Shown here: positions 1 through 64,000 of the stretch, piece by piece
Layout of the letters: each line of letters opens with the position of its first letter
Numbering within the stretch: position 1 is the stretch's first letter
Origin: Halobacteriales archaeon YIM A00010
Lineage (GTDB): Archaea; Halobacteriota; Halobacteria; Halobacteriales; Haloarculaceae
Length of the DNA: 64,000 nucleotides
Reading direction: 5' to 3'
NCBI GenBank assembly: GCA_025041175.1
Contig: JAKCFJ010000001.1
Span: forward strand, 1-64,000
The notes under the pieces: model-generated
Database searches by the model: none
The model's input: only the letters and a program-made list of their open reading frames with translations
Told to the model about the DNA's origin: nothing
Program-made: the position numbers and the translations under genes

Positions 1-20
1 GGTGATCCAATGCCAGCCGG

Positions 21-1853
21 TCACTCGACGGTGACGCTTTTGGCGAGATTCCGGGGTTTGTCGATGGGCCGTCCGAGCAGCGAAGCGGCGTGGTAGGAGA
101 CGAGCTGTAGCTGGACGTTCGCCAGCACGGCAGCCGTCCGCGGCGTGCTTTCGGGGATTTCGAGCACGTGGTCGGCGTAGCGTTCGACATCCGACTGCCC
201 GTCGGTGACGGCGATCACCGGCGCATCGCGCGCTTCGACCTCCTTGACGTTACCGATCGTTTTCCGGGCTTGCTCCCCGTCGCCGGTGACCACGGCGAAC
301 ACGGGCGTGTTCTCGGTGACGAGCGCGAGCGGGCCGTGTTTGAGTTCCCCAGCGGGGAAGCCCTCGGCGTGTTCGTAGCTGATCTCCTTGAACTTCAGCG
401 CGCCTTCGAGCGCGACGGGATGGTGCAACCCCCGGCCGATGAAGAAGTAGGCGTCCGAATCGTGGTACTCTTCCGCGATCTCCCGCGCGTTCGTGTCGTC
501 GAGGATGGCTTGGACGTTGCTCGGGAGATCCCGAAGCCCGGCGATCACGTCGCGGTTGTCCTCCGCCCCGTTCAACTGGAGCGACAACAGAGACAACGTG
601 ATCAGCTGTGAGGCGAACGTTTTGGTCGCGGCGACGCCGATCTCCGGTCCGGCCCGGATGTACAGCGCCTCGTCGCACTCCCGGGCCGCCGTCGATCCGA
701 CGACGTTCGTGACCGCGAGTGTCTCCGCACCGCGCCGGCGGGCCTCCCGCAGCGCGCTCAAGGTGTCTGCGGTTTCACCGCTCTGAGTGACACCGACGAC
801 CAGATCGTTTTCGATGGGCGGGACGCTCGTGGCGTACTCGCTTGCAATGAACGCCTGAGCGGGAATGCCGATCGACCGGAACAGCTGTGCGCCGTACAGC
901 GCCGCGTGATACGACGTACCGCACGCGACGAACTGCACCGTCTCCGGATCGAGATCACCGAGTTCCTCGAGGCTCACCTCGCCACCGAGTTCGTCGACCC
1001 GGCTCTGGAGACACTGGCGCAGCGCGCGGGGCTGCTCGTGGATCTCCTTGAGCATGTAATGGTCGTAGCCGCTTTTGCCCGTCTCCTCGGGGTCCCACTC
1101 GATCGTGTGCACCGACTTCTCGACGAGCGTGCCCTCGGCGTCAGTCACGCGCCACCCGTTCCCGTTGATGATAGCGAACTCGCCGTCTTCGAGGTAGACG
1201 ACCTGATCGGTGAACTCCCGAAACGCGGGCACGTCGCTCGCAAAGAAATACTCGTCCTCCCCGATCCCGAGCACGAGCGGCGAATCGTTTCGCGCGGCAA
1301 ACACCCGGTCGACCCCGGCGATCACAGCACAAATCGCGTACGCCCCTTCGAGCTTCGAAACCGAAGACTGGACGGCCTCCTCGGGAGCCATTCCCGAATC
1401 GAGCGCGGACTCGATCAGGTGCGGCACGACCTCCGTGTCGGTGTCGCTGTGGAACTCGTGACCGGAGTCAGACAACTCATCCCTGAGTTCCTGGTAGTTC
1501 TCGATGATCCCGTTGTGGATGACTGCGACGCGGCCCGTACAGTCCCGGTGTGGGTGGGCGTTGTCGTCCGTGGGTGGCCCGTGTGTGCTCCACCGGGTGT
1601 GACCGATTCCGACCGGCTGGTGGCGCGGTACGTCCCCGTCGATCGCGCTTTCGTCTCCATCCAGCAGCGTCTCCCCGGTGAGCGCGGATCGGAGCGAATC
1701 GAGCTTTCCCGCCTTCCGTCGGACGCTGAGACCCTCGTTAGAGAGCGCGACGCCGGCCGAGTCGTATCCCCGGTATTCGAGCTTTCCCAACCCGTGCATC
1801 AGGGTGTCGAGCGTCTCCTCGCCGCGACCGGCACAGCCGATGATCCCGCACAT
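21..1853 (-). CDS. glmS: Glutamine--fructose-6-phosphate aminotransferase (isomerizing)
   Basis: This 610-aa enzyme makes glucosamine-6-phosphate from fructose-6-phosphate and glutamine, the entry step to UDP-GlcNAc and to glycans. The chain starts MCGIIG, so Cys2 is the N-terminal nucleophile of a class II glutamine amidotransferase. GHTRWSTHG (about residue 85) is the glutamine-binding region. Two SIS sugar-isomerase domains fill the C-terminal half (CGTSYHAA near 310, GRGLHHPVALEGALK near 475). The C-terminus KPRNLAKSVTVE carries the conserved lysine. Length is normal for the family. The start codon overlaps the stop of the upstream GlmU-like gene as ATGA, so the two are translationally coupled and probably act in one pathway. 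Confidence is high. Confidence 0.97.
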   Translation of the reverse strand: MCGIIGCAGRGEETLDTLMHGLGKLEYRGYDSAGVALSNEGLSVRRKAGKLDSLRSALTGETLLDGDESAIDGDVPRHQPVGIGHTRWSTHGPPTDDNAHPHRDCTGRVAVIHNGIIENYQELRDELSDSGHEFHSDTDTEVVPHLIESALDSGMAPEEAVQSSVSKLEGAYAICAVIAGVDRVFAARNDSPLVLGIGEDEYFFASDVPAFREFTDQVVYLEDGEFAIINGNGWRVTDAEGTLVEKSVHTIEWDPEETGKSGYDHYMLKEIHEQPRALRQCLQSRVDELGGEVSLEELGDLDPETVQFVACGTSYHAALYGAQLFRSIGIPAQAFIASEYATSVPPIENDLVVGVTQSGETADTLSALREARRRGAETLAVTNVVGSTAARECDEALYIRAGPEIGVAATKTFASQLITLSLLSLQLNGAEDNRDVIAGLRDLPSNVQAILDDTNAREIAEEYHDSDAYFFIGRGLHHPVALEGALKFKEISYEHAEGFPAGELKHGPLALVTENTPVFAVVTGDGEQARKTIGNVKEVEARDAPVIAVTDGQSDVERYADHVLEIPESTPRTAAVLANVQLQLVSYHAASLLGRPIDKPRNLAKSVTVE

Positions 1854-3040
1854 CAGCGAACCACCTCCGCCTGTTCGGGAACGTGTCCCTCGACGACGAC
1901 GCCGGTGCCGATCCGGGCGTTGGTGCCGACGAGCGCGCCCGGTTTACAGCGGACGCCGCCACCGGATCGAACCCGGTCTGCGAACACCGCCCCGAGGTGT
2001 TCGTCCCGGAACAGGCTCTCGTTGACCTGCACGTCAGCCGGACCGCCAGGAACGATCGTCCCAGCACCGAGATCCACGTCCTGCCCGGCCACACAGTCGA
2101 ACAGTGTGCTTCCCGCACCGATCCGCGTGTCGGTGTCGATAACGCTGGATTCGATCGCCGCGTTGGCTCCGACCGTCACGTTCCGACCCAACGCCACGTT
2201 GGGACCGACGACTGCGCCGGGACCCAGCTCACAATCCGGCCCGATCACGACCGGCGATTGGAGCGTCGCGTTCTCGTGGATGATCGCGCTCTCGGCGACC
2301 CACACGTCCGTTTTGGGCTGGTCGCCGTCGATGAGACCGTGTTCGAGCAGCGCACGGGAGACCGTCAGCAGATCCCACGGATACGTGGCGTCGGCCCACA
2401 TCCCTTCGGTCCGGACGCCCCGGACTGTCGCCTCGTAGATCAACAGATCGACCGCGTCGGTCAACAACAGGCTGCCGCTCCGGCGTGGAGCCTCCGACAG
2501 CGAGTCGAAAATGCGCTGATCGAACACGTACACGCCACCGTTGACCATCCGGTACTCGTCGTCCGGTTTCTCGATCAGCTCCACAATGGTCGAATCGCGC
2601 ATGACGACCGCCCCATACCGGTTCGCGGCTGGCCGTTCGAGCACCGCGAGCGTCGCCGCGTCGTCGGTCTCCGAGGCTTCGAGCACGTCCGTGACGATCG
2701 AGGGTTCGATCACACGGTCGCCGTTCACCACCACGAACGATCCGTCGAGTTTCCCCTGGGCCTGCTGGAGAGCGTGCCCGCTTCCCAACTGTTTGGACTG
2801 GACAACGTACTCGATCGGAACATCGCGGTAGGTGGGTCCAAAATGCTCTTGCACCCGACTGCGCTTGTAGCCGACGACCAGACAGATGCGCTTGATCCCC
2901 GCCTCGATGAGTGCATCCAACACGTATTCGAGGATCGGACGGTTTCCGGCCGGTAGCATGGGCTTCGGACGGTTTCGGGTGAGCGGACGCAAACGGGTCC
3001 CTTCCCCCGCCGCGAGAACCACAGCGGTGTCGGTTGGCAT
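1853..3040 (-). CDS. Bifunctional sugar-1-phosphate nucleotidylyltransferase/acetyltransferase (GlmU-like)
   Basis: This 395-aa protein has an N-terminal nucleotidyltransferase domain with GEGTRLRPLTRNRPKPMLP (residues about 10-28). From about 250 onward it has a left-handed beta-helix of hexapeptide repeats. This is the archaeal GlmU/GlmM-pathway type: it activates GlcN-1-P or GlcNAc-1-P with UTP and probably acetylates it. I chose the ATG at 3040 because the family starts a few residues before VVLAAGEG; the frame is open 22 codons further upstream but that extension looks unlike the family. It is the first gene of a two-gene operon with glmS, joined by an ATGA overlap. Exact sugar specificity (GlcNAc or glucose) cannot be read from sequence alone. 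Confidence 0.92.
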   Translation of the reverse strand: MPTDTAVVLAAGEGTRLRPLTRNRPKPMLPAGNRPILEYVLDALIEAGIKRICLVVGYKRSRVQEHFGPTYRDVPIEYVVQSKQLGSGHALQQAQGKLDGSFVVVNGDRVIEPSIVTDVLEASETDDAATLAVLERPAANRYGAVVMRDSTIVELIEKPDDEYRMVNGGVYVFDQRIFDSLSEAPRRSGSLLLTDAVDLLIYEATVRGVRTEGMWADATYPWDLLTVSRALLEHGLIDGDQPKTDVWVAESAIIHENATLQSPVVIGPDCELGPGAVVGPNVALGRNVTVGANAAIESSVIDTDTRIGAGSTLFDCVAGQDVDLGAGTIVPGGPADVQVNESLFRDEHLGAVFADRVRSGGGVRCKPGALVGTNARIGTGVVVEGHVPEQAEVVR

Positions 3041-3222
3041 AACCAACGTCACAATCGCCACTGTTGTGAATGTTCTGACTTGGTCTGTGCCTACCTGGTC
3101 GTTCACACAGGAATGAATGATCGATTAGTGTGGTTTTCGTCCCTAAGCGATTCATAACAAACAGTGTGGGAATCGTTCCTGTGTGGTGCGCCGCGAGAGC
3201 AATGGCGTGTCGAGAGCACGCC

Positions 3223-3900
3223 CTAGTTCGTCGTTGGGTGAGAGTCCGCTCCGTTGTCGCTGACCTCACCGCCTTCGACGGTTTCGAGGGCTTCGGTGTC
3301 TTTTTCACAGTCGACGTGCCACCGATCGACGGACTGTTCGTAGTCGGCCAGCGCGTTCGAGATGCGGATGCGGAGGTCGTCGTCGTTGATGTTCACCTCC
3401 AGCTGGTAGGCTGGTTCCTCGTCGTCCACGCGCTGGAGGTTCGCGCTGACGACGTCGTTGTCGAAGTAGTACGGCGCGACTTGGGTCATGACGTTCTTGT
3501 ACACCGCGCCCTCGACCGCGCGGATCGCCTTCCGACCCGCCGAGTCGGCCGCGCGCGCGACGTAGTCGATCGACTCGTTCCACTTGTCGACCGCCTCGTC
3601 GGTGTCCTCTTCGAGCTTCTTGTAGGATTCCGTGAGCTTCTCACCCGCCGCTTTGATGTCGTCGTCCGGTTCTTTCCCGGCTTTCTCCCCGGCGCTCTCA
3701 TCAACGCTTGCCTGTTGGGCGGTTTTCTCGTTCACGTCGTCGTCTAGACGCTCGTGGCTCTTGGGTCGCCACTCATCCCATTCTTCGAATTCGGAGCCAG
3801 TAACGTCGTTGTCTCTAAGCGCCCGCGTTACGCGTTCCCCGAACTCCACGATATCGCCCCACGTCCCCCGGTCGATAAACCCGGTCACGCTTTCTTCCAT
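3223..3900 (-). CDS. Conserved haloarchaeal protein, DUF5828-like
   Basis: About 225 aa, very acidic, with no signal peptide and no membrane segment. The N-terminus MEESVTGFIDRGTWGDIVE resembles haloarchaeal proteins that I recall as DUF5828. A central Lys/Glu-rich stretch (about 85-135) has coiled-coil character. I prefer the start at 3900 over the ATG at 3945 because the family begins MEES and the longer form adds unlike sequence. The function is unknown. The gene stands alone, with the CTGTCGGACAG palindrome cluster directly upstream, which could affect its promoter. Confidence 0.7.
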   Translation of the reverse strand: MEESVTGFIDRGTWGDIVEFGERVTRALRDNDVTGSEFEEWDEWRPKSHERLDDDVNEKTAQQASVDESAGEKAGKEPDDDIKAAGEKLTESYKKLEEDTDEAVDKWNESIDYVARAADSAGRKAIRAVEGAVYKNVMTQVAPYYFDNDVVSANLQRVDDEEPAYQLEVNINDDDLRIRISNALADYEQSVDRWHVDCEKDTEALETVEGGEVSDNGADSHPTTN

Positions 3901-3975
3901 CTGCACGTCAAGATAGGCGTGCAACGGCAAAAACTCCTCGGCCAACCGCTCACAGCGCCGAACCGTGCTATCTGG

Positions 3976-4207
3976 TATACTGTCGGACAGAGGTGGTTGA
4001 TACTGTCGGACAGAGGTGGTTGATACTGTCGGTCATACTCACGTGGCTCGACAGTGGCGTTTTCGGGAGCATGGAGCAATTACCTGACTGAACAGGCCAT
4101 CGAGTGTTCAACGATCCATGACCGACAGTATGAATATCGGCTGCTGGTGACCCGCCAGACAGCAGCTGGCTCGTCCGTCGCACTCCGTCCGCAGGTCCGA
4201 CAGTATA
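3976..4207. repeat. Cluster of CTGTCGGACAG palindromes with nested inverted repeats
   Basis: Three direct copies with an exact 23-bp period start at 3977, 4000 and 4023 (unit ATACTGTCGGACAGAGGTGG plus TTG; the third copy diverges to ATACTGTCGGTCAT). The third copy pairs exactly with ATGACCGACAGTAT at 4119-4132, bounding a 110-bp segment with 14-bp inverted ends. The outermost TATACTGTCGGAC at 3976-3988 pairs exactly with GTCCGACAGTATA at 4195-4207, bounding 232 bp. Each CTGTCGGACAG is also a palindrome by itself (CTGTC-G-GACAG). No gene is seen inside. It could be a MITE-like element or a cluster of protein binding sites. Confidence 0.8.
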
Positions 4208-4213
4208 ACTCTG

Positions 4214-4429
4214 CTACTGGCCGTGGATGATGCGCAGCGCGAGCTCGTCCACGCGTCGTTTCACCCGGCCGGCGAGCACCATCGGCAACGCTGCTGCGCG
4301 AAGCTGGTCGGCGTCGAGTTCGATCCGATCCCCATCGAACGGGGACGCCCCCCCGCTTTCCTCGTTGGTCATGTCGGCCACGCTCGTCATGGCACACCGG
4401 CCACACGATTCGGTCTCCGAATCGTCCAT
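4214..4429 (-). CDS. Small hypothetical protein with a CxxC near its N-terminus
   Basis: A 71-aa reading frame starting MDDSETESCGRCAMTS, ending in a helical segment (residues 40-71, LRAAALPMVLAGRVKRRVDEL). One CGRC motif at 9-12 could bind metal if it dimerises. It lies 29 nt downstream of the second crcB gene on the same strand and may be the last gene of that operon. I do not recognise the family. Codon use and acidity look haloarchaeal. The start is the first ATG before the acidic Cys-containing N-terminus. Confidence 0.55.
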   Translation of the reverse strand: MDDSETESCGRCAMTSVADMTNEESGGASPFDGDRIELDADQLRAAALPMVLAGRVKRRVDELALRIIHGQ

Positions 4430-4458
4430 GAGTGTGATTACCAGTCGAGGCGTATGAA

Positions 4459-4818
4459 TCACACGCCGTGAACCAGCAGCCACGCGAGTCCAATCGCCCC
4501 GCCAGCCCCGACGAACGTGCCGACGGCGTTGAGGAGCGCCCACCTCCGGTCGCCGGTTTCCCAGAGCCGGACCGTCTCGAAGGAAAACGACGAGAACGTG
4601 GTGAACGAGCCACACGCGCCGGTTCCAAGCAGCAACACCAGCTCGTGGGACGAGCCGGCGAAGACGAGCGCGGCGAGCACGAAGCTGCCGACGACGTTCA
4701 CGGTGATCGTGCCCAAGGGGAGTGACTCGGCGTCGATCCATTGGCCGACGAGATACCGCAACAGCGCCCCGAGCGCTCCGCCCGTGCCGACGATGTGCGC
4801 GGGATCGATCCCGGTCAT
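4459..4818 (-). CDS. crcB: Fluoride exporter, CrcB/Fluc family (second of pair)
   Basis: A 119-aa membrane protein with four predicted helices and the family signature GTGACGSFTTFSSFSFET (about residues 67-84), including the Phe/Thr-rich filter region. It is a small fluoride channel that lowers cytoplasmic fluoride. It follows the other crcB gene with an ATGA overlap. In bacteria with two adjacent genes the products form antiparallel heterodimers, and that is the likely arrangement here. The start at 4818 is fixed by the overlap and by MTGIDPAHIVGTGGALGALL, the normal N-terminus. Confidence 0.93.
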   Translation of the reverse strand: MTGIDPAHIVGTGGALGALLRYLVGQWIDAESLPLGTITVNVVGSFVLAALVFAGSSHELVLLLGTGACGSFTTFSSFSFETVRLWETGDRRWALLNAVGTFVGAGGAIGLAWLLVHGV

Positions 4819-5216
4819 TCCTTGCTCACCTCGATCGCCTGCGCGAACCGTCGGCCGACCAGCACGCCGCTGAACCCGAGCACGTAGTTGGCGGTCACGT
4901 TCACGGCCATCCACAGCGGGGACGCGAGCAGCGCCGTCTGGAGGGCGAACGTGCTGTAGGTGGTAAAGGAGGAGAGAAAGCCGGTTGCAGCGACCAGTTG
5001 GGTCTGCTCGTCGAGGAGACCGCTGTACATCGCTTCGTAGAGGATGAATCCGAGCACCACGCTCCCGAGCGCGTTCACCAGCAGCGTCGTCGCTGCTCGT
5101 GGACCGGGCGCTATTCCGCCGAGGAAAAACCGGAGATTCGACCCGGCGAAGCCGCCGATTCCGATGAGAACGACCGTCTCCAACCGAACCAGTGGATGCT
5201 CGTTTGCTGTCGCCAT
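4815..5216 (-). CDS. crcB: Fluoride exporter, CrcB/Fluc family (first of pair)
   Basis: A 133-aa membrane protein, homologous to the next gene but diverged from it. It has GIGGFAGSNLRFFLGG at residues about 18-33 and the CrcB signature ATGFLSSFTTYSTFALQT near 85-102. It probably pairs with the 119-aa partner as a heterodimeric fluoride channel. The frame is open far upstream, but the usual N-terminus and length support the ATG at 5216. The stop overlaps the next start as ATGA. I looked for a fluoride riboswitch in the roughly 300 bases upstream and did not see the conserved core. Confidence 0.93.
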   Translation of the reverse strand: MATANEHPLVRLETVVLIGIGGFAGSNLRFFLGGIAPGPRAATTLLVNALGSVVLGFILYEAMYSGLLDEQTQLVAATGFLSSFTTYSTFALQTALLASPLWMAVNVTANYVLGFSGVLVGRRFAQAIEVSKE

Positions 5217-5534
5217 CGTGATCCCTGCAATCCCGTCAGCTGTGGTGTGTAAACCGCGACAGATCGACGGAGCCGCTCGTTGGTCTGGTGAGGCTCTGGA
5301 TGGAAATATGCGCTCCGGTGTGGAATCGTGCCATCGACGATGAAGACCGTCTGAGAGAGCAGTACAACCACCCTCACCGCTGCTTGGGGGGTTCGGACAG
5401 CCACAACGCCCGGAACGGACCGAATCAAGCGGTCGCTGGGCGAACCCCCTGCCGAGAAGTGCACACTGAGACAGTACCACGTCCATTCCCTCAAAGAAGC
5501 AAGATACAAGTTCCACTGCTCGGCTATCCGTATC
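5217..5534. other. Intergenic region between divergent crcB and NUDIX genes
   Basis: About 318 bases holding the promoters of the leftward crcB operon and the rightward NUDIX gene. I see no convincing gene, tRNA or riboswitch core here. Confidence 0.5.
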
Positions 5535-6002
5535 ATGGAAACGACCCGTCATTTCACCGCTACCGTCTACGTTGTCAACGATGGTGCCACCGCATTGCAC
5601 GACCATCAGGATATCGGCAAACGCATTCCACCCGGCGGTCATGTCGATAGGGATGAAATCCCCCACGAAGCTGGTCTGAGGGAGGTACGCGAAGAAACGG
5701 GACTCGATCCGACGCTGCTCGATGACACGCGGACGGTCGACACCCCTGGTGGGCAAGTGCTTCCGCGACCTCGTCATCAAATGCTCTACGACATCAATAT
5801 TCACAACGGAAACGTCGGTCATCAACACATCGACCACATCTACTACGCAACTATTCCGAGTCGTGACATTACCCCCGGCCACGATGAAGTTGGAGCGGAG
5901 GCGTGGCACTGGTATACAGCGAGTGAGCTTCGGGCGAGTGAACTCTCGTCTAACGTCGTTCAGTTCGGCACCGAAGCGATACGGGCGGCCGAGAAGATGT
6001 AA
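5535..6002 (+). CDS. NUDIX hydrolase
   Basis: This 155-aa protein hydrolyses a nucleoside-diphosphate-linked substrate that sequence does not define. The Nudix box is complete: GHVDRDE, then seven residues, then REVREETGL (residues about 37-60), with the metal-binding REVREE core. The protein starts METTRHFTATVYVV, the usual first strand of the fold. It stands alone between the crcB operon and the two-gene unit at 6160. Some relatives act on oxidised nucleotides or ADP-ribose; nothing here decides between these. Confidence 0.9.
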   Translation: METTRHFTATVYVVNDGATALHDHQDIGKRIPPGGHVDRDEIPHEAGLREVREETGLDPTLLDDTRTVDTPGGQVLPRPRHQMLYDINIHNGNVGHQHIDHIYYATIPSRDITPGHDEVGAEAWHWYTASELRASELSSNVVQFGTEAIRAAEKM

Positions 6003-6059
6003 TTTCACTGTATCGACGTTCGTTCCATCAGTACCTTTATGTGTGATGGGGCAGCGAAG

Positions 6060-6159
6060 AATACGTGGGAACGCCAGCCAACGACGTGGCGCGCGTTCAT
6101 TGAAACGCGCCGGGTGCTAAGGTCACCCGACGCTGGGGTTCCCATCGCACGAGAATCCC
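6060..6159 (+). promoter_or_regulatory. Predicted structured 5' leader, copy A
   Basis: A TATA-like CTTTATGTG at about 6035-6043 lies upstream of a leader with three hairpins. Hairpin 1: GCGCGTTC / GAAACGCGC at about 6089-6110. Hairpin 2: CGGGTG / CACCCG at about 6111-6129. Hairpin 3: GGGGTTC / GAATCCC at about 6135-6159, ending directly at the ATG. The same three hairpins, with different loops and a compensated third stem, precede the decayed copy at 23139. This suggests a cis-acting RNA, perhaps controlling translation of the microprotein. Confidence 0.55.
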
Positions 6160-6306
6160 ATGATGGGAAACGCATCAGAGGCATGTAACGGTGTCGCATC
6201 GTATCAAGAAAACGAGCAGCGCACGCACTGCCCGGTGTGTGGCCGGCCGGTTCGCACGCGTCTGGAACACCGGACGGGCTGTCCGTTGGGGCGGTGGTGG
6301 CGATGA
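6160..6306 (+). CDS. Zinc-finger microprotein (48 aa)
   Basis: A 48-aa protein with a Cys/His cluster CPVCGRPVRTRLEHRTGC (residues 24-41) that looks like one zinc finger (C-x2-C ... H-x3-C). The remainder is short and polar. The start is the first of two adjacent ATGs at 6160, matching the position of the ATG in the second copy of the locus. Its TGA overlaps the next ATG (cgATGA), so it is translationally coupled to the 185-aa partner. It has a structured leader upstream. The function is unknown; small haloarchaeal zinc-finger proteins often act as regulators, but that is inference. Confidence 0.75.
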   Translation: MMGNASEACNGVASYQENEQRTHCPVCGRPVRTRLEHRTGCPLGRWWR

Positions 6307-6860
6307 CGTTGCCGTTGTTCCAGTTCCGGAATCAGCGGGGGGAGGTGGTGAACCTCTCGGCTGCCACGGATCGGGCGGAGATCGTGACGGCCGAACTGTA
6401 CCACAGTATCGACGTGAGTGAGGGGTTGTGGTGCAGACCGTGCCAATCGACGGGCTGCGCGCACGCCACCCAGATCGAGCAGATACTCGCGACCGCCGGG
6501 CTTGGTAGAACCCGAACGGGCGGGTACGACGAACTGCCGGGGATCGCACGATTCACGCGCTACTGCGCTACCGGTGAGACGATCATCGAATGCTGGTTCG
6601 ATAACGGCGCGTGTGTCCGATTCCACGAACAGCGCGATGGCGACGTGATCCAGTCCGTGTTCACGCCCGAGGACTCGCGCGAGCCGGCCGAGATCACGGA
6701 CAAGCCGGATGCCGAGAGCGCGCCCGCGTGTCTGGTCAAAACACTCGTGGAGTACTGCAAGTATCGCCAGCGCGGCGATCTCGCTGGCTTGCGCCAGCGT
6801 TATCCCAACCTAGCCCGCGTCGTCGGTGCGACCGCCGCTGCATCCACCACCGACGATTGA
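6303..6860 (+). CDS. Conserved hypothetical protein, partner of the zinc-finger microprotein
   Basis: A 185-aa acidic soluble protein starting MTLPLFQFRNQRGEVVNLS. A Cys/His cluster CRPCQSTGCAH at about residues 44-54 could bind a metal. I do not recognise the family. The start is set by the ATGA overlap with the microprotein; a longer open frame exists upstream in the same frame but it covers the microprotein coding sequence. A close relative lies at 23282-23881, interrupted by a hairpin insertion. Conservation of both genes, the overlap and the leader in two places argues that the pair works as a unit. Confidence 0.8.
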   Translation: MTLPLFQFRNQRGEVVNLSAATDRAEIVTAELYHSIDVSEGLWCRPCQSTGCAHATQIEQILATAGLGRTRTGGYDELPGIARFTRYCATGETIIECWFDNGACVRFHEQRDGDVIQSVFTPEDSREPAEITDKPDAESAPACLVKTLVEYCKYRQRGDLAGLRQRYPNLARVVGATAAASTTDD

Positions 6861-7392
6861 CAGACAACCGTAGCGGAGCTGTGCGGAGGCGGAGCAGTCG
6901 CGGCGCGGTAGCGGAGGCGGAGCGGTCGCGGTTGCGGAGGCGGTCGCGTGAGTACACCCACCGCGAGCGCAAGCGAGCGGATTTTTTTCGCCCACGTTTT
7001 TTGCGTTCCCGCGAGCGCAGCGAGTGGGAACCAGCGAGTCGTAGCGCGAACGCAGTGAGCGACCGACTCGCCAGGCGAGGGTGAGCTTCGCTCACCCGAG
7101 CGGAAAAAAGGTGGTGGATCAAAAAGGTGGGTGGCATTCGTACACGCGTTGCGCATCGTATAAGTAAGGTCCGGGCATACGCGTCGTTGATGAAGGTTTT
7201 TCGTGATCCCGCACGTGGACGACTGCCACCGCGACGGTTTCCGTCGATCGGCGTCGAGTGGAATCGGACGCGTTCGACTGTCGAGCCGGGCACGGCCAAA
7301 GCCACAGTCGGCGTCGACAGCGTCGGTCCGGCTCCCCCCGAGACCGGGTCGACGCTCGGCCATCGGAGGTGGTGGTAGTGGTGTCGGAGTTC
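6861..7392. other. GC-rich repeat region without a supported gene
   Basis: This stretch has imperfect direct repeats of GCGGAGGCGGAGC-type units (6876-6948), T-runs at 6982-6988 and 6997-7002, and a perfect hairpin GGGTGAGC / GCTCACCC at 7079-7097. The many open frames on both strands are Arg/Ser-rich low-complexity sequences typical of antisense or noncoding GC-rich DNA. I see no family I can name. Confidence 0.6.
6960..7002 (+). terminator. Probable transcription terminator of the 6160-6860 unit
   Basis: Two T-runs on the sense strand (seven T at 6982-6988 and six T at 6997-7002) follow a short GC-rich stem CCGC / GCGG. Archaeal termination is promoted by T-runs, so transcription of the two-gene unit probably ends here. 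Confidence 0.5.
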
Positions 7393-7493
7393 ATACTGTC
7401 GGACAGAGCCGCGTACAGATCGGGACGGAATCTCTATCTTCTGTCTGGCGATTTACCAGCATCCGATATGCAATCATCTCTGTCCGACAGTAT
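7393..7493. repeat. 101-bp segment with perfect 16-bp inverted ends (CTGTCGGACAG type)
   Basis: ATACTGTCGGACAGAG at 7393-7408 is exactly the reverse complement of CTCTGTCCGACAGTAT at 7478-7493. The ends carry the same palindrome as the cluster at 3976-4207, while the interior is unrelated. No target duplication is obvious. It lies about 60 bp upstream of the asparagine-synthetase-like gene and could be a small non-autonomous element or a pair of operators. Confidence 0.75.
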
Positions 7494-7556
7494 CAGCGTT
7501 CGTCGGTGTGAGCATTCCCCTCGGAACGATCTCTCGAGCGCGAGGGGTGAGTGAGC

Positions 7557-9518
7557 ATGGTGGGACTGTGTGGTGTGATCGGCGAGGGGACGCTCCCGGA
7601 CGCGATGGCCGACGCCATCGGCTTGGACGACGCGGAGGAGTCAGTCACCTACCGCGACGATCGCGTGGAGCTACAAGCGTCGCTACACACGCTGCTCGCG
7701 GGCGAACAGCCGGCTGTGGCCGGAGACGACGTTCTGATCTGGGTCTGGGGCGACATCTACGGCTACGGGTCGGGAGAGAACTACGCCCCCCGGAGTGGCC
7801 CAGCCGACGGGAGCGCAGCGTTCTGTGCCCACCTGTACGAGCTGTTCGGAATGCGTTTCGTCTCCGGGCTGAACGGGAACTTCGCGCTTGCTATCTACGA
7901 CCAGACGGCGAACGAGCTGTCTCTCGTCACCGACCGCTTTGCAACCCGACCGCTGTACTACGCCTACCCGACCGACGAGACGCTCCTCGTCTCCTCACAG
8001 TCTCAATCGCTCGTCTCCCACCCCGATTTGGAACCCGGGTTCGATCTGCCGTATCTCTACGAGTATCTGGAACTCAGGCGCGTGTTCGGGGTCGAATCAC
8101 CGATCGAGGGCGTGCGACAGCTCCCCCCCGGATCGATCATCACCATCGATCTCGACACCGTGGAGATGACGACGGAGACGTACTGGTCGCCCAGCCACGA
8201 CCCGATCGACAAGCCGTTTTCCTACTTCCGCGACCGGTTCAACGAGACGATCCAACAGGTGTTCGAGGAGTGGACCGACGACGATCTTTCGTATGGATTG
8301 TTGTTGAGCGGTGGGAGCGACTCGCGGCTCGCGCTGGGAGCGATCGACCAACCCGTCACCGCGTTTCACAACGCCGACTGGATGAGCCGCGAGGCAAAGA
8401 CCGCGCGCCAGTCGGCACAAGCGACAGGAAACGCGTTCAGGCTACTGGAGCGCGGTCCCGGCTACGACGCCGAGTTGCTCGATCGCGCACCGCCGCTGTC
8501 GAATTTCAGCGGCTGGTTCGATCAGGCGTACTTCCTCGGCTTCCACGAGGAGATCTCCGAGGAGGTCGACGTGCTGATCTCCGGGCTGTACGCCGACATG
8601 CTGCTCGGTGGCGGACCGCTCGAAACCCGAACGCTCTCGTTGAACTCGCTCGGGAACATCACCCTGCCGATGGCCCAGTCGATCGACTCGGTCGAGGAGT
8701 ACGTGTCTGCCCAGTTGGGTGAAGCGACCGAGCCGCTTCCGTACTTCTCCGACACCGACGATCGATCGTTGTCGTCCATCATACGATCGAACATCCACAC
8801 CGACAGCGAGGGTGTGGTCAGCCACGGCGTCCGGTACAACAGCCTGCGCGATCTGGCGCTGTACGGCAGCTTCTACCCGATCGGCGCGGACACGGACGCC
8901 ATCTTTTCGGAGACGCTCGCGCACACGCGACCGTACCGGACGCCGTTTCTGGACAACCGTATCGTGGATCTCCAACAACAGATCCCTGTGAAATACTTCC
9001 TCCGGCGGAACTTCGTCAACGAAGCCATCGCGGAGATCGAACCGACGCTCGCCGAGATCCCCCACGCCCACACCGGCGTTCCCGTCAAATATCACTTCCC
9101 GATCGATTATCTCGGGAAAAACATCCACGGGTTCTGGTGGAAGCACATCGCCGACAACGACGTTCCCGAACCGTATTTCGACCACACCCCGTGGCCGAAC
9201 AGAACGGAGCTCATCCGCGCTCGTTCGTTCACGACCGAAACGCTGCGCAACCACGAGCAGCTGCTCGCTGACCTTCCGTTTCTCGATCTCGAGGGCGTGT
9301 GGGAGTGTTACCACGAACACCTCGATGGAGCTGACAACACGCCGATCCTCTACTCCCTGTTGACGTTCCTCCGGATGGATGTCACGGATGCGGTGTCCGA
9401 CGCACACACCGACGCGAACACGGAGGGGAACGCGAGCACGGGGGGAAACGCGAGCACGGAGACGGATACTGATTCTGACTCCGTTATCGAACCGAACTCG
9501 ACCGCACCAGAGGGATAA
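7557..9518 (+). CDS. Asparagine synthetase-like protein 1
   Basis: A 653-aa protein with an N-terminal class II amidotransferase-like domain and a C-terminal ATP-pyrophosphatase domain with LLLSGGSDSRLALGA (PP-loop, about residues 249-263). The first residues are MVGLCGVIGEG: the Cys is at position 5, not 2, so it cannot be the usual N-terminal nucleophile unless the start is trimmed. Residues about 615-653 form a Thr/Asn/Asp-rich low-complexity tail. The ATG at 7557 has GGGGTGA about 8 bases upstream; a GTG at 7551 is possible. The gene is followed at once by a second related gene. Such proteins amidate or form amides on various substrates; the substrate here is unknown. Confidence 0.85.
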   Translation: MVGLCGVIGEGTLPDAMADAIGLDDAEESVTYRDDRVELQASLHTLLAGEQPAVAGDDVLIWVWGDIYGYGSGENYAPRSGPADGSAAFCAHLYELFGMRFVSGLNGNFALAIYDQTANELSLVTDRFATRPLYYAYPTDETLLVSSQSQSLVSHPDLEPGFDLPYLYEYLELRRVFGVESPIEGVRQLPPGSIITIDLDTVEMTTETYWSPSHDPIDKPFSYFRDRFNETIQQVFEEWTDDDLSYGLLLSGGSDSRLALGAIDQPVTAFHNADWMSREAKTARQSAQATGNAFRLLERGPGYDAELLDRAPPLSNFSGWFDQAYFLGFHEEISEEVDVLISGLYADMLLGGGPLETRTLSLNSLGNITLPMAQSIDSVEEYVSAQLGEATEPLPYFSDTDDRSLSSIIRSNIHTDSEGVVSHGVRYNSLRDLALYGSFYPIGADTDAIFSETLAHTRPYRTPFLDNRIVDLQQQIPVKYFLRRNFVNEAIAEIEPTLAEIPHAHTGVPVKYHFPIDYLGKNIHGFWWKHIADNDVPEPYFDHTPWPNRTELIRARSFTTETLRNHEQLLADLPFLDLEGVWECYHEHLDGADNTPILYSLLTFLRMDVTDAVSDAHTDANTEGNASTGGNASTETDTDSDSVIEPNSTAPEG

Positions 9519-9523
9519 CCGCG

Positions 9524-11260
9524 ATGACACACACACTCAGAGCGCAGGACGAATCAGTTGCTTCGAGCAGACGAATGAACAAGGAGTTGTTCGGTTTGTT
9601 TGGAAACCGATCTGAGTTCGAACGCCACCGTTCGACCGAAGACTTCGACGAGGTCCTCACGGGCGAGACCGTTACTGTCGGCGTTCGGGATCCCGGTCTC
9701 GGCGTTCCCAGCCGGAGCGCGAGCTACTCCGACGATCGTGGTCTCTGTCTCTTGTGGGGGGAAATATATCCACACACACGGAAGACGAACGCCACGACCA
9801 CGGTCGACAACCTCGCCCAGTGGTTGTTCGACCGGTACGTCGAGCGTGGCCTGGACGCCTTATCGGACGTGAACGGATCGTATCTCGTCGTGCTCGAACA
9901 CGAGGGTCAGGCGCTCGTCTCGACTGATCCGATCCGGTCGTGGGAGTGTTTTTACACCGATATCGAGGGGCAGCGGCTGTTCAGCACGGATCTCTCCGTG
10001 TTGGCCGACCGAATGGACCCACTCGAATACCGCCGCTCGTCGCTGCTCGAATACATCCATCTCGGCACTGTGCTCGGTGAACGGACGCTCATAGCGGGCA
10101 TCGATCGCGTTCCGTTCGACGGCTATCTGACCTCCGACTCCGTCGAGTCGTTGGCCCGATTCGTCTACGATCCCAAGCCGTTCGATTACGTTGGAGAGTT
10201 AACAAAGCGGTTGCTTCGGGCGGTCGAGCGTCGCTCGAAGCTGCCCGGGCCGAAAGGGGTGCTCCTTTCGGGTGGACACGACTCCCGGATCTTTCTCTCG
10301 GAGATACCGGACATCGACCAGGGCTACACGATCGGGAATTCGAACTCGCGGGAGGTCGAGGTCGCACGGAAGCTCGCGGCCCAATACGGCGTAGCGCACA
10401 CGGTGTTGACGCCGGACAAGCGGTATCTGATGCCGAGCAACGAGAAAAGCCGGTACAGCCAGGGGATCAAAGAAGCGCTTCACATCCACCACGCCGGGTT
10501 CGACGACGCGTTCGAAATGCAAACGGTGTACCACGGCACGCTGTTCGACACGCTGCTCAAGGGGTATTTCCTCGAACGCGACGGACTCGAGCTGTTCGGG
10601 ATGACACTTCCCTCCACAGAGCTGGCTCCGGACCCGGACCCCATCGACTCGCTGCTCGATACGCTCGGATACTTCCCCGAAGACAGCCGAGCGGTCGAGG
10701 AGGCGACGGCCGGTCTCTTCGAAGACGATCTCTCGCTCGATTCTCCCCACCAGTTCCTCCGGGAACAGTTCGAAGCGGAGCTGACGACGTGTTGGGAGCG
10801 CACCGACTCGGTCCACAACGCCATGGCCCTTCTGGTCGTCAAAAATCAGCCGGTGTTACCGACCCACGCGCAGCTTGCGGACAACTATTTCGAGGCGTTC
10901 GTTGCTGTCGACAGCGAGCTACTCGAGTGGCACCTCATGACGCCGCCCGAGCACCGCCGGTACGAGACGTTCCGAAAGGCGGTCGAACGGATCGATGACG
11001 ACATCCTCAAGCACCCGCCCCAGAGCCAACCGCTTTCCTCAGTCCGTTTGAACCAGATCCAGCGCTTCTTGCGCCGGAAGCTCCCGTTTCTCGAAGCGTT
11101 CGAACCGGCGTGGCCGGCTCGAGACGAGGTGTACGATCGGCACGCGATGGACGAGGAGCTGTTCCCCGACGAGTACGCCGTCAGACAGCTTCCTGCCCGG
11201 CTGAAGCTCCGCGTTCACGACGCCCGCTGGTGGATGGAACGCGATGGCGGTGGCAACTAG
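9524..11260 (+). CDS. Asparagine synthetase-like protein 2
   Basis: A 578-aa relative of the upstream gene. It keeps the PP-loop VLLSGGHDSRIFLSE at about 246-260, but the N-terminal amidotransferase-like domain (NKELFGLFGNRSE near residues 19-31) has no Cys at all. It should not hydrolyse glutamine and may use ammonia or act on another substrate. It begins 5 nt after the stop of gene 1 and is surely co-transcribed. I give the ATG at 9524, which has GAGGG upstream; an in-frame ATG at 9575 also fits the domain start. The two may form one complex, with gene 2 the diverged partner. Confidence 0.82.
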   Translation: MTHTLRAQDESVASSRRMNKELFGLFGNRSEFERHRSTEDFDEVLTGETVTVGVRDPGLGVPSRSASYSDDRGLCLLWGEIYPHTRKTNATTTVDNLAQWLFDRYVERGLDALSDVNGSYLVVLEHEGQALVSTDPIRSWECFYTDIEGQRLFSTDLSVLADRMDPLEYRRSSLLEYIHLGTVLGERTLIAGIDRVPFDGYLTSDSVESLARFVYDPKPFDYVGELTKRLLRAVERRSKLPGPKGVLLSGGHDSRIFLSEIPDIDQGYTIGNSNSREVEVARKLAAQYGVAHTVLTPDKRYLMPSNEKSRYSQGIKEALHIHHAGFDDAFEMQTVYHGTLFDTLLKGYFLERDGLELFGMTLPSTELAPDPDPIDSLLDTLGYFPEDSRAVEEATAGLFEDDLSLDSPHQFLREQFEAELTTCWERTDSVHNAMALLVVKNQPVLPTHAQLADNYFEAFVAVDSELLEWHLMTPPEHRRYETFRKAVERIDDDILKHPPQSQPLSSVRLNQIQRFLRRKLPFLEAFEPAWPARDEVYDRHAMDEELFPDEYAVRQLPARLKLRVHDARWWMERDGGGN

Positions 11261-11403
11261 CCGTCTCCGATTTGGGCTGCCGGGCCCGGGACGTGTGAAC
11301 TGTTGACATGGCGTCCACGAATCGCTGTAGACGAATGCCACAAAATCTTTTACGTTACCGCGTGTAGACCAGATTCTGGAAGCCCTCCAGACACCTCCAT
11401 CCA

Positions 11404-12159
11404 ATGTTCGAGACCACTACCGAACTCGTGTTGGAAACGCCCATTGCGGTCGTGGCGCTGCTGCCAGCGCTGTACGTCACCGCAACTGTTATATGGCGGG
11501 TTCGAAAGCCGTTGGCGACCGTTTTCGTGAGCCTCGCTATCATCGGGCTGCTTCCGGTGTTTTTGTTGTTCGTGATCGGTGAACTCACGGGATCGTCGGG
11601 GTGGCTGTCGCTCGGCACGACGGTGTTCGAGACCGAGGCAGCGGCGCTGAGCGGTATCGCTCGGTTGTACGACGGCGTGCTGGCGGCGTGGCTCCGTCTC
11701 TGCCTCCTGGTGATCGACGGACTGTTGGCAGTGCATCTCCTCCCCTCCCAGCTCCAGCCGGCAGACGGAAGCGGCGTTCCGGTGTGGCTGTGGGCGTTCG
11801 TATTGCATTTCGCTGGTGGTGTGATGTTGGTGTACGGCCTGTACCGGGGGCGGTCCGAGTCGGTGACCGACACCCTGTTGCGCGGCGGTGGCGGTGTGTT
11901 CCTGGTTTCGGGGCTGTTCGTTGGGTTGTTACAAGGCGGCGCCGTGTCGAGCGACGCCTCGGCGACGGTCGTGCTGTTGATGGCGGTGGTCGGGTTGGAA
12001 ATCGGCGTCGCAGCCGTGTTGTTGGGCGTGAAACCCGACTTTTCCGGAACGGCGAACGACCGCGGCGAGGCGATCACCATCCAGGAGATCGGGCAGTCGG
12101 TGTGGGCACGGCTCGCGGACCTGAGGCGGTCGCCGTCGGACGTGAACGAGGATCGGTAG
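11404..12159 (+). CDS. Multi-pass membrane protein of unknown function
   Basis: A 251-aa protein with about six hydrophobic segments (near residues 12-32, 38-58, 95-115, 128-147, 160-180, 185-205) and a polar C-terminal tail. I recognise no family. A TTTTACG promoter element lies about 50 bases upstream. It follows the two asparagine-synthetase-like genes with a 143-nt gap, so it may or may not share their transcript. It converges on the glycosyltransferase gene at 12231. Confidence 0.75.
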   Translation: MFETTTELVLETPIAVVALLPALYVTATVIWRVRKPLATVFVSLAIIGLLPVFLLFVIGELTGSSGWLSLGTTVFETEAAALSGIARLYDGVLAAWLRLCLLVIDGLLAVHLLPSQLQPADGSGVPVWLWAFVLHFAGGVMLVYGLYRGRSESVTDTLLRGGGGVFLVSGLFVGLLQGGAVSSDASATVVLLMAVVGLEIGVAAVLLGVKPDFSGTANDRGEAITIQEIGQSVWARLADLRRSPSDVNEDR

Positions 12160-12230
12160 GTGATCACTCGTCGACCGGCTCGTAGAGCTACCGAGTGGAT
12201 CGCACTGACAGATTCACTACGCGAGTCGGT

Positions 12231-13727
12231 TCAACCGAGGGCCGATCCGTTCGGTGGATCTTTTCCGTTCACGATCGGTAGTCTGCCGATCGATCGACCC
12301 ACGACGTAGCCGAGCACGCCGAAGGTCCCTCCGTACAGAGCGGCCATTTCGAGCGGGAACGTCGCTGCATACTGCGGTGTCGTCACCGACGCGGTCCAGT
12401 GTGTGACCGCCCAACCGATGACGGGACCGCTCGCGAGAAGCACCGACGAAACGACGCCGGCGTTCATCCGCGCGCCAACCATTCCGAGCAGAAAGAGCAC
12501 CACACTCCCGGTGAGAAACGGTTCACCGACGCTGCCGGCGTAGGTGGGTATCGACTGTTCGATCGTGGTGTAGCTGTTGTGGGCAGCAACCTGCTGTGAA
12601 ACGAGCGCTGTCAGCCCAACGGCACCGATCGCCGCTCCGATCGCCCGTCTCCCCTGCCCGAGAAGATGGGAACGAACCGATTCGAGACGTTCGTTCGTTC
12701 GGGGTGGCGATCGAAACTGCTGCTCGCTGTCGTCTCCCGACATCGTTCGATCGGGTGCTGTCGTCGGGTCGTTCAATCTCCGGAGATCGTCGATCACCGT
12801 CGTTGCGATTTCGCTCGCACCGTTCCGGTAGGAGGGTGACTCCGGCGGCGATTGTACCGCCTCAAACACGTCGATGGCGTCTTCTGCAACGGTGAACCCA
12901 GCAACATCGGCCGTATCGATCCACTCCGCGACGGCTTTCTGTTCGCTTGTTTCGGGATAGATCACACAGGGCGTGCCTGCGACGGCCGCGTCCATGATGG
13001 TCGAGTAGCCTGAGCAGACGACGGCGTCGGCACCCCGAATGTACGGCAGCAACGACGGGACTGCGTCCCACTCCTCGTCACCGACGTTCAAAACGTCGTA
13101 CCCTTGCTGTTCGAGCTGTGTGGCAATCCGGTCGAACTCCGAGTAGTGGCTCGGGACACAGACGACATCAGCGGCATCGATCGTGTGGCCGTCGCCGTCG
13201 AGTGCGATCGGGGAAACACGGGTCGCATCGTCGGGATCGATCCTGGAGGGAGGACAGACAACCGGATAGAGAAACTTGCGCGCCGTGGTGAGCTGGAATC
13301 TCGTATGGAAGAACGCACCCGTCCGTTCGAGGCGATCCTCGTACAGAGCGGGCATGTCGTGTTTCACGACGTACAGGGGAACACCGGCTTTGGGCGCGGC
13401 CATCGCCGCGAACATGTCGTCAGTAACTAGGGCGTCGGGGTCGATCCGTTGCAGCCAGTCGACGTAATCTAGCACTCTCCTGACACTCGCTGGAACACTC
13501 TCCGTAATGACCTCGCTCATCGATCCGTCCTGGTAGGTATCGATGTAGTCAACCAGCGTTGGCTCGAACTCGTCGTATCCGTTGAGCGCGACGAAATCGG
13601 TGCCGCTTCCCCCACCAGCCATCGGTACGTCGGCACCTCGCTTTTCGAGTTCCTTCCCGATCGCCACCATCCGTGTCGCGTGTCCAGCGCCTTCCGGATA
13701 GTGGGCGACTGCGATCGTATGTTGCAT
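12231..13727 (-). CDS. GT-B type glycosyltransferase with C-terminal membrane domain
   Basis: This 498-aa protein has a MurG/GT28-like N-terminal part of about 310 residues, starting HTIAVAHYPEGAGHATRMVAIGKEL, where GAGHATR is the usual glycine-rich loop. ADAVVCSGYSTIMDAAVAGTPCVIYPE (about 230-256, given here in pieces: SGYSTIMDAAVAGTP is the sugar-nucleotide site) fits the second Rossmann domain. After a linker (about 315-350), four hydrophobic helices (about 362-480) anchor it in the membrane. It probably transfers a sugar to a lipid or other membrane acceptor. The donor and acceptor are unknown. It is transcribed from 13727 with a free upstream region. Confidence 0.82.
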   Translation of the reverse strand: MQHTIAVAHYPEGAGHATRMVAIGKELEKRGADVPMAGGGSGTDFVALNGYDEFEPTLVDYIDTYQDGSMSEVITESVPASVRRVLDYVDWLQRIDPDALVTDDMFAAMAAPKAGVPLYVVKHDMPALYEDRLERTGAFFHTRFQLTTARKFLYPVVCPPSRIDPDDATRVSPIALDGDGHTIDAADVVCVPSHYSEFDRIATQLEQQGYDVLNVGDEEWDAVPSLLPYIRGADAVVCSGYSTIMDAAVAGTPCVIYPETSEQKAVAEWIDTADVAGFTVAEDAIDVFEAVQSPPESPSYRNGASEIATTVIDDLRRLNDPTTAPDRTMSGDDSEQQFRSPPRTNERLESVRSHLLGQGRRAIGAAIGAVGLTALVSQQVAAHNSYTTIEQSIPTYAGSVGEPFLTGSVVLFLLGMVGARMNAGVVSSVLLASGPVIGWAVTHWTASVTTPQYAATFPLEMAALYGGTFGVLGYVVGRSIGRLPIVNGKDPPNGSALG

Positions 13728-13936
13728 CGTTTCGATAGTTTTGTCTCATACTCACGTCGATCATAAAGGTCGTTCGGTGATGACACAGAAGGAATTCAAA
13801 CATGAAAGAATAATGTCTAAATCACGACACATGTTGATGCAGGTGTCGTTAGGACTTCTCCGATCGATCTCGGATAGAGCGATCCGGACAGTCTCCTGTT
13901 CGGACGTGAACGCAGTCGGAGTCGTGGCTCATCCCG

Positions 13937-14491
13937 CTACGCCGACCGGGAACGCATCCGACGAACGGCCGCTTCCACGCCGACGATACCGAAGCCGGCC
14001 GCACACAGTCCGCCACCGACCGCGAGCACAAACAGCCGATACGCCCAACCGGCGAACGTGCAGTCTCCAGATGGATCACACGTGGCCGGAATCTGGGTGA
14101 TGAACCCGAGCGCGAGCACGCCCGCCAGCACGAGCGCGCCCGCACAGAGATACCGAAGCCGCGTTGCGCTGGCGGGTTCGGACGCGTACCGACCGAGCAC
14201 GCGACCGATCCCCGCTGCCACGACAGCGAACAGATAGAACAGCACGGCGGTGGCGATTACATCAGGAAGGTTTACCGTCAATAGCAATGGGGTGTAGAGA
14301 AAGCCCCCAACGATGGTGACAAACATTCCCGGAATCGAGAGCAAGAGAAGCACCGGCTGAACGACCGAGCCGACGGAGGACGGAACCAGCGGAAACAGCT
14401 CTATCCCGGCGAACATAGGAACGAATAATACGGCGAACAACAGCAATACACCACGATTGAGGAGGGCGCGTCGGACGCGCTTCGTGTCCAT
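13937..14491 (-). CDS. Membrane protein of unknown function
   Basis: About 184 aa from the ATG at 14491 (MDTKRVRRALLNRG); a further ATG lies 5 codons upstream. It has about four to five hydrophobic segments and a Cys pair in a loop (ATCDPSGDCTFAG near 148-160) that could form a disulfide outside the cell. A very AT-rich promoter region lies just upstream (about 14505-14550). I cannot assign a family. Confidence 0.7.
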   Translation of the reverse strand: MDTKRVRRALLNRGVLLLFAVLFVPMFAGIELFPLVPSSVGSVVQPVLLLLSIPGMFVTIVGGFLYTPLLLTVNLPDVIATAVLFYLFAVVAAGIGRVLGRYASEPASATRLRYLCAGALVLAGVLALGFITQIPATCDPSGDCTFAGWAYRLFVLAVGGGLCAAGFGIVGVEAAVRRMRSRSA

Positions 14492-14552
14492 ACTAATATG
14501 AATCATTCCTGGTGTATATTTATTCCGATTATTATTAAATTATTGATATTAT

Positions 14553-15545
14553 TCACTCGATCGAGAGAATTTCCTCGTACAGCGCTTTCTCCCGATCTGC
14601 GATCGCCTCGATCTCGGTGGCTGCTTCTTCCAGTCCGTCCCGCAGCTCCTCCTCGTCCGCTTCGCTCGCTTCTTTCAGGATGGTCCCGACCGCGGTCCAG
14701 TCGTCTGCGATGGCGGCCATCCGTTCTGTCACGTCGTTCCCGAACGGATGATCGACGCGCTCGAAGAAATCCCGTTGCAGCCCACGGAACGCGCCGCCGC
14801 CGGTGCCCCGCCGTTCGACGTTCTGGTAGGCAAAGCGCGTCGTCCACGATGGGTCGGGGAGCCCCGTCCACGCGGGCAGCTCCGCCGCGAGTGCCCGGAC
14901 GGCCGGGAGTCCGTGTCGTCCCGGTCCCGGCTCGTCGGGACCGGTTTCGGGATCGAGCATGGACCGCGCCATCGAGTGGGTCGCCCCGCGGACGGCCGCC
15001 TCGAACTCGAAACCAGTGGGTTCTGGATCCGTAACGACCAGATACCGGTTACGCATCGGGAGCATGGGATCACAGCGCCACGCGTTACGAAGGCTGTCGA
15101 GCGGCAGCGATTGCAGGGAGGGAAACTCGCTGTCCGACAGGAGGACGTGGGTGTCGTCGTAGCCGACCGCGAGCACGGCGTGGGGGGCAAAGTGGGTGTC
15201 CGTCTCGAAGTAATCCAGATCGTGGATGTCGAGAAACAACAGCACGGGCCGCCCCGCGTCCAGATGACGCGTCACGGCGTTCCACGCCGTTTCCCACTTC
15301 TCGCCCTCCCGCTCGGTGTATCCGACTCCCAGCCGCTGCACGAACGAACGTTCGAGCGCGATCGGCCGGCCGAAAAACGCACGATGAGGATCCATCGACA
15401 GCTCGAAAAACGTGAATCCCAGCCCGCTTGCAAGCCCGAAACAGGTCGGCTCGTCGAAATTCCAGCCATAAAAATTTGAGAGATTTCGGAGCGAAACCGA
15501 TCCGCAGTGGCGTCCGGGGCTGTGCTCGTAGCCTGAAAGCTGCAT
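14553..15545 (-). CDS. BtrH N-terminal domain / DUF4872-type protein
   Basis: A 330-aa protein starting MQLSGYEHSPGRHCGSVSLR. The H-x3-GRHCGSVSLRNLSNFYG motif (about residues 8-28) is the signature of the BtrH N-terminal domain, a cysteine-peptidase-like fold that in butirosin synthesis moves an acyl group from a carrier protein to an aminoglycoside. DPHRAFFGRP and HAVLAVGYDD further on also fit. The C-terminal region (about 200-330) is mostly helical, as in the DUF4872 part. The catalytic Cys is present. The role in haloarchaea is not known. The start at 15545 matches the domain; 14 more codons upstream are open. Confidence 0.75.
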   Translation of the reverse strand: MQLSGYEHSPGRHCGSVSLRNLSNFYGWNFDEPTCFGLASGLGFTFFELSMDPHRAFFGRPIALERSFVQRLGVGYTEREGEKWETAWNAVTRHLDAGRPVLLFLDIHDLDYFETDTHFAPHAVLAVGYDDTHVLLSDSEFPSLQSLPLDSLRNAWRCDPMLPMRNRYLVVTDPEPTGFEFEAAVRGATHSMARSMLDPETGPDEPGPGRHGLPAVRALAAELPAWTGLPDPSWTTRFAYQNVERRGTGGGAFRGLQRDFFERVDHPFGNDVTERMAAIADDWTAVGTILKEASEADEEELRDGLEEAATEIEAIADREKALYEEILSIE

Positions 15546-15616
15546 GATCGAACTACGTACGGGAGCCACACAACCGGTTCGGTCCACAGCCGTTACTCTG
15601 CATCGATGTCGTCATC

Positions 15617-15991
15617 CTATTCAGCCTCGATCAACTCGGCCATGTTGGTGACGAACGCCTCTGTCCGGGCGTAGAGCGCATCAACGTCGGCCGTGGGTGG
15701 CGACTGCTCGTAGTCTGCCTGCCGGCGTTTATCGTACATATCGCTCAAAAACTCACCGGCAGATCGTGAGGCGTCACCGGCGAGGACGACTTCCCGTCCG
15801 AAGAGTTGTTTGACAGCATCGTGCGATTCCGGACTGAATCCCCTGTCGTACAAGACAGCTTGCGCCGCGTGGAAACAGACGTAGTACAATCGACTGACGA
15901 CGCCCCGCTCCGTCCCTTGCTGGCGTGACGCCTCTGCATCAGCAAGGGCTCCGGTCGCAAGTTCCATTTCGGTCGCTGGCTCATCCGGCAT
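15617..15991 (-). CDS. HEPN domain protein, probable toxin of an MNT/HEPN pair
   Basis: This 124-aa helical protein has SRLYYVCFHAAQAVL (about residues 32-46), an R-x6-H arrangement (R33...H40) like the RNase motif of HEPN toxins. It follows the nucleotidyltransferase gene with an 11-nt overlap, the classic two-gene layout in which the MNT partner neutralises the HEPN RNase by AMP transfer. Size and helical content fit. Activity is inferred from the family. Confidence 0.82.
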   Translation of the reverse strand: MPDEPATEMELATGALADAEASRQQGTERGVVSRLYYVCFHAAQAVLYDRGFSPESHDAVKQLFGREVVLAGDASRSAGEFLSDMYDKRRQADYEQSPPTADVDALYARTEAFVTNMAELIEAE

Positions 15992-16517
15992 ACGCCTGTC
16001 CTTCGCGTCGCACAGCCGTCAGATACGAACTGTCCTTCTGTGTTTCAAACTCGTCTTTCGTTTTGATGTTTTTCGAGATGGACGCCCCATACTCGATCAT
16101 GACATCGAACGCAATAGACACGGCTTCGTCATGCACAGGCTCGCGTGCCTCTTCATCCTCGATGATGATCAGCACATCCACGTCGGACGTTTCGCGGTGC
16201 TCACCGCGCGCCACGCTCCCATACAGGATGATCTCGTGGATGTGGTCGCCACACGCATCGGTGAGCCGGTCGGCAAACGCCTGAAAAGCCTGCTCGTGTG
16301 GCGAGTCGGTGGCATCCTCAACGAGGCTCCACACGAGTGAATTACCAATTTTCTTACTTTTAACGAGTCCCTGGGTTTCGAGCTGTCGCAGTCGATAATC
16401 TGCACTCTGGCGGGCCACGCCTACCGCATCGGCTATCTCCGTCGTCCCGGCAGGCTCGTGCTCGCGAACGGCGTCGATGTACTCCTCGGCCGAATGTCGC
16501 TCACCTGAATCGGCCAT
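15981..16517 (-). CDS. MNT-type nucleotidyltransferase with N-terminal winged helix (antitoxin)
   Basis: About 178 aa. Residues about 15-65 form a winged-helix DNA-binding domain (TTEIADAVGVARQSADYRLRQLE). The C-terminal part holds the minimal nucleotidyltransferase motif GSVARGEHRETSDVDVL (GS-x10-D-x-D type). It is probably the antitoxin of the downstream HEPN gene, which it overlaps by 11 nt. The added DNA-binding domain suggests it also represses its own operon. I chose MADSGERHS at 16517; an ATG 8 codons upstream is possible. Confidence 0.82.
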   Translation of the reverse strand: MADSGERHSAEEYIDAVREHEPAGTTEIADAVGVARQSADYRLRQLETQGLVKSKKIGNSLVWSLVEDATDSPHEQAFQAFADRLTDACGDHIHEIILYGSVARGEHRETSDVDVLIIIEDEEAREPVHDEAVSIAFDVMIEYGASISKNIKTKDEFETQKDSSYLTAVRREGQAYAG

Positions 16518-16656
16518 GGATAGAATAGGTGTCTGTCCCATAAATGTGCTGTGTAGCAGAAAGCGTTAGTGTTTCCGATACATGGCAGAAAAAGTATCAA
16601 TCATATCGGCACACAGCAACGCAAGAGGAGGGCAGACGAACAGATCGTCCGGACGG

Positions 16657-17793
16657 TTACCGACTGAATTCGATCGCAGCGCCCTGCCCGAAGCCGACGC
16701 ACTCCGTGGCGATCCCTCGCTCAGTGTCGCGTTTTTCCATCTCGTGGATGAGCGTGACCGGCAATCGCGCGCCGCTGGCACCGAGCGGGTGGCCGATGGC
16801 GATCGCGCCGCCGTTGACGTTGAAGATGTCGTCGTCGATGCCCAACTGTTGCTGGCTGTAGACGGTCTGGCTGGCGAACGCTTCGTTCAGCTCGACCAGT
16901 CCGTAGTCGTCGATCGACCGCCCGTTGCGTTCGAGCAGCCCCTCGACAGCGGGGACCGGACCGATCCCCATGACCGTCGGATCGACGCCGGCGACGTTGT
17001 TGTACCCGATCTCGGCCAGCACGGGAAGGCCGTGGTCCTCGGCAAACGCCTTGCTGGTGACGAGCAGAGCGGCCGCACCGTCTGACACCTGGGAGGCGTT
17101 GCCGGGCGTGACCGTCCCCTCGGCTTTGAACACCGTGGGCAGTTCCGCCAGCTTCTCGGCGGTTGTTCCCGGACGGAGTCCCTCGTCTTCGGTGATCGTC
17201 CCATCCTCCGTTTCGATCGGGATGATCTCGTCGTCGAACCGTCCCTCTTCTGTCGCCGCACACGCGCGCTGTTGGGACCGAGCGGCGTACTCGTCCTGGA
17301 CCTCCCGGGAAACGTCGAAGCGGTCGGCGACCTCTTCGGCCGTCATCCCCATCTGGAGCTGGGCAACGTTGTACTCCTCGTTCATGCGGGGGTGGACGTT
17401 CTGGCTGTTCTGGCCCATCTTCACCCGGGACATGTTCTCGACGCCACCGGCGATGATCGCGTCGCGCTGGCCGGCGCGGATCGCGTCGCTCGCGCTGATG
17501 ACCGACTGGGCCGAGGAGGCACACCACCGGTTGATAGTCGTCCCGGGAACGCTCTCCCCGAGATCCGACAGCAGCGTGATGACGCGAGCGAGGTTGTTCC
17601 CCTGTTCGCTTCGCTGCTGGGCACAGCCCCACATCAGGTCGTCGATGTCCTCGCCGGACAGCCCGGTTTCGGCGAGGATCTCGTTGATGAGCGGAATGGA
17701 AAGATCTTCGCTCCGAACGTCGTCGAAGACACCGTCCTCCTTTCCTTGGGGGGTACGGTACGCCTGCACTACGACTGGTGTCGTATCCACCAT
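16657..17793 (-). CDS. Acetyl-CoA C-acyltransferase (thiolase)
   Basis: This 378-aa enzyme condenses or cleaves acyl-CoA. The active-site Cys lies in NRWCASSAQSVISAS (about residue 88), the His in IAIGHPLGASGARLP (about 336), and the second Cys in TECVGFGQGAAIEF near the C-terminus. Length is that of type I thiolases. It starts MVDTTPVVVQAYRTP, the normal N-terminus. It stands alone, divergent from the AAA ATPase gene. Sequence does not say whether it serves beta-oxidation, polyhydroxyalkanoate or mevalonate synthesis; the HMG-CoA synthase gene is 11 kb away. Confidence 0.93.
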   Translation of the reverse strand: MVDTTPVVVQAYRTPQGKEDGVFDDVRSEDLSIPLINEILAETGLSGEDIDDLMWGCAQQRSEQGNNLARVITLLSDLGESVPGTTINRWCASSAQSVISASDAIRAGQRDAIIAGGVENMSRVKMGQNSQNVHPRMNEEYNVAQLQMGMTAEEVADRFDVSREVQDEYAARSQQRACAATEEGRFDDEIIPIETEDGTITEDEGLRPGTTAEKLAELPTVFKAEGTVTPGNASQVSDGAAALLVTSKAFAEDHGLPVLAEIGYNNVAGVDPTVMGIGPVPAVEGLLERNGRSIDDYGLVELNEAFASQTVYSQQQLGIDDDIFNVNGGAIAIGHPLGASGARLPVTLIHEMEKRDTERGIATECVGFGQGAAIEFSR

Positions 17794-17962
17794 ATCCTCA
17801 CATTACGCTTCGTGGTGTTAAAACAGCCTGCTAACAACTCTCTACACCCGGTTCCCGGTTCACACCGAACCGTCGTTTATTCCTGTGGAATTAATTATCA
17901 TATTTTGCGGTGTGAACCCACTCCGACGATCTTATACGCGTTCCGCGACAACTGTTTGGGGA

Positions 17963-19390
17963 ATGACTGGCCCGGCGCTTGACGTCATCGAACTCATGCT
18001 TACCGCCCGCGTCTACACCGAGGACACCGATCGTGACCCGGGCGATCTACCGCCGTCATACCGTCGTGCGTTCTGGCGCACTGCCACCGCCGCTGATTCG
18101 GACACTGATTCCTCGGAATCGGGATCGGGAGACGCTTCGGAGGATGGCGGGCATCGAGAGCGTGCTCCAGGGAACATCCAACGACCCCTGACCGTTACCG
18201 GAACGCGGATCTCCGAGGCGACGGGGATTGCCCACCCGTGGGAGGCCGTCTCCGAGCTGCTGTTCACCCAGCGCGAGGAGTTCACCGGCGAACTCTCCTT
18301 TAGCGACGCAGAGATGGCAGAGCAGTGGTATCTCAAACGAACCGACGCTGACCGGCTCATGACCAATCCGACGCTCGCAGGCTATTTCGAGCCGGATGTC
18401 GAGGACGTCGATTATGAGGCGGCCCGCTCGATGAACCGCCCGATCCACGCCGACCGGGTGTGGATCGACAGCCTCCTCGAACAGGTGTTCGAGGAAGAGG
18501 ACGAGGAGATGCTCGATCTCGTGGAGGTCCGTGCGCCCCAGGAGATGGAGATGACGCTCGACGATCTCGTGCTCACGCCGGATCAGGAGGCAGAAATCCA
18601 GAAGATCGTGAAGGCGATCGAGCACCGCGAATACCTCGCGGAGATCGGCCTGCACGAGATCGGGAAGCTCCTGCTGGTCGGCCCGCCCGGTACCGGCAAA
18701 ACGTCCGTCGCGCGGGCGCTGGCCCACGGGCTCGAGCTGCCATTCGTGGAGGTCAAACTCTCGATGATCACGAGCCAGTACCTCGGCGAGACTGCGAAGA
18801 ATGTGGACAAGGCGTTCGAGGTGGCAAAGCGGCTCGCGCCGTGCATCTTCTTCATGGACGAGTTCGATTTCGTGGCGAAAACGCGCTCGAGCGACGAGCA
18901 CGCCGCGATCAAACGTGCCGTGAACACGCTGCTCAAATCCATCGACGAGATCAGCCTGATCCGAGACGACGTGTTGCTCATCGGTGCGACCAACCACCCC
19001 GACCAGCTCGACGCTGCTGCGTGGCGGCGGTTCGACGAGATCGTCAACTTCCCGAAACCAGATTCACCGATGCGCGCGGACATCCTTCGGGTCATCACCC
19101 GGAAGATGGACATCGAGAGCTTCGATCCCGAGGAGCTCGCGAGCAAAACTGAAGGATTGACCGGCAGCGATCTCCGGTTGGTGCTCCGGGAAGCCGTGTT
19201 GAACGCGCTCACAGAAGAGCGCACCACCCTCACGCAGGACGATCTCCTCACCGCCGTCGAGGGGTTCGAGGAGCGGGATAATTTGAAAAACATGGACATG
19301 ATCAACGGCGACGCCGACGCGCTCATCGCCGGCTCGGGCGCGACCGACGGCGGACACGACCACGACCACGATCACAGCTCCGGCGACTGA
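17963..19390 (+). CDS. AAA-family ATPase
   Basis: A 475-aa protein. Residues 1-230 are a family-specific N-terminal region with an acidic Ser/Asp linker (about 40-75). The AAA domain follows, with Walker A GPPGTGKT (about 240-247), Walker B FFMDEFDF (about 295-302) and GATNHPDQLD (sensor 1). A C-terminal His/Asp-rich tail (HDHDHDHSS) may bind metal. TTATA at about 17930 fits a near-leaderless start at 17963; the frame is open 26 codons upstream but overlaps the promoter. The stop overlaps the start of the MBL hydrolase gene as TGATG, suggesting joint function. The substrate is unknown. Confidence 0.88.
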   Translation: MTGPALDVIELMLTARVYTEDTDRDPGDLPPSYRRAFWRTATAADSDTDSSESGSGDASEDGGHRERAPGNIQRPLTVTGTRISEATGIAHPWEAVSELLFTQREEFTGELSFSDAEMAEQWYLKRTDADRLMTNPTLAGYFEPDVEDVDYEAARSMNRPIHADRVWIDSLLEQVFEEEDEEMLDLVEVRAPQEMEMTLDDLVLTPDQEAEIQKIVKAIEHREYLAEIGLHEIGKLLLVGPPGTGKTSVARALAHGLELPFVEVKLSMITSQYLGETAKNVDKAFEVAKRLAPCIFFMDEFDFVAKTRSSDEHAAIKRAVNTLLKSIDEISLIRDDVLLIGATNHPDQLDAAAWRRFDEIVNFPKPDSPMRADILRVITRKMDIESFDPEELASKTEGLTGSDLRLVLREAVLNALTEERTTLTQDDLLTAVEGFEERDNLKNMDMINGDADALIAGSGATDGGHDHDHDHSSGD

Positions 19391-20211
19391 TGCGGGTGAC
19401 AGTACTCGGTACCGGCGACACCACAGGGACGCCGACGCCCGGCTGTGAGTGTGATACGTGCCAAGCGGCGATCGAACGGGGCGTCGAGCGCACCCGGTTT
19501 TCGGTGCACGTCGAGAACGAGGCGACGGGCGAGTCGCTGCTCGTGGACGTGAGTCCCGACGTTCGGTACCAGCTGCTCCGCGACGACGTGGCGCTTCCGG
19601 ACGCGGTCGTCGTCACACACATCCATTTCGACCATCTGGACGGGCTTGGCAACGCCTACCGGCTGTTCGGCTCGCTCCCGGTGTACGCCGCGAACGAAAC
19701 CGATCCCAACACCGGCGAGAGCGTGGCCGAAACGATCGACCGAAAGTACGACTACCTCGACCGGATCGAGGTTCGTTCCCAGCCCCCGCTCGAACCGTTC
19801 GAAACCTGTGGGTTCACCGTGACGCTCCTCCCGGTCGAGCACCCGCCGCTGGTCTGTTATGGGCTGACCATCGAGGATGAGACGGGCGCGAAGCTCTCCA
19901 TCACCGGCGACACCAACTTCGCCGTGCCCGACGCCTCGCGCGATCAGCTCGCGGGCGCGGATCTGCTGCTTGCGGACGCGATCGTGCCGGCGCGCCTCTG
20001 CGAGCACCACCCGCTCGGCGGTCGGCACGAAAACGACGCGGGCGTCCCCCGAACGTTCGGCACGAAACACATGACGACCGAGGGCGCGCTCTCGCTCGCC
20101 AGGGAGCTGAACGCCGACCGGACCCGGCTCGTCCACGTTTCGCATTTCCCCACGCCCGACGAGGCGTTCTGTGACCACGCCGCTGTTGATGGCGAACAGT
20201 ACGAGCTGTAA
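19390..20211 (+). CDS. MBL-fold metallohydrolase (PhnP/RNase Z-like)
   Basis: This 273-aa protein has the metal site THIHFDHLDG (about residues 75-84), a further Asp in SITGDTNF (about 175), and His in VHVSHFPTP near the end. The N-terminal MRVTVLGTGDTTGTPTPGCECDTC carries three Cys seen in PhnP-like phosphodiesterases that bind an extra zinc. It probably cleaves a cyclic or other phosphodiester. It is coupled to the AAA ATPase by a TGATG overlap. The exact substrate is unknown. Confidence 0.88.
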   Translation: MRVTVLGTGDTTGTPTPGCECDTCQAAIERGVERTRFSVHVENEATGESLLVDVSPDVRYQLLRDDVALPDAVVVTHIHFDHLDGLGNAYRLFGSLPVYAANETDPNTGESVAETIDRKYDYLDRIEVRSQPPLEPFETCGFTVTLLPVEHPPLVCYGLTIEDETGAKLSITGDTNFAVPDASRDQLAGADLLLADAIVPARLCEHHPLGGRHENDAGVPRTFGTKHMTTEGALSLARELNADRTRLVHVSHFPTPDEAFCDHAAVDGEQYEL

Positions 20212-20248
20212 CCCGATTCACCGAGCACCACCGCACGTTATCGTCGGC

Positions 20249-21241
20249 TCACCACCGGTGGTGGACGTGTTCGTGGACGTGTTTTTCGTACACGTCCGCG
20301 ACCGCGCCGTGGGTTTGGTGGGAGAGCTGGGGAAAATCAGCCACGGAAGCGTTCTCCTCGACGTGGGACGGCGAGGTCGATCCGGGGATGACGGTCGTGA
20401 CGGCCTCGTGATCGAGGATCCATCGGAGCGTGAACTGGGCCATCGTCATCTCGCTCGGGACGTGTGGACGGAGGTCTTCCACCGCCGCAACGCCGGCGTC
20501 GAAGGGCACGCCGGCGAACGTTTCGCCGCCTTTCGGGCCGACGCCGGCTGCCACGCCGTCCTCGATCGCTGCGCGACGGTGGTCGTCCTCGGAAAAGCTG
20601 GTCGTCGCGTCGAACGCGCCGGCGAGCAGCCCGGAGGCGAGCGGGACCCGAACGATGATTCCCGCGTCGCGGCGTTGGGCCATCTCGAAGAAGCGTTCGC
20701 GGGGGCGCAAACGGAACGGGTTGAAGATGATCTGGACCGACTCGACCACGTCGTATTCGATGGCTTTCGACGCTTCTTCGACCAGTTCGACGCTGACGCC
20801 GGCGTGATCGATCAGTCCCTCTTCACGGAGGTCTTCGAGCGCGTCGAACACCGCCGGATCGTAGAACGCGCCCGTCTCCGGGCAGTGCAACTGGACGAGA
20901 TCGAGGCTGTCCACGCCGAGCCGGTCGATCGATCCGGTGATCGAGTCCCGAAGCCCGTCCGGGGAGTGGCCGCCGTCCGCGTCGGGTGCAGCTTTCGTCA
21001 CCACGTCGATCGAATCGGCGTCGTTTCGTTGGGCAAGCACCTCGCCGATGAGCCGCTCCGCGCGGCCGTTGCCGTACACCTCCGCCGTGTCGATGAACGT
21101 GATTCCGGCGTCGATCGCGGTGTGGATGGCCTCCTCGATTTGCTCGTCGCTCACGTCGCCCCACACCGGACCGACGTTCCACGTCCCGAGTCCGACGGCC
21201 GTCGCGTCGATACCCGTGCTGCCGAGTTCTCGCGTTTCCAT
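20249..21241 (-). CDS. Aldo/keto reductase
   Basis: A 330-aa NAD(P)H-dependent oxidoreductase with the TIM-barrel fold. FIDTAEVYGNGRAE (about residues 46-59) gives the catalytic Asp and Tyr, VVTKAAP (about 80) the Lys, and LVQLHCPE (about 113) the His. TTVIPGSTSPSHVEEN near the end is the cofactor-phosphate region. The C-terminus is His-rich (EKHVHEHVHHRW). I take the start METRELGSTG at 21241; 31 more codons upstream are open but unlike the family. It converges on the MBL gene. Confidence 0.92.
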   Translation of the reverse strand: METRELGSTGIDATAVGLGTWNVGPVWGDVSDEQIEEAIHTAIDAGITFIDTAEVYGNGRAERLIGEVLAQRNDADSIDVVTKAAPDADGGHSPDGLRDSITGSIDRLGVDSLDLVQLHCPETGAFYDPAVFDALEDLREEGLIDHAGVSVELVEEASKAIEYDVVESVQIIFNPFRLRPRERFFEMAQRRDAGIIVRVPLASGLLAGAFDATTSFSEDDHRRAAIEDGVAAGVGPKGGETFAGVPFDAGVAAVEDLRPHVPSEMTMAQFTLRWILDHEAVTTVIPGSTSPSHVEENASVADFPQLSHQTHGAVADVYEKHVHEHVHHRW

Positions 21242-21427
21242 ACCGATCGGTTCGATCGAGTGACCAAAAACACTGCGAGCAGGGGCACCGCTTGCCGGTG
21301 TCGGGTTCGGCACCCGCTTCTTATCGTGTCTCACTCCTCCACTCGTTCTAGTTTAGCAGCGTGCGCCCGTACCGTCTGCTGATTGGATACCGTCGCAACT
21401 ACTCGATAGAGACTCCCGGTGGAAAGT

Positions 21428-21680
21428 ATGACCTACGAACCACCGGCTTCAGTAGTTGTTGAGCGAATTCAAAGAGCATTTCCCCCTGATGAGTTGCACG
21501 AGCGCACTCGCGCAACGAATCTCATCCAACGAGAGCGCAAGTTCGACATCGTCGCGTTGTTCCACACCCCCTCTCTGTCGGTGTTCGCTGGCGGTGGAAC
21601 GGCACGCGCATCTGATCCAGTTGAACCTGATGATGGAGTTGGGCTACGAGTTACCCGACTTGGACGAGTTGTTGCTGTGA
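21428..21680 (+). pseudogene. Remnant of an IS4-type transposase
   Basis: The first part, read in one frame from 21428, gives VVERIQRAFPPDELHERTRA and NLIQRERKFDIVALF, which matches the N-terminus of haloarchaeal IS4-family transposases as I know them. From about 21590, in another frame, LAVERHAHLIQLNLMMELGY and the ending ELPDLDELLL look like the C-terminus. The central DDE domain is missing, so the copy is an internally deleted, frameshifted remnant. Confidence 0.6.
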
Positions 21681-21818
21681 GCGTCACGGAATCCGAATCC
21701 ATATCAGCCGAGGCTACTCAGGGAGGTCGAGTCAGACGAGCCCTGACGAAGCCGCCTCATCCGCGTCGGTTTTGCGACGTGATCAGTTATTTATAGATGG
21801 GGGATAAATATAGCTACT

Positions 21819-22244
21819 ATGAGACATGCAAGCTCTTCAGCTCTCTTCGGCCGCGACCGACACCTTACACGGCAGTTCCTCATCCTCGCTGCTGTTATTT
21901 TCTTTGCAAGTCTTGTGGTGTACACGAGTTTTCCGGTGTATGAAGGTCTCCCGTTAGCGTATCTGTTGATTGCACCTTCTATGCCGATCATAGCAGGCAC
22001 CCTGGCACTCGTCAGTGCCTACCTCAACGACGGTCTTCTCGTGAGTGCACTGATGCCAGTTATGGCCGTGCTCGGAAGTGAACTCGCACTGGGGATCTGG
22101 CTCTATTTTAATATTTTTCCTGCTTATGACCCATCCGGATTTGGTTTCATACCGATACTCCTTGTCCTTGCTTTCGTAATTGGTGTCGGTGTAGCCGCCA
22201 TTGGAGCTAGCACACGACGTGTTGTAACCTACATCAGTTCGTGA
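21819..22244 (+). CDS. Small multi-pass membrane protein
   Basis: This 141-aa protein has four hydrophobic segments (about residues 18-36, 45-68, 73-98, 108-130). I do not recognise a family. AT-rich TATA candidates (TTATTTATAG and ATAAATATAG) lie within about 35 bases upstream, so the transcript is nearly leaderless. The 3' end overlaps the convergent regulator gene by 11 nt. Confidence 0.7.
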   Translation: MRHASSSALFGRDRHLTRQFLILAAVIFFASLVVYTSFPVYEGLPLAYLLIAPSMPIIAGTLALVSAYLNDGLLVSALMPVMAVLGSELALGIWLYFNIFPAYDPSGFGFIPILLVLAFVIGVGVAAIGASTRRVVTYISS

Positions 22245-22842
22245 AGTCGTAACCCGGTACATCGAGCGATTGAGAGGCGATAGGGCTTTGATCCATATCG
22301 TTGAGGACACCGATGAAAGCCTGGAAAATCGCTTCTGTCTCGACTACCGGCAGATCAAGCGTCCGAGCCATCGAGCGCAGTGTCGTCCGTCCGTCGAGCC
22401 GAGTGAGTGTGAACTCTAGGGCATCAGCTAGCGTTTCGACGCCGTGGCGATCGAGAAACGTCCCGATCGTTTCGTTCTCCTTGTTTCGAGCGAGTGCGAC
22501 CACGAGGGCAAGGTAGTACGTCCGCTCACGCGGTGCCATCGACTGCCACGGTGAAAACGATAGCCCTTCTGGCGTCGCCCGATAGCGATAGGGCCGCCCG
22601 GTATCGCTGCGCGTGGCGAGACTTTCTTCGACGAGCCAACCCAGATCGTCGTAGATCGTTGCGCGCGGAACCGCAGTGGTGTCACGGATCTCCTTGGGAG
22701 TTGACTCCCCATCCTCAGCGAGCAGGAGTGCTGTATAGACGCGAACGCGGTGATCGGAGTCGATCAGCGCCGCGAGCGAGCGAATCGTGGCGATCGGATT
22801 CGATCGCTCCCCTGTCGCAGAGGAAGTGGTGTTGCCAGCCAT
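22234..22842 (-). CDS. Winged-helix transcriptional regulator (TrmB-like)
   Basis: A 202-aa protein. Residues about 22-100 form a winged helix (DHRVRVYTALLLAEDGESTP, PRATIYDDLGWLVEE, RPYRYRATPEG), the pattern of TrmB/HTH_20 archaeal regulators. The C-terminal half is helical and has no recognised ligand domain. An AT-rich promoter follows at 22843-22870. The target is unknown; the neighbouring membrane protein gene, convergent and overlapping at the 3' end, is one candidate by proximity only. Confidence 0.8.
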   Translation of the reverse strand: MAGNTTSSATGERSNPIATIRSLAALIDSDHRVRVYTALLLAEDGESTPKEIRDTTAVPRATIYDDLGWLVEESLATRSDTGRPYRYRATPEGLSFSPWQSMAPRERTYYLALVVALARNKENETIGTFLDRHGVETLADALEFTLTRLDGRTTLRSMARTLDLPVVETEAIFQAFIGVLNDMDQSPIASQSLDVPGYDFTN

Positions 22843-23049
22843 TAATTAAATTCTACAAATTTCGTATTAAACGTTCCGACAGTCCAATCTCCGCGACCCG
22901 AGTAGATCCAAACCCGATGGAGAATCCCGGTTCTCTCGTCTCCACGGAGTACCATGATCCGTTGCTGAACGAGCACGGATCTGTTTCTCGTAGTGAATGA
23001 TTTTCGATAAATAAATAACTTTATATGTGGTGGGGATACCAAACGAAAT

Positions 23050-23138
23050 GGAGGGCGCAGCCACATGTTGCGCGCGTTCGAAAGCGCGCCGGGTGTGCAC
23101 TCACCCGACGCTGGGTTCTCCAGTTGCAAGAGATACCC
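23050..23138 (+). promoter_or_regulatory. Predicted structured 5' leader, copy B
   Basis: A TATA element CTTTATATGTG at about 23020-23030 precedes a leader matching copy A. Hairpin 1: GCGCGC / GCGCGC at about 23071-23089. Hairpin 2: CGGGTG / CACCCG at 23090-23107 with a different loop. Hairpin 3: GGGTTCTC / GAGATACCC, ending at the ATG at 23139. The third stem differs in sequence from copy A but still pairs, which supports an RNA structure. Confidence 0.55.
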
Positions 23139-23279
23139 ATGACTGGGAATGAATCAGAGACATGTAACGGTGTCGCATCGTATCAGAATGATAACTAGAG
23201 AACGCGTTGCCCGGTATGTGGCCGGCCGGTTCGGTCGCGCCTCGACCACCGGATGGGCTGCCCGTTGGGACGGTGGTAG
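23139..23279 (+). pseudogene. Decayed zinc-finger microprotein, copy B
   Basis: This aligns along its length with the microprotein at 6160. It starts MTGNESETCNGVASYQNDN and then has an in-frame TAG at 23196-23198. Past the stop the same frame reads RTRCPVCGRPVRSRLDHRMG and CPLGRW, so the zinc-finger part is still conserved. The end (TAG at 23277-23279) is 2 nt before the next ATG rather than overlapping it. It is broken unless the stop is read through. Confidence 0.75.
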
Positions 23280-23281
23280 CG

Positions 23282-23881
23282 ATGAGTTTGCCAGTGTTTC
23301 AGTTCCGGGATCGATTGGGGGAGGCGGTGAATCTCTCGACCGTTGAGGATCGAGAGACGATCTCGAAGGCCGAGCTGTACCACATCGTCGATGTCGGTGA
23401 GGGAGTCTGGTGTCGCCGAGCGAAGCTCGGCTGCTAACCGAAACTCTCCGAGTTTCGGTGATGCCGACCGTGCCAGAGTACAGGCTGCGCGCACGCCACT
23501 CAGATCGAGCAGATCTTGGCGACTGCCGGGCTTGGTCGGTCTCGAACGGAGTACGACGAGTTGCCGGGGATTGCCCGCACCACCCGGTACGACGATACGG
23601 GTGAGAGGGTCGTCGCCGGCTGGTTCGAGAACGGTGGGCGCGTTCGGTGCCACGAGCAGCGTGATGGCACCGTCGTTCAGTCGGTGTTCACTCCAGAGGA
23701 CGAGCGAACCCCGGCCGAAGAGACCGAGAATCACGACGCAGAGAGCGCTTCGGCACGTCTGGTCGAAACGATGGTGGAATACTGTCAGCATAGACAGCTC
23801 GGTGACTTTGATGGCTTACGGCAGCGCTATCCCAAACTGGCGCGCGTCGTGGGCGAGCCCACCGCTGTATACGGGGACTGA
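23282..23881 (+). pseudogene. Decayed partner gene, copy B, interrupted by a hairpin insertion
   Basis: This is a relative of the 185-aa protein at 6303. The first 50 codons (MSLPVFQFRDRLGEAVNLST...) align. Then 51 bases at 23413-23463 are inserted within the WC(R)PC motif, bringing in-frame TAA (23435) and TGA stops. After it the same frame continues CRPCQSTGCAHATQIEQIL to the end at 23881. The 51 bases are a multiple of three, so the frame is kept but closed. Confidence 0.75.
23413..23463 (+). repeat. 51-bp hairpin insertion, TCTCCGA type
   Basis: It contains two hairpins: CCGAGC-GAA-GCTCGG (23416-23430) and CCGAAACTC-TCC-GAGTTTCGG (23438-23458), the second flanked by CTGCTAA and TGATG. 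The same arrangement, with a different but complementary stem, occurs at 48442-48474. Its limits are given by comparison with the intact gene at 6303. Confidence 0.7.
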
Positions 23882-23901
23882 CGGCATTCCGTAGTCGACT
23901 T

Positions 23902-24321
23902 CTATCCCTCATCCGGTCCGACGACTTCGATCTTCACCCCATCCGGACCCTCACAGTAGAGCGCGTAGTAGCCACCCGCGTATGGGTGTTGATCCGGGTA
24001 GAGAAGCGTCGCATCCGCTCGCTCGCGGATCCCCTCGGACAAATCATCGACCTGCGCGCGAGAGTCAGCGTGAAACGCCAGGTGGTTCAGTCCCGGTGCC
24101 CGTCGGTCGAGAGGACGATCCGGACTGTCGGCCCGTTTGATAACGATGTACGTCGGGCCAGCACGCCACGACCGGCCACCGTCCCACTCGTTTTTCGGCT
24201 CGTAGCCGAGTGCATCCAGCAACCAGTCCCAGAAATCGACGGCTGTTTCGACATCGGAGACACACAGCTCGACGTGGTGGAGCTGTCCGGCGTGGGCGGG
24301 ATCAGCGTGATCGTGTGCCAT
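23902..24321 (-). CDS. VOC (glyoxalase/dioxygenase) family protein
   Basis: A 139-aa single VOC domain: LHHVELCVSDVETAVDFWDW (first metal His near residue 15), GLNHLAFHADSRAQVDDL (second His near 76), and YALYCEGPDGVKIEVV (Glu near 130). It is likely a metal-dependent lyase, isomerase or dioxygenase, or a binding protein; the substrate is not known. Its ATG directly follows the TGA of the HD-domain gene with no gap, so the two are in one operon. Confidence 0.88.
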   Translation of the reverse strand: MAHDHADPAHAGQLHHVELCVSDVETAVDFWDWLLDALGYEPKNEWDGGRSWRAGPTYIVIKRADSPDRPLDRRAPGLNHLAFHADSRAQVDDLSEGIRERADATLLYPDQHPYAGGYYALYCEGPDGVKIEVVGPDEG

Positions 24322-25128
24322 TCATAATTCGAGCCGTTCGAGGAGGTCGTCCTCGCGGGTGTTCATAGCGACGATGCGGATGTGGTCCTCGATGCCCGAA
24401 TCCTTCAGCTTCGATTTCAGGAGTTCGTCCACCTGGTAGACGCCGGCGGCGTCGGTCATAGTGATCTCGACGAGCACCGGGAACTCGTTGCCTTCCAGCA
24501 GCGCCACCTGCGTGATGGCCTGGCTAGAGAGCGTATCGATGCCACGCCCGCCCTGCTTGTATGGCATGCGCGAGCGGCCGCGTTCCATATCGAGGGCGTC
24601 TGACACCCGCAACACCCCGGCCTCGGTGGTGAGTGGCTCTTCGACGGTGTGGTGACAGAGAATTGCGTGCAGGATCTCGCCTTTGATGCGAACGCGCGCT
24701 TCGGTGTCGTAAAACTCCGGGAGGATGCGGTCGAGCACGTCCCCAGCGAGCGGGATGGAGTAGTAGGGGTGGCTGTCGCGGTGGACGACGTGCCCGATGT
24801 CGTGGAGAACGGCCCCCAGCGCGATGATGACCGGCTCGTCGGCCTCGTCAAGTCCCTGCTGTCGCGCGCCGTTGAACGGCACATCGCCGGCCTTCAGGAG
24901 ATCGTACAGACAGAGCGCGCGGTTGCGGACGATGCTGACGTGTTTCGACCCGTGGTCGTTGTATCCCTTTCGCTGGACCGGATTGACGTTCTGAGCCGCG
25001 AGATACGCAGCGATCTCTTCGTCGGCGTCCACGTAGTCGAGGATCTCGTTTACCCGCTCGTCGGGAAACGAATGATCGGCCTCCGGATCGTACGTGCGTC
25101 CGCCGTCGTCCAGCAGGTCGTCTGCCAT
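24322..25128 (-). CDS. HD-domain phosphohydrolase
   Basis: A 268-aa protein with the HD metal motif: H in HVSIVRNRAL (about 63), HD in LGAVLHDIGHVVHRD (about 106-107), and later AILCHHTVE and the Asp in RVSDALDMERGR. It resembles archaeal metal-dependent phosphohydrolases acting on nucleotides or other phosphates. The start MADDLLDDGG at 25128 is the usual N-terminus; the long open frame upstream is antisense to the pentapeptide gene region and is not coding. It is followed by the VOC gene. Confidence 0.87.
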   Translation of the reverse strand: MADDLLDDGGRTYDPEADHSFPDERVNEILDYVDADEEIAAYLAAQNVNPVQRKGYNDHGSKHVSIVRNRALCLYDLLKAGDVPFNGARQQGLDEADEPVIIALGAVLHDIGHVVHRDSHPYYSIPLAGDVLDRILPEFYDTEARVRIKGEILHAILCHHTVEEPLTTEAGVLRVSDALDMERGRSRMPYKQGGRGIDTLSSQAITQVALLEGNEFPVLVEITMTDAAGVYQVDELLKSKLKDSGIEDHIRIVAMNTREDDLLERLEL

Positions 25129-25240
25129 ACTATCCAAACCGTCCGCAAAAGCGAAAAGAATTCCTGTCGGCTGTCGCTGCCACCCCCTGCGTTCACGTTC
25201 GTCCGGGCACGTCCCCGTCGCTCGTGACTGCCGAGAGGTC

Positions 25241-26431
25241 CTAGGCATCGTCCGTCCGAGGCTCCCCCGAGGCGCGTTCGACCGCCTCCTCGCTGTTGTG
25301 GAACGCACGGGCGGCCTCCGGGAGGGCGTTGTCCTCGTGGAGGGCTTCGAGCCGCCGGTACACCCACTGTGCGGCTTCGAGTGGCTCCACCTCATCGGGG
25401 AGTTGCTCAGCACTGCGGGGGTTCTCCTCGTAGACACACCCCGGACGGGACGTGATGGAGTCGTAGAACGTCGTCGGTGGATCGGAAAACGTCGTTCGAG
25501 CGTCGATACGCGCGTCTGTGAACTCGGTTTCGTACAGGAGCGCGCTGGTGAACGTCGCTCCCCTGAGGTCGGCGCGTGCGAACACTGCCTCCTGAAGATT
25601 CGCGTGGCGAAAGCTCGCTCCAACGGCGTTCGCACCGGAAAAATCCTCCTGTTCGAGATGGGCATCGGAGAAATCGGCCCGTTCGAGATCGGTGGCGGGA
25701 AACTCGGTTGCGATGAGGTAGGCATCTGGAAACGCGGCGTTCCGGAGGTCAGCGTCGGGAAATTCGGTCATGAGAAGGATGGCGCGGTGAAAGGATGCGT
25801 TTCGGAGATCGGCGTCGGGGAACGTGGTGCATACGACATCGGCGCGGTGAAAGGATGCGTTTCGGAGATCGGCGTCGAGGAACGTCATGTGTTCGACACC
25901 GGCTCGGAGAAAGGAGGTGTTTCGGAGGTCAGCATTGGGAAACTCGGCCGTCCAGAGGATAGTATCGGAAAACGTCGCTCCCCTGAGATCGGCGTGGGGA
26001 AAGGATGCGTTCCGGAGGTCGGCGCCGGAAAACGTTGCGTTCCGGAGGGTCGCACCGGAAAACGTTGCGTTTCGGAGGTCGGCATTGGGAAACCCAGCGT
26101 TCTGGAGGTTCACACTGTCAAAGGTGGCCCCGTAGAGCCCACACCCGGCGAACGACAACCGATTCTCTGGGTCGACACTCCGAAGGATCGCCCCATCGAG
26201 TCGTTCGGGAATATCCATTCGACGTGCGAGGAGTTCGTTGGCGGGTTTTTCGTCCACATTCGCGTGCCAAATACATCGTCCCATCTCTTCGTGTTCCTGC
26301 CAGACAGGCCGCCAACAACAGATTGCACTGTTTCTTACGTTCCACTTCGAATCAGGTTCTACCCCGACATCTTCGGGTCTCAATTCAAATCCACAGCGAC
26401 CCTCGGGTGTTTCCGTCTCGGTCCCTGCCAT
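25241..26431 (-). CDS. Pentapeptide-repeat protein with Cys-rich N-terminus
   Basis: A 396-aa protein. Residues 1-90 are a Cys-containing domain (CGFELRPEDV, CCWRPVWQEHEEMGRCIWH). About 95-320 is a run of A(D/N)LxN/F pentapeptides such as FPNADLRNATFSGADLRN, which fold as a right-handed quadrilateral beta-helix. A helical tail (about 345-396) follows. Known pentapeptide proteins include DNA mimics and protein-binding scaffolds; no target can be named. The repeats are very similar in DNA, so this locus can grow or shrink by recombination. The start at 26431 is the first ATG before the Cys-rich domain. Confidence 0.9.
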   Translation of the reverse strand: MAGTETETPEGRCGFELRPEDVGVEPDSKWNVRNSAICCWRPVWQEHEEMGRCIWHANVDEKPANELLARRMDIPERLDGAILRSVDPENRLSFAGCGLYGATFDSVNLQNAGFPNADLRNATFSGATLRNATFSGADLRNASFPHADLRGATFSDTILWTAEFPNADLRNTSFLRAGVEHMTFLDADLRNASFHRADVVCTTFPDADLRNASFHRAILLMTEFPDADLRNAAFPDAYLIATEFPATDLERADFSDAHLEQEDFSGANAVGASFRHANLQEAVFARADLRGATFTSALLYETEFTDARIDARTTFSDPPTTFYDSITSRPGCVYEENPRSAEQLPDEVEPLEAAQWVYRRLEALHEDNALPEAARAFHNSEEAVERASGEPRTDDA

Positions 26432-26582
26432 AGGAATCCCAAGTGTTAGGTTACCAAAAAGATGTAGAAGGAAGCTGTTTGTACCCTCCGCCAGCAGCCC
26501 GAGCATCCCTTGGGAGTGGGAACCGGCGGGGTCGGCAGATGCCAGCACCACGGTTTTGGCGCTGACAGCCCTCTGTCAACCC

Positions 26583-26975
26583 ATGACTGACGACGAACCG
26601 GATACAGAACGCGTTCAGGACGCCGCGGAGGATCGTCGTCGAGAGCGGGCAGAACTGGCCGAACACGCGTCTCGTGAATTACAAGGGCGCTTTAACGAAT
26701 TCAACTACCCCGTTTCGAGCGAGGAGCTTGCGGTCGAGTACGGCGATGAAACGATCGATCTCGCAAACGAAACCGAATCATTGGGAAGCGTCTTCGATCG
26801 ACTGGTGGACGAGCAGTACGAGTCGCCCACGGAGGTCAGAGAGGCAGTGTACAGCGAGATCACCGGCGAGGCAGCGGGAATGGAGGAATACAACGCCGAG
26901 CGCGACCTCGACGCCATCGATGAGGGTGAGCGTTTCGAGGGCGCAAGCGAGGAGCAGGGAGAAAATCGCCAATAA
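26583..26975 (+). CDS. Haloarchaeal DUF5789-like protein
   Basis: A 130-aa very acidic soluble protein. EFNYPVSSEELAVEYGDETI and ETESLGSVFDRLVDEQYESP match what I recall of the DUF5789 family of small haloarchaeal proteins. The start MTDDEPDTERVQD at 26583 is the natural one; the open frame further upstream overlaps the pentapeptide gene promoter. It is divergent from that gene. The function is unknown. Confidence 0.78.
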   Translation: MTDDEPDTERVQDAAEDRRRERAELAEHASRELQGRFNEFNYPVSSEELAVEYGDETIDLANETESLGSVFDRLVDEQYESPTEVREAVYSEITGEAAGMEEYNAERDLDAIDEGERFEGASEEQGENRQ

Positions 26976-27053
26976 CGACGCCGCGGCGCTGTCCACCGTT
27001 TCTCCGACGAGTCAGGCGGTGCAGAACGCTACAAGCCGTTCACCATTCCTCGA

Positions 27054-27536
27054 TCACGCGGCCGACTGCACGGCCTCCTCGACTTCCTCGTAGTCGGGTT
27101 CGACGCCGGGATCGTCGCTGACCCACTCGTACGTGATCTCTCCCTCCGAATCGACGACGAACACCGAGCGCTTTGCCACGCCGTACACGCCCATATTCTC
27201 GAAGTCCATCGTCACGTCGTAGGACTCGATGAGCTCGTCATTGGTGTCGCTGATGAGATCGAACTCCAGGCCCAACTCCTCGCGGAAGGCGTTCTGCGCG
27301 AACGGCGAGTCGACGCTCACGCCGTACACGCGCGCGTCAGCGTCTGCGAACGCGTCGAGACGGTCGTTGAACGCGGACATCTCGTGTGAGCAGACGCTCG
27401 TGAACGCGCCGGGGAAAAAGGCGAGTACGATCGGTCCGTCACCGTCTTCGAGCGCCTCCGAAAGGGTGATGGAGTCGACATCTCCGTTTGCGAGCGGTGC
27501 AGTGAACTCGGGTGCAGTATCGCCAGTCTCAGGCAT
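27054..27536 (-). CDS. Peroxiredoxin (AhpC/TSA family)
   Basis: A 160-aa thiol peroxidase that reduces hydrogen peroxide and organic peroxides. FFPGAFTSVCSHEM (about residues 40-53) holds the peroxidatic Cys in the P-x3-T-x2-C motif; the Arg of the active site is in AKRSVFVVD. No clear resolving Cys is seen, so it is probably 1-Cys or uses a partner thiol. The ATG is at 27536, after a GTG at 27539. It stands alone, convergent with the DUF5789-like gene. Confidence 0.93.
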   Translation of the reverse strand: MPETGDTAPEFTAPLANGDVDSITLSEALEDGDGPIVLAFFPGAFTSVCSHEMSAFNDRLDAFADADARVYGVSVDSPFAQNAFREELGLEFDLISDTNDELIESYDVTMDFENMGVYGVAKRSVFVVDSEGEITYEWVSDDPGVEPDYEEVEEAVQSAA

Positions 27537-27655
27537 CACGTCGGGCTACAACTGACAGGTGTAAATACCTCTCGTCCTTCGGTTTTCTACGTAGGGACGG
27601 ACGAACGGGACGAGCAAAAGGCCTATAGTTCGGAATTCACAACCGTGTAGTAGTG

Positions 27656-28105
27656 ATGCCAACCAGCTTAGTACCCCTGTTCCCGGGGCTTCCTGGCGGG
27701 CCGGAAATGATCGTCATCCTGCTCATCGTCGTCTTGCTGTTCGGGGCCAACAAGCTCCCGAAACTGGCGCGCTCTAGCGGCCAGGCGATGGGCGAGTTCA
27801 AGAAGGGTCGGGAGGAGATCGAGGACGAACTGCAGGACATGCGAGGCGACGAGTCGTTCGACAATAACAACGACGACGATTCGCTCAGCAACGACGACGA
27901 TTCGTTCAGCAGCGAGGGCGGGTTCGAACAGGCGAACACGCAGGGCCAACAGCAGGGTCAACAGAACCAGCAACAGCGTTCCCAGAACCAGCAACAGCGC
28001 TCACAGAACCAGCGTTCCCAGAACCAACAACAGCACTCGGGTCAGTCGAACACCGGTGGCTGGGGGACGTCCACCGAAACTGGTCGAGAGCGCGACCGAC
28101 GATAA
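27656..28105 (+). CDS. tatA: Twin-arginine translocase subunit TatA
   Basis: A 149-aa protein. One N-terminal membrane helix (about residues 17-33, GGPEMIVILLIVVLLFG) precedes the amphipathic helix NKLPKLARSSGQAMGEFKKG, the TatA signature. The tail is acidic (about 65-90), then a long Gln/Asn/Ser-rich repeat (QNQQQRSQNQ units, about 98-135). It forms the pore or ring of the Tat system, which exports most secreted proteins in haloarchaea. The ATG at 27656 gives the best start; a GTG lies one codon earlier. Confidence 0.93.
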   Translation: MPTSLVPLFPGLPGGPEMIVILLIVVLLFGANKLPKLARSSGQAMGEFKKGREEIEDELQDMRGDESFDNNNDDDSLSNDDDSFSSEGGFEQANTQGQQQGQQNQQQRSQNQQQRSQNQRSQNQQQHSGQSNTGGWGTSTETGRERDRR

Positions 28106-28250
28106 CGCTACCTCGCGTCCGGATCGAACGCGGTCGGGACCCCACGACGGGCATCGGAGCGCACCGGGAACACCACAACCATCGAGGGAACTGTCCCTCG
28201 ATCAACTGTCATTCGTAATCGTTTTTCATCTCCCAGTGGATCATATGCTG

Positions 28251-28323
28251 GGGCGTGTGGCCTAGCGGACAAGGCGAGAGGTTCCTAACCTCTCGATCGC
28301 GGGTTCGAATCCCGTCACGCCCG
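28251..28323 (+). tRNA. tRNA-Arg (CCT)
   Basis: A 73-nt cloverleaf: acceptor GGGCGTG / CACGCCC, D stem GCCT / AGGC, anticodon stem AGAGG / CCTCT with loop TTCCTAA (anticodon CCT, reads AGG), T stem GCGGG / CCCGT with loop TTCGAAT, discriminator G. The 3' CCA is not encoded. Confidence 0.95.
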
Positions 28324-28331
28324 TGGAGCGA
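28302..28331 (+). repeat. 30-bp direct repeat at the tRNA-Arg 3' end, copy 1 (att-like)
   Basis: GGTTCGAATCCCGTCACGCC plus CGTGGAGCGA covers the T arm, the 3' acceptor strand and 8 bases beyond the tRNA. An identical copy lies 86 bp downstream. Tyrosine integrases use such tRNA 3' ends as attachment sites. Confidence 0.7.
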
Positions 28332-28387
28332 ACAGGGTGAGCGAACCGGAACGGGATTCTAAGCAGGGAGCACGTTTCTGCGACCGA

Positions 28388-28417
28388 GGTTCGAATCCCG
28401 TCACGCCCGTGGAGCGA
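28388..28417 (+). repeat. 30-bp direct repeat of the tRNA-Arg 3' end, copy 2 (att-like)
   Basis: An exact second copy of the 30 bases at 28302-28331 that is not part of a complete tRNA. The 56 bases between the two copies encode nothing visible. This is the pattern left when an integrated element has been lost or reduced. Confidence 0.7.
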
Positions 28418-28508
28418 CACGAAGAACCCCCGGTATCCTCGCCGTACTATCGACGATCAACGAATTCACTGTCGTCAAACACTTATAGCAGCCGTTCGTT
28501 GAGAAGGT

Positions 28509-29846
28509 ATGGCGAGTGTCGGGATCGACGCGATCGAAATTCACACTGGTAAGCTGTGCCTAGATCTCGGAGAGACGTTTGCTCCGGCGAAAGGTGAGGA
28601 CCCGGACAAGTATCGGAAGGGACTCGGGTTGTACACGAGTTCGTTCCCCGACTCGTACGAGGACATCGTGACGATGGGTGCCAACGCCGCCTATCGGCTG
28701 CTCGAACGGACGGGACACTCCCCGGCGGACATCGGTCGGATCGACGTGGCGACCGAAAGCGCGTTCGACAACTCGAAGCCCGTGTCGACGTACATCGCGG
28801 GCTGTTTGGAGCAGGTGTTCGACACCAACTTTCACCACGCCAATAAGGGCGAGCGGAAGTTCGCGTGCATCTCTGGCACCCAGAGTCTGAACGACGCGTA
28901 CAACTGGATCCAGGCGGGCCGCAACCGCGGCCGGTCGGCGCTGGTGATCGCGACGGACACGGCGCTGTACGCCCGGGGCGACGCGGGCGAAGCGACCCAG
29001 GGCGCAGGTGCCGTGGCGATGCTCATCAGCGAGGACCCCTCTTTGGTGGAGCTAAGCCCACAACAGGGGTACGGAAGCGCGGACGAAACGGACTTTCTGA
29101 AGCCGAACCAACAGTTCCCGAGCGTGGACGGCAAACGAAGCGTGCAGGTGTATCTCGCCCGGATGCGGGAAGCACTTTCGGATTACGAGTCAGTCGCTGA
29201 CGAAACGCACCCCGACGACTTCGCGTACATTCCGTTTCACACGCCGTTCCCGGGAATGGTCCGGAAAGCCGGGTTGCTGGGCTACCGCCACGTGATCCGC
29301 GACACTGACATCGAGGAGGATCTCGCCAGTGAGATCGGACACCAGCCCCGAACGGAGGCGTTCGAGGACGAGGAGACGTATCGGGACGCCGTGAGCGAGT
29401 ACACCGACGCGTTAAAAGACACCGAGCGCTACCGCGAGTGGTACGAACGCGTTATCGAGCCGACGCTCGACATTTCGAGACACGTCGGCAACTGGTACAC
29501 CGGCTCCGTCCACATCGCGCGCGCGAGTGCACTCAAACACGCGCTCGAAGCAGACCAGGATCTGGCCGGACAACGCCTGCTCCTCGCGTCCTACGGCAGC
29601 GGCGCACAGGCAGAGATCCACACTGAAACGGTCCAGCCCGGATGGGCCGACGAGATCGCCGCGCTCACCATCGACGACCAGCTCGACGCGCGCTACGACA
29701 TCAGTTTCGAGGAGTACGAGCGCATCCACGACGTTCACAACCACGACATCAGCGCGGAGGACGCGGAGGAGTTCACGACCCCGGAAAACGAGTTCGTCTT
29801 CGACGGCTGGGGGCGCATGGGCGAACGACAGTACCGTTTCGTCTGA
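28509..29846 (+). CDS. Hydroxymethylglutaryl-CoA synthase
   Basis: A 445-aa enzyme that joins acetyl-CoA and acetoacetyl-CoA to HMG-CoA, the step before HMG-CoA reductase in the mevalonate route to archaeal isoprenoid lipids. KFACISGTQSLNDAY (about residues 117-131) contains the catalytic Cys; VATESAFDNSKP (about 78-89) contains the conserved Glu. Length equals that of characterised haloarchaeal enzymes. A CTTATAG box lies 20-25 bases before the ATG, fitting a leaderless mRNA. It is a single gene, downstream of tRNA-Arg. Confidence 0.94.
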   Translation: MASVGIDAIEIHTGKLCLDLGETFAPAKGEDPDKYRKGLGLYTSSFPDSYEDIVTMGANAAYRLLERTGHSPADIGRIDVATESAFDNSKPVSTYIAGCLEQVFDTNFHHANKGERKFACISGTQSLNDAYNWIQAGRNRGRSALVIATDTALYARGDAGEATQGAGAVAMLISEDPSLVELSPQQGYGSADETDFLKPNQQFPSVDGKRSVQVYLARMREALSDYESVADETHPDDFAYIPFHTPFPGMVRKAGLLGYRHVIRDTDIEEDLASEIGHQPRTEAFEDEETYRDAVSEYTDALKDTERYREWYERVIEPTLDISRHVGNWYTGSVHIARASALKHALEADQDLAGQRLLLASYGSGAQAEIHTETVQPGWADEIAALTIDDQLDARYDISFEEYERIHDVHNHDISAEDAEEFTTPENEFVFDGWGRMGERQYRFV

Positions 29847-29860
29847 TCCGCTTGTCGGAT

Positions 29861-30442
29861 TCACACCCGCTCGCAGACGAGCGCGTAGTGGTGTGGTGGG
29901 AGTTCGACGACGGTCCCGGCGGTGAACGAGTCCTCTGCCAGCGCCTCTCGCGTCTGTGCGGGCGAGAGCCGGAGTTCCTCGGGTGGTCCCCGCGGCGCTC
30001 CCGCGACGGGCGTCTCCGCTGGTGGGCGGTCGTGCCAGTTCACCACGAGCAGCCGTCCGTCGTCGGTGAGCGACCGAGCCACCTCCGCGGTAACGCGCCG
30101 TGGGTTTTCGATCCCGTGAAAGGTGTTCGCAATGAGCGCGATCTCGATCCGCTCGGGGAGGATCGAGGACAGTTCACGCGCGTCGCCCGTGAGGGGAATG
30201 ACGTTCGATCGGCCGGTCTCACCAGCCATTCTCTCGAGTTCGTCGAGCAACGCGGCGTCGACATCGACGGCGTACACCGGAGCCGGGTCGACGGGCGCGG
30301 CCCCAGCCAGCGCGAAATAGCCGTTACCGGAGCCGATATCCACCAGCGAGCAGTTTGACCCGACGCCGAGCTCAGAAAGCACCCGCTCGGGATCGGCCCA
30401 CCACTCCCAGTCCGGCTGTCGTGTGTGCTCGAACCGATCCAT
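29861..30442 (-). CDS. SAM-dependent class I methyltransferase
   Basis: A 193-aa protein with a Rossmann fold. Motif I is LVDIGSGNGYFAL (about residues 33-45); the acidic residue ending strand 2 is in YAVDVDAALLDEL. The N-terminal MDRFEHTRQPDWEWWADPER is seen in small haloarchaeal methyltransferases. The substrate is unknown. It converges on the HMG-CoA synthase gene and lies just downstream of glutamate dehydrogenase on the same strand, with a 45-nt gap. Confidence 0.88.
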   Translation of the reverse strand: MDRFEHTRQPDWEWWADPERVLSELGVGSNCSLVDIGSGNGYFALAGAAPVDPAPVYAVDVDAALLDELERMAGETGRSNVIPLTGDARELSSILPERIEIALIANTFHGIENPRRVTAEVARSLTDDGRLLVVNWHDRPPAETPVAGAPRGPPEELRLSPAQTREALAEDSFTAGTVVELPPHHYALVCERV

Positions 30443-30487
30443 AGCGAATAAAAGCGTTCCCTCACCAAAACGTTGATCTGCCCGTGC

Positions 30488-31750
30488 TCACGGCCAGCTT
30501 CCGGCCTGTTCGAACGCGCGCGCGACGCGTTCGATGGCGACGACGTAGGCGGCGACCCGGAGCGTGGGGAGGTCTTTCTCCTCGTAGGCCGACACCAGAC
30601 CGTCGAACGCGTCGGTGATGACCCGTTCGAGCTCGTCGTTGACGCGTTGTTCAGTCCAGTAGAACCGCTGTCGATTCTGTACCCACTCGAAGTACGAGAC
30701 CGTGACGCCGCCCGCGTTCGCAAGGATGTCGGGGACCACCATAACGTCGCGTTCGGCGAGCACGTCGTCGGCGTCGGGGGTGATCGGACCGTTGGCGGCT
30801 TCCGCGATGACGTCGGCCTGCACGTCGGAGGCGATGTCGGCGTCGATGGCGTTTTCGAGCGCGGCCGGAACGAGGAGATCGACATCGAGCGTCAGCAGCT
30901 CTTCGTTGGTGATCTCCTCGACTGCTCCCACGTAGCCCTCGACGCTTCCCGTCTCGTGTTTGAACTCCTCGACAGCGACGGCGTCGAACCCGTCAGGGTC
31001 GTAAATCGCCCCGCTCGAATCCGACACCGCGACGATCGAGGCACCGAACTCCTCGGACAGGAGCTGTGCGGTGACCGAGCCCGCGTTGCCGTACCCCTGG
31101 ACGGCGACAGTGGCGTCGCTGATGTCCCGGTCGAGATACGAGAATGCCTCCCGGGCAGTGAGCATCGTCGAGCGACCGGTTGCCTCGACGCGGCCCGCGC
31201 TGCCGCCGCTGTCGATCGCCTTGCCAGTCACGACCCCCGGCGCAGTCGTTCCTTCGAGCGTCTCGTAGCTGTCTTTGATCCAGTTCATCTCCCGTTGCCC
31301 CGTGTTCACGTCGGGGGCGGGAATGTCCCGGTCCGCACCGATGAGTGGGCGAAGCTCCGCCGCGAACGCCCGGGTGATGCGCTCTAGTTCGTCCGCCGTG
31401 TACTCACTCGGGTCGATGACGATGCCACCCTTTCCACCGCCGTACGGAATGTCGACTACTGCGCATTTGTACACCATCCACCCCGACAGGGCCTTTACTT
31501 CGTCCCGGCTGACGTTCGGATGGTAGCGGATGCCGCCCTTGTACGGACCGCGATCACCGTTGAACTGCGACCGGAAGGCTTTGAACACTTCGAGACCGCC
31601 GTCGTCCATTTCAACCGTGAGATTCGCTTCGAGGACGCGCTCGGGGTGTTTCAGGCGGTTGAGAACGCCGTCGTCAATCCCGGACACGTACCCTACAGCG
31701 TCGTCCACTTGCTCCTGAAGGCTCGAAAAGGGATTCGCCGCTTCTGCCAT
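30488..31750 (-). CDS. Glutamate dehydrogenase (Glu/Leu/Phe/Val family)
   Basis: A 420-aa enzyme interconverting glutamate and 2-oxoglutarate plus ammonia. The substrate-binding region is [14 protein letters not shown] and [13 protein letters not shown] (catalytic Lys near 107); the nucleotide fold shows [15 protein letters not shown] (about 223-237). Length is normal for hexameric archaeal GDH. Haloarchaea often have several paralogs of differing coenzyme use; the preference here cannot be read by eye. It lies 69 nt downstream of a CitE-type lyase gene on the same strand. Confidence 0.94.
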
Positions 31751-31819
31751 GGTTCTATCTTAGTAAGTCAGCCGTTAAGCGTGTCGAATCAGGTGATATC
31801 TAGACGACAGGCGTACAGC

Positions 31820-32653
31820 TCACGGGTCAGCTGCGCGGTTTGTGCGCTCGAGGATGTTTTCGGCGCGGGCGATCAACGGGGCGTCGATCATCTCGTCGTC
31901 GACGCGGAAGACGCCTTCCTCGTGTTTCTCGCGCGCCTCGAGCACTCGTCGTGCCCACTCGATCTGTTCGTCGCTCGGCGCGAACGCGTCGTTTATCACG
32001 GGGACTTGCGCGGGGTGGATCGCCATCTTGCCGTCGTATCCCAGGTCGCGGGCGACTGCTGTCGCTTCTGTGAGCCCGTCTGTGTCGTCGATGTCGGTGT
32101 AGACGGTGTCGATCGCGTCGACGCCAGCTGCGCTCGCTGCGAGCACCACGCGCTCGCGGGCGTACAGCACTTCCGTTCCCGCCTCGGTTCGGTTCGCACC
32201 GATGTCGGCCGCCAGGTCCTCCGCGCCGAACGCGATCGCGGCAGTCGCCTCCGCGGCGGCGATCTCCGGGGCGTTGAGGACGCCCTGTGCGGTTTCACAC
32301 AGCGCACACACCGGGATATCGACGCCGTACTCGGAGAGCAGAGCAGCAAGGTCAGTCACATCGTCTGCGGTTTCGGTCTTCGGGAGCATGAGCAGATCCA
32401 ACCGGAACGAATCGTCGGCGAGAAACCCGAGATCCGCACGCGCGTCGTCAGTGACGCGGACGCACACCTCACAGCCGGGATCGAACGCCGGATCGGTTAC
32501 CACGTCAGCGACTGCCGCACGGCCGGCCGGCTTGTTCCCCGGCCCAACGGCGTCCTCGAGATCGAACACGACTACGTCAGCGTCTGATTCGGGCGCTTTG
32601 CGCATGAGCTCCGGTCGATCGCCCGGGGAAAACAACACGCTTCGTCGAGACAT
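31820..32653 (-). CDS. HpcH/HpaI- or CitE-type CoA ester lyase (malyl-CoA lyase-like)
   Basis: A 277-aa TIM-barrel protein. The first strand is MSRRSVLFSPGDRPELMRKA; VVVFDLEDAVGPGNK has the metal-binding Asp/Glu, and CALCETAQGVLNAPEI the catalytic Glu. DGKMAIHPAQVPVIN is the C-terminal signature of this family. Haloarchaea use such lyases for malyl-CoA or methylmalyl-CoA in acetate assimilation (methylaspartate cycle), which also involves glutamate, so the neighbouring glutamate dehydrogenase is suggestive but not proof. The start at 32653 fits the family; the open extension of 35 codons does not. Confidence 0.87.
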   Translation of the reverse strand: MSRRSVLFSPGDRPELMRKAPESDADVVVFDLEDAVGPGNKPAGRAAVADVVTDPAFDPGCEVCVRVTDDARADLGFLADDSFRLDLLMLPKTETADDVTDLAALLSEYGVDIPVCALCETAQGVLNAPEIAAAEATAAIAFGAEDLAADIGANRTEAGTEVLYARERVVLAASAAGVDAIDTVYTDIDDTDGLTEATAVARDLGYDGKMAIHPAQVPVINDAFAPSDEQIEWARRVLEAREKHEEGVFRVDDEMIDAPLIARAENILERTNRAADP

Positions 32654-32815
32654 GTGTCCACTATGGCGGCGTGCGGTCTTGAATCCACAGAATGTCGTCT
32701 GTTCCGCACCACGCCGTTCGAGGACGGACGGGGACGAGCGGACCGCCGATACCAACAAAGCTACAAGCGTGACGAGTGATCAACGGGTAAGGCACGGTTA
32801 ACGATTATTAGGTGG

Positions 32816-33622
32816 ATGGGAATGATTGGAAATAAATCGATTACCGCTCGGATCACGATCGTGATGCTCGTGTTCCTGCTCGTGCTCGGATCGAGTGGGA
32901 TCGCGCTCGCATCGATAGTGCCCGCACAGGAGGACGATACGACAGAGAACACCCTCGGGTCGTGTTCTCTCCCCTCGATCGAGATCGATCATCTCGATTC
33001 TAGCGGCGCTGGGACTGGTGATCAGTTCCAATTCAAATCGGTGATCGATCAGTCGTCCACTGATCTCATCCACCAGCTGTCGGATCGCGGGAGCGGCATT
33101 GCTCCCCCGCTGTGGGCCGTATTGCTCCGGTACAGCCGGTACGACGACTCGGACCCGCTCGACAACGAGGTCCGTAGTCGGGTGTACGGCGTCATCGAGC
33201 AGTCGCCGGGGACCTACATTTCGGAGGTGAGCGAGCAGGTTTCGGCCTCCCGTTCGACGGTCCGGTATCACGTCCGCATTCTGGAGGACGAGGGACTCAT
33301 CGTCGGCGATGCGGACCGGGGAAAACACCGGTTTTACCCGACCGGTAGCGACGATCCGGCCCTAGCAGCCGCCATGAACGACGACGCGACCGCTCGGGTG
33401 CTCGATTCCATCGCACGCCTCGAACCCGCGACCGTTTCGGCGCTCGCTGAGGATCTCGACCGCGCCCCCGGTACGGTGTCCTACCACCTCGACCGGCTTG
33501 CTGACGACGGACTCATCGAGCGAGAGCGGATCGGAAACTCGGTGGTGACGCAGCTCGCTGACGGGATCAGGATCGACGCTACGACCGGCGAGACGGAGAT
33601 GATGCCCGCCAACGCCGACTAA
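32816..33622 (+). CDS. Membrane-anchored protein with two winged-helix domains
   Basis: A 268-aa protein. The N-terminus has a hydrophobic stretch (about residues 10-34, ITARITIVMLVFLLVLGSSG) that reads as a signal peptide or single anchor, followed by a spacer to about 115. Then two winged-helix repeats: VRSRVYGVIEQSPGTYISEV...STVRYHVRILEDEGL (about 120-165) and ATARVLDSIARLEPATVSAL...GTVSYHLDRLADDGLIER (about 190-238). It may be a membrane-bound transcription regulator of the kind common in haloarchaea. ATG at 32816, or at 32822. Target genes are unknown. Confidence 0.78.
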   Translation: MGMIGNKSITARITIVMLVFLLVLGSSGIALASIVPAQEDDTTENTLGSCSLPSIEIDHLDSSGAGTGDQFQFKSVIDQSSTDLIHQLSDRGSGIAPPLWAVLLRYSRYDDSDPLDNEVRSRVYGVIEQSPGTYISEVSEQVSASRSTVRYHVRILEDEGLIVGDADRGKHRFYPTGSDDPALAAAMNDDATARVLDSIARLEPATVSALAEDLDRAPGTVSYHLDRLADDGLIERERIGNSVVTQLADGIRIDATTGETEMMPANAD

Positions 33623-33638
33623 CGACCGACGGCGGCGG

Positions 33639-33857
33639 TCACTCCCACGGCTTGCACGCGCGACAGACCAACCGTTCGGTGTCGTCGGTCGTTTCGCGCC
33701 ATCGCCGCTGTACGGTCTCACCGCAGTCCGCACAGACAGCTCCATCCGGCGTCCAGACCATGGTCGGCCGGGCAGCCGTGACAGCGGTGTTTTGCGTTTC
33801 GGTATCGGTGGCTCGTGACTCGTCGTTCAGGAACTCGTTCAGCGACCGATTCTCCAT
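33639..33857 (-). CDS. Small zinc-ribbon protein
   Basis: A 72-aa protein starting MENRSLNEFLNDESRATDTE and ending with a zinc ribbon: VCADCGETVQRRW and LVCRACKPWE (CxxC pairs near residues 42-45 and 66-69). The function is unknown; small single-ribbon proteins are frequent in haloarchaea. Its start is the ATG before the family-like helix; 17 codons upstream are open. It converges on the winged-helix protein gene. Confidence 0.72.
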   Translation of the reverse strand: MENRSLNEFLNDESRATDTETQNTAVTAARPTMVWTPDGAVCADCGETVQRRWRETTDDTERLVCRACKPWE

Positions 33858-33932
33858 ACTCTCTGGTGGTTTCGTTCGCCAATAGTACTGGCGGACAGAC
33901 ACGCACAAGTAGCCTCGGGCGAACGTACCCGT

Positions 33933-34145
33933 ATGGCACGCATCCTTCCGGAGCTGCTCGAAAGCATCCCCGAGATGTTCCAGGCGTTCGCAACCGTCCT
34001 TGGATCGAGCGCGGAACAGGCGGTGTTGCTCGTCTGTGGCGGGATCCTGATCGGCGTTTCGATGCTCGTCATGGGGTACCTCACCGCGGGCGCGCTCGTC
34101 TCTCCCGTGGTGCCGACCTCCCCTCGTGGACGGGAGTACCAGTAG
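33933..34145 (+). CDS. Small membrane protein
   Basis: A 70-aa protein with an amphipathic N-terminus and one or two hydrophobic segments (about residues 27-60, AVLLVCGGILIGVSMLVMGY). I do not recognise the family with certainty. It diverges from the zinc-ribbon gene and converges on the luciferase-like reductase gene. Confidence 0.6.
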   Translation: MARILPELLESIPEMFQAFATVLGSSAEQAVLLVCGGILIGVSMLVMGYLTAGALVSPVVPTSPRGREYQ

Positions 34146-34168
34146 TCGGTGCGTAGCGGGCGGCCTTG

Positions 34169-35143
34169 TTACTGTGCGCGGTCGACAGCCGCTTTAGCGA
34201 GTTCGATCGCGGTATCTGGATCCGGCCCGAGCGGTGCCGAGACGACGACACTGTCGGCGTGTTCGAGCACGGCGCGCAATCGCTGTGTGACCGCATCGGG
34301 CGTTCCGGCGACACAGAACGCGTCGATCATCTCTTCGGTCACCGCTTCGAACGCCGCCGAGAACGCGCCGTCGCTGATGGACGTTCCGATCGATGCTGCG
34401 CGTTCCGTGTCGATCCCGTGGCGTTCGAGCACCGACTCGGGTGCGCCCGCCGCGATGAACGCCACGGGCGGACGCGCGGCCTCGCGCGCCGCCGCGGCGT
34501 CGGGGGCGATCGAAACGCTCGTGTAGGCGGCAAAATCGAACGCGCCCCGGTCGGCCGGGCGTTCGTCCAGCCCGTGCTCGACCTGCTCGCGCGCCCACGC
34601 CACGTCGTCGGGGTGTGAGCCGTTGAACAACAGCCCGTCGGCGTGTTTTGCGGCCATCCGGCACATGTGTGGCCCTTCGCCGCCGACGTACACCGGACAC
34701 CGCTCCACTTCGTAGTTCAAACTCGCATCCTGCGCGCGAAACGTTCCGTCGTGGTCGACGCGCTCGCCGGCCCAGAGCCGTCGCGCGACCGTGATCGTCT
34801 CCAACACGGAGCGAAGCCCGCGCTGGTCGGCCAGTCCGAGATTCCGGAGCGTCGAGCGATCGCCCGCCCCGACGCCCATGACGGTCCGGCCGTCGCTCGC
34901 TTCCGAGAGGGTCCCCATCGTGGAGGCGAGCCTGACGGGGTGGATCTCGTAGGGGTTCATCACGCCGGGACCGATCCGGGCCGTCGAGGTTTCGCGCGCG
35001 AGCCGCGTGAGGACGACGAACGGATCGCGGTTGTTGTAGTGACAGCTCGTAAACAACGTATCGAAGCCGGCCCGCTCGGCTTCGACGCCCAGCTCGACGA
35101 CGCGGTCGACGGGGTGTTCGGGCGTGAGTTCGATCCCGATCAT
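34169..35143 (-). CDS. F420-dependent reductase, methylene-H4MPT reductase/luciferase-like family
   Basis: A 324-aa TIM-barrel protein of the bacterial-luciferase-like family: FDTLFTSCHYNNRDPFVVLTRLA near 26-50, IGPGVMNPYEIHPVRLASTM (about 58-77) and GVGAGDRSTLRNLG (about 92-105). The family uses coenzyme F420. Annotated relatives are called 5,10-methylenetetrahydromethanopterin reductase, but haloarchaea lack methanogenesis, so the real substrate is open. The ATG at 35143 overlaps the cofE stop as ATGA. Being coupled to an F420 biosynthesis gene supports F420 use. Confidence 0.88.
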   Translation of the reverse strand: MIGIELTPEHPVDRVVELGVEAERAGFDTLFTSCHYNNRDPFVVLTRLARETSTARIGPGVMNPYEIHPVRLASTMGTLSEASDGRTVMGVGAGDRSTLRNLGLADQRGLRSVLETITVARRLWAGERVDHDGTFRAQDASLNYEVERCPVYVGGEGPHMCRMAAKHADGLLFNGSHPDDVAWAREQVEHGLDERPADRGAFDFAAYTSVSIAPDAAAAREAARPPVAFIAAGAPESVLERHGIDTERAASIGTSISDGAFSAAFEAVTEEMIDAFCVAGTPDAVTQRLRAVLEHADSVVVSAPLGPDPDTAIELAKAAVDRAQ

Positions 35144-35892
35144 CCGCGGTACTCCCAATCCGTGAGCGCCTGTCGGATGAGGTCGTCCTCGTACTTCCGA
35201 AAGAGGGCGTCGCTGCCGGCGTGATCCCCGAACTCGAACTCACGGATCACGACGACCGGCGTGCCGCCGTCGCCTTCCCCGCTCAGGAGGTTTGCGGTCG
35301 CAGCGAGTTCGTCGACGACCGATTCGACGGTCACTTCGAGCTCGTGGCCGTTCCGGTCGTGCTCACCCCGCCAGTCGCGGCTGGCCGTCATTCCGGCCCA
35401 CCCGATCGCCACGCCGCGTTGGCCGTGCCGGAACGGCCGGCCGCACGTGTCGGTGACGACGACCGGCGCACCGAGCGACGAGGAGAGCGACTCGGCGCTC
35501 GCGCTCGGATCGGTCGGAAGCAACAACAGATCCGCGTCGGGCACGTTCGAGCGGTCGATGCCGGCGTTGACCGCGACGTGTCCGAACGGCGTTTCGGTGA
35601 GCAGAAACGGCGCGCTCGTCAGGAGATCGGTGGACTCGTCCAACACGACCTGCGCGAACCGGGGGTCTTTCTCCTCGCCGGTCAGCGATCCAATCCGATC
35701 GGCGATCTCGACGGCCCGTTTCCCTGCCGTCACGTCCTCGAGATCGACCGTGCGCCCGTTGGCCTTCGAAACGATCGTGCTCGCCACACAGACCACGTCG
35801 TCCGGCCGGAGATCGACGCGCTCTCGGATCATCGCCCCGATATCGTCGCCGGCGCGAATCTCCGGCAGATCGGGTACCGCAAACACGTTCAT
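35140..35892 (-). CDS. cofE: Coenzyme F420-0:L-glutamate ligase
   Basis: A 250-aa enzyme that adds glutamates to F420-0 with GTP. Family features include VVCVASTIVSKANGRTVDLE (about residues 34-53), PRFAQVVLDES (about 78-88) and VVVTDTCGRPFRHGQRGVAIGWAG (about 145-168, given as the conserved TDTCGRPFR and GVAIGWAG). The start is MNVFAVPDLPEIRAGDDIG, as in the family. It is first in a two-gene operon with the F420-type reductase, overlapping it by ATGA. Confidence 0.94.
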   Translation of the reverse strand: MNVFAVPDLPEIRAGDDIGAMIRERVDLRPDDVVCVASTIVSKANGRTVDLEDVTAGKRAVEIADRIGSLTGEEKDPRFAQVVLDESTDLLTSAPFLLTETPFGHVAVNAGIDRSNVPDADLLLLPTDPSASAESLSSSLGAPVVVTDTCGRPFRHGQRGVAIGWAGMTASRDWRGEHDRNGHELEVTVESVVDELAATANLLSGEGDGGTPVVVIREFEFGDHAGSDALFRKYEDDLIRQALTDWEYRG

Positions 35893-35947
35893 GTCACCCC
35901 GAACGGCCGGCGGTGGTATAAACGGACGCGATACCGGAGACTGCGGC

Positions 35948-36436
35948 TTATTCCTCGCGGACCGTAACGTCGAGCGCTCCGTCTTCTGCGTCGGCGACCA
36001 GCATCGAGGTCACCGACGCCGGGGAGGCACCCGTCGCGCTTCCCGGATTCAACAGCCGGACGCCCTCGACAGTTTTGTCCATGAGCTGGTGGGTGTGGCC
36101 GCACACGCCCACCGTCGGCCCGTCTGCGTGCTCCGTGACCGTCGTGGCCACCCGCGCCTCATACTCCTCGATCGATCCCGTTCCGTGGGTGACGACGAAC
36201 CGAACGCCACTGAGATCGACGGTCTCGACGGCCGGGAGATCGAGACGCCGATCCATGTTCCCTCCGACCGCCGTCAAGGGAGCAGCCAGCTCTTCGATCG
36301 TTTCGAACGCGTCGGGCGAGTCGAAATCGCCGGCGTGGATGGTGTGGTCGGCCCACTCGATCTCTTCCCCCACCCACTCCGGTAGCGTCCTCGCGCGCGA
36401 GGGGATGTGTGTATCGCTGAGGATTGCAACACGCAT
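35948..36436 (-). CDS. Metallophosphoesterase, YfcE/MJ0936 family
   Basis: A 162-aa phosphodiesterase. Metal motifs in order: LSDTHIPSR (D-x-H, residue about 7), HAGDFDS (GD, about 40), GGNMDRR (GN-D, about 60), VVTHGTG (about 85) and GHTHQLM (about 114). The substrate is unknown; relatives cleave cyclic or model phosphodiesters. The start MRVAILSDTH at 36436 is clear. It is divergent from the NUDIX/IF2B gene. Confidence 0.93.
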   Translation of the reverse strand: MRVAILSDTHIPSRARTLPEWVGEEIEWADHTIHAGDFDSPDAFETIEELAAPLTAVGGNMDRRLDLPAVETVDLSGVRFVVTHGTGSIEEYEARVATTVTEHADGPTVGVCGHTHQLMDKTVEGVRLLNPGSATGASPASVTSMLVADAEDGALDVTVREE

Positions 36437-36541
36437 GCCTCCGAAACGTCCACCTGCGCACATAAGTCCTCGGGCCGCGGTCGGACGTGTGGTGGGGTGG
36501 CTCGCCCGTGCGTTGATGTGTCAGTGGAACGAACGAGCGGT

Positions 36542-37810
36542 ATGGACGAATCGCACGTCGTGACGTGTTTTCTTCGGCACCGCTGTTCGGTGTTGTTGCT
36601 CGAGCGCAGCGACGCTGTCGGGTCGTACTCGGGGCTGTGGGGCGGCGTGTCGGGATACGCCGAGGGGACGCCCGACGAGCAGGCCCGCCGGGAGATCGCC
36701 GAGGAGACCGGTCTCGACGACGCTGCTTCCCTCGTGCGTGGGGGTGAACCGCTGTCGGTCACCGACGAGCGCTACGACGCCGAATGGATCGTGCACCCGT
36801 ATCTGTTCGATTGTGACTCCGGGTCTGTCGAACCGAACGAGGAGATCGCCGAATACGAGTGGGTGTCACCGGTCGAGATCCACCACCGCGAGACGGTTCC
36901 CGGTCTCTGGGCGGCGTACGAGCGGGTGGCACCGACCGCAGACACCATCGCCGCCGACAGCGACCACGGCGCGGAGTACCTCTCGCTGCGCGCGCTCGAA
37001 CTGCTGCGGGACGCGGCCGCGGCTCGGAAACACGGAGACGCCGATCGGTCGCTCACCGCGCTCGCGCGCCGGCTGCGAACGGCGCGACCGAGCATGTCGG
37101 TCGTCGCCACCCGAATCGATCGAGCGATGTACGACGCGTCCGAGGATCAGTCGGTGCTGGCCGCCACCGAACGCGGGATCGAGCAGGCTCTTTCCGCGCG
37201 TGAGGCGGTTGCTGTGGCTGGCGTCGATCGGCTTCCGGACGATCCGACCGTTCTCACGCTTTCTCGATCCGGGACCGTCCGGCGGACGCTCGAACGAGGC
37301 GGGGACTGGACCGTCTACGTCGCCACGTCCCGCCCCGGAGGGGAGGGAACCGCGGTCGCCGAATCGCTCACACCGTCGGTCGACGTGACGCTCTTCCCCG
37401 ATGGGGCCGTCGCTCACGCGCTCTCGAGTGCGGACGTGGATGCGGTGCTCGTCGGCGCGGACACCGTGTTGGCCGATGGCCGGGTCGTGAACAAGGTCGG
37501 AACGCGTGCGGCGGCGCTGGCAGCAGCATACGAGGGGATCGAGGTGTACGCCCTGACGACCGAAGACAAGGTCCGGAGAACGGGTGGCGAGCGTGACGAT
37601 CCCGATGAATCGTCGGTCTCCCTCGCTGTGGACGAGTCGGCCGTGTACGAGGGAACTGCGGAGATCGACGTGCTCGCGCCCACCTTCGACGTGACGCCCG
37701 CCGATCGAGTGACCGTTGTCACCGAGAACGGTCCCCAGTCGGTGGCTGACATCGAGCGCATCGCACAGCGCAACCGCGAGTACGCCACGTGGGAGCAGAC
37801 CGAACCGTAG
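36542..37810 (+). CDS. Fusion of NUDIX hydrolase and eIF2B-alpha/R15P-isomerase-like domain
   Basis: A 422-aa two-domain protein. Residues 1-140 are a NUDIX domain with GVSGYAEG and REIAEETGLDD (Nudix box about 36-60). From about 165 to the end is an IF2B-like fold: a helical part, then ALSSADVDAVLVGADTVLADG and RVVNKVGTRAAALAAAYEG, the family core seen in eIF2B alpha, methylthioribose-1-P isomerase and ribose-1,5-bisphosphate isomerase. The fusion is known in haloarchaea to my knowledge; it may link nucleotide cleavage to a sugar-phosphate or regulatory function. The start follows GCGGT about 3 bases upstream. Confidence 0.88.
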   Translation: MDESHVVTCFLRHRCSVLLLERSDAVGSYSGLWGGVSGYAEGTPDEQARREIAEETGLDDAASLVRGGEPLSVTDERYDAEWIVHPYLFDCDSGSVEPNEEIAEYEWVSPVEIHHRETVPGLWAAYERVAPTADTIAADSDHGAEYLSLRALELLRDAAAARKHGDADRSLTALARRLRTARPSMSVVATRIDRAMYDASEDQSVLAATERGIEQALSAREAVAVAGVDRLPDDPTVLTLSRSGTVRRTLERGGDWTVYVATSRPGGEGTAVAESLTPSVDVTLFPDGAVAHALSSADVDAVLVGADTVLADGRVVNKVGTRAAALAAAYEGIEVYALTTEDKVRRTGGERDDPDESSVSLAVDESAVYEGTAEIDVLAPTFDVTPADRVTVVTENGPQSVADIERIAQRNREYATWEQTEP

Positions 37811-38048
37811 CAAAACACCTCCTCCCCCATCGATTTTGAAATCAGTTTATCCTGCATGAGTAACCAATGAATACGTTTCGGACCGTCAGGGAGTTGCCGG
37901 TTCGCGCGAAGCATCAGGTTATCAGATCTACAGAAATCAAGGCAGGGTACCTCGGGGTCTCGCAAATCGCTCCGTGATTTGCTGGATCCAGGAAATCTCC
38001 GATTTCCTTTGACTTGTCCCCGAGGTACTTCACTACCTCAACCCGGCC
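37811..38048. other. Gap with structured sequence, no supported gene
   Basis: The gap downstream of the NUDIX/IF2B gene. It contains the three-way-junction structure described separately (37947-38028) and no credible open frame. Confidence 0.5.
37947..38028 (+). other. 82-nt predicted three-way junction with two inner hairpins
   Basis: GTACCTCGGGG at 37947-37957 is the exact reverse complement of CCCCGAGGTAC at 38018-38028. Between them lie GCAAATC-GCTCCGT-GATTTGC (37962-37982) and GGAAATC-TCC-GATTTCC (37991-38007). The second has the TCTCCGA apex also found at 23438 and 48449. It could be an RNA, or DNA hairpins at the end of a mobile element. Confidence 0.6.
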
Positions 38049-38285
38049 GTGTGCGGCCAGAACAATCCCTCCAGAGCGGCGTACCTCCGATCGTTGCTCG
38101 ACGGTGAACGGAACTACGAGATCGTCGCGGAGTTCGAGCAGCGACCGGACGACTACATGGTCCACCCAGCCGACCCTGGGTCGGTGCGCGATGTTCTCCG
38201 GGCCGTGATCGTTCCACGGGTCGCGCAGTTTGGCGACGAGCAGGATCTCGGTCCCAACCAGTACACCGTCTACCCCCAGTGTGCC
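38049..38285 (+). pseudogene. Possible coding remnant (C-terminal fragment of a membrane enzyme)
   Basis: Read in this frame, AAYLRSLLDGERNYEIVAEF followed by EQRPDDYMVHPADPGSVRDV has acidic, haloarchaeal-looking composition and reads like the C-terminal tail of membrane glycosyltransferases I have seen, but no start or upstream domain is present. The opposite strand is also open but has poorer composition. The end is uncertain because the frame runs on into the antisense of the GDPD gene. Confidence 0.3.
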
Positions 38286-39481
38286 ACGCCGGGGACGGTC
38301 TTTCCGACCTTCGTTCGAAGTACCGCCCAGAACACGCCCGAGAGGTTCCAGCCAATGACCAGCGTGATATAACTGATCAGCATACCGAGACCGGTGATGA
38401 GATGAAAGCCATTCACGAACAGTTCGGACCTCGCTACCCGAGTGGTCGTAACGAGCCGAGCGGTCCGGATTCGAAGCCGGTGGATGCTCACCGAGAGTTT
38501 TCGTTTCCCCCGCCATCGGCCGGAGCGATCAGTACCGGCCGCCCGCAGCTTCCACCCCACATAGAGGAGTGCTGCTTGCAGTTTCCGACGCAGATAGAGG
38601 AGACCGATCGTCAGCAAGATGGTCACTGCGAACAGGGCTAGTCGATCGTCCCACCGATCTACTATCATCAACCTCGAAACGATCCAGTCCCGTATTTTCA
38701 CGGTTTGTCCCACGAACAGTATTACAGTGATGAACGCGAGGATCCGAAGGAGTTGATACGCGAGTTTAACACTGATCTCCCGCTGAAATCGCCGAGCAAA
38801 CAATCCCTGTGCTGGATACCGGGATGCTCGCACCGGCGTCTCTGCGATGACCCCATCAGCACCGATAAACCGGAACACGGATGCACCCAGATTCGTATTG
38901 ATCGACCAGACGAATACCTCCAACCCGAGCTCGTGTGCCCGATCGACGAGATCGGTCGCCACACAAACGCCCCAATGCGGTTGAATATACCGATACCCGA
39001 GCGTTCGTGCTCGTTCGAGGTTCTTATCGGGGGATGTCGAAAAAACCAAAGCCGTCTCCAACGATCGGTCAACGCGCTTTGCCTCCTCGAGAACGGTGAC
39101 GGACGAAGAGGAGATCACCACCTCGTTTTCTCTTCCTTCGAGTGCTGCCACCACATCCGACACGAGGTTTCGTTCTTTGAGCTCGATATTGAGCCCAACG
39201 TTCGGGGACACGTGTTCGAGCACGGCCGCAAAGGTGGGGACCCCTTCCCCCGAGCCCAGCACATCGAGCCGCCGGAGTTCCGATGCGGTGAACTCACTGA
39301 CCCGCCCGCGCGATTCGGTTACTGCATCGACGATCCCATCGTGGATAACTACGAGCTCCCCAGACCGGCATCGTCGGAGGTCGAGTTCGATCATGTCCGC
39401 CTGCGAGGCCGCTTGCTGGACGGCCTCGATCGTGTTTTCGGGGTGTTCGTTGGCGAATCCCCGATGGGCAATGAGCCTCAT
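38270..39481 (-). CDS. Glycerophosphodiester phosphodiesterase with C-terminal membrane region
   Basis: A 403-aa protein. Residues 1-235 are a GDPD TIM barrel: LIAHRGFANEHPENTIEAV (catalytic His5 and Glu15 region), IELDLRRCRSGELVVIHDG (E/D/H metal site) and NIELKE. It should cleave glycerophosphodiesters from lipids. The remaining 165 residues hold about three hydrophobic helices (near 243-262, 280-300, 355-385) with basic linkers, which would tie it to the membrane. The start MRLIAHRG is unambiguous. It stands alone. Confidence 0.9.
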   Translation of the reverse strand: MRLIAHRGFANEHPENTIEAVQQAASQADMIELDLRRCRSGELVVIHDGIVDAVTESRGRVSEFTASELRRLDVLGSGEGVPTFAAVLEHVSPNVGLNIELKERNLVSDVVAALEGRENEVVISSSSVTVLEEAKRVDRSLETALVFSTSPDKNLERARTLGYRYIQPHWGVCVATDLVDRAHELGLEVFVWSINTNLGASVFRFIGADGVIAETPVRASRYPAQGLFARRFQREISVKLAYQLLRILAFITVILFVGQTVKIRDWIVSRLMIVDRWDDRLALFAVTILLTIGLLYLRRKLQAALLYVGWKLRAAGTDRSGRWRGKRKLSVSIHRLRIRTARLVTTTRVARSELFVNGFHLITGLGMLISYITLVIGWNLSGVFWAVLRTKVGKTVPGVAHWG

Positions 39482-39880
39482 GTGTCACCTATCACAGCCC
39501 TCGGGTTCGCTCCCGGAATGGTGCTTTTCCGTTCCATCGGCATTCGTCTCGTTGCATCGTGGGGTCACAGTCATGATAGGTAATGAGATCTGTATGTACC
39601 GTAATCCTTTTCCCACACATGTTGCCGTTCTACTCCCCGGGTCTACATCCCTATCGAGGCCGTCTCACGTGCATGAGAACAGCGGGAACGTCGCTCCCTC
39701 GCGTGTCAAACGAGAACCGTCCGCGCTGCTCCCAACCGGTGGATCATAACATATTTGATGGCAACATGTATGCGAGAACGTTGATTCGATTCGCTAGTGA
39801 ACATCCAACGGATGGGTCCGCTCGGTGTTTACGCAGGGGAGGCAACCTCTTGTGGGACCGGATCGCCACACAATCCAAAG
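39482..39880. other. Intergenic region of about 400 bases
   Basis: This separates the GDPD gene from the rightward small membrane protein gene. I see a TATA-like CATAACATATTTG near 39747 and no supported gene. Confidence 0.4.
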
Positions 39881-40090
39881 ATGTTTGTATCAAATAAAAC
39901 AAAAAATCGTGTTAAGCGCATTGCGAACGGAATAGACGAAATCACGGTTGCTATCTGGGATGAATCCAGGCTCGTGGTGAAAGTAGGAATCCTCATCCTG
40001 CTCATCATTACCGGCAGCGCTATCCCGCTGATTCCGATCGCTCTACTAGCCCGATACATAGCAGACGCAGGTGTGGATAAGCAGTACTGA
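39881..40090 (+). CDS. Small basic single-helix membrane protein
   Basis: A 69-aa protein: a basic, polar N-terminus (MFVSNKTKNRVKRIANGIDE) and one hydrophobic helix (about residues 35-60, VGILILLIITGSAIPLIPIA). It lies 3 nt before the VTT-domain protein gene on the same strand, so the two are probably co-translated. The function is unknown. The ATG at 39881 is the last good start; 28 further codons upstream are open. Confidence 0.6.
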   Translation: MFVSNKTKNRVKRIANGIDEITVAIWDESRLVVKVGILILLIITGSAIPLIPIALLARYIADAGVDKQY

Positions 40091-40093
40091 ACG

Positions 40094-40777
40094 ATGAGGA
40101 TATTCGCCACCCGCTTACGCTGGTATCACAAACTCGCGCTTGTACTTGCCACGAGCGTCCTTGCTACGACAACCTATTCGCTCACCTATCAGTACCTACC
40201 AGCTGTTTTTGATCCAATAAGTCTCCGAGAATGGATCGAAGGCTTCGGTTTGTTCGCCCCGTTCGTGTTCGTCTTCGTTCAGATCGTTCAAGTCATCGTT
40301 GCCCCGATTCCGGGCCAGTTCATGGCCTTACTCGGTGGGTACCTCTTCGGTCCAGTCAACGGGACAATTTACAGCATGATCGGCGTCACGGTCGGGAGCG
40401 GGATCGTGTTCCTCATCACGAAGCGATACGGCCGCCCCCTGGTTGAACGACTCCTTCACGAGGAGGTGATCGCGAAATTGGACACGTTCACCAACAGGGC
40501 GGGCCTCCCCGGTCTGTTCGTGTTTTTCGTCATTCCCGGTACCCCGGACGACGCGGTGTGTTTTCTCGCCGGACTCACGCCGATTCGTTCCGTGACGTTT
40601 CTCACGATCGTAGTGATCGGAAGACTTCCCGCTTACGTGCTGACGAACGTCGCCGGAGAACGCCTCGCAACAGGTCGAATCGTCGATACGATCGTCATCT
40701 TGGGAACGATCGGAGTGATTTCGGGGGTAGCCTACCTTTTCCGGAGGGATATCAAGCGACGACTCGGGAGGGTGTGA
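40094..40777 (+). CDS. VTT-domain (DedA/TMEM41-like) membrane protein
   Basis: A 227-aa integral membrane protein with about five hydrophobic segments. The family core is seen in PIPGQFMALLGGYLFGPVNG (about residues 71-90) and VFFVIPGTPDDAVCFLAGLT (about 145-164, the second half of the VTT repeat). Eukaryotic relatives scramble lipids and bacterial ones affect membrane homeostasis or undecaprenyl phosphate recycling. The small basic membrane protein upstream and the HTH regulator downstream are close neighbours. Confidence 0.88.
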   Translation: MRIFATRLRWYHKLALVLATSVLATTTYSLTYQYLPAVFDPISLREWIEGFGLFAPFVFVFVQIVQVIVAPIPGQFMALLGGYLFGPVNGTIYSMIGVTVGSGIVFLITKRYGRPLVERLLHEEVIAKLDTFTNRAGLPGLFVFFVIPGTPDDAVCFLAGLTPIRSVTFLTIVVIGRLPAYVLTNVAGERLATGRIVDTIVILGTIGVISGVAYLFRRDIKRRLGRV

Positions 40778-40836
40778 AAACGAACAGTTACGAGAAAAAC
40801 GTGATTTTATAACCTGTCCGACGCGAACGGTGCCAC

Positions 40837-41472
40837 ATGCCTCGCATCGAGATGAAAATAGAAGCTTCGGGAGATCTATCGGCGTTCTCGACCGATAATC
40901 CGGACGTGGAACTCAGAATACTGTCCAGCCGTTTGGTTGAGGACGGTGAGATCGTGCTCATCGAGACTCGAATGGATGAGCCGGATCTACTGCTACGATA
41001 TTTGGAAGGGAATTCGGGGATCGAAGGATTCGAAGTTTTGTATACCGATGGCGAGGAGCTGTTGTTTCAGTATTTACAAACACCCGCGCCGTTCCAAGGG
41101 AAAGCGGCGAAGGATGCGAAGATAGCGCCACAGTATCCACTGCTCATCCGGGACGGGTGGATATTCAACGATTTCGTCGCGTCCCGGGAGCGAGTAGTCG
41201 AATACTGTGAACACCTTGAGGGGCACGGAATTTCCCACGAAGTACTGGCGATCACGGAACCTCAAGCCCCTGATGCTTTACTGACGGACCGGCAACGACA
41301 GTTTATCATGGAAGCGATCGACCGGGGATACTACACGAGCCCGAGGCAGTGTTCGATCACGGATCTCGCGAGGTCGTTCGAGGTGAATAAATCGACGGCG
41401 AGCGGTGTTCTTCACCGGGCCGAGAGTCGAATCATCGAAGAGTACTTCGCCAACTTCGATGGCTCGAGTTGA
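40837..41472 (+). CDS. Bat-type HTH-10 transcriptional regulator
   Basis: A 211-aa protein. The N-terminal 150 residues are a sensor-like domain of unknown ligand (MPRIEMKIEASGDLSAF...). The C-terminal LTDRQRQFIMEAIDRGYYTS...SITDLARSFEVNKSTASGVLHRAE (about 152-200) is the HTH_10 domain named after the bacterio-opsin activator. A TTTTATAA box about 28 bases upstream fits a leaderless start. It probably regulates nearby or unlinked genes; the target is unknown. Confidence 0.9.
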   Translation: MPRIEMKIEASGDLSAFSTDNPDVELRILSSRLVEDGEIVLIETRMDEPDLLLRYLEGNSGIEGFEVLYTDGEELLFQYLQTPAPFQGKAAKDAKIAPQYPLLIRDGWIFNDFVASRERVVEYCEHLEGHGISHEVLAITEPQAPDALLTDRQRQFIMEAIDRGYYTSPRQCSITDLARSFEVNKSTASGVLHRAESRIIEEYFANFDGSS

Positions 41473-41597
41473 TGCAGCCTCACCGGACGGCTCCGATGAG
41501 CGCTACACCGCGATCGGAGCCGACGCACTTTCGGCTGGCAGTGGCTGGCGTCCAGCACCCGGGGAATCGGCCCGTATCTACTGCGTGACGATCGTGC

Positions 41598-43049
41598 TCA
41601 GTCGCTGCTGGGGCCGGCTGATGGCCGGTGTGCCCGGCTGATCTGCTTCCACTTCCCGAGCGAAAACCGGTAGTAGTTGACGACCGCGGGGACGAACATC
41701 TCCGTGACGATGGCGAGACCGAGACCGAGGAGACCGAGCGGCGTGACTGCCCCCACGTACGCGAGCGGGATGGCGATCACGTATCCGAGCACCTGGCCGT
41801 AGAACGGCCAGCGCGTGTCGCCGCTCGCTCGCAGCGGTCCCGTCGCTGTCCGGGAAAGCCCACGGAACACGATCCCCACGCAGGTGGCGTAGATCAACGA
41901 GACCGCGACCGGGAGCGACGGGTCGGTGGGACTGCCGACGAACACGGTTGCGATCGGCTCGGCGAAGACGAGCACGATTGCCGAGGAGACGAGATACACC
42001 GCGGTTCCGAACTGCATCACGTCGTATCCGTAGGCTTCGGCCGTCTGCTCGTCTCCCTGCCCGAGCTGCTGGCCGACGAGACTGCTCGATGCGAGACTGA
42101 ACCCCCAACCAGGGGTGTTCATCAGGTCTCGGACCCGCTGGGCGACGACGAAGGCCGCGACGACGGTGGTCCCGAACATCCCGACGATCCCCATCAGCGG
42201 GAACTCACCCAACCGCCACGCGAGGTTCTTCCCGATCATCGGCGATCCGATCTCGGCCAGCTGACGGAGCGTTTCGCCGTCGTAGTAGCTGTTCCGAGGC
42301 GAAACGCTCACGGGAAGCTCGCCGATTCCGGGGAGCCGACCCCTCGTCAGTCCCAGAGTGAACGTCGACGTGACGACCACGTTGGCGAGCACTGTGCCGA
42401 TCGCTGCGCCGGTTACCCCGAGTCCGAGACCGAAGATCAACACCACGTTGGTCACGATGTTCAACACCGCTCCACCCGCGCGGATGATCATCGGCGTCCA
42501 CGCGTCGTCGGCTCCGACGAGGGTGCGGCTCCCGATGAGGTTCAGTCCGGCAAAGGGGACCCCGATAGCGAGGATCCGCAGATACTCCGCGCCGAACGCG
42601 ATCGTCGTCGGATCGTTGCTGAGCAGCCCGATGAACTCCGTCGAAAACGACCAGAAAGCGGCGGCGACCGGGATCGTGAGTGCGAGCACGAGGACGACGC
42701 TCGACCGAACGGCCTGACCGATCCCTGCCCCGGCGTCGGCTCCGTACCGCTGGGACACCAGCGCGATCGTCCCGCTGGCGACTCCACCGCCCAACGCGAA
42801 CGCGATCCCCCAGTATGGCGACGCAAACCCGACTCCGGCGATCCCAGCCGTCCCGACGGCGATTCCGACCATCGCAACGTCGACGGCGTTTTTCGACATC
42901 CGAGCCACGCCAGTAACGATGCGGGGCCACGCCAACTCCGTCGTGCGGCGTGCTCGATTGCGCTCGATCACGCCCGCACGAACGAGCACGAGACCTACCC
43001 AGTACACCACGAGTCGAATCGGATTCGGAATACGTCCCACAGAAACCAT
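41598..43049 (-). CDS. MATE-family efflux transporter
   Basis: A 483-aa protein with about 12 membrane helices in two homologous halves: ELAWPRIVTGVARMSKNAVD at the first helix, GADDAWTPMIIRAGGAVLNIV near 190-210, GSPMIGKNLAWRLGEFPLMG at the start of the second half (near 265) and ASSSLVGQQLGQGDEQTAE near 320. It exports organic cations or other toxic compounds using an ion gradient. The start MVSVGRIPNP at 43049 is preferred over the ATG 8 codons upstream. It is unrelated in position to the second MATE gene at 53240. Confidence 0.9.
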   Translation of the reverse strand: MVSVGRIPNPIRLVVYWVGLVLVRAGVIERNRARRTTELAWPRIVTGVARMSKNAVDVAMVGIAVGTAGIAGVGFASPYWGIAFALGGGVASGTIALVSQRYGADAGAGIGQAVRSSVVLVLALTIPVAAAFWSFSTEFIGLLSNDPTTIAFGAEYLRILAIGVPFAGLNLIGSRTLVGADDAWTPMIIRAGGAVLNIVTNVVLIFGLGLGVTGAAIGTVLANVVVTSTFTLGLTRGRLPGIGELPVSVSPRNSYYDGETLRQLAEIGSPMIGKNLAWRLGEFPLMGIVGMFGTTVVAAFVVAQRVRDLMNTPGWGFSLASSSLVGQQLGQGDEQTAEAYGYDVMQFGTAVYLVSSAIVLVFAEPIATVFVGSPTDPSLPVAVSLIYATCVGIVFRGLSRTATGPLRASGDTRWPFYGQVLGYVIAIPLAYVGAVTPLGLLGLGLAIVTEMFVPAVVNYYRFSLGKWKQISRAHRPSAGPSSD

Positions 43050-43223
43050 TCGGATGTACGAGAGTGAACCCAAAAACGCTTCTGCAACCGGAACCGACAG
43101 CCAGAGAACGTCTCACAACCCATCTGAAAGGATAGTTGCTGATATTCATGATTTGGAAGAATGTCGACGAAATCGTCCCAGAATCAACGAGGTCTTTTAT
43201 ACGCGTACTCGTTATTGACCCAC

Positions 43224-43292
43224 GGTGGTGATGACGAGGCGTTACCCCCGCTGAGCCCCTTGTGATGAGGGATTCGAAACGACCGAACCACC
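43224..43292 (+). ncRNA. Candidate C/D-box sRNA
   Basis: A TTTTATACGCG promoter element at 43195-43205 lies about 25 bases upstream. Box C GTGATGA (43228-43234), box D' CTGA (43251-43254), box C' GTGATGA (43262-43268), and a weak box D CCGA (43283-43286). The ends pair as GGTGGT / ACCACC (about 43224-43229 and 43287-43292). Spacers of 14-16 nt fit guide regions. Box D is not canonical, so the call is provisional. Confidence 0.45.
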
Positions 43293-43394
43293 CCTTCTCA
43301 CCGAACACCTCGTGAGTCACGCCACCGCAGTGTCTTCTCACACGGTCGTGTCTTCTCCGGCGGTGTTTTGTACTCTCGCGTGGATCAGTCGGGT

Positions 43395-44312
43395 ATGCAG
43401 ATCGGCGTTCACGACTCCATCGCGTTCAGCTTCGATCCCGATCAGATCGCCGGATTTCTCGAATCGCACGGCCACCAGTGTACGGTGATCGAACGAGGTG
43501 GTTCGGTCGCGGAGTGTGATTGTGTCGTTACGTTCGGCCACGACGACGCCCTGTTCGGTGCGCCGTGGGTTCACTGCATCCGCGCGGGCGTCGACGAGTT
43601 CCCGATCGAGCGGTACGCCCAGACGAACACGAAGCTCACCAACAGCCCGGGAATTCACGCCACGACCGTCGGGGAGACGGTCACGGGGATGATGCTCTCG
43701 TTTGCGCGCCGGCTCCACCGGTATCGGGACCGCCAACGCGACAACGCCTGGGCGGTCGAGCCGTACGAGGCGTCGTTCACGGTTCGAGACGAAACTGTCT
43801 GCGTGGTCGGGCTGGGGACGCTCGGGGAAGGCGTGGCGCTCCGGGCCGACGCGCTAGGAATGACGGTCCGCGGCGTGCGCCGGGAACCGAAACCCGTTCC
43901 AGGCGTTCGGGAGCTGTTCCAGCCCGATCAGCTCCACGAGGCCGTGGCTGGTGCCCGGTTCGTGGTGCTCTGTGTGCCGTTGACCGACGACACCGCGGGG
44001 ATGATCGACGCCGAGGCGTTCGCGGCGATGGACGAAGACGCCTACCTCATCAACGTCGCCCGCGGCGGGGTGGTCGAGGAGGCCGCGCTGCTCGACGCGC
44101 TCGATGCGGGTAAGATCGCTGGCGCTGGTCTCGACGCCCACGCGGAGGAGCCGCTGCCGGCCGACTCGCCGCTGTGGGAGTACGAGGAGGTGATCGTGAC
44201 GCCCCACGTCGGGGCGCTCGCGAACACGTATCACGAAGCCGTTGGGAAACTCGTGGTTGCTAACGCCGAGCGCCTCCAACAGGGGGAATCGCTCTCGGAT
44301 CGGGTGGTGTAG
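43395..44312 (+). CDS. D-isomer-specific 2-hydroxyacid dehydrogenase
   Basis: A 305-aa NAD(P)-dependent dehydrogenase. The nucleotide-binding fold is VCVVGLGTLGEGVALRADALG (about residues 134-154; GLGTLG is the loop). The catalytic triad is in LINVARGGVVEEAAL (Arg about 223), AGLDAHAEEPLP (Glu about 252) and VIVTPHVGALA (His about 271). The substrate is a 2-oxo or 2-hydroxy acid, not identified. The start MQIGVHDSIAFSF at 43395 is the natural one. Confidence 0.92.
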   Translation: MQIGVHDSIAFSFDPDQIAGFLESHGHQCTVIERGGSVAECDCVVTFGHDDALFGAPWVHCIRAGVDEFPIERYAQTNTKLTNSPGIHATTVGETVTGMMLSFARRLHRYRDRQRDNAWAVEPYEASFTVRDETVCVVGLGTLGEGVALRADALGMTVRGVRREPKPVPGVRELFQPDQLHEAVAGARFVVLCVPLTDDTAGMIDAEAFAAMDEDAYLINVARGGVVEEAALLDALDAGKIAGAGLDAHAEEPLPADSPLWEYEEVIVTPHVGALANTYHEAVGKLVVANAERLQQGESLSDRVV

Positions 44313-44327
44313 CCCGGAGAAACCGCG

Positions 44328-44567
44328 CTACTGTAACTCGATCTCGATGTCGCCTGCGATGTCCCGGATAACGGCGTCGCACAGCGGGCAGTCGGGCACG
44401 GCGACCATCACATCGTCGCCGGTCTCGATGCCGATTTCGAGCGTCGATTGGCACTCACACGCCGGACAGACATTCGTCCGGCTCCAACAGTGCAACAGGA
44501 TGGCCTCTTCAACGTCTGCTTTGATGTTAGCGATGCCTTCAAGGTCGTTTGGGTTAGAATCGAACAT
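44328..44567 (-). CDS. Small double-CxxC zinc-ribbon protein
   Basis: A 79-aa protein with NVCPACECQSTLEIG (CxxC-x-C, about residues 32-46) and VPDCPLCDAVIRD (CxxC, about 57-69), a complete four-Cys zinc ribbon. It is acidic and cytoplasmic. The function is unknown. A damaged relative lies at 48282. The stop is 15 nt from that of the convergent 2-hydroxyacid dehydrogenase gene. Confidence 0.75.
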   Translation of the reverse strand: MFDSNPNDLEGIANIKADVEEAILLHCWSRTNVCPACECQSTLEIGIETGDDVMVAVPDCPLCDAVIRDIAGDIEIELQ

Positions 44568-45085
44568 GGTCTTCTAGCCGGTATGGAGACCACAGTCGGG
44601 TGTCTTGAGCACCCGGCACCCACACGATCCGTGTGGGTACTTTCGATGTGTGCGGCCTCCGATCCCATTCTTGCCTCGTTATGATATAAAACTCTAGGCT
44701 ATCGGATTGGTCGTGTTGTTGTATTGATCGGTGGGGGATAGGGAGCGGTGGCTATCGGTTGGGTGTGGTTTCGGAACTGGTGGTTTCGTCGTGACTGCTG
44801 TGGATGTAACTGGTCGGTTTGGAGTCGAGGTGAGGTTTCGATGCCTGGTTCGCTGCTGGCACAGTTGAAATGGGGTGTGAAATTCCATGGAGCGTCTCGA
44901 TAAAGCCTTTTCCACTCGTTTCAGCGCTATCCCGCTTCGTGGACTCCCGCTGTACACGGATGGTATAACAGTCAACGAAGGATAGCACCAATACGTTCCG
45001 AGACACGCATCGCTCCTACCAACGATCCACGTCCGGACTCCGAACGACCCATCGAATTATCCGTGCGGAGTGATACATAACTGGT
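44568..45085. other. Gap of about 520 bases with a G+T-rich strand segment
   Basis: 44700-44880 is markedly G+T-rich on the + strand. GTTTCGATGCCTGGTT at 44835-44850 recurs with one change at 48541-48556. Open frames on the minus strand here are Ser/Thr-rich and match nothing I know. Confidence 0.4.
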
Positions 45086-45412
45086 ATGCTCGACGGACAG
45101 CTCACGGTCGACACGAATCGGCCCGTTCGGTTCGCGTTCACAGTGACGAACACGGGCGACGTTCCGGTCACGCTCGAATTCAGCGACGCGTGTAAGGCGG
45201 ATTTCGTCGTCTTGGACGACGAAACGGAACACTGGCGGTGGAGCAAGGGACAGATGTTCGCCCAGGTCATCAGCGATCTGACCCTCCCCCCTGGCGGCGA
45301 TGAGACGTTCGAAGCCGCGTGGGAAGACCCCAATCCCGGAACGTACGCCGTGCGCGCCGAACTCACCGCCGACGAGCAGTGCGAGGCGGAGACGACGTTC
45401 TCCATCGCGTAA
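45086..45412 (+). CDS. BsuPI-like (intracellular proteinase inhibitor) domain protein
   Basis: A 108-aa single beta-sandwich domain: LTVDTNRPVRFAFTVTNTGDVPVTLEFSD, then LPPGGDETFEAAWEDPNPGT, the pattern of the BsuPI-type domain (given here as the core VTNTGDVPVTLEF and LPPGGDETFEAAW). Bacillus BsuPI inhibits a subtilisin-type protease; many relatives are of unknown role. There is no signal peptide, so it is cytoplasmic. The gene stands alone and converges on the DMT transporter gene, ending 24 nt from its stop. Confidence 0.82.
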   Translation: MLDGQLTVDTNRPVRFAFTVTNTGDVPVTLEFSDACKADFVVLDDETEHWRWSKGQMFAQVISDLTLPPGGDETFEAAWEDPNPGTYAVRAELTADEQCEAETTFSIA

Positions 45413-45436
45413 GCGCCGTTTCCTCTCCGACACGCG

Positions 45437-46366
45437 TCACCGGGCGCTGCTGACGACGTGGATTCCCAGCGCCATCACGGTGCCCCCGATCACGAACAAC
45501 GGGCTGACCGCCTCGCCCAGAAACACCACACCGAACGCGACGCCGACGACCGGCTGGGCGAAGAAAAACACCGCGACCGTACTGGCATCGGCGTACTCCA
45601 ATCCCTTGTACCAGAGATACCACGCCATGGCCGTGCTGAAGACGCCGAGATAGAGCACTGCCCCGAACACCGCCGGTCTCCGGAGAGTCCACAGCAGACT
45701 GGTCGGCTCCGAAGACAGTTCGAAGGGAACGAGCACCCCGACCAAGGGCACCGCCAGTATCGTCGAGTAGGTCGCTGTTTCCAGCGCCGAGTAGCGACGC
45801 ACCAGCGGCTTCCCGAACACCGTGTACGCCGCCCAGCCGAGACTCGCGAGGAGCAACAGCCCGATCCCACGGAGATACCCCCCGGCGAGATCGAACTCGT
45901 ACCGGCCGATCAGAACGATCATCGTCCCGACAGTGGCGAGCGCCATCCCGAGCAGCTTCGGGCGGGTCAGCGACTCATTGAGGAGACTCACCGCCAGGAG
46001 GAGCGTGAAGACGGGCGTCAAAACCGTCAAGAGCGCCCCTTGGCTCGCGGTCGTGAGCGCTGTTCCGAGAAACTGCGTCGCCATCGTCACCGCAACCCAG
46101 ACGGCAAGCCCCCCGAACCGGAGCCAGTCTCCCCGGCTGAACGCCCGCGTGGGTTTTGTGACCCAAACGAGGACGAACAGCGTCACCCCGCCGAGAACGA
46201 TCCGGATGAACGCGAGCGTCAGCGGCGGAATCGCCTCGAAGCCCCATTTGCTGACGACGTACATCCCACCCCACAGCGAGGCCGCAAGCAGCGGGGCAAC
46301 GACGTATCCCTTGGAGCTGTGCTCACCGCCGGTCCGGATCCGGAACTGCTCAAAGAGATCACCCAT
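45437..46366 (-). CDS. EamA/DMT-family transporter
   Basis: A 309-aa membrane protein with ten predicted helices in two EamA repeats: VAPLLAASLWGGMYVVSKWG (about 22-41) and GIGLLLLASLGWAAYTVFGK (about 160-179). It probably exports a metabolite such as an amino acid or nucleoside. The start MGDLFEQFRIR at 46366 is preferred over an ATG 7 codons upstream. It follows the epimerase gene on the same strand with a 113-nt gap. Confidence 0.9.
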   Translation of the reverse strand: MGDLFEQFRIRTGGEHSSKGYVVAPLLAASLWGGMYVVSKWGFEAIPPLTLAFIRIVLGGVTLFVLVWVTKPTRAFSRGDWLRFGGLAVWVAVTMATQFLGTALTTASQGALLTVLTPVFTLLLAVSLLNESLTRPKLLGMALATVGTMIVLIGRYEFDLAGGYLRGIGLLLLASLGWAAYTVFGKPLVRRYSALETATYSTILAVPLVGVLVPFELSSEPTSLLWTLRRPAVFGAVLYLGVFSTAMAWYLWYKGLEYADASTVAVFFFAQPVVGVAFGVVFLGEAVSPLFVIGGTVMALGIHVVSSAR

Positions 46367-46479
46367 CAGGACCCTCCAGTCTCGCACGCTGCCTCAGAGA
46401 CCGGCTTCGGAGCCGAACCCACGGCCACGCCGGTCGGTCGGACTGCGTGTGATACTCGATTCCGTTCCACAGTGGATAG

Positions 46480-47412
46480 TCACTCGAGGCGATCGATCAA
46501 CTGCCGGGCAACCGTCCGAACGGATTCGTCGCTTGACAGCTCGTTTTCCCACCCCAGATCGAGCAGCTCGTCGATGGGGAGCAACACGGTCGAAACGTCG
46601 CCGTCCCACCCGCGCTTGCCGCCGGTGTACTCGTAGTCGGGATCGAGTCCCATCTCCTCGCTCACGATGTCCGCGATGCGGTCGACCGACGTCGTCGACT
46701 GCGTTGCGAGGTTGAACGTGTTGACCGGTTCGTCGGCGTGTTCGACCACGTGACACATCGCGTCGACGCACTCGGTGACGTGCATGTAGGATTTGGTCTG
46801 TTTGCCGTTGCCCAGAATCGTGAGCGTCTCCGGATCCTCCTCGAGCTTCTCAACGAAATCCGGCACCACGCCGGCCCCGAACCGGGGACCGACGATGTTG
46901 GCAAACCGGAACGTCCAGACGGTGAAATCGTGGGTGTGGCCGTACACCGAGAGCAGCGCCTCCTCGCCGAGTTTGGTCGCTCCGTAGACGCTGATCGGTT
47001 CGAGCGGGCCGTACGTTTCGGGCGTCGGCTCGCCGGCCTCTCCGTACACCGTACAGGAGGACGTGAACGCGACGTTCGAGACGCCAACCTCCTTCATCCG
47101 TTCGAGGACGGTGTGGGTCATCCGGCTGTTGGTTTCGAACTGCTCGCGTGGCTCGTCGGTGTCGACGTACTTGTCGGCGGCCGCGAGGTGGAACACCGCG
47201 TCGATGTCGGCGGTGATGGCGTCGGCAACGACTGCCGGATCGGTCAGGTCGCCCTCCACGAATGTCGCTGAATCGGGCACCGATCCGCGGACGCCGTTCG
47301 ACAGATCGTCGACCACGAGCACGTCGTTGTCGATGGCGAGCCGCTCGGTGAGCTCTGATCCGATCAGTCCCGCTCCACCGGTGACGACGAGGCGCTTTCC
47401 GCTGAGATCCAT
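46480..47412 (-). CDS. NAD-dependent epimerase/dehydratase (GalE-like)
   Basis: A 310-aa extended short-chain dehydrogenase. RLVVTGGAGLIGSEL (about residues 6-20) is the GxxGxxG cofactor site; the catalytic Ser/Tyr/Lys are in AFTSSCTVYG and SVYGATKLGEEAL (YxxxK, about 150). It probably epimerises or oxidises a UDP- or dTDP-sugar used for surface glycans; the specificity is not clear. The start MDLSGKRLVVTG at 47412 is clear. Confidence 0.92.
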   Translation of the reverse strand: MDLSGKRLVVTGGAGLIGSELTERLAIDNDVLVVDDLSNGVRGSVPDSATFVEGDLTDPAVVADAITADIDAVFHLAAADKYVDTDEPREQFETNSRMTHTVLERMKEVGVSNVAFTSSCTVYGEAGEPTPETYGPLEPISVYGATKLGEEALLSVYGHTHDFTVWTFRFANIVGPRFGAGVVPDFVEKLEEDPETLTILGNGKQTKSYMHVTECVDAMCHVVEHADEPVNTFNLATQSTTSVDRIADIVSEEMGLDPDYEYTGGKRGWDGDVSTVLLPIDELLDLGWENELSSDESVRTVARQLIDRLE

Positions 47413-47581
47413 ACCGGGTGTGGTAGCGATCACAGTAAGTGTATTCCGATAGTTGGCGGTGTTATTTCGAGTGGATAATATGATGCGCGCCGATCGGTGG
47501 GTTCGATCGTTCGCTGTCACCGCCGTACGTTCCTGATCGGGATCTCTCTCCAGCGCGGCGTTCAGTCGTTCTCCCGTCGCT

Positions 47582-48160
47582 TCATCGCGCCGGTTCGCTT
47601 CGTCGGGCGGCGATCTCCGGGTAGTCGGAGACGCCGGCGTACGCGACGAGTTCCCGTCCCAGTCGGTCGATCCGTTCCGCCAGCTGCTGGTCTCGAACGC
47701 CGTCGTCGGTGATCTGGGTGTGCGAATCGGGGATCGCTACCTCTGTGGGGAGCGTCCACGCGCGAACGGTTCGACAGACCGTTCGGAGGTGGTCGAGTGC
47801 CGTGCCCGGAAACTGCCCGCCGGCCACTTCGAGCAGTCCGACGGTCGTTCCCGAGAACTCCTCGCGACCACAGTAGTCGAGGGCATTTTTCAGCGCCCCG
47901 GAGTACGATCCGTGGTAGTTCGGCGTTCCGAGGACCACGCTGTCCGCAGCGGCGATAGCGTCTGTGAGGTGGTCGGCGTCGGTGTTCTTGGTAGCGGCGT
48001 TCAGTGCCGGCAGCTCGAGGGTCCGGAGATCGACGAGTTCCGTCGATCCACCCGCCTCGTCGGCCGCCGACAGCACGCTTTCCAGGGCGATCCGGGTTCT
48101 GCTCCCCTCGCGGAGGCTCCCACAGAGGGCGACGACGCGCGGCTGGCGTGGTTTGTGCAT
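47582..48160 (-). CDS. NADPH-dependent FMN reductase
   Basis: A 192-aa flavodoxin-like protein. VVALCGSLREGSRTRIAL (about residues 9-26) is the FMN phosphate loop and LGTPNYHGSYSGALKNALDY (about 77-96) is the family signature. It reduces FMN, quinones, azo compounds or chromate depending on the member. The ATG at 48160 follows a GTG one codon earlier. It stands alone. Confidence 0.92.
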   Translation of the reverse strand: MHKPRQPRVVALCGSLREGSRTRIALESVLSAADEAGGSTELVDLRTLELPALNAATKNTDADHLTDAIAAADSVVLGTPNYHGSYSGALKNALDYCGREEFSGTTVGLLEVAGGQFPGTALDHLRTVCRTVRAWTLPTEVAIPDSHTQITDDGVRDQQLAERIDRLGRELVAYAGVSDYPEIAARRSEPAR

Positions 48161-48281
48161 CACTGTTTACCACGAGATATCGACACTAAAACAATCGCTG
48201 AAATAATGTTTTGCAACAGAGGTTACAGTTTCCGTTGTGGGCCGTTGTACGCGGCAGTCGGGCCGTGGGCCGGTGGCCGGA

Positions 48282-48480
48282 CTACGTGAGATCGAACTCC
48301 ATCCCGTCGGCGATCGTTTGGACCACGGCGTCACACAGCGGACAGTCCGGAGCCATCACGACCTCCTCGGTCCCCGTTTCGACGCCGATGCACAGCGACG
48401 ATTCACAGCCACACGCCGGACAAACGTTGGCCTGTGGCCGACTGCTAACCAGATGTCTCCGACATCTGGTGATGTCGCCG
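48282..48480 (-). pseudogene. Remnant of a zinc-ribbon gene, with a hairpin element
   Basis: In the frame ending at the TAG at 48282, the sequence reads NVCPACGCESSLCIGVETG and VMAPDCPLCDAVVQTIADG, closely matching residues 31-79 of the protein at 44328. Upstream of the ribbon the similarity stops at a hairpin element (48442-48474) and no start codon is available in frame before a stop. The N-terminal half seems to have been replaced or deleted. Confidence 0.65.
48442..48474 (+). repeat. 33-bp hairpin element, TCTCCGA type
   Basis: CTGCTAA, then CCAGATGTC-TCC-GACATCTGG, then TGATG. Flanks, loop and stem length equal those of the second hairpin of the insertion at 23413-23463, while seven of the nine stem pairs are free to differ and mostly do so with pairing kept. 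Confidence 0.7.
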
Positions 48481-48720
48481 GGGGCGTTCCTGGTTTTGGT
48501 CGGCCCTGGTGCGGTTGAAACGCTACGAGAGGCTGTGAGTGTTTCAATGCCTGGTTGTGCTCTGGCCAGCGCTTCCTTCGATTCGGTGGAATTCGCTAAG
48601 CGGGGATTCGTGGTCTACCATGGCATTCTTGGATTGAGCAATGCGATCGCGGGTTGCTTCGCTATCGGTACGTTCTATCTGCCAGAAGACTTATTACAAA
48701 TTTGGTTATACCCAGTGTTC

Positions 48721-48948
48721 ATGATCGATACGGACGGGTGGGAGAGCATCGAACCCACCTCGCCCGAAGTCTTTGCAAAGTACCGCCACGATGAAGTGGT
48801 CCTTTGCATCCGTCGCGGAGACGATTGGTCCGATGATATTGTCGTTGAGGTGATCGACGATGGGACGCGACGCGACATTAGCCGACGAGAACTAATGCCT
48901 GATGCGCTGCGTGTGGCTAGATCATTCATGGAATCTGTCACTAAGTGA
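48721..48948 (+). CDS. Small haloarchaeal conserved protein
   Basis: A 75-aa protein starting MIDTDGWESIEPTSPEVFAK, with VVLCIRRGDDWSDDIVVEVI and ALRVARSFMESV at the end. It resembles small haloarchaeal proteins of about 75 residues that I have seen without a known function. TTATACC at about 48705 suggests a nearly leaderless mRNA. No domain can be named. Confidence 0.6.
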   Translation: MIDTDGWESIEPTSPEVFAKYRHDEVVLCIRRGDDWSDDIVVEVIDDGTRRDISRRELMPDALRVARSFMESVTK

Positions 48949-49169
48949 TCTTCCTGTTTTTGCACTCCTGACTCTACTGCCGTCCGACGCCGTTGCGTTC
49001 CCCAGCAGATAACAGCCGGTGGAGGACGTGTCAGGCTCTCGACCAAATCGCGGAACGATCTCCACTTATTTATTTATTGATATCTTGGACGGGCTTTCAC
49101 GGCTTCACTTTCACTCCGTATGGCGAGTATTCATCCCCAACCCAATCGTACCTGGGCACGATACTATCC

Positions 49170-49712
49170 ATGCAGTCGCCGCTCGAAATCAGCGAGTCAG
49201 CGCAGTATTGGCTACGTAGTCGAGACGTGAGTGAGTCATCGAAAATCGGGGGCGACGACTACTTTTCGGATCACGACGTTACACGACCCGAGGACGTTAC
49301 GGCTGCTGACGTACCACCAGCAGACAAGGGGGCGATACGGAAAATCGACCGCGAAGCACTCGAACAGCGGAAGACCATCGGCAAGTGGCAGGTCACCGGG
49401 TCGGCAGAACGAATCGAAGAACTGTGGCCCGAACTTGTGACAGACGCAGAGGAGGGAGTTATCTGGGCAGTGAAGGCTATGACCGCGTTCGGGTACGAGG
49501 AACTCCCGATGTACGATGACTACCTCCTCACGGTCTACACACCCAACTATTTCGAGCGCCACGATGTCAACCGAGTCAGGAATCATCTCCGGAACGAATA
49601 CAGCGTCACTCACGAACTGTACTACAAGCCTGATATCTATACCGCGAAGGGAATCGTGGCTGAGACAGTTGAACAGTTTGGCCTCGCAGTTCCTGCGAGA
49701 TACGTGGACTAG
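49170..49712 (+). CDS. DUF1917/Bles03-like protein
   Basis: A 180-aa protein. AQYWLRSRDV (about 10-19), KTIGKWQVTGSAERIEELWP (about 68-87), VIWAVKAMTAFG and LLTVYTPNYFERHDVNRVRNHLRNE (core YTPNYF, about 132) match a family known from human Bles03 and annotated in archaea as a possible phosphothreonine-lyase-like fold. The biochemical role is not established. The start is at 49170; the open frame continues upstream without family similarity. Confidence 0.75.
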   Translation: MQSPLEISESAQYWLRSRDVSESSKIGGDDYFSDHDVTRPEDVTAADVPPADKGAIRKIDREALEQRKTIGKWQVTGSAERIEELWPELVTDAEEGVIWAVKAMTAFGYEELPMYDDYLLTVYTPNYFERHDVNRVRNHLRNEYSVTHELYYKPDIYTAKGIVAETVEQFGLAVPARYVD

Positions 49713-50119
49713 CGTTCCACATAGCTACTGTACAACAGTCTCACCGCGCGGGCGTTCGGTGCCGATCAACTAACTTCTGCAACGGGTTATCTTACCCGGA
49801 TCACACACGTTCTCCCTGTCGTTCCAGTGATGAAGATCGACGAACGTCGGTTCGCCCGTCTCGCTCTTTTCTACACCCCTGAACGCTTCCCAGACCGGTG
49901 TCCCTTCGTTCGGAAATCGCACGAAACCAGTCCCCTCCTCCCGCCGCAGGAGTCGCATCCCGAGATCCCCTTTCCCGACCGTAGCGGTGTCCTGTTCCAG
50001 GTAGGGACTGAAGAAGATCTCCGCATCCTCTCCCATGCCGCCCGTTCCCACCGATCCCTTGGCACGAGAGCGTTCACTCACAGCGAAACCGCCTAACCGC
50101 TGCCGATAGTAGGCGCAGT
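49713..50119. other. Gap between the Bles03-like and aTrm56 genes
   Basis: At 49738-49770 a stretch reading LTARAFGADQL closely matches aTrm56 residues LTARALGADR and the matching DNA at 50187-50217. Beyond that I see no secure gene; a 103-aa minus-strand frame (49770-50081) is listed separately as doubtful. Confidence 0.4.
49770..50081 (-). CDS. Doubtful hypothetical protein
   Basis: A 103-aa frame beginning MSERSRAKGSVGTGGMGEDA, with an acidic and Gly-rich composition and segments such as GFVRFPNEGTPVWEAFRG that look protein-like. It resembles no family I know. It may be a remnant or a spurious frame in the aTrm56 upstream region. Confidence 0.25.
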   Translation of the reverse strand: MSERSRAKGSVGTGGMGEDAEIFFSPYLEQDTATVGKGDLGMRLLRREEGTGFVRFPNEGTPVWEAFRGVEKSETGEPTFVDLHHWNDRENVCDPGKITRCRS

Positions 50120-50656
50120 ATGTTCGAACGCGAGGTAACCGTGCTCCGGCTCGGACACCGGCCCGGGCGGGACGACCGGATGACGACCCACGTCGGTCTC
50201 ACCGCCCGGGCGCTCGGTGCCGATCGGGTGATCCTGTCGACCGACGCCTCTCACTCCCGCGACACCGTGGCCGACATCACCGAGCGGTTCGGCGGCCCGT
50301 TCGCGGTGGAGACGACCGACCATCCCAAACGACTGGTGAGCACGTTCGAGGGGACGGTCGCCCACCTGACGATGTACGGGCTGCCGGTCCAGACCGTGGA
50401 GGACGATCTCCGAGCTAGCACAGGCCCGCTGCTCGTGGTCGTGGGGGCCGAAAAGGTTCCCTTCGACGTGTACGACCGCGCGGATTTCAACGTCGCCGTC
50501 ACGAACCAGCCCCATTCGGAGGTCGCCGGACTCGCCGTGTTTCTTGACCGGCTGTTCGAGGGCCGCGAGCTGGAACGGGAGTGGACCGACGCCGACCGGC
50601 GCGTGATTCCGAAAGAAACCGGCAAGAAGGTCGTCCCGGCGTCCGAAACGGAGTGA
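50120..50656 (+). CDS. tRNA (cytidine(56)-2'-O)-methyltransferase, aTrm56
   Basis: A 178-aa SPOUT-family enzyme that methylates C56 in the T loop of archaeal tRNAs. The N-terminal VTVLRLGHRPGRDDRMTTHV (about residues 6-25) and LTARALGADRVIL are family signatures; the knot region includes LLVVVGAEKVPFDVYDRADFNVAVTNQPHSEVAGLAVFLDRL (core VGAEKVPFDVY, about 110; NQPHSEVAGLAVFLDRL, about 133). It is followed 3 nt later by a cupin gene. Confidence 0.94.
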   Translation: MFEREVTVLRLGHRPGRDDRMTTHVGLTARALGADRVILSTDASHSRDTVADITERFGGPFAVETTDHPKRLVSTFEGTVAHLTMYGLPVQTVEDDLRASTGPLLVVVGAEKVPFDVYDRADFNVAVTNQPHSEVAGLAVFLDRLFEGRELEREWTDADRRVIPKETGKKVVPASETE

Positions 50657-50659
50657 TCG

Positions 50660-51232
50660 ATGGGCATGAACAGGGTCGCGCTCGCGGCGATCGACTCGGA
50701 TCTCGAGACCGTCGACCGCCTGCGTCTGTCCGATCCCTTAGATACCACGGAAATAGCGGTCAACCACTACCGGATTCCACCCGGAAGCGGGTTTCCGAGC
50801 GGCGTCCACGCGCACATGGATCAAGAAGAGGTGTTTGTCGTGCTCGACGGAACGGCAGCCTTCGAAACGATGGCGGGAACGATCACTGTCGAAGCCGGCG
50901 AAGCGATTCGGTTCGGTCCCGGCGAGTTCCAATCCGGCGCGAACGCTGCCGATGAGGACCTCGTGGCGCTCGCGCTTGGAGCGCCCCGAGAGAGCGAGGA
51001 CGTACGCGTTCCGTTGGAGTGCCCGGAGTGTGATCACCCCAACCTCCGAATAGCGACCGCCAACGGGTTGCAGTTCGTCTGCCCGGACTGTTCTCTCACA
51101 CAACGGCCGAAAACGGTGTGTCCAGCGTGTGGGGGTGGCGACCTGCGCGTCACGCTCGACGCCGACGGCCAGTCCGTCGTCGGCTGTTCGGCGTGCGAGA
51201 CCGAATTCGAATCACCGCCGCTACGAGGATGA
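50660..51232 (+). CDS. Cupin domain fused to zinc ribbons
   Basis: A 190-aa protein. Residues 25-110 are a small cupin barrel: PSGVHAHMDQEEVFVVLDGTA (H-x-H...E metal site, about 47-57) and ETMAGTITVEAGEAIRFGPG. The C-terminal part has four Cys pairs: CPECDHPN, CPDCSLTQ, CPACGGGD and CSACETEF (about 119-181), i.e. two zinc ribbons. The function is unknown. It starts 3 nt after the aTrm56 stop, so the two are in one operon, though I know of no functional link. Confidence 0.85.
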   Translation: MGMNRVALAAIDSDLETVDRLRLSDPLDTTEIAVNHYRIPPGSGFPSGVHAHMDQEEVFVVLDGTAAFETMAGTITVEAGEAIRFGPGEFQSGANAADEDLVALALGAPRESEDVRVPLECPECDHPNLRIATANGLQFVCPDCSLTQRPKTVCPACGGGDLRVTLDADGQSVVGCSACETEFESPPLRG

Positions 51233-51262
51233 AGGCTGTCGCCCGATCGCAGGCACCGTGCC

Positions 51263-52363
51263 CTATGAACGGGATTGGAATCGCTCTGGCCAGTCACCCG
51301 GCTCACTAAAGCCGAAGCCATACCCGAGTTGATAGCCGACGTGCCATTCGACGGTCTCGGTGTCGATATTGGTGAGTACGATGGTGATATTGCCGTAGTA
51401 CTCGAACTCGCTGTCGCGATCTGGATCATATCCATATTTCGTATGACACGATCCGCTTCCTCTCCTATCGACAGAGTCACACGGGGAGTCCTCCGAAAAC
51501 CGGATGGAAATGTCCGCTGTGTCGGGGTCTTCGCCAAAACGGAAGGAGACGGATTCCGGGACGCTTCCGTCCGCGCCGCTATCGTAGTACGAAATCGCCT
51601 TCCTGATCTGACTCTTGACAGCCGATCGTTCGTCGGCTGGAACGTTCGAGAGATCCATGCCGACCGTCAAGGTCGAATGATTCCACGGCAGTTCGCGCTC
51701 GGTTGCGTCGGGGCTCGGGGGTTTTTCCAGGTTTTGCCGTGGGGCCATGTACTCCTGCGGTGCGTCGTCGTGACCCAGACCCAAAACGTGACCGAATTCG
51801 TGTATGGTAAGGTCTACCATCGATTCGTCCGTGTAGTCGGTCTCTAGCTCGACGAGCACTTTTTCCCCGTCGCTTCGCGTACATCCGGCGAGATATTTCT
51901 CTGGATAATCAATATCTCCACACTCCTCGACGGCTGAAACGTACGAGATGAGGATGTCCGGATCCTCCGCGTCCGGCTCGATAACGAACTCGATGGGATG
52001 TCCCGCGTACTGCTCGCTGTTCTGTTCCCAGTAGTCCAACGCTTCCCGTATCTCGGGGGTGAGTGTACGGGTTTCTCCCTTCGTGTCCTCGATCGCTACC
52101 GTCAGCGTTGACTGTTCCTCTGGGGTAGCCGGCGTCGACGTGGCCATGGGCGCTGCGGTGGCTGTCGGCGTTGCGGAACCCGTGAACGTGGAGGTTGATG
52201 TCGGATCTCGCGAGGTGGTCTGGTCGGATCTGTCATCAGAGACTGCTGTTTCCGGTGAGTCATTGCCCATATCTTCGAATAGTGGGCCAATACAGCCAGG
52301 AATAAGCAGCATAACGACTACCAGCAGGACGAAACAGGTGGATGATACAGATCGAGATGTCAT
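51263..52363 (-). CDS. Lipoprotein with tandem metzincin (matrixin-like) domains, the second inactive
   Basis: A 366-aa secreted protein. A hydrophobic signal with the lipobox LLIPGC (Cys near residue 24) is followed by a Ser/Thr-rich stalk (about 35-85). Domain 1 has TIHEFGHVLGLGHDD (about 184-198), a full HExxHxxGxxH zinc site. Domain 2 (about 230-366) repeats the same order (LTVGMDLSNVP at its start, as LTVAIED in domain 1), but its motif reads EWHVGYQLGYGFGF, with all three His and the Glu replaced. The start MTSRSVSSTC at 52363 opens the signal peptide. It is a cell-surface protease. Confidence 0.85.
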   Translation of the reverse strand: MTSRSVSSTCFVLLVVVMLLIPGCIGPLFEDMGNDSPETAVSDDRSDQTTSRDPTSTSTFTGSATPTATAAPMATSTPATPEEQSTLTVAIEDTKGETRTLTPEIREALDYWEQNSEQYAGHPIEFVIEPDAEDPDILISYVSAVEECGDIDYPEKYLAGCTRSDGEKVLVELETDYTDESMVDLTIHEFGHVLGLGHDDAPQEYMAPRQNLEKPPSPDATERELPWNHSTLTVGMDLSNVPADERSAVKSQIRKAISYYDSGADGSVPESVSFRFGEDPDTADISIRFSEDSPCDSVDRRGSGSCHTKYGYDPDRDSEFEYYGNITIVLTNIDTETVEWHVGYQLGYGFGFSEPGDWPERFQSRS

Positions 52364-52568
52364 GGATATCGAAATCAATACCTGGTAATAATGAAGTTTT
52401 CGGCTTTGGTGAACCACCATACAGCGATCGATTCAGAGATTCATCGCTCGGTTGCCGTTTACACGATACACAGCACGCGACGCCACGGTTCGCGGTACCA
52501 GCCCTGCGCACGCACGGTGCTCCGTATCTGTTCAACAACGATAAGTAATCACACTCGTAACCGAGCAC

Positions 52569-52769
52569 GTGCGTCGTTTCCTCTCTCTAGCCACAGCCGG
52601 AGTGTGCGCCCTCTGGGCCGTAGCGGTGGTACTCCTCGTTCTTGGCCGGTACACTCCCGTCCCGATGTTTGGACTCGTTCGCTCGACTGTCTTCCTTGGT
52701 GCCGGTGTCTGGACTGCGGTGGGAACTGGAATGCTCCTACGAAACGGATATCAGCGACTCTCAAACTGA
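52569..52769 (+). CDS. Small membrane protein, GTG start
   Basis: A 66-aa protein with two hydrophobic helices (about 5-27 and 33-55: ATAGVCALWAVAVVLLVLG and VFLGAGVWTAVGTGMLL). The start is GTG at 52569. I recognise no family. It stands alone between the metzincin lipoprotein gene and the TetR/MATE locus. Confidence 0.6.
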   Translation: MRRFLSLATAGVCALWAVAVVLLVLGRYTPVPMFGLVRSTVFLGAGVWTAVGTGMLLRNGYQRLSN

Positions 52770-52889
52770 CAGAGACGCGCTCGACTGACCAGCCGTTTCG
52801 CGCCGGGACGAGCGAACGACACCGAGACAGACACTCATTCCCGAGGGAACTAACAACACGGCCACATCATTCGATTCCAACAGCTATTT

Positions 52890-52935
52890 AACTGACTGGA
52901 CAGTCAGTTATGATACGAGCTGACTGGACAGTCAG
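52890..52935 (+). promoter_or_regulatory. Twin palindromic operators (TetR type)
   Basis: AACTGACTG-GA-CAGTCAGTT (52890-52909) and CTGACTG-GA-CAGTCAG (52920-52935) share the same core, centred 28 bp apart. A TATTTAA element overlaps the left edge at about 52884-52891. They lie 20-65 bases before the truncated TetR-like gene and probably control it and the MATE gene. Confidence 0.8.
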
Positions 52936-52955
52936 TTTCTACTCATTAATGATAC

Positions 52956-53243
52956 ATGACTGACGAGACAATTGACGAACGCATGGGAGCGGCGTCCCGA
53001 GCGCTCTACGAGCGCGGGTACGCGTTGCTCCGCATTCTGGATAGGGCGGACGAATCGACTGGGAGCACGGCCACGCTCGATCCCGGCACGGTTGCAGAAT
53101 CTGTCGTCACCGTCCTCGACGGTGCCCTCACCCGACACCTCGCCGTGGATCACCCCATCGAGCACACACGGGAGATACTTCTCCGGGACGTACAGCAGCA
53201 CGCGTTCGCCGATGGTGTGGCTCCTGAGGTGGTTTCCGAGTGA
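52956..53243 (+). CDS. TetR-like protein with internal deletion
   Basis: A 95-aa protein whose first 35 residues (TIDERMGAASRALYERGYAL, then LRILDRADESTGST) match helices 1 and 2 of a TetR DNA-binding domain. The recognition helix and most of the ligand domain are absent. Residues about 40-95 (TVAESVVTVLDGALTRHLAV, HTREILLRDVQQHAF) resemble the C-terminal helices of haloarchaeal TetR regulators. The frame is kept, so it could make a short protein, but DNA binding is unlikely. Normal TetR proteins have about 190-200 aa. The TGA overlaps the GTG start of the MATE gene. Confidence 0.65.
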   Translation: MTDETIDERMGAASRALYERGYALLRILDRADESTGSTATLDPGTVAESVVTVLDGALTRHLAVDHPIEHTREILLRDVQQHAFADGVAPEVVSE

Positions 53244-54745
53244 GCATTCGTTCGCTTTTCAACAAGCTGTTCAAAACCAAAGACGAGTTCGATCTGACAG
53301 CGGGCGGCATCGGGCGGCCGTTGTTCTACCTCTCGCTGCCGATCGTCATCACGAACCTCTTCCAAACCGCCTACAACCTCGCGGACACGTTCTGGCTCGG
53401 CCAGTACAGCACGAATGCACTCGCGGCGATCAGTTTCGCGTTCCCCATGGTGTTTTTGATGATCTCGCTTTCACTGGGCCTTTCCGTGGCTGGCAGCGTG
53501 CTCGTCGCTCAGCACGTCGGAGCTGGTGAGGAGCGTCAGGCCGAGTACGCCGCCTCCCAAACGATCGCATACGCAGTGATCGCGTCGCTCGTTCTTGGCG
53601 CGGTGGGGTACGTCTTCGTTGCGGACCTCCTCGACCTGATTGGGGCATCGTCGGCTGTCGCACCGCTAGCGACCGGCTACATGCAGGTGTACTCGGTCGG
53701 ACTGGTCGCCGTCTTCGGGTTCGCCGTGTTCATCTCGCTCATGCGCGGGTATGGAGACACGATCACGCCGATGTTCGTGATGTTCGGCTCTGTCGTGTTG
53801 AATATCGTGATCGATCCGATCCTCATCTTCGGCTTCGAGAGCAATCCGCTGTTCGGCTATCTCGGCGCGAGCGGGCTTGAAACGTGGCTGTTCGGGCTGA
53901 CAGGATACGCTGGCTCGGGGATCGAAGGTGCTGCCATCGCAACGGTGTTCTCCCGGGCGCTCGCGTTCGTGGTCGGTATCTGGATCATGTTTAACGGGAG
54001 CCGCGGTGTGAAGATTCGGCTCTCTCAGATGCGTCCCAACCTCTCGTTTGCTCGCCGGGTGTTCGACATCGGTGTCCCGGCCTCGATCGAGGGGACTGCG
54101 CGCTCGCTCTCGATCAACCTCCTGATGGTCATCATTGCTGCCTTCCCGGCATCCATCGTCGCCGCCTACGGGATCGGAACCCGGATCTTCTCGGTGGTCT
54201 TCCTCCCGGCGCTCGCGCTTTCCCAAGGCATTGAGACGATGACCGGCCAGAACGTCGGCGCGAAAAAGCAAAACCGGGCGGCCGAAACCAACCACTTCGG
54301 CTCTCGCATCATGCTGGTCGGTCTGACCGCGCTCGGCGTTATCGCTTGGTTCGGTGCGGAACCGATCTCCGCCGTCTTCACGAACGATCCCGCTGTCGTC
54401 GATGCAAGCGCAGACTTCCTCCGGTACGCCGCGCCGACGTTCGGGTTCATCGGCGTCATGCGCGCGTACACCGGTGGGTTCCGCGGGGCTGGCAAGACGT
54501 TGATCGCCGCTGTCATCTCTGTCGTGTCGCTCGGGATCGTTCGGCTGCCGGTCGCGTGGATCGGGACGAACGTACTCGCACTCGATTCCACCGGACTCTG
54601 GATCGCGTTCCCCGCATCGAACCTCGCGGGCGGCGTCATCGCGTATCTCTGGTTCAAGCGCGGCACGTGGCGCGAGACGGATCTCACCGACACGGAGTAC
54701 AGTAGCGATGTCACAAGCAGGGAAACCCCATCGACGGACGACTGA
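53240..54745 (+). CDS. MATE-family efflux transporter
   Basis: A 501-aa protein with about 12 helices: PLFYLSLPIVITNLFQTAYNLADTFWLGQ (core LPIVITNLFQTAYNLADTFW, about residue 32), LSLGLSVAGSVLVAQHVGAG, SLMRGYGDTITPMFVMFGSV and the second-half signature GVPASIEGTARSLSINLLM (about 276). It exports drugs or metabolites. The start is GTG at 53240, overlapping the stop of the TetR-like gene as GTGA. TetR-MATE gene pairs with palindromic operators are a common efflux arrangement. Confidence 0.92.
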   Translation: MSIRSLFNKLFKTKDEFDLTAGGIGRPLFYLSLPIVITNLFQTAYNLADTFWLGQYSTNALAAISFAFPMVFLMISLSLGLSVAGSVLVAQHVGAGEERQAEYAASQTIAYAVIASLVLGAVGYVFVADLLDLIGASSAVAPLATGYMQVYSVGLVAVFGFAVFISLMRGYGDTITPMFVMFGSVVLNIVIDPILIFGFESNPLFGYLGASGLETWLFGLTGYAGSGIEGAAIATVFSRALAFVVGIWIMFNGSRGVKIRLSQMRPNLSFARRVFDIGVPASIEGTARSLSINLLMVIIAAFPASIVAAYGIGTRIFSVVFLPALALSQGIETMTGQNVGAKKQNRAAETNHFGSRIMLVGLTALGVIAWFGAEPISAVFTNDPAVVDASADFLRYAAPTFGFIGVMRAYTGGFRGAGKTLIAAVISVVSLGIVRLPVAWIGTNVLALDSTGLWIAFPASNLAGGVIAYLWFKRGTWRETDLTDTEYSSDVTSRETPSTDD

Positions 54746-54792
54746 TACGCCTGTTTCCCTATTGGGCCGCTACGACATCGTCATCCGGATAT

Positions 54793-54931
54793 CGTTATCT
54801 CAATGGGTTACTTTCCCATATTAGATAACGAAATAGGTAGATAGTTATCTTATTCTGGTTAAAAGGGCGTATAGATAACGAAATAACTAAATCGTTATCT
54901 TACTCCGGATCGAATCGCTGTATAGATAATG
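54793..54931 (+). promoter_or_regulatory. Three 50-bp repeats with inverted CGTTATCT/AGATAACG arms in the fic promoter
   Basis: Left arms at 54793, 54843 (AGTTATCT) and 54893; right arms at 54823, 54873 and 54924 (AGATAATG). Each pair is 22-23 bp apart and the unit repeats every 50 bp. The last right arm contains the ATG of fic. The regular layout suggests binding sites for a dimeric repressor, perhaps the winged helix of Fic itself. Confidence 0.8.
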
Positions 54932-56080
54932 AATCCGGATGAGTTTCAGAATGGGCCGGGTGAGATAGAGTATCACAACAGTATTCCCTGCTACACGCCA
55001 GCCGCGCTTCCGCCGGACATAGATGTAAGTACGGAACTCCTCGAAGCGAACAGCGATGCGATGTACGCGCTCGGCCAACTGAGTTCACTACACCGCGATG
55101 TCGCCAACCCAGCGGTCATTCTCAGTCCGTTCATCCACCGGGAAGCAGCAATGAGTTCCCAAATCGAAGGGACGCGCGTTACGCTTTCGGATATTTACGA
55201 ACACGAAAGCGGGGCCACGCCGGAGCGCTCTGCGTCCGAACACGCTGATATCGCGGAAGCGTACAACTACGTGCAAGCCATTCACGAGGGAATCGCCCGT
55301 CTCGCTGGCGGTAATACGATGGACGATGAACTGGTCTGTGAACTACACGAGACGTTGCTGGGTGGAGTGCGTGGAGAGGAGAAACACCCTGGTGAGCTAC
55401 GAACGCAGCCGGTACTGATCGGAGCGCAGGATGCGTCCGTAGAGGATTCACGATTCATTCCAGCACGGTCGACGGTGGTGAATCTGCTCCTCCAACAAGC
55501 GTTCACGTACTTGCAGCACGCTCCTGTATACACGCCGCTCATCGATATCGGACTCTTTCATTATCAGTTCGAGACCATTCATCCGTTCCTCGATGGAAAC
55601 GGGCGTCTAGGTCGCCTCTTGATGGTTCTCCTGCTGTATGAGTGGGATCTCCTTGACGGACCATATCTGTATTTGAGTGCGTTTTTCAATGCTCATCGGC
55701 GGGCGTATCTTGATCATCTGCTCGCGGTGAGTCAAGATGGAGCGTGGGAAGAATGGGTCCGATTCGTCCTCGAAGCCTTCGAAACGCAAGCCAAAGACGC
55801 GTACGAGTGTGGCGAAACACTGCTTTCTCTCCGGGATACCTACCGAGATGAGTATCGCGACGCCCGGCCGGTCGTGCGAGAACTTATCGAGTTCCTTTTC
55901 GAACGACCGTACCTCACGGCATCCGCTGCGATCGACGAATTAGATCGATCACAGCCGGCAGTGAATCAGGCGTTACATCACCTCGAAGACAACGGACTAA
56001 TAACGGAACAGACCGGACAGCAACGGAATCAGATCTGGACCGCGCAGGAAATCTTCGAAATCGTTGCGCCAAGAGGATAA
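54929..56080 (+). CDS. Fic-family AMP transferase with winged-helix C-terminus
   Basis: A 383-aa protein. The catalytic motif HPFLDGNGRLGR (about residues 216-227) is complete. SSQIEGTR (about 76-83) fits the inhibitory-helix motif (S/T)xxxE(G/N), N-terminal to the Fic core, as in class II proteins. PRPVVRELIEFL...YLTASAAIDELDRSQPAVNQALHHLEDNGLI (about 315-365) is a winged helix. Fic proteins transfer AMP or similar groups to target proteins; this type often represses its own gene. The ATG at 54929 lies inside the last promoter repeat. Base composition is a little lower in GC than neighbours, perhaps from transfer. Confidence 0.9.
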   Translation: MNPDEFQNGPGEIEYHNSIPCYTPAALPPDIDVSTELLEANSDAMYALGQLSSLHRDVANPAVILSPFIHREAAMSSQIEGTRVTLSDIYEHESGATPERSASEHADIAEAYNYVQAIHEGIARLAGGNTMDDELVCELHETLLGGVRGEEKHPGELRTQPVLIGAQDASVEDSRFIPARSTVVNLLLQQAFTYLQHAPVYTPLIDIGLFHYQFETIHPFLDGNGRLGRLLMVLLLYEWDLLDGPYLYLSAFFNAHRRAYLDHLLAVSQDGAWEEWVRFVLEAFETQAKDAYECGETLLSLRDTYRDEYRDARPVVRELIEFLFERPYLTASAAIDELDRSQPAVNQALHHLEDNGLITEQTGQQRNQIWTAQEIFEIVAPRG

Positions 56081-56279
56081 CGGCTGCCTCGCGAGTCTTC
56101 CGGGCGCATTCGGTATCATCGCCTTCAACAACGTTTTTGCGATCCGGTTCACGGTGTTCTCGACCGATTGGTTCCTGACGCGTGATCGGAAATCGGCGGC
56201 GCGACCCTCGGCTCTCACTGCCTTCGTCTCGAGGGGCACAGCCCAGCTTGAATGTCCGATAACGCGAACCCGTGGACCG

Positions 56280-57020
56280 CTACCCAACGAGCAGCACGTA
56301 CAGCGCGCCGAACAGGATCGCGTTGTACACGCCGTGTGCGAGCGCCGGAACGAGGAGGTTGTCCGTGTGCTCGTACAGCGCCCCGAGCACGAGACCGAGA
56401 ACGACGGTGGTGACGACGTAGCTACCGACGCCGACAGCGCTGCTTGCGACCACCGCCGGAACGTGCACGAGTCCGAACAGCATGCTTGCCAGAACGATCG
56501 CCGGAACCGCTGTGAACGACCGGCGAAGCCGGCCCTGAACGCCCCCCCGAAACAACAGCTCCTCGCCCGGCCCGATCAGAACGATCGCAATCGGGATCAA
56601 ATAGAGCAACAGGCGGGGCCGTTCACGAGCGAAGCGTTCGATCTGGTTCGTCCCACCGCTGATCCCGCTCTGGGACAACAGAACGCCCATCAGCTGTGAC
56701 GCGCCGAGGAGCAACGCCACCCCCACGACGGCCCCGCCGATGCTCCGGAGGGAGGGCCACCGAACGGCGATGAGATCCACGTCGGTGTAGATAGCGTACA
56801 CGACGGTCACGAGACCGAACACCAACTGCTGTTCTGCGATCAGAACGATGTACCCCACAGTGCTGTCGCGCGCGATTCCCACCGCCGACAGCACGAACAG
56901 CAACGGCACCACAGCCACCCCTGCCACGGTCAGCGCGGCGGCAATGAGGAGCACGACCACCCCGATCGATCGAAGCCGACCCCGCGCTCCCCTCCGAACG
57001 GAAATGTTGTTTGGTACCAT
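56280..57020 (-). CDS. CPBP-family intramembrane metalloprotease
   Basis: A 246-aa membrane protein with about seven helices. The motifs are GPGEELLFRGGVQGRL (EExxxR, about residues 151-166), SMLFGLVHVPAV (FxxxH, about 186) and ALAHGVYNAI (HxxxN, about 229), all present. It is probably a glutamate-type intramembrane protease of the Rce1/Abi family. In archaea the substrates are unknown. The start MVPNNISVRR at 57020 is the first ATG. It diverges from the phosphoribosyltransferase gene. Confidence 0.9.
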   Translation of the reverse strand: MVPNNISVRRGARGRLRSIGVVVLLIAAALTVAGVAVVPLLFVLSAVGIARDSTVGYIVLIAEQQLVFGLVTVVYAIYTDVDLIAVRWPSLRSIGGAVVGVALLLGASQLMGVLLSQSGISGGTNQIERFARERPRLLLYLIPIAIVLIGPGEELLFRGGVQGRLRRSFTAVPAIVLASMLFGLVHVPAVVASSAVGVGSYVVTTVVLGLVLGALYEHTDNLLVPALAHGVYNAILFGALYVLLVG

Positions 57021-57258
57021 TGCACAGAACTAGTTTCGAGAGCAGACTGAATACGTCCACCGATCGACACTAGTGAACGAACCGTTTCCGAACGCTTCCG
57101 GAACGGATCCGGGCCACGTTTCACTCCATTCGGAAACGACCACACCACGAACCGAGCGGCGTTGCTCCTCGATCGAGGAGCCCGGAGGTTCCAATAATAT
57201 AGATATATTAATTATTATGAAAACGAGTATACTTACCAGTCGAGACCGAAAATACGGT

Positions 57259-57888
57259 ATGGGCTTTGCCGATCGAACAGACGCAGGACAACGGCTCGGC
57301 ACGGAGCTGACCGAACGGGGTATCGACAGTGACATCGTGCTGGCGATACCGAGAGGGGGGTTACCGCTCGGTCGCGCAGTGGCCAACGCGCTCGACCGTC
57401 CGCTCGACATCGTTGTTGCCAAGAAGATCGGTGCGCCCCACAACCCGGAGTACGCAATCGGGGCAGTTGCGAGCGACGAGAGCGTGTGGCTCAACGAGGA
57501 CGCGATCGGGACGCTCGATATCGACTCGGAGTATCTCGAAACACAACGCGAAGAGATGGCGGCCGCTGCGCGCGAGAAAGCACAGCGATACCGGAGGGAT
57601 CAGGGACCGCCGTCGATCGACGGGCAAGCGGTGCTCATCGTCGACGACGGCGTTGCCACCGGGGCGACCGTCCGAGCCTGCATCGACCGCGTCACCAACG
57701 CGGGCGCCGGTCGGATCGTGCTGGCGGTTCCCGTCGGATCACCACAAACGATCGACGATCTGCGTTCGATTGTCGACGAAGTGGTCTGTCTCGAGACCCC
57801 ATCGAGCTTCCGGGCCGTCGGACAGTTTTACGACCGGTTCGAACAGGTCAACGACGAGCAAGCAATGACGTATCTCGATCGGTCGTGA
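57259..57888 (+). CDS. Phosphoribosyltransferase
   Basis: About 209 aa from MGFADRTDAGQRLG at 57259. The PRPP-binding loop is VLIVDDGVATGATVRA (about residues 120-135) and the N-terminal VLAIPRGGLPLGRAVANAL (about 31-49) is the family start. A GTATACTTA box at 57228 sits about 28 bases upstream, so a leaderless start at 57259 fits better than the ATG at 57217. Relatives are often annotated as uncharacterised phosphoribosyltransferases, and no nucleobase can be assigned. It is followed by a small membrane protein and NuoCD on the same strand. Confidence 0.85.
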   Translation: MGFADRTDAGQRLGTELTERGIDSDIVLAIPRGGLPLGRAVANALDRPLDIVVAKKIGAPHNPEYAIGAVASDESVWLNEDAIGTLDIDSEYLETQREEMAAAAREKAQRYRRDQGPPSIDGQAVLIVDDGVATGATVRACIDRVTNAGAGRIVLAVPVGSPQTIDDLRSIVDEVVCLETPSSFRAVGQFYDRFEQVNDEQAMTYLDRS

Positions 57889-57966
57889 TCCGAGGAGAAC
57901 GCGACGACAGTGCTTGAATATACCACCCACACTGGTTTCTCCACGGATCACCAAGGTTCTTCGCCC

Positions 57967-58218
57967 ATGAGTGAGTACCCGCTCGAATGGCAGACGGTTC
58001 TCGACATCACTGTGAACATCGTTCCGTTGGTCATACTCGCCTTCTTTTTCGGCCTGTTCGCCGTGTACGATCCGTACCGCCCGAACCCGTTCATGTTCGG
58101 CATGGGTCTGTTTTTGCTCGTCATTCCCTTTGTGCTCCTCGCGTTTCTCACCTACATCGCCGGTCGAACGATCGAAGACGAAGAGGCCGGACGAACGACC
58201 GAACCGGAAGAACGGTAA
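57967..58218 (+). CDS. Small membrane protein, DUF6684-like
   Basis: An 83-aa protein with two hydrophobic helices (about residues 15-35 and 42-65) separated by YDPYRPNPFMFG and ending in an acidic tail. LDITVNIVPLVILAFFFGLF resembles haloarchaeal small proteins I recall as DUF6684, sometimes found beside respiratory genes. It lies 15 nt before NuoCD, so it may belong to a respiratory unit. Confidence 0.65.
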   Translation: MSEYPLEWQTVLDITVNIVPLVILAFFFGLFAVYDPYRPNPFMFGMGLFLLVIPFVLLAFLTYIAGRTIEDEEAGRTTEPEER

Positions 58219-58233
58219 ACCAGCACGACCGAT

Positions 58234-59958
58234 ATGAATCCCAATTCCACCCCACAATCGACCATCGACGACACGGCTCCGGTCGATTACGACGCGCTCG
58301 CGGAGCTGTTGGGCGATCACGTCATCGACCGCGAGGAACACACCAACACCGAGGCGTTCATCGTCCGCCCGGACGAGGTACAAGATGTTCTGTTCGCGCT
58401 CCGGGACGACGCCGGTTTCGACCACTGCTCGTGCGTGACTGCCCAGGAGTACGCCGACCGTTTCGAGACAATCTATCATCTGCGGAGCTTCGACGAACCG
58501 ACCCGAGAGCTGAGCGTCGTCGTTCCGACGGGAACGGATCGGCCGGTGAGCCAGACCGCGACGCCGGTGTACCAGACGGCAGAGTGGCACGAGCGCGAGG
58601 CGTACGACCTCGTCGGCATCGAGTACGACGGCCATCCGGATCTCCGCCGGATCCTCCTTCCGGAAACGTGGCAGGGCCACCCGCTGCGCCCGGAGTACGA
58701 CCAGGAGCAACACCAGGTCGTCACGCTGCGCGAGCACGCAAACCCCCTCGAAGCCGATCGCCGGGCGAGAGAAACCGAGCGGACCAGTGAATCGAGCGAA
58801 ATCACGGCAGACGAAGCGACCACGGGCGGTGGAACCGATACGATGTTTCTCAACATTGGTCCTCACCACCCGGCGACCCACGGCGTGCTCCACCTCGAAA
58901 CGACGCTCGACGGGGAGCAAGTCGCGGACGTGGAACCGGATATCGGCTACCTCCACCGGTGTGAAGAGCAGATGTGCCAACAGGGGACCTACCGCCACAA
59001 GATCATTCCCTACTCCAACCGGTGGGATTACACGGCGAACCTCCCGAACGAGTGGGCCGTCGCGCGAGCGATCGAATCGCTCGCCGATCTCGACGTTCCC
59101 GAGTACGCACAGGTGTTGCGCACGATGGCGACCGAATTCGGTCGAATGCTGGGGCACTTCCTCGCGGTCGGCACGTTCGCGCTCGATGTGTACGGCGATT
59201 TCACGGCGATCTTTCAGTACGCGTTCCGCGACCGTGAACTCGTCCAGGACATCCTCGAAGACCTCACGGGCCAACGGATGATGTTTTACTACTTCCGGCT
59301 CGGTGGCGTGGCGTGGGATCTGCCCGAACCCCGCGAGGAGTTCTTCGAGAAGATGCGGGCGTTCCTGAACGGACTGCCGGGAACTCTCGAGGAGTATCAT
59401 AACCTCCTGACGCGCAACGAAGTGTTCCAAATTCGGTGTGTGGATACGGGCGTCCTTCCGCCCGACGCAGCCAAAGACTACGGCTGTACGGGACCGGTCG
59501 CTCGCGGCTCGGGGGTAGAGTACGATCTCCGACGGGATGATCCGTACGGCTACTACGACCAGCTCGACTGGGATGTCATCACCGAGGACGGCTGTGACAA
59601 CTACGCGCGCGTGCTGGTTCGGCTCCGCGAGGTCGAAGAGAGCGCGAAGATCATCCGCCAGTGTATCGACCTGCTCGAGGAGTGGCCCGAAGACGAACGG
59701 GAAATTCAGGCCAACGTCCCCCGGACGCTCAAACCCGATCCGGACACCGAAGTGTATCAGGCGGTCGAATCCGCGAAAGGCGAGCTCGGAATCTACATCC
59801 GGAGTGACGGCACCGACACCCCCGCCCGCTTCAAGATCCGCAGCCCGTGCTTTCACAACCTGTCCGCGCTCCCGGTCATGGCCGAGGGAGAGTACGTTCC
59901 CGACCTGATCGCCTCGCTCGGAAGCCTCGATCTCGTCCTCGGCAGCGTCGATCGATGA
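58234..59958 (+). CDS. Fused NADH-quinone oxidoreductase subunit NuoCD
   Basis: A 574-aa protein. The N-terminal 200 residues are the NuoC part: EAYDLVGIEYDGHPDLRRIL and LPETWQGHPLRPEYD (about 128-160). A Ser/Thr/Glu linker follows (about 180-205). The NuoD part starts at MFLNIGPHHPATHGVLHLET (about 206), with IGYLHRCEEQM, FALDVYGDFTAIFQYAFRDRE, and the C-terminal LPVMAEGEYVPDLIASLGSL and DLVLGSVDR. These form the quinone-side arm of complex I. No other nuo genes adjoin; usually nuoCD sits in the long nuo operon. TYRHKIIPYSNRWDYTANLP differs from the version I know from haloarchaeal nuo operons. It may be a second, diverged copy. Confidence 0.88.
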   Translation: MNPNSTPQSTIDDTAPVDYDALAELLGDHVIDREEHTNTEAFIVRPDEVQDVLFALRDDAGFDHCSCVTAQEYADRFETIYHLRSFDEPTRELSVVVPTGTDRPVSQTATPVYQTAEWHEREAYDLVGIEYDGHPDLRRILLPETWQGHPLRPEYDQEQHQVVTLREHANPLEADRRARETERTSESSEITADEATTGGGTDTMFLNIGPHHPATHGVLHLETTLDGEQVADVEPDIGYLHRCEEQMCQQGTYRHKIIPYSNRWDYTANLPNEWAVARAIESLADLDVPEYAQVLRTMATEFGRMLGHFLAVGTFALDVYGDFTAIFQYAFRDRELVQDILEDLTGQRMMFYYFRLGGVAWDLPEPREEFFEKMRAFLNGLPGTLEEYHNLLTRNEVFQIRCVDTGVLPPDAAKDYGCTGPVARGSGVEYDLRRDDPYGYYDQLDWDVITEDGCDNYARVLVRLREVEESAKIIRQCIDLLEEWPEDEREIQANVPRTLKPDPDTEVYQAVESAKGELGIYIRSDGTDTPARFKIRSPCFHNLSALPVMAEGEYVPDLIASLGSLDLVLGSVDR

Positions 59959-60029
59959 CAGCACGAACACATTGCTGTTGAACAGGTGGCCGTAACTATT
60001 TTCATCTTTCGTGCGGTTCAGCCGTTCAA

Positions 60030-60746
60030 ATGTTATCACAGATCAGGGGATCGGTTGTCAATCTGAACAATTCGATCGAGGACGCAATCGGACCGGAACG
60101 ACAGAACTGCCACCAAACGTACGACGGGCTGCTCGCTTCTTCTTCGCCGTCGCGGGCCTTACACCTCGGATCCGGTCGGGACAGGGCCGAGAAATGCTCT
60201 CAGCTTCCGGATGAGAGCGATGTGGTCGCGTTCGACATCGATCGAGAAGGGCTGTCGCGCAACGATACCGGGCCGAAGGTCCAGGGCGATGCCGTCACGC
60301 TCCCGTTCGAAGACGAGAGCTTCGATCTCGTGTTCACGGAGATGGTGTTCGAACACCTCACGCAGCCGTGGGACGTGTTAGCCGAGATCGATCGGATCCT
60401 CACCCCCGGCGGTTCGCTTCTGATTCTCGTCCCGAATCCGCTCCATTACTACGCGATCCTCTCGGATCTGACCCCGTTCTGGTTTCACGAGCTGTGGCTA
60501 CGGATGAACGGCCACGACTCGACCGACATCGATGCGTTTCCCACTGAATACGAATGGGGCCGGCTCTCGGAGCTGTTGACCACTGCAAACACGTTCGACT
60601 GGTCGATCGCCAAACTCCGTACCTTTCCGGGACCGACCGGGTACACCCGACTGCTCCCGTTTCACGCGGCGTTCGTGCTCCTCGATCGGTTCCTCGCCCG
60701 GTTCAAACAGTTCCACGTGTCCTACATCGTTATGTATCAGAAATAG
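60030..60746 (+). CDS. SAM-dependent class I methyltransferase
   Basis: A 238-aa protein. The SAM site is ALHLGSGRDRAEK (about residues 43-55), VVAFDIDREGL (about 67), QGDAVTLPFEDESFDLVFTE (motif II, about 85-104) and GGSLLILVPNP. The substrate is unknown. The C-terminal part has a hydrophobic segment (about 205-222, LLPFHAAFVLLDRFLARF), perhaps membrane-associating. The gene stands alone and converges on rtcB. Confidence 0.87.
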   Translation: MLSQIRGSVVNLNNSIEDAIGPERQNCHQTYDGLLASSSPSRALHLGSGRDRAEKCSQLPDESDVVAFDIDREGLSRNDTGPKVQGDAVTLPFEDESFDLVFTEMVFEHLTQPWDVLAEIDRILTPGGSLLILVPNPLHYYAILSDLTPFWFHELWLRMNGHDSTDIDAFPTEYEWGRLSELLTTANTFDWSIAKLRTFPGPTGYTRLLPFHAAFVLLDRFLARFKQFHVSYIVMYQK

Positions 60747-60791
60747 AATGGTCTGGTCCGGGATATCGGACGGGATCCGGTGTCGTGTCCG

Positions 60792-62252
60792 CTATCCTTT
60801 GATGTTACAGACGGGGAACGTTCGTGCGACGGGATCACCGATACCGAGCGCGTCGGAGACCGCGACCACCTCGTCCACGTCCTTGTACACCTCGGGAGCC
60901 TCTTCCGCGATCGTCGCGCCGCTGTCGGCTTTCACGTAGACACGCTGTTGGTCCTGTAGCTCCTGTTGTACGTCACCGCCCCAGAACTCCTGTTTGGCTT
61001 GCGTTCGGCTCATCACCCGCCCGGCGCCGTGTGCGGTCGATCCGAACGTCTCGGTCATTGCGGCGTCGCCGCCACACAGGACGTAGCTCCCGGCCCCCAT
61101 GCTTCCGGGGATGAGGACCGGTTGTCCCACGCCTCGATACGTGTCGGGGACCTCCGCCCGTCCCGCCGGGAACGCCCGCGTCGATCCCTTGCGGTGGACG
61201 TACAGCTCCCGTTTTTCGCCGTCGATCTCGTGAGTTTCCAGCTTCGCGCTGTTGTGTGCGACGTCGTACAGCAGCTCCATCTCCATGGTTTGCCACGACC
61301 GATCGAACACCTCCTCGAACACCTCCCGGGTTCGGTGCATCACCACCTGTCGATTCACCCACGCGAAGTTGATTGCCCCACACATCGCGGCGTAGTACGC
61401 TGCTGCGAGTTCGCTCCCCGCCGGCGCGGCCGCCAGCTCGCTGTCGGGAAGCGAGTCGAGCAGCTCCGGATGGCGTCGTTCGATCGCGTCCAGATACTCC
61501 GTGCAGACCTGGTGGCCGAGTCCCCGGCTCCCGGTGTGGATGAGCACCACGATCTGATCGGGCTTCAGCCCGTACACGTCGGCGACCGCCGGATCGAACA
61601 CGTCGGTCACGCGCTGGACTTCGAGGAAGTGGTTCCCGCTCCCTAGGCTCCCGATCTGGGTTTTTCCCCGGTCTTTGGCCTCCTGTGAGACCGCGTCCGG
61701 GTCGGCGTCCGGACGCCGCCCCTCGTCCTCGCAGTGGCGCAGATCCGCCTCGACCGCGTAGCCCGAATCGAGCGCCCACTCCACGCCGGACGCGAGGATC
61801 TCCGTGACCGTCTCGCGGTCGCGTTCGAGCACGCCCCCACCCCCGAGTCCGCAGGGAATCGACTCGAACAGCCCCTCGACCAGCTCCGGCTCGGAGCCTT
61901 CGAGATCGTCGTATGCGAGGTTCGTTCGCATCATCCTCACCCCACAATTTATATCGTAGCCGACCGCTCCGGGCGACAAACAGCCGTTTTCCGCGTCGAT
62001 CCCCGCTACTCCGCCGACCGGGAAGCCGTACCCCTGATGGCCGTCGGGCATGCAGACGGCGTACTTGGCGATTCCGGGCAGCTCGGTCGTGTTCTTCAGC
62101 TGCTGGAGCGTTCTGTCGCCGCTGATCTCGTCCAGCAACGACTCGCTGGCCAGCACCCGCGCCGGCGCGTTCATCTCGCCGGTTTGTGGAATCTCCCACA
62201 CGTTGTCCCGCACCTGTTCGAGCGTGATACTGTCGGCTTCGTAGGTGCGCAT
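60792..62252 (-). CDS. rtcB: RNA-splicing ligase RtcB
   Basis: A 486-aa GTP- and Mn-dependent ligase that joins 2',3'-cyclic phosphate to 5'-OH RNA ends, sealing spliced archaeal tRNA exons. Metal and active-site motifs: CMPDGHQGYGFPVGG (about residues 66-80), GYDINCGVRMMRT (catalytic Cys about 101), GSLGSGNHFLEVQ (about 207), IHTGSRGLGHQVC and the GMP-linked His in STAHGAGRVMSR. Length is standard. The start MRTYEADSITLEQV at 62252 is clear; the open upstream extension of 32 codons is not family-like. Confidence 0.95.
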   Translation of the reverse strand: MRTYEADSITLEQVRDNVWEIPQTGEMNAPARVLASESLLDEISGDRTLQQLKNTTELPGIAKYAVCMPDGHQGYGFPVGGVAGIDAENGCLSPGAVGYDINCGVRMMRTNLAYDDLEGSEPELVEGLFESIPCGLGGGGVLERDRETVTEILASGVEWALDSGYAVEADLRHCEDEGRRPDADPDAVSQEAKDRGKTQIGSLGSGNHFLEVQRVTDVFDPAVADVYGLKPDQIVVLIHTGSRGLGHQVCTEYLDAIERRHPELLDSLPDSELAAAPAGSELAAAYYAAMCGAINFAWVNRQVVMHRTREVFEEVFDRSWQTMEMELLYDVAHNSAKLETHEIDGEKRELYVHRKGSTRAFPAGRAEVPDTYRGVGQPVLIPGSMGAGSYVLCGGDAAMTETFGSTAHGAGRVMSRTQAKQEFWGGDVQQELQDQQRVYVKADSGATIAEEAPEVYKDVDEVVAVSDALGIGDPVARTFPVCNIKG

Positions 62253-62381
62253 GGTTTGATCTGTGCTAACTAGGATCGCTAGCGTAAAATAGCGTTGTGA
62301 TGGGAATCGTTCGTTGTGAAACCCTCGTGTCTTCGGGAACAAGAGCAATCCCGAACGTCCGCGTCGTACGCGACGCTGTGA

Positions 62382-62669
62382 TCACCGCCTCGTCTCGTCT
62401 CCTTCGTCTACAACTCCGTACAGCACGTCGTCGATCGTTTCATCGCCCATGTCACCGCTCGTGATTGGATCGCCACTGAAGAGCGGATCCTCGGGATCGA
62501 TCTCATCCCGATCACCGCTCTCGGTTCGTGGTTCCGCCGCTTCGATCGCCGCATCGAGTCTTTCGAGGGCTTCGTCCCTCGTCGTTCCTTGGGTAACTGT
62601 TTTTGTGGCGGTGTCGTAGGCCGTCCACAGTCCATCAGGATTTTCGGTTAGTGCTATTTGTCGTCTCAT
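62382..62669 (-). CDS. HicB-like antitoxin-family protein
   Basis: A 95-aa protein. The N-terminal half LTENPDGLWTAYDTATKTVTQGTTRDEALERLDAAIE (core GLWTAYDTATKTVTQG, about residues 12-28) matches the HicB/UPF0150 fold. The C-terminal half is acidic (about 50-95). No HicA toxin gene adjoins. The ATG overlaps the otsB stop as ATGA, so it is the last gene of the trehalose operon. Role unknown: an orphan antitoxin, or a small adaptor protein. Confidence 0.75.
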   Translation of the reverse strand: MRRQIALTENPDGLWTAYDTATKTVTQGTTRDEALERLDAAIEAAEPRTESGDRDEIDPEDPLFSGDPITSGDMGDETIDDVLYGVVDEGDETRR

Positions 62670-63556
62670 GTTCTTCGATCACCGTTGGTGTCTCCTACCA
62701 GCTCCTCGAGTCCGGTGTCGGCGAGCCACCCCAACAGGGTCGTCACCTCCTCGACCCCGGCCACCCGGTAGTCGGCGGCCGTCTCGTCGCTGCCGACGTG
62801 GACGCCGATGCCCTCGGGCGCGATGGCCCGAAACACGTCCTCGTCGGTCGTGTCGTCACCGACGTACATCGGGAGACACTCCTCGGGACAGCGCCGGACG
62901 AACCGCCCAACGGCGTCGCCCTTGTCCCAGTCGATCGCCGGCCGTATCTCCACGATGTTCCGTCCCGGCGTCCACCGGAGCCCGGTAGAATCGTCGGTAG
63001 CGCTCTCGATGTCCTCGACGACGGCTTCGACGACCGATCGGACACGGGATTCGATGTTCTCCCGATCGACCGTCCGGTAGTGGACTGTCGCCGTTATTCG
63101 CTTATCCTGAATCTCACAGTCAGTGAGCCGCGCTTCGAGGCGCTCACACACGGATTGGATCATCGACCGTGTCGCGTCGGGATCCGACAGGGGCGACGCA
63201 CCCTCGAGTTCGAGCCCGTGATTCCCGGCGTACCCGATGTCCGCGATCCCGACGCGAGTGCGCACGTCGTCCAGCGCGCGGCCACTGATCACCGCGATGT
63301 CGACTCCATTCCGTCGGCTGAGCGCTTCCAGCACGCGCCGGTTTTCGGCCGTCGGCGTTGCGGCCGACGGATCGTCGACGTGGGGTGCGAGCGTGCCGTC
63401 GAAATCGAGACCGAGAAACAGCCGTTGTGTCCCGGTGGTTGCCAACCGCCGACCGAGCCGGTCCAGTCGGTCGAGCGCCGGCGGGACCGACTCCCGCGTC
63501 CTGGTTCGTCGCTGTTCTCCCGTCCGTTCCTGGTGAGCGTCTTCGTGGTCGTCCAT
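62666..63556 (-). CDS. otsB: Trehalose-6-phosphate phosphatase
   Basis: A 296-aa HAD-family enzyme that turns trehalose-6-phosphate into trehalose, an osmolyte. The nucleophile motif is LGLDFDGTLAPHVDDP (about residues 48-63), the second motif VISGRALDD (about 88), and the third motif PMYVGDDTTDEDVFRAI (about 228-244). About 35 extra basic residues precede the HAD core. It lies downstream of otsA with a 77-nt gap and overlaps the HicB-like gene. Confidence 0.93.
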   Translation of the reverse strand: MDDHEDAHQERTGEQRRTRTRESVPPALDRLDRLGRRLATTGTQRLFLGLDFDGTLAPHVDDPSAATPTAENRRVLEALSRRNGVDIAVISGRALDDVRTRVGIADIGYAGNHGLELEGASPLSDPDATRSMIQSVCERLEARLTDCEIQDKRITATVHYRTVDRENIESRVRSVVEAVVEDIESATDDSTGLRWTPGRNIVEIRPAIDWDKGDAVGRFVRRCPEECLPMYVGDDTTDEDVFRAIAPEGIGVHVGSDETAADYRVAGVEEVTTLLGWLADTGLEELVGDTNGDRRT

Positions 63557-63633
63557 CCGATCTACGTCGGTTCATCCGCGAGTTCGTTTCGTGATTCCGT
63601 TCGGACTCCCGCGTGTTCCACTGGGGATCGTCG

Positions 63634-64000
63634 TCACGATCCCGCGTCCCCTCGAAGCTGGTTGACGGCGTCGAACACGCCGTGCAGCCACGCGTCGAGG
63701 TCGTTGTTGTGGACCTTCCGTCGGAGCCGGCGCGATCTGTGTCGTCGCTCGGCCTCGGGCATCGTGAGCGCCCGATCGATCGCGTCGGCGTGGGCTTCGG
63801 TGTCGTAGGGGTTGACCGAAATCACGGCGTCACCGAGCTGTTCGTGGGAGCCGGCCAACTCGCTCAGGATGAGAACGCCGTCGTCGTCGACCTGCGCGGC
63901 AACGTACTCCTGGGCGACGAGGTTCATCCCGTCCCGAAGGGGACTCACGAGCGCGACATCGCTGTACCGATACAGACCACACAACGTGTCCTTGGGGAGC
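63634..64000 (-). CDS. otsA: Trehalose-6-phosphate synthase, partial (5' part beyond the window)
   Basis: The C-terminal 121 residues of a GT20 synthase: LYRYSDVALVSPLRDGMNLV and AQEYVAAQ are the signature of the sugar-nucleotide-binding domain, followed by ILSELAGSHEQLGDAVISVNPYD (core LSELAGSHEQL). The reading frame is open to the window edge, so the gene starts beyond 64000. It forms trehalose-6-phosphate from a nucleotide-glucose and glucose-6-phosphate, and feeds otsB downstream. Confidence 0.93.
   Translation of the reverse strand, partial: LPKDTLCGLYRYSDVALVSPLRDGMNLVAQEYVAAQVDDDGVLILSELAGSHEQLGDAVISVNPYDTEAHADAIDRALTMPEAERRHRSRRLRRKVHNNDLDAWLHGVFDAVNQLRGDAGS

Follow-up and report, generated by a model that had tools for sequence, protein, structure and literature searches.

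A candidate cis-acting RNA switch in the 5' leaders of zinc-binding protein genes of haloarchaea

What kind of element precedes a zinc-finger microprotein gene of Halobacteriales archaeon YIM A00010, and is it restricted to the two loci at which it was first noticed? The window, i.e. the whole stretch of DNA analysed here, comprises 64,000 nucleotides (positions 1 to 64,000 of contig JAKCFJ010000001.1). The host is probably a hyphae-forming haloarchaeon of Halocatena type. The first-pass annotation had described two loci 17 kb apart sharing a TATA element and a leader of three successive hairpins, and had read these as selection on an RNA structure. The TATA element (CTTTAT-N-TGTG-N-TGGGG) is present at both loci, and both possess related leaders that end at an ATG (6160 and 23139). 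All features of the window are listed in Table 1.

Table 1. Leader RNAs and associated features in the 64,000-nucleotide window
Feature	Position	Strand	Description	Evidence
Promoter, copy 1	6025..6049	+	TATA box 6035-6040 within palindrome CCATCA-N13-TGATGG	sequence
Leader RNA (predicted cloverleaf), copy 1	6067..6143	+		fold; R2 match, E 2.7e-16; covariation
P1, copy 1	6067-6072/6138-6143 and 6074-6078/6132-6136	+		predicted fold
P2 region, copy 1	6079-6090	+	variable; unpaired in predicted fold of copy 1	
P3, copy 1	6091-6097/6104-6110	+	GCGCGTT/AACGCGC	
P4, copy 1	6111-6116/6124-6129	+	CGGGTG/CACCCG; variable loop 6117-6123	
Alternative hairpin P5, copy 1	6135..6159	+	6135-6141 (P1 3' strand) with 6153-6159; GGGGTTC/GAATCCC	
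Zinc-finger microprotein, copy 1	6160..6306	+	48 aa, CPVCG...H...GC	homologues in other copies
Partner protein, copy 1	6303..6860	+	185 aa; start overlaps microprotein stop (ATGA); conserved WCRPCQSTxCxH	
Promoter and leader, copy 2	23019..23138	+	TATA 23019-23024; leader RNA 23051-23120	R2 match, E 2.3e-11
Helices, copy 2	P4 23090-23095/23102-23107; P5 23113-23120/23130-23138	+		sequence
Remnant genes, copy 2	23139..23881	+	microprotein with early stop (MTGNESETCNGVASYQNDN*); partner ORF broken by palindromic insert	ORFs
Third leader RNA, diverged	44585..44660	-	P5 GGTCT/AGACC, ends at ATG	R2 match, E 5.2e-7
Protein behind third leader	44328..44567	-	79 aa, CPAC...CPLC	ORF list

The interval 6060-6159 folds more stably than its dinucleotide shuffles (z -3.5; none of 200 as stable). 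In both copies the minimum-energy fold is branched, with a long outer helix P1 (in copy 1 6067-6078/6132-6143, GGGAACGCCAGC paired with GCTGGGGTTCCC) around P3 and P4, and an inner P2 is also present in most copies. The architecture predicted by folding is thus a cloverleaf, P1 enclosing P2, P3 and P4, or a three-way junction. Three successive hairpins were rejected as the main fold because P1 competes with the third of them: this hairpin, P5, is an alternative structure built on the 3' strand of P1, and in copy 1 it abuts the ATG. All three hairpins first described (P3, P4 and P5) can form and their loops differ, but their successive arrangement does not hold. The loop of P4 (6-7 nt) is hypervariable within a near-invariant stem, with 37 distinct 7-mers among 38 Halocatena copies. 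A general inversion of this loop was dismissed, mean identity to reverse complements being at chance (0.248 vs 0.243), and one near-identical pair (L163/L165) suggests, by eye, such an inversion.

The distance from TATA box to P1 is fixed at 28-30 nt in 71 copies, so transcription probably starts just 5' of P1. The palindrome CCATCA-N13-TGATGG around the TATA box is common to most chromosomal copies and is a possible operator. Palindromes around or including the TATA box occur in many elements (6025-6049; 5' of L240, L249, L254 and L266) and suggest dedicated transcription regulators.

A family of two copies, as first proposed, was abandoned: a DNA search of the own genome found 32 dispersed chromosomal copies, 77-85% identical and on both strands, with only short matches on the other contigs; a third, diverged element lies in the window, and further members of the RNA family are spread through the class. 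Genomes of the same genus possess 1 to 19 matches each, the named relatives being Actinarchaeum halophilum YIM 93972, strain YIM A00013 and Halocatena marina. Two covariance models were built, R1 from 20 Halocatena leaders and R2 from 49 diverse leaders. Within the own genome R2 lists 38 matches, of which 36 have E < 1e-4. Among 391 Halobacteria genomes, R1 matches 66 (27 genera) and R2 115 (46 of 86 genera); a phylum sample of 197 genomes contains no leader match outside the host order. Seven genomes of one family hold 9-18 matches each; this family is taken as Natrialbaceae because similar elements sit on Natrialbaceae plasmids. Such a covariance search had been suggested with the original description, and it does recover the leader before microprotein homologues, with significant covariation. 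No Rfam 15 family reaches its gathering threshold over the leader, the unrelated tRNA and S15-leader matches lying elsewhere in the loci. A literature search, thin on subscription journals, found no description of the leader, and the consulted sections of Tang et al. 2023 (PMC10067837) do not mention the family. Two candidate origins were discarded: a viral one, the partner protein being missing from viral contigs and a leader query finding no match among phage records, and integration beside tRNA genes, which occur in the retrieved flanks of only 3 of 35 loci.

Within Halocatena not one of the 426 pairs of the P1 outer helix in 71 copies is lost, despite ten different 5' hexamers, and none of 5000 shuffles of the distinct combinations does as well. 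P5 gives no significant covariation signal within the genus. Across haloarchaea, covariation in an alignment of 49 leaders, which was fitted to the model and hence leans towards it, is 0.455 compared with 0.169 after shuffling (0 of 500 shuffles as high) and at most 0.093 when slid. Both sides have changed in 23 of 30 pairs, and P1 outer helix and P4 are paired in 98% and 99.7%, respectively. A strand test independent of this alignment took 16 representatives, each differing in the shared strand (Y), and shuffled their upstream (X) and pre-ATG (Z) partners. Mean pairing energy is -19.2 vs -12.6 kcal/mol shuffled for X:Y (P1) and -10.7 vs -7.8 kcal/mol for Y:Z (P5), with 0 of 5000 shuffles reaching either value; shuffling controls incompletely for relatedness, and compensatory triples are also seen inside lineages, e.g. 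GGCTTC/GAAGCC to GGTTTC/GAAACC in L177 and L182. Tested separately in 80 elements, P1 and P5 each exceed all 2000 shuffles. The triple compensation is found directly 5' of the ATG (GGGTTC/GAACCC, GGCTTC/GAAGCC, GGTTTC/GAAACC, GGTCTT/AAGACC, GGTTGTC/GACAACC, GCTGTTTC/GAAACAGC), and across diverged representatives 0-1 nt separate the end of P5 from the AUG. These data strongly support selection for RNA structure, as first supposed, and the covariation claimed for the third stem is significant across haloarchaea but not within the genus.

Conservation of both P1 and P5 on a shared strand is, as read from these comparisons, the hallmark of an RNA switch with two stable states. The computed energies of the two folds lie close together (median gap 2.8 kcal/mol, at most 5 in 49 of 83 elements), bearing in mind that they apply to 1 M NaCl, from which the haloarchaeal cytoplasm differs. 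In 58 of the 83 elements the P1 state is computed as the more stable, which, like the lack of significant P5 covariation within Halocatena, would suit a static structured leader, in which the P1-P4 junction alone matters, whether for stability or for binding a protein, and the complementarity behind P5 is incidental. We consider this improbable: in diverged representatives P5 pairs better than in any of 5000 shuffles, and it stops almost exactly at the AUG. The preferred reading is a switch: two conserved and mutually exclusive helices, one of which stops at the AUG, point best to on/off control of translation, and the 5' leader of these genes for zinc-binding proteins probably acts in cis as such an RNA switch. 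In the ON state P1 would close the three- or four-way junction with P3 and P4, leaving the nucleotides before the start codon free. In the OFF state the 3' strand of P1 would swap to the 5-9 nt directly 5' of the AUG, and the resulting P5 would block translation initiation. We infer direction of control, ligand and transcription start from sequence comparison.

A full Halocatena copy consists of the TATA box, P1 around P2, P3 and P4, the 3' strand of P5 directly 5' of the ATG and a microprotein of 44-69 aa; intact copies add a partner of about 180 aa that overlaps or closely follows. The microprotein and coupled partner first described are intact in copy 1, but in copy 2 both are broken: its microprotein stops after 19 aa, and the palindromic insert in the partner ORF bears a further stop. 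Copy 2 (at 23 kb) is, judging by its reading frames, a pseudogene with an intact leader. The window microprotein has no Pfam or NCBIfam family at cut-off and falls outside the two-CPxCG class, possessing one CPVCG plus an H...GC half. The likely zinc-binding 79-aa protein behind the third leader also lies outside this class, its CPAC and CPLC lacking the G. The partner is confined to the genus, bar one weak partial match among the 391 Halobacteria genomes. It has no significant Foldseek match, and its best VIA-align Z (5.6, to the KhtT N-domain) may simply reflect a common arrangement. Its assignment as a SWIM protein was rejected (no Pfam SWIM match; a probability of 0.2% by hhalign when compared with leader-linked SWIM proteins), the CxxC-x4-CxH being a mere resemblance to the SWIM arrangement.

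Zinc-like motifs are found in downstream ORFs at 38 of 56 loci, compared with 7 of 224 control windows, and the leader targets appear to be mostly zinc-binding proteins, i.e. zinc-finger microproteins and SWIM proteins. Natrialbaceae-type loci carry the leader, a short ORF (mostly 29-60 aa) and then a zinc-finger microprotein, and in L186 the latter two are fused. Three-way-junction versions, without P2, precede SWIM proteins; four of these, from genera other than that of the window, are confirmed by Pfam SWIM. Of 12 plasmid SWIM regions just 3 have an R2 match (two more contain diverged look-alikes by eye), so SWIM genes can do without the leader, and the association runs mainly from leader to zinc protein. 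Own-genome plasmid copies L067 and L068 precede a short ORF and an AstE/AspA-like enzyme gene; not all targets are therefore zinc-finger proteins.

Several further features of these loci were noted. The first ORF of Natrialbaceae-type loci (L157-L196) holds a hairpin, CGAGAC-ATAAA-CGTCTCG, in which changes from GAGAC/GTCTC to GGGAC/GTCCC alter two amino acids together; this suggests a constraint at the nucleic-acid level inside the ORF. The Haladaptatus plasmids NZ_CP085339.1 and NZ_CP085302.1 have SWIM-protein matches at up to 24 places on one plasmid, a further large expansion of a gene type capable of carrying the leader. In L203 and L250 the leader and a short ORF are followed, by eye, by a putative CRISPR Cas7/Csf2-like protein, a 130-aa piece of which has no Pfam match.

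Since the targets are mainly small zinc-binding proteins, autogenous control is favoured: the switch is most likely controlled by the encoded proteins, the small zinc-binding protein acting as the trans-acting factor that would bind the invariant P3-P4 junction. Against this, the downstream families differ and one common protein ligand is not obvious. A single small ligand behind unrelated protein families would be simpler than many proteins, and the P3-P4 junction might instead bind a metabolite or metal, Zn2+ being the obvious candidate, and so shift the balance between P1 and P5. A near-invariant P4 stem adjoining conserved junction nucleotides, as well as a majority of targets that look zinc-binding, would fit such a small-ligand riboswitch. 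Known riboswitches usually govern genes for the synthesis or transport of their own ligand. No zinc transporter was seen behind the leader, in contrast to such ligand-related targets; the loop of P4 is hypervariable, and a large single-stranded core free of variation was not observed either. We regard a small-ligand riboswitch as unlikely, and equally unlikely the wider reading of a new haloarchaeal class of ligand-sensing RNA switches (possibly for zinc or redox state) that coordinates zinc-binding microproteins and SWIM proteins across the genome as one regulon, with an expansion beyond 30 copies in archaea that form hyphae and spores. As a class of explanation, the riboswitch-like or protein-bound leader originally proposed is still the best, but its three-hairpin architecture and its restriction to a pair of loci have been replaced.

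Compensatory structure and two exclusive conserved helices, one masking the start, are both found by comparison, and by kind the leader is on this evidence a cis-regulatory RNA switch outside the known Rfam riboswitch and ribosomal-protein leader families. Ribosomal-protein leaders of Halobacteria, such as S15-Halobacteria (RF03143), are thought to be bound by their own product (PMC7247131). Like that leader, the new one is structured, lies 5' of a haloarchaeal gene and is linked to a nucleic-acid-binding protein, but it differs in sequence, fold and targets, in its exclusive P1 and P5 and in reaching dozens of copies per genome. The fluoride riboswitch of Thermococcus kodakarensis was, as of 2021, the sole natural archaeal riboswitch shown experimentally, and none had been shown in haloarchaea (PMC8241225). 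With translational riboswitches the leader shares a junction domain and an alternative helix masking the translation start; it differs in that its targets are small zinc-binding proteins and the stretch directly 5' of the AUG is masked, in which no Shine-Dalgarno site was identified. Brz is a small CPxCG zinc-finger protein of haloarchaea (PMC2253796). The window microprotein is likewise a very small zinc-finger protein, but with a single CPxCG plus H...C, and the novelty lies in the leader RNA. This RNA is common and compact, its candidate expression platform is clear, and the class in which it occurs includes tractable hosts; RNA-based control in archaea thereby becomes directly testable. 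As a candidate regulon it unites many zinc-binding microproteins not described before, and its largest expansion found is in a lineage of hyphae- and spore-forming archaea.

The Halocatena copies have a history of their own. In a second species 13 of 15 copies adjoin a gene that also flanks a copy in the own genome, hence the copy positions are old. Orientation relative to the neighbour is opposite at six of the 13 matched sites (L015-L046 compared with L009 and L070-L089). Copy similarity is 0.79-0.81 within species, 0.693 at matched sites and 0.691 for unmatched pairs; the excess within species over matched sites indicates that copies evolve in concert. The 32 dispersed copies, the differing orientations and the concerted evolution would all be expected of palindromes acting as DNA, within a mobile or recombining repeat unit, with the RNA fold secondary. 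Old positions do not suit this explanation, nor does the lack of any transposase-like protein by Pfam or NCBIfam, and the TATA spacing, the AUG at the end of P5 and compensatory P5 across unrelated genes need a reading at the RNA level; we hold the DNA-level explanation to be very improbable. A mobile or transposable element as such was rejected, with no transposase family and copy positions largely shared between the two species.

L009 has its left flank in common with L015 and its right flank with L037, which suggests ectopic recombination. Many units are bordered or split, in either orientation, by REP-like palindromes (CACCTTTTTT...AAAAAAGGTGG) accompanied by GC-rich tandem stretches, e.g. 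at 6900-7120 and in the flanks of other copies. A two-hairpin insert of about 45-50 bp breaks the partner ORF at one shared point (23415-23465, L026, L027, L034 and L042).

Follow-up and report, generated by a model that had tools for sequence, protein, structure and literature searches.

A multicopy leader RNA with a hypervariable hairpin loop precedes genes for small, putatively zinc-binding proteins in haloarchaea

Introduction

Recognition loops of the U-turn (YUNR) type occur in antisense RNAs. In haloarchaea, the brz-brb operon of Halobacterium salinarum is, in the accessible text of its descriptions, a single locus that regulates bop (PMC2253796, PMC3184054), and most of the C(P)XCG zinc-finger micro-proteins of Haloferax bind zinc, according to the accessible parts of two reports (PMC6562870, PMC11241148). 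The locus described here combines a structured RNA with genes for two short Cys/His proteins, and it is well supported that this RNA is widespread and multicopy, that it is tied to small zinc-binding proteins, and that one of its loops is rapidly replaced yet constrained.

Results

An overlapping gene pair outside the named families

The window, i.e., the whole stretch of 64,000 nucleotides that was analysed (positions 1 to 64,000 of contig JAKCFJ010000001.1 of Halobacteriales archaeon YIM A00010), contains a first unit with the following features.

6025-6049, forward strand: putative promoter region, where the inverted repeat CCATCA-N13-TGATGG encloses a TATA-like CTTTATG (6035-6041); from the sequence, conserved in most of 31 copies
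6067-6145, forward strand: leader RNA with helices P1-P2-P3; 82-85 bits with models R1/R2, covariation
6111-6129, forward strand: P3, made up of CGGGTG (6111-6116), loop CTAAGGT (6117-6123), and CACCCG (6124-6129)
6150-6159, forward strand: segment before the ATG that is able to pair with the P1 3' strand (anti-P1, putative role)
6160-6306, forward strand: ORF1, 48-aa C2HC zinc-finger-like protein; open reading frame and conservation in the copies examined
6303-6860, forward strand: ORF2, 185-aa protein with invariant C44, C47, C52, and H54 (SWIM-like spacing), no family

The first-pass annotation had described two genes that overlap by ATGA, with short Cys/His clusters in both products and neither protein assignable to a named family, and this description holds. 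ORF1 (6160-6306) runs into ORF2 (6303-6860), and the clusters read C-x2-C-x10-H-x3-C in ORF1 and WCRPCQSTGCAH in ORF2. ORF1 is well conserved in the copies examined, and the four Cys/His residues of ORF2 are invariant in a 16-member alignment. Neither protein has a match above the cut-off in Pfam or NCBIfam or among the PADLOC models of anti-phage defence systems, and nothing in PHROGs is significant. Family searches with the two ORFs give no match to a transposase or integrase for either of them. ORF2 also lacks a profile match to the SWIM zinc finger (PF04434), a convincing match by sequence among solved structures, and any match among phage records. A Natrinema plasmid match to ORF2 was discarded as weak (30% over 78 residues), its annotated context being unrelated. 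The AlphaFold2 model of ORF2 (pLDDT 74), compared by Foldseek and VIA-align, recovers common β-sheet arrangements only, with a best Z of 5.5 that is no higher than unrelated models reach, and the model of the 48-aa ORF1 is poor (pLDDT 59).

A covarying three-helix leader

At the head of every unit there is an RNA of about 80 nucleotides with three helices (P1, P2, and P3), placed by sequence position just upstream of the ORFs on a predicted transcript. P3 is nearly invariant (CGGGTG-loop-CACCCG), and in the first unit its pattern match spans 6107-6133. The earlier suggestion of a structured leader is borne out by 20 of 24 base pairs with double compensatory changes in wider, model-fitted alignments, a result reached in 0 of 500 shuffles and one that collapses in slid controls. 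As model fitting favours structure, a structure-free MAFFT alignment of 31 leaders provides the cleaner test, though its structure string came from one member sequence, and here the structure beats all 500 shuffles on five of five measures. Even the arms of P3 show a compensatory change in one copy (L091, CAGGTG/CACCTG). The leader is apparently undescribed: it reaches the gathering score of no family in Rfam 15, the literature searched contains no paper found to describe it, and it is not mentioned in the accessible part of a study on morphogenetic haloarchaea (PMC10067837).

In most copies displayed, P1 is preceded by a TATA-like element at a distance of about 25-35 nt. The inverted repeat that surrounds it in most YIM A00010 copies is a possible operator, and the region would serve as the promoter. 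A few copies (L016, L027, and L030) possess a different upstream version in place of this repeat.

Homogenised units in Halocatena

A second occurrence of the unit in the window, with the same gene order, had been noted before, and it consists of the following features.

23050-23123, forward strand: leader RNA of unit 2, loop TGCACT (23096-23101); models R1/R2
23140-23278, forward strand: ORF1 of unit 2, with a stop at codon 20
23282-23881, forward strand: ORF2 of unit 2, interrupted
23411-23461, forward strand: 51-nt two-hairpin insert with in-frame TAA and TGA, in ORF2 of unit 2

Unit 2 (23139-23881) retains the gene order of unit 1 and 76% and 64% amino acid identity to its two products, but it is broken, with a premature stop in ORF1 and an insert with two stops in ORF2. 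A mere duplication understates the situation as well, as 26 copies of ORF2 in the YIM A00010 genome are intact, 5 are interrupted by an insert, and fragments occur in addition. All of them reside on contig C1, the main chromosome with its 31 units (2.86 Mb of a 5.97 Mb genome), and the uninterrupted copies are 79-90% identical to the query. Neither the gene pair with its copies nor the structured leader can be put down to chance.

The insert is composed of a hairpin, CTGCTAAC, a second hairpin, and TGATG. It occupies an identical ORF2 codon in five YIM A00010 copies (unit 2, L034, L035, L036, and L037) and in at least three copies of H. pleomorpha (L123, L124, and L125). A TGT codon precedes it, and in most copies TGT is found again behind it. 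Its hairpins show compensatory differences between species, one hairpin loop is found both as GAA and, in the opposite orientation, as TTC, the frame is variable, and the reading frame beyond the insert is largely open. The insert may be a relic maintained by gene conversion, or else an intron-like or bypass element. Other irregularities include additional, incomplete copies of the unit's 3' end, either downstream of full copies or alone (L018, L034, L035, L038, and L039), and an intergenic repeat between ORF1 and ORF2 (runs such as CACCTTTTTTCCG...) that breaks the ATGA coupling in L009 and L025 and, in genome G361, in L071, L075, and L077.

ORF2 is present in seven of seven Halocatena genomes, and the records that match it belong to this genus (H. 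pleomorpha, H. marina, Actinarchaeum halophilum YIM 93972, and YIM A00013). Among 391 genomes of the class only Halocatena members possess it, apart from one weak match elsewhere, and a profile search of 392 genomes of the phylum retrieves the YIM A00010 genome only. By sequence comparison, the protein pair is confined to Halocatena, hyphae-forming haloarchaea; YIM A00010 is itself a hyphae-forming strain (PMC10067837). The expectation that the pair would occur in tandem across the Halobacteria finds no support. It is the leader RNA that is widespread.

Within each Halocatena genome the units are homogenised. Judged by flanking genes, 14 YIM A00010 loci have an orthologous locus in G361, seven of them by both flanks, so that at least 14 sites are shared, with the remaining copies unmatched. 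Orthologous ORF2 pairs from these two genomes are 63.0% identical (nine measurable pairs) compared with 63.2% for all cross-species pairs, and copies within one genome have mean identities of 83% and 86%. As orthologous pairs are no closer than the cross-species average, the loci are shared and their sequences have been homogenised within species. The closer pair of genomes G183 and G392 retains ordinary ORF2 orthology (94.7%). At four of the seven loci with both flanks (L011/L067, L017/L073, L020/L071, and L022/L077) the unit is inverted between collinear flanks, which indicates that in-place inversion or reinsertion also happens.

A widespread RNA in front of diverse small genes

Model R1 detects the RNA in 88 of 391 genomes of the class (E<=0.01), and model R2 in 103 of 391 haloarchaeal genomes from 41 of 86 genera (E<=1e-4), both counts being lower bounds with 11 candidates scored per genome. 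When 150 candidates are scored, twelve other genomes present 3 to 29 copies, eleven of these at least 7, and 12 of the 13 fully scored genomes carry 7 to 30 or more. The exact core exists also in two other genera, and plasmid records with similar DNA come from Natrinema, Halopiger, Halostagnicola, Natribaculum, and Halomontanus. The 55 RNA matches in the YIM A00010 genome (E<=0.1) include several that are weak or represent the reverse strand of known copies; the sure set comprises the C1 unit leaders, several copies on contigs C4 to C7, and a third copy in the window.

44583-44660, reverse strand: third leader RNA copy, loop CTCAAGA; 37.8 bits with R1 and 47.1 bits with R2
44328-44567, reverse strand: 79-aa ORF behind the third RNA, zinc-ribbon-like with two Cys pairs (CPACEC...CPLC)

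The closest family for this 79-aa ORF is Zn_ribbon_IS1595 (E=0.002, below the cut-off). A viral origin was considered as well, and a pattern scan yielded 12 viral contigs with weak model scores (up to 25.6 bits), none of which is claimed.

The RNA is linked to small zinc-binding genes, and in the copies inspected the ORF that begins right after it is, with few exceptions, small and Cys-rich, of the SWIM type, or short and basic. In Halocatena the order behind the RNA is C2HC protein, then ORF2. In genomes of family f3 a short basic ORF comes behind the RNA (e.g., MIAYILPGYKRPARQ or MTQYQPRDLKRLANALYSPRN), and most copies continue with a zinc-finger ORF of 50-100 aa (CPRCG...CGC). Behind a copy on contig C5 of YIM A00010 (L306) a SWIM protein is encoded (E=9e-8), and in genome G238 the RNA precedes a single protein that combines a near-cut-off SWIM finger (E=0.0038) with a C2HC finger. 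The latter arrangement resembles a fusion of the two Halocatena ORFs and, by motif, hints that their products might work together; the 185-aa ORF2 shows no significant similarity to SWIM proteins. L206 in genome G250 has a small ORF behind the RNA and then a protein that could not be assigned to any family.

One might regard the units as selfish, non-autonomous mobile or invertible cassettes that spread and homogenise by recombination, with an RNA that serves their own propagation, and the 31 dispersed copies, the presence of the RNA on other replicons, and the in-place inversions at four of the seven both-flank orthologous loci would agree with this. However, no resemblance to a transposase or integrase is seen in either ORF, different species have many loci in common, and in other genera the RNA heads unrelated genes, so that we consider such a cassette quite unlikely.

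A hypervariable loop on a near-invariant stem

The P3 loop is hypervariable. In Halocatena 77 of 88 loops are distinct, with all 30 YIM A00010 loops of that set different from one another, and over many genera 141 of 184 are distinct. When 20 non-overlapping copy pairs are compared, the flanks mismatch at 58/2430 (2.4%) and the loops at 57/134 (43%), an 18-fold difference (Fisher p=6e-47), and identical loops number 3 compared with 17.1 expected. Loops do not track leader similarity, as loop identity is near chance even at high flank identity, and an avoidance of identical loops within a genome was dismissed for want of a clear deficit (4 observed vs. 6.4 expected).

The loop appears to keep U-turn-like constraints, with a length of 6-7 nt, U at position 2 in 61%, and a purine at position 6 in 96% of the 7-mers. 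It is also strand-asymmetric, AGG occurring 36 times and CCT 2 times, which suggests that selection sees the RNA. Loops recur in unrelated genera (CTAGGA, for example, in five genomes), and 7-mer loops coincide 32 times where a first-order Markov model predicts 6 (maximum 16 of 500), a few of these coincidences stemming from orthologous loci. A search around each copy showed no enrichment of its loop sequence or of the reverse complement.

Mutations are known to concentrate at the tips of hairpins, and the leader could be an ordinary, riboswitch-like RNA with a functionless apical loop, whose hairpin DNA is hypermutable by cruciform cutting and template switching and in which only stem-preserving variants survive. 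Both the two orientations of the hairpin loop in the 51-nt insert (GAA and TTC) and the failure to find a loop target near its own copy are in line with this explanation. In contrast, a length fixed at 6-7 nt, the purine at position 6, the strand-specific bias, and identical loops across unrelated genera beyond the Markov expectation speak against it, and we consider it rather unlikely. Similarly, the geometry of arms and spacer, the replacement of loops, and the in-place inversions might lead one to see CGGGTG-N6/7-CACCCG as a site-specific recombination core, in which inverted arms surround a variable crossover spacer and loops are replaced at each exchange. As strand-asymmetric loops and covarying P1 and P2 point to RNA, and the compensatory arm change of L091 fits RNA pairing, this seems highly improbable.

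A putative translational switch

In many copies the bases right before the ATG complement the P1 3' strand, and this complementarity is copy-specific. With one copy taken per distinct P1, the P1 3' strand forms a mean run of 5.32 with its own pre-start segment and of 4.45 with swapped segments (maximum 4.84 in 500 swaps). If the P1 5' strand is blocked, the P1 3' strand pairs with the linker in 83% of the copies compared with 66% (maximum 73%) for swapped linkers, and the two alternative folds differ by about 2.6 kcal/mol on average. There is moderate reason to view P1 and P1/anti-P1 as mutually exclusive helices, the values being only moderately above those of swapped linkers.

Since the P1 3' strand can pair in front of the start codon, we read the RNA as a cis-acting translational switch with a copy-specific loop, shared by a large class of haloarchaeal modules, a proposal to which we give about an even chance. 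That the RNA switches, in which direction it acts on expression, and what the loop and the proteins do is inferred as follows. The module would place a structured RNA of about 80 nt at the 5' end of the mRNA or close to it, ahead of one or two genes whose products are small and either zinc-binding or basic. In one state, P1 would close the core of P2 and P3, and in the other, the P1 3' strand would pair with the pre-start bases and hinder initiation. A common factor, either a ligand or a protein, perhaps the zinc-finger products of the unit itself, might read the near-invariant P3/junction. The loop of 6-7 nt would confer specificity on each copy, and the simplest way would be for a trans-acting partner to pair with it or to read it. 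The encoded protein pair would act jointly as a nucleic-acid-binding regulator. The first-pass annotation had proposed an undescribed regulatory or defence-type module, and what stands of this is a unit that is conserved, multicopy, and undescribed, with tandem Cys/His proteins behind a structured leader; no evidence for defence was found.

A bolder, speculative reading, which we hold to be unlikely, is that the RNAs make up a varied collection of address loops, in which a near-invariant hairpin platform presents an actively renewed, U-turn-like loop and each locus reads a different partner. Such partners could be RNAs acting in trans, or nucleases that cut anticodon loops and for which the loops serve as bait.

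Discussion

An RNA family found in roughly one in four of the haloarchaeal genomes searched has apparently escaped notice so far. With it, many orphan small zinc-finger proteins gain a common regulatory context, and the RNA family has a link to hyphae-forming haloarchaea. Hypervariability confined to one loop, on a stem that hardly varies, is usual where molecules must distinguish one another. The leader RNA may represent a new kind of gene-control or recognition system, and it raises the question of what reads the loop. If the loops were indeed addresses, they would belong to an archaeal RNA-based system of recognition or identity without known counterpart.

Like riboswitches and autoregulatory mRNA leaders, this RNA is a conserved, covarying 5' leader with apparently mutually exclusive helices adjoining the start codon. 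In contrast to them, it has 7 to 30 or more paralogues in many genomes and exposes a hypervariable loop on a near-invariant stem, without a known ligand or Rfam family. Compared by architecture only, the unit resembles brz-brb, where the genes of a zinc-finger protein and a basic protein, both small, are co-transcribed and regulatory, although brz-brb is a single locus and such a leader RNA is absent from the accessible text of its descriptions (PMC2253796, PMC3184054). The C(P)XCG micro-proteins of Haloferax are likewise very small haloarchaeal proteins, but the accessible parts of the reports do not present them as one homogenised family of many copies with a shared RNA in front (PMC6562870, PMC11241148). 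With SWIM zinc fingers (PF04434) ORF2 shares the C..C...CxH arrangement, and a true SWIM protein follows the leader RNA at L306, although ORF2 itself does not match the profile. The small, copy-specific P3 loops, with U followed by purines, resemble the U-turn (YUNR) loops of antisense RNAs, a likeness of appearance only, whereas no antisense partner was found for the P3 loop. Taken alone, the leader would join a known kind as a new member. What is novel is the combination of a near-invariant hairpin with a renewed, copy-specific loop in tens of copies.

Follow-up and report, generated by a model that had tools for sequence, protein, structure and literature searches.

Two copies of a short hairpin, whose stems differ in sequence yet pair between the same flanks, stand in the window, the stretch of 64,000 nucleotides of Halobacteriales archaeon YIM A00010 (contig JAKCFJ010000001.1, positions 1 to 64,000) that was analysed as a whole. 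Do they belong to a mobile family, and is it the structure rather than the stem sequence that is recognised?

A 51-base unit of two hairpins

Both copies are present exactly as described in the original prediction. The pattern CTGCTAACC-N7-TCC-N7-GGTGATG matches at 23431-23463 and 48442-48474, has no other match in the window even when up to three mismatches are allowed, and has an expected count of 0 (none in 100 dinucleotide shuffles of the window). This hairpin, first taken for the whole unit, is half of a larger, 51-base, two-hairpin mobile repeat: a second covarying hairpin, which had been missed, lies directly 5' of TGCTAA in both window copies, where its stem sequences likewise differ, yet pair. 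The order of the unit is TC-hairpin 1-TGCTAA-hairpin 2-TGATG, 51 bp in both copies. The coordinates originally given for copy 1, 23413-23463, coincide to the base with a 51-bp insertion relative to the paralogous segment 6140-6519. The features are as follows.

23201..23881, + strand: host gene of copy 1 (...GEGVWC[17 codons]RPCQSTGCAH...; 5' limit approximate)
23411..23412, + strand: TG target dinucleotide, left of copy 1 (paralog TGG TG/C AGA CCG without the insert; here and below the slash marks the insertion point)
23413..23463, + strand: copy 1, complete, TC-hairpin 1-TGCTAA-hairpin 2-TGATG, 51 bp (exact insertion against the paralog)
23415..23431, + strand: hairpin 1 of copy 1, GCCGAGC-GAA-GCTCGGC (sequence, DNA fold)
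23432..23437, + strand: fixed linker TGCTAA of copy 1, whose TAA puts an in-frame stop into the host gene
23438..23458, + strand: hairpin 2 of copy 1, CCGAAACTC-TCC-GAGTTTCGG (sequence, DNA fold)
23459..23463, + strand: fixed right end TGATG of copy 1 (empty-site comparison)
6432..6433, + strand: unfilled TG site of the paralogous gene 6237-6860 (aligned flanks 77% and 83% identical)
48426..48474, + strand: copy 2, hairpin 1 GTTGGCC-TGT-GGCCGAC, TGCTAA, hairpin 2 CCAGATGTC-TCC-GACATCTGG, TGATG (model match 48422-48474, 45 bits)
48426-48442, + strand: hairpin 1 of copy 2, GTTGGCC-TGT-GGCCGAC
48282..48474, - strand: small zinc-ribbon-like frame reading through copy 2 on the opposite strand (translation ..APGD[ITRCRRHLVSSRPQ]ANVCPACGCESS..; start codon and family unconfirmed)

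DNA folding gave z values of -5.9 for copy 1 and -5.7 for copy 2. With R1, a covariance model derived from 24 units, copy 1 scored 58.6 bits at 23411-23463. The target TG recurs as the final two bases of the element. Hairpin 1 of copy 2 has one G.T pair, and the left border of this copy is AAAC, not TGTC; we read its left end as decayed or as overlapping a gene.

At the protein level the host of copy 1 has GEGVWC[17 codons]RPCQ where the paralog has SEGLWCRPCQ. Although copy 1 is 51 bp long, it adds two in-frame stops that split the host gene. Pfam gave no match for the paralog of this gene or for the 3' part of the host. Sibling genes in the genus carry the element at apparently the same codon, at four loci of the same genome (L035, L039, L042, L045) and two of a relative (L012 and L031).

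The window also holds other repeated structures. A different two-hairpin array, TAACTGACT-ggac-AGTCAGTTA followed by CTGACT-ggac-AGTCAG, lies at 52889-52935, and ATACTGTCGGACAGAG inverted repeats, 81-92% complementary, recur at 3977-4022 and 7393-7495. The 3' part of a tRNA-Arg(CCT) gene region (28302-28331) is repeated exactly 86 bp downstream (28388-28417), as at an integration site. On the minus strand, 25241-26551 is a frame of ten-residue repeats (ADLRNATFSG..) in 30-bp periodic DNA, which looks pentapeptide-repeat-like by eye. A search of the window against Rfam returned tRNA only and nothing on the element.

Insertion sites, copy number and host genes

Empty and filled sites between species and between paralogs show, as judged from aligned sequences, that the element is mobile; with its many copies and fixed linkers, this bears out the mobile family originally proposed. 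Empty sites were found for copy 1 of the window, for an acyl-CoA ligase, for a GH3 enzyme and for the 3' end of TnpB transposons. The comparison of filled with empty sites defines the insert as TC...TGATG placed after TG, so that the single TG of the empty site ends up on both sides. On the left the border reads TGTC in 88 of 104 units, a feature that the search pattern did not require. In the ligase, which is AMP-binding, GVGPGD[19 aa]TMLVYLPNC stands against GVAPGDTVLVYLPNC and similar sequences in same-genus genomes; the 19 extra residues are missing from the same-genus orthologs, the nearest of which have 81-83% identity. The GH3 enzyme has GVLDGD[63 aa array]SEGELDTP against GVLDGDSEGALDTP, and its 63 extra residues, which come from an array, are missing in one same-genus ortholog.

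The element is 45-59 bp long, mostly 51-57 bp, and the constant stem length first assumed gives way to a range of 7-10 bp in hairpin 1 and 6-10 bp in hairpin 2 (104 units). Hairpin 1 lies directly 5' of hairpin 2 in 119 of 125 distinct hairpin 2 copies; of the other six, four have a decayed hairpin 1, one runs into a contig end and one matches by chance. Since the two hairpins travel together, no autonomous copy is known; among the 125 copies none has a gene between the hairpins, and no autonomous copy was seen. Sites of the same genome near Y1 genes (L226, L227), together with L160, were considered as autonomous copies and rejected, being other double-hairpin families or matches of 29-44 bits.

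The pattern scan called for by the original prediction gave five matches in the organism's own genome (5.97 Mb, 7 contigs) in a form close to that proposed, and 37 matches once freed of the TCC loop, against 0 for the reversed control. With R1, 143 matches on both strands merged into 94 units at 72 places, 16 of which hold at least two units. Tandem arrays reach 8 or 9 hairpins, in which the linkers TGCTA and GATGTC alternate, with TGCC or CTGTC among others mixed in, and new units abut at TG/TC. Two copies with identical spacing occur in Halocatena marina (L070) and in a same-genus genome (G040), which suggests Halocatena as the genus of the window's organism. The same small set of stems (CCGAGC, CCAGAAATC, CCAGAACGC) is found in both hairpin 1 and hairpin 2 of dispersed units and of three arrays (L228, L230, L241), as if hairpins had swapped position.

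In the family, 23 of 146 genomes matched the pattern; six of these were set aside by eye, their matches not being palindromic, which leaves 17 genomes with palindromic copies. In a sample of the phylum, 75 of 392 genomes matched R1 at E <= 1e-4 under strict filters, with at most 14 candidates scored per genome; 71 of the 75 belong to the order of the window, and the four in other families match weakly (best E 5.8e-8). A scan for exact matches in 84,980 prokaryote genomes returned 68 stretches, all titled haloarchaeal or 'Euryarchaeota archaeon'. Viral contigs gave four matches, none a perfect palindrome, which we read as chance, and the phage records searched gave no match.

The element often slips into genes without breaking the frame. 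The length of the insert is divisible by 3 bp in 70 of 102 units (25/40 at TnpB ends, 23/29 in the own genome, 22/33 elsewhere), and in-frame hosts include the AMP-binding ligase, the GH3 enzyme, TnpB and a GH2 enzyme of Halocatena salina, whose gene (WP_247995250.1) keeps its frame across two units. Genes contain the element in either orientation, and the encoded peptide varies with the stems. In enzymes, inserts that keep the frame supply new protein segments.

TnpB transposons share one insertion site. Their right ends read TTGAGGGTG/GGGCTT, or a variant of it, when empty and TTGAGGGTG-TC..hp1..TGCTAA..hp2..TGATG-GGGCTT when filled, the point of insertion being GAGGGTG/GGGCTT. Among 29 distinct right ends collected by tip sequence alone, 23 are empty by regular expression, one carries the element and five are of other kinds, including two with different double hairpins and one empty by eye. 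When 392 genomes of the order were searched by flanks only, 57 had a match, in 72 rows; by our count the element is present in 34 of these rows (26 genomes), another double hairpin in one and unrelated sequence in the rest. TnpB itself is also a host at internal positions (L037, L046). Use of this single site may affect the guide RNA of the transposons; Rfam gave no match in six TnpB loci. Other families of double-hairpin inserts, with linkers of their own, lie in or near TnpB genes (L136 and L138 in the TnpB 3' region; L130, L137, L149, L127, G340, L232-L235), some of them at sites close by on the same right end. In the own genome, L226:1560-2400 holds a TnpA/TnpB pair whose coding frames have several further hairpin inserts.

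Paired stems and the mode of movement

Nearly all changes in the stems replace one Watson-Crick pair by another. In alignment A1 (17 distinct inserts, with flanks and a length of 57 nt as the only criteria of choice), 96.9% of pair cells are standard against a shuffled mean of 92.2%, and 18 cells changed on both sides (0/500 shuffles in either case). Alignment A2 comprises 24 element-selected units, of 42 distinct 59-mers, in which a change affects both sides in 66 cells and a single side in 4; near-perfect stems were a criterion of their selection, and the paired percentage in A2 is therefore not independent evidence. G.T pairs number 19 in 1858 stem pairs. What is conserved is the outer stem, CCAGAA with TTCTGG, and the loop-closing C-G pair (197 of 208 hairpins), while the pairs in between are variable; the opening pair of most stems is G-C or C-G.

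The loop is less uniform than the fixed TCC of the original prediction: in the 208 hairpins of 104 units TCC occurs 22 times (7 in hairpin 1, 15 in hairpin 2). Triloops make up 195 of the 208, and 124 of the 195 read GNA or, as its complement, TNC. In DNA, triloops of the form C(GNA)G are known for unusual stability. Among triloop units the two hairpins differ in strand: hairpin 1 favours GNA on the TGTC strand (43 against 26 TNC) and hairpin 2 favours TNC (48 against 18 GNA). Between copies that share site and stem, 19 of 63 changed loops are exact inversions (0.30, against 0.10 when permuted, 0/2000), the pairs compared not being independent. At the level of clusters the excess lacks significance (an inverted pair in 8 clusters, against 7.4 permuted; 474 of 1000 permutations at least as high), and we regard the point as one of moderate strength.

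Template switching is documented to homogenise arms and invert spacers in yeast genes, with footprints also in rRNA hairpins, and for yeast an interchange of GAA and TTC within perfect arms is shown (PMC8604942, PMC8794818). Because intermediates with G.T are few and loops are inverted, copying by template switch suggests itself as part of the cause. The structural recognition rule originally suggested is not the sole possible cause of the covarying stems. A need to fold and template switching are probably both at work, in shares that we do not apportion. Perfect hairpins may persist by selection or by template-switch copying, and the family offers a natural test, with stems, loops and flanks comparable at identical insertion sites.

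Precise insertion at TG, some 70 places in one genome, tandem stacking, in-frame insertion into genes and a common site in TnpB transposons are directly supported. On these we build a reading that we consider rather likely: the element is a non-autonomous mobile repeat of haloarchaea with two triloop hairpins, moved in trans as a folded single strand, its stems kept by folding and template switching. Movement in trans as folded single-stranded DNA is our best guess. An enzyme encoded by the host or by an insertion sequence would recognise linkers, stem feet and the shape of the hairpins, and stems would stay paired since the DNA must fold to move. Template switching at replication would copy one arm onto the other and flip loops, giving covariation with no mismatched intermediates. 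For the enzyme we would favour an HUH (Y1-like) single-strand transposase that cuts after TG, although none of the results identifies it. The linkage to a TnpA-like enzyme that had been predicted did not emerge, a Y1 transposase being present in 10 of the 17 family genomes with palindromic copies against 95 of 146 overall, and Y1_Tnp absent from 7 of the 17. Old copies could outlive their enzyme. More tentatively, a dedicated haloarchaeal system might mobilise DNA hairpins as modules, each a folded single strand, at TG, assemble them in tandem arrays and load preferentially TnpB transposons and, in frame, host genes.

Other accounts start from the same features. Site-specific recombination on folded hairpins, as at integron attC sites, would have a recombinase excise and insert units at TG, with arrays as the storage form. 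The TG common to both borders, the structure kept while the sequence drifts, and the arrays of up to 9 hairpins with new units abutting at TG/TC all fit; the units, however, have no cargo, and R boxes, which we take to define attC, are not evident in them. In the analyses described here neither a gene for a recombinase nor a fixed attachment site came to light. We consider this account unlikely. That the element is instead the right end, or an omega-RNA part, of IS605/IS1341 (TnpB) transposons, the dispersed copies being relics with PATE-like fused ends, would explain why numerous copies outside the genus overlap the 3' ends of TnpB frames, why the IS605 CDS of Halobacterium sp. DL1 covers one copy, and why 11 of the 72 own-genome places lie within 1 kb of a TnpB domain against 1.2 expected. 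The other 61 places, however, lie further away, no gene separates the hairpins in the 125 copies, the dispersed copies inspected have no IS tip and the six TnpB loci have no Rfam match. As most right ends are without the element (23 of 29 by regular expression) and the join is exact, we reject omega-RNA or ancestral right-end membership, and this improbable reading is largely refuted.

A structured RNA, regulatory or guide, whose fold is conserved and which spread by ordinary duplication, would account for the strong covariation and the fixed single-stranded linkers. It sits badly with the near absence of G-U intermediates (4 one-sided against 66 two-sided cells; 19 G.T in 1858 pairs), with both orientations in genes, with copies in coding frames and tandem arrays, and with the window element having no Rfam match; we hold it to be quite improbable. 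Similarly improbable is that there is no dedicated mobility at all, and that hairpins arise and multiply by replication slippage, template switching at palindromes and recombination between copies. The homogenisation of arms and inversion of spacers described in the cited portions of PMC8604942 and PMC8794818, and the loop inversions seen in the element, speak for it, but the same 51-57 bp unit with fixed linkers and clean TG joins at unrelated loci would be left unexplained.

Relation to known repeat families

As a mobile repeat, the element can be set beside several known families; in the open-access literature we recognised no description of it, although one may have been published elsewhere. 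It resembles PATEs in part. It differs from MITEs, which have terminal inverted repeats in common with a known transposon and often duplicate their target: its own ends, TC and TGATG, are not inverted repeats, and its borders share only TG. PATEs (palindrome-associated transposable elements) are small, without terminal inverted repeats and with palindromes near their ends, and a 52 bp terminal-only form, HqIRS46, exists (PMC3119063, in part). Their ends are, however, related to IS605-type ends (same source), whereas among 125 copies no IS605 element has these hairpins as its ends, and IS tips differ.

SMR-A of Haloquadratum walsbyi is, in the cited part of PMC3119063, a transposase-free small haloarchaeal repeat that inserts into near-terminal palindromes of IS605-type elements and whose mobilisation is called enigmatic. 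The present element likewise inserts in TnpB right ends, at GAGGGTG/GGGCTT. SMR-A, however, is about 110 bp long and has prominent terminal inverted repeats, its copies commonly being >95% identical (PMC3119063, in part), whereas here units are mostly 51-57 bp, with no terminal inverted repeats, heterogeneous stems, different borders and several gene insertions; the two are set apart by the description of SMR-A, not by its sequence.

Among REPs, those of the CGTC type have a CGTC tag, often TGTC, at one hairpin end, intragenic copies and, as far as the cited part of the source goes, no dedicated transposase known (PMC3733652, Di Nocera 2013); here TGTC stands 5' of hairpin 1 in 88 of 104 units. 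Their stems, however, are 8-9 bp long and nearly always open with A-T, their loops have 4-5 nt and they are mostly head-to-head dimers (PMC3733652, in part), in contrast to two tandem hairpins in fixed order with feet CCAGA or CCGAG and triloops. GTAG REPs, of the REP/RAYT system, resemble the element in a short hairpin beside an unpaired tetranucleotide and in the single-strand mobilisation in trans proposed for them (PMC3733652, in part), but here there is no GTAG foot, TGTC being found in 88/104, and no Y1 transposase association was found.

Like the element, Rickettsia palindromic elements (RPEs) are small palindromic repeats inserted into numerous unrelated genes, where they frequently keep the frame and are translated (PMC10969869, in part). 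An RPE, however, has about 150 bp and a conserved peptide in the cited part of that source, whereas the present unit has 45-59 bp, two separate triloop hairpins and variable stems, and occurs in haloarchaea only. The element thus resembles RPE, REP and SMR-A, yet lacks a defining feature of each, and we file it as a member of no single one. With its precise borders and many empty sites, it would be an archaeal counterpart of RPE and REP, found so far only in haloarchaea.
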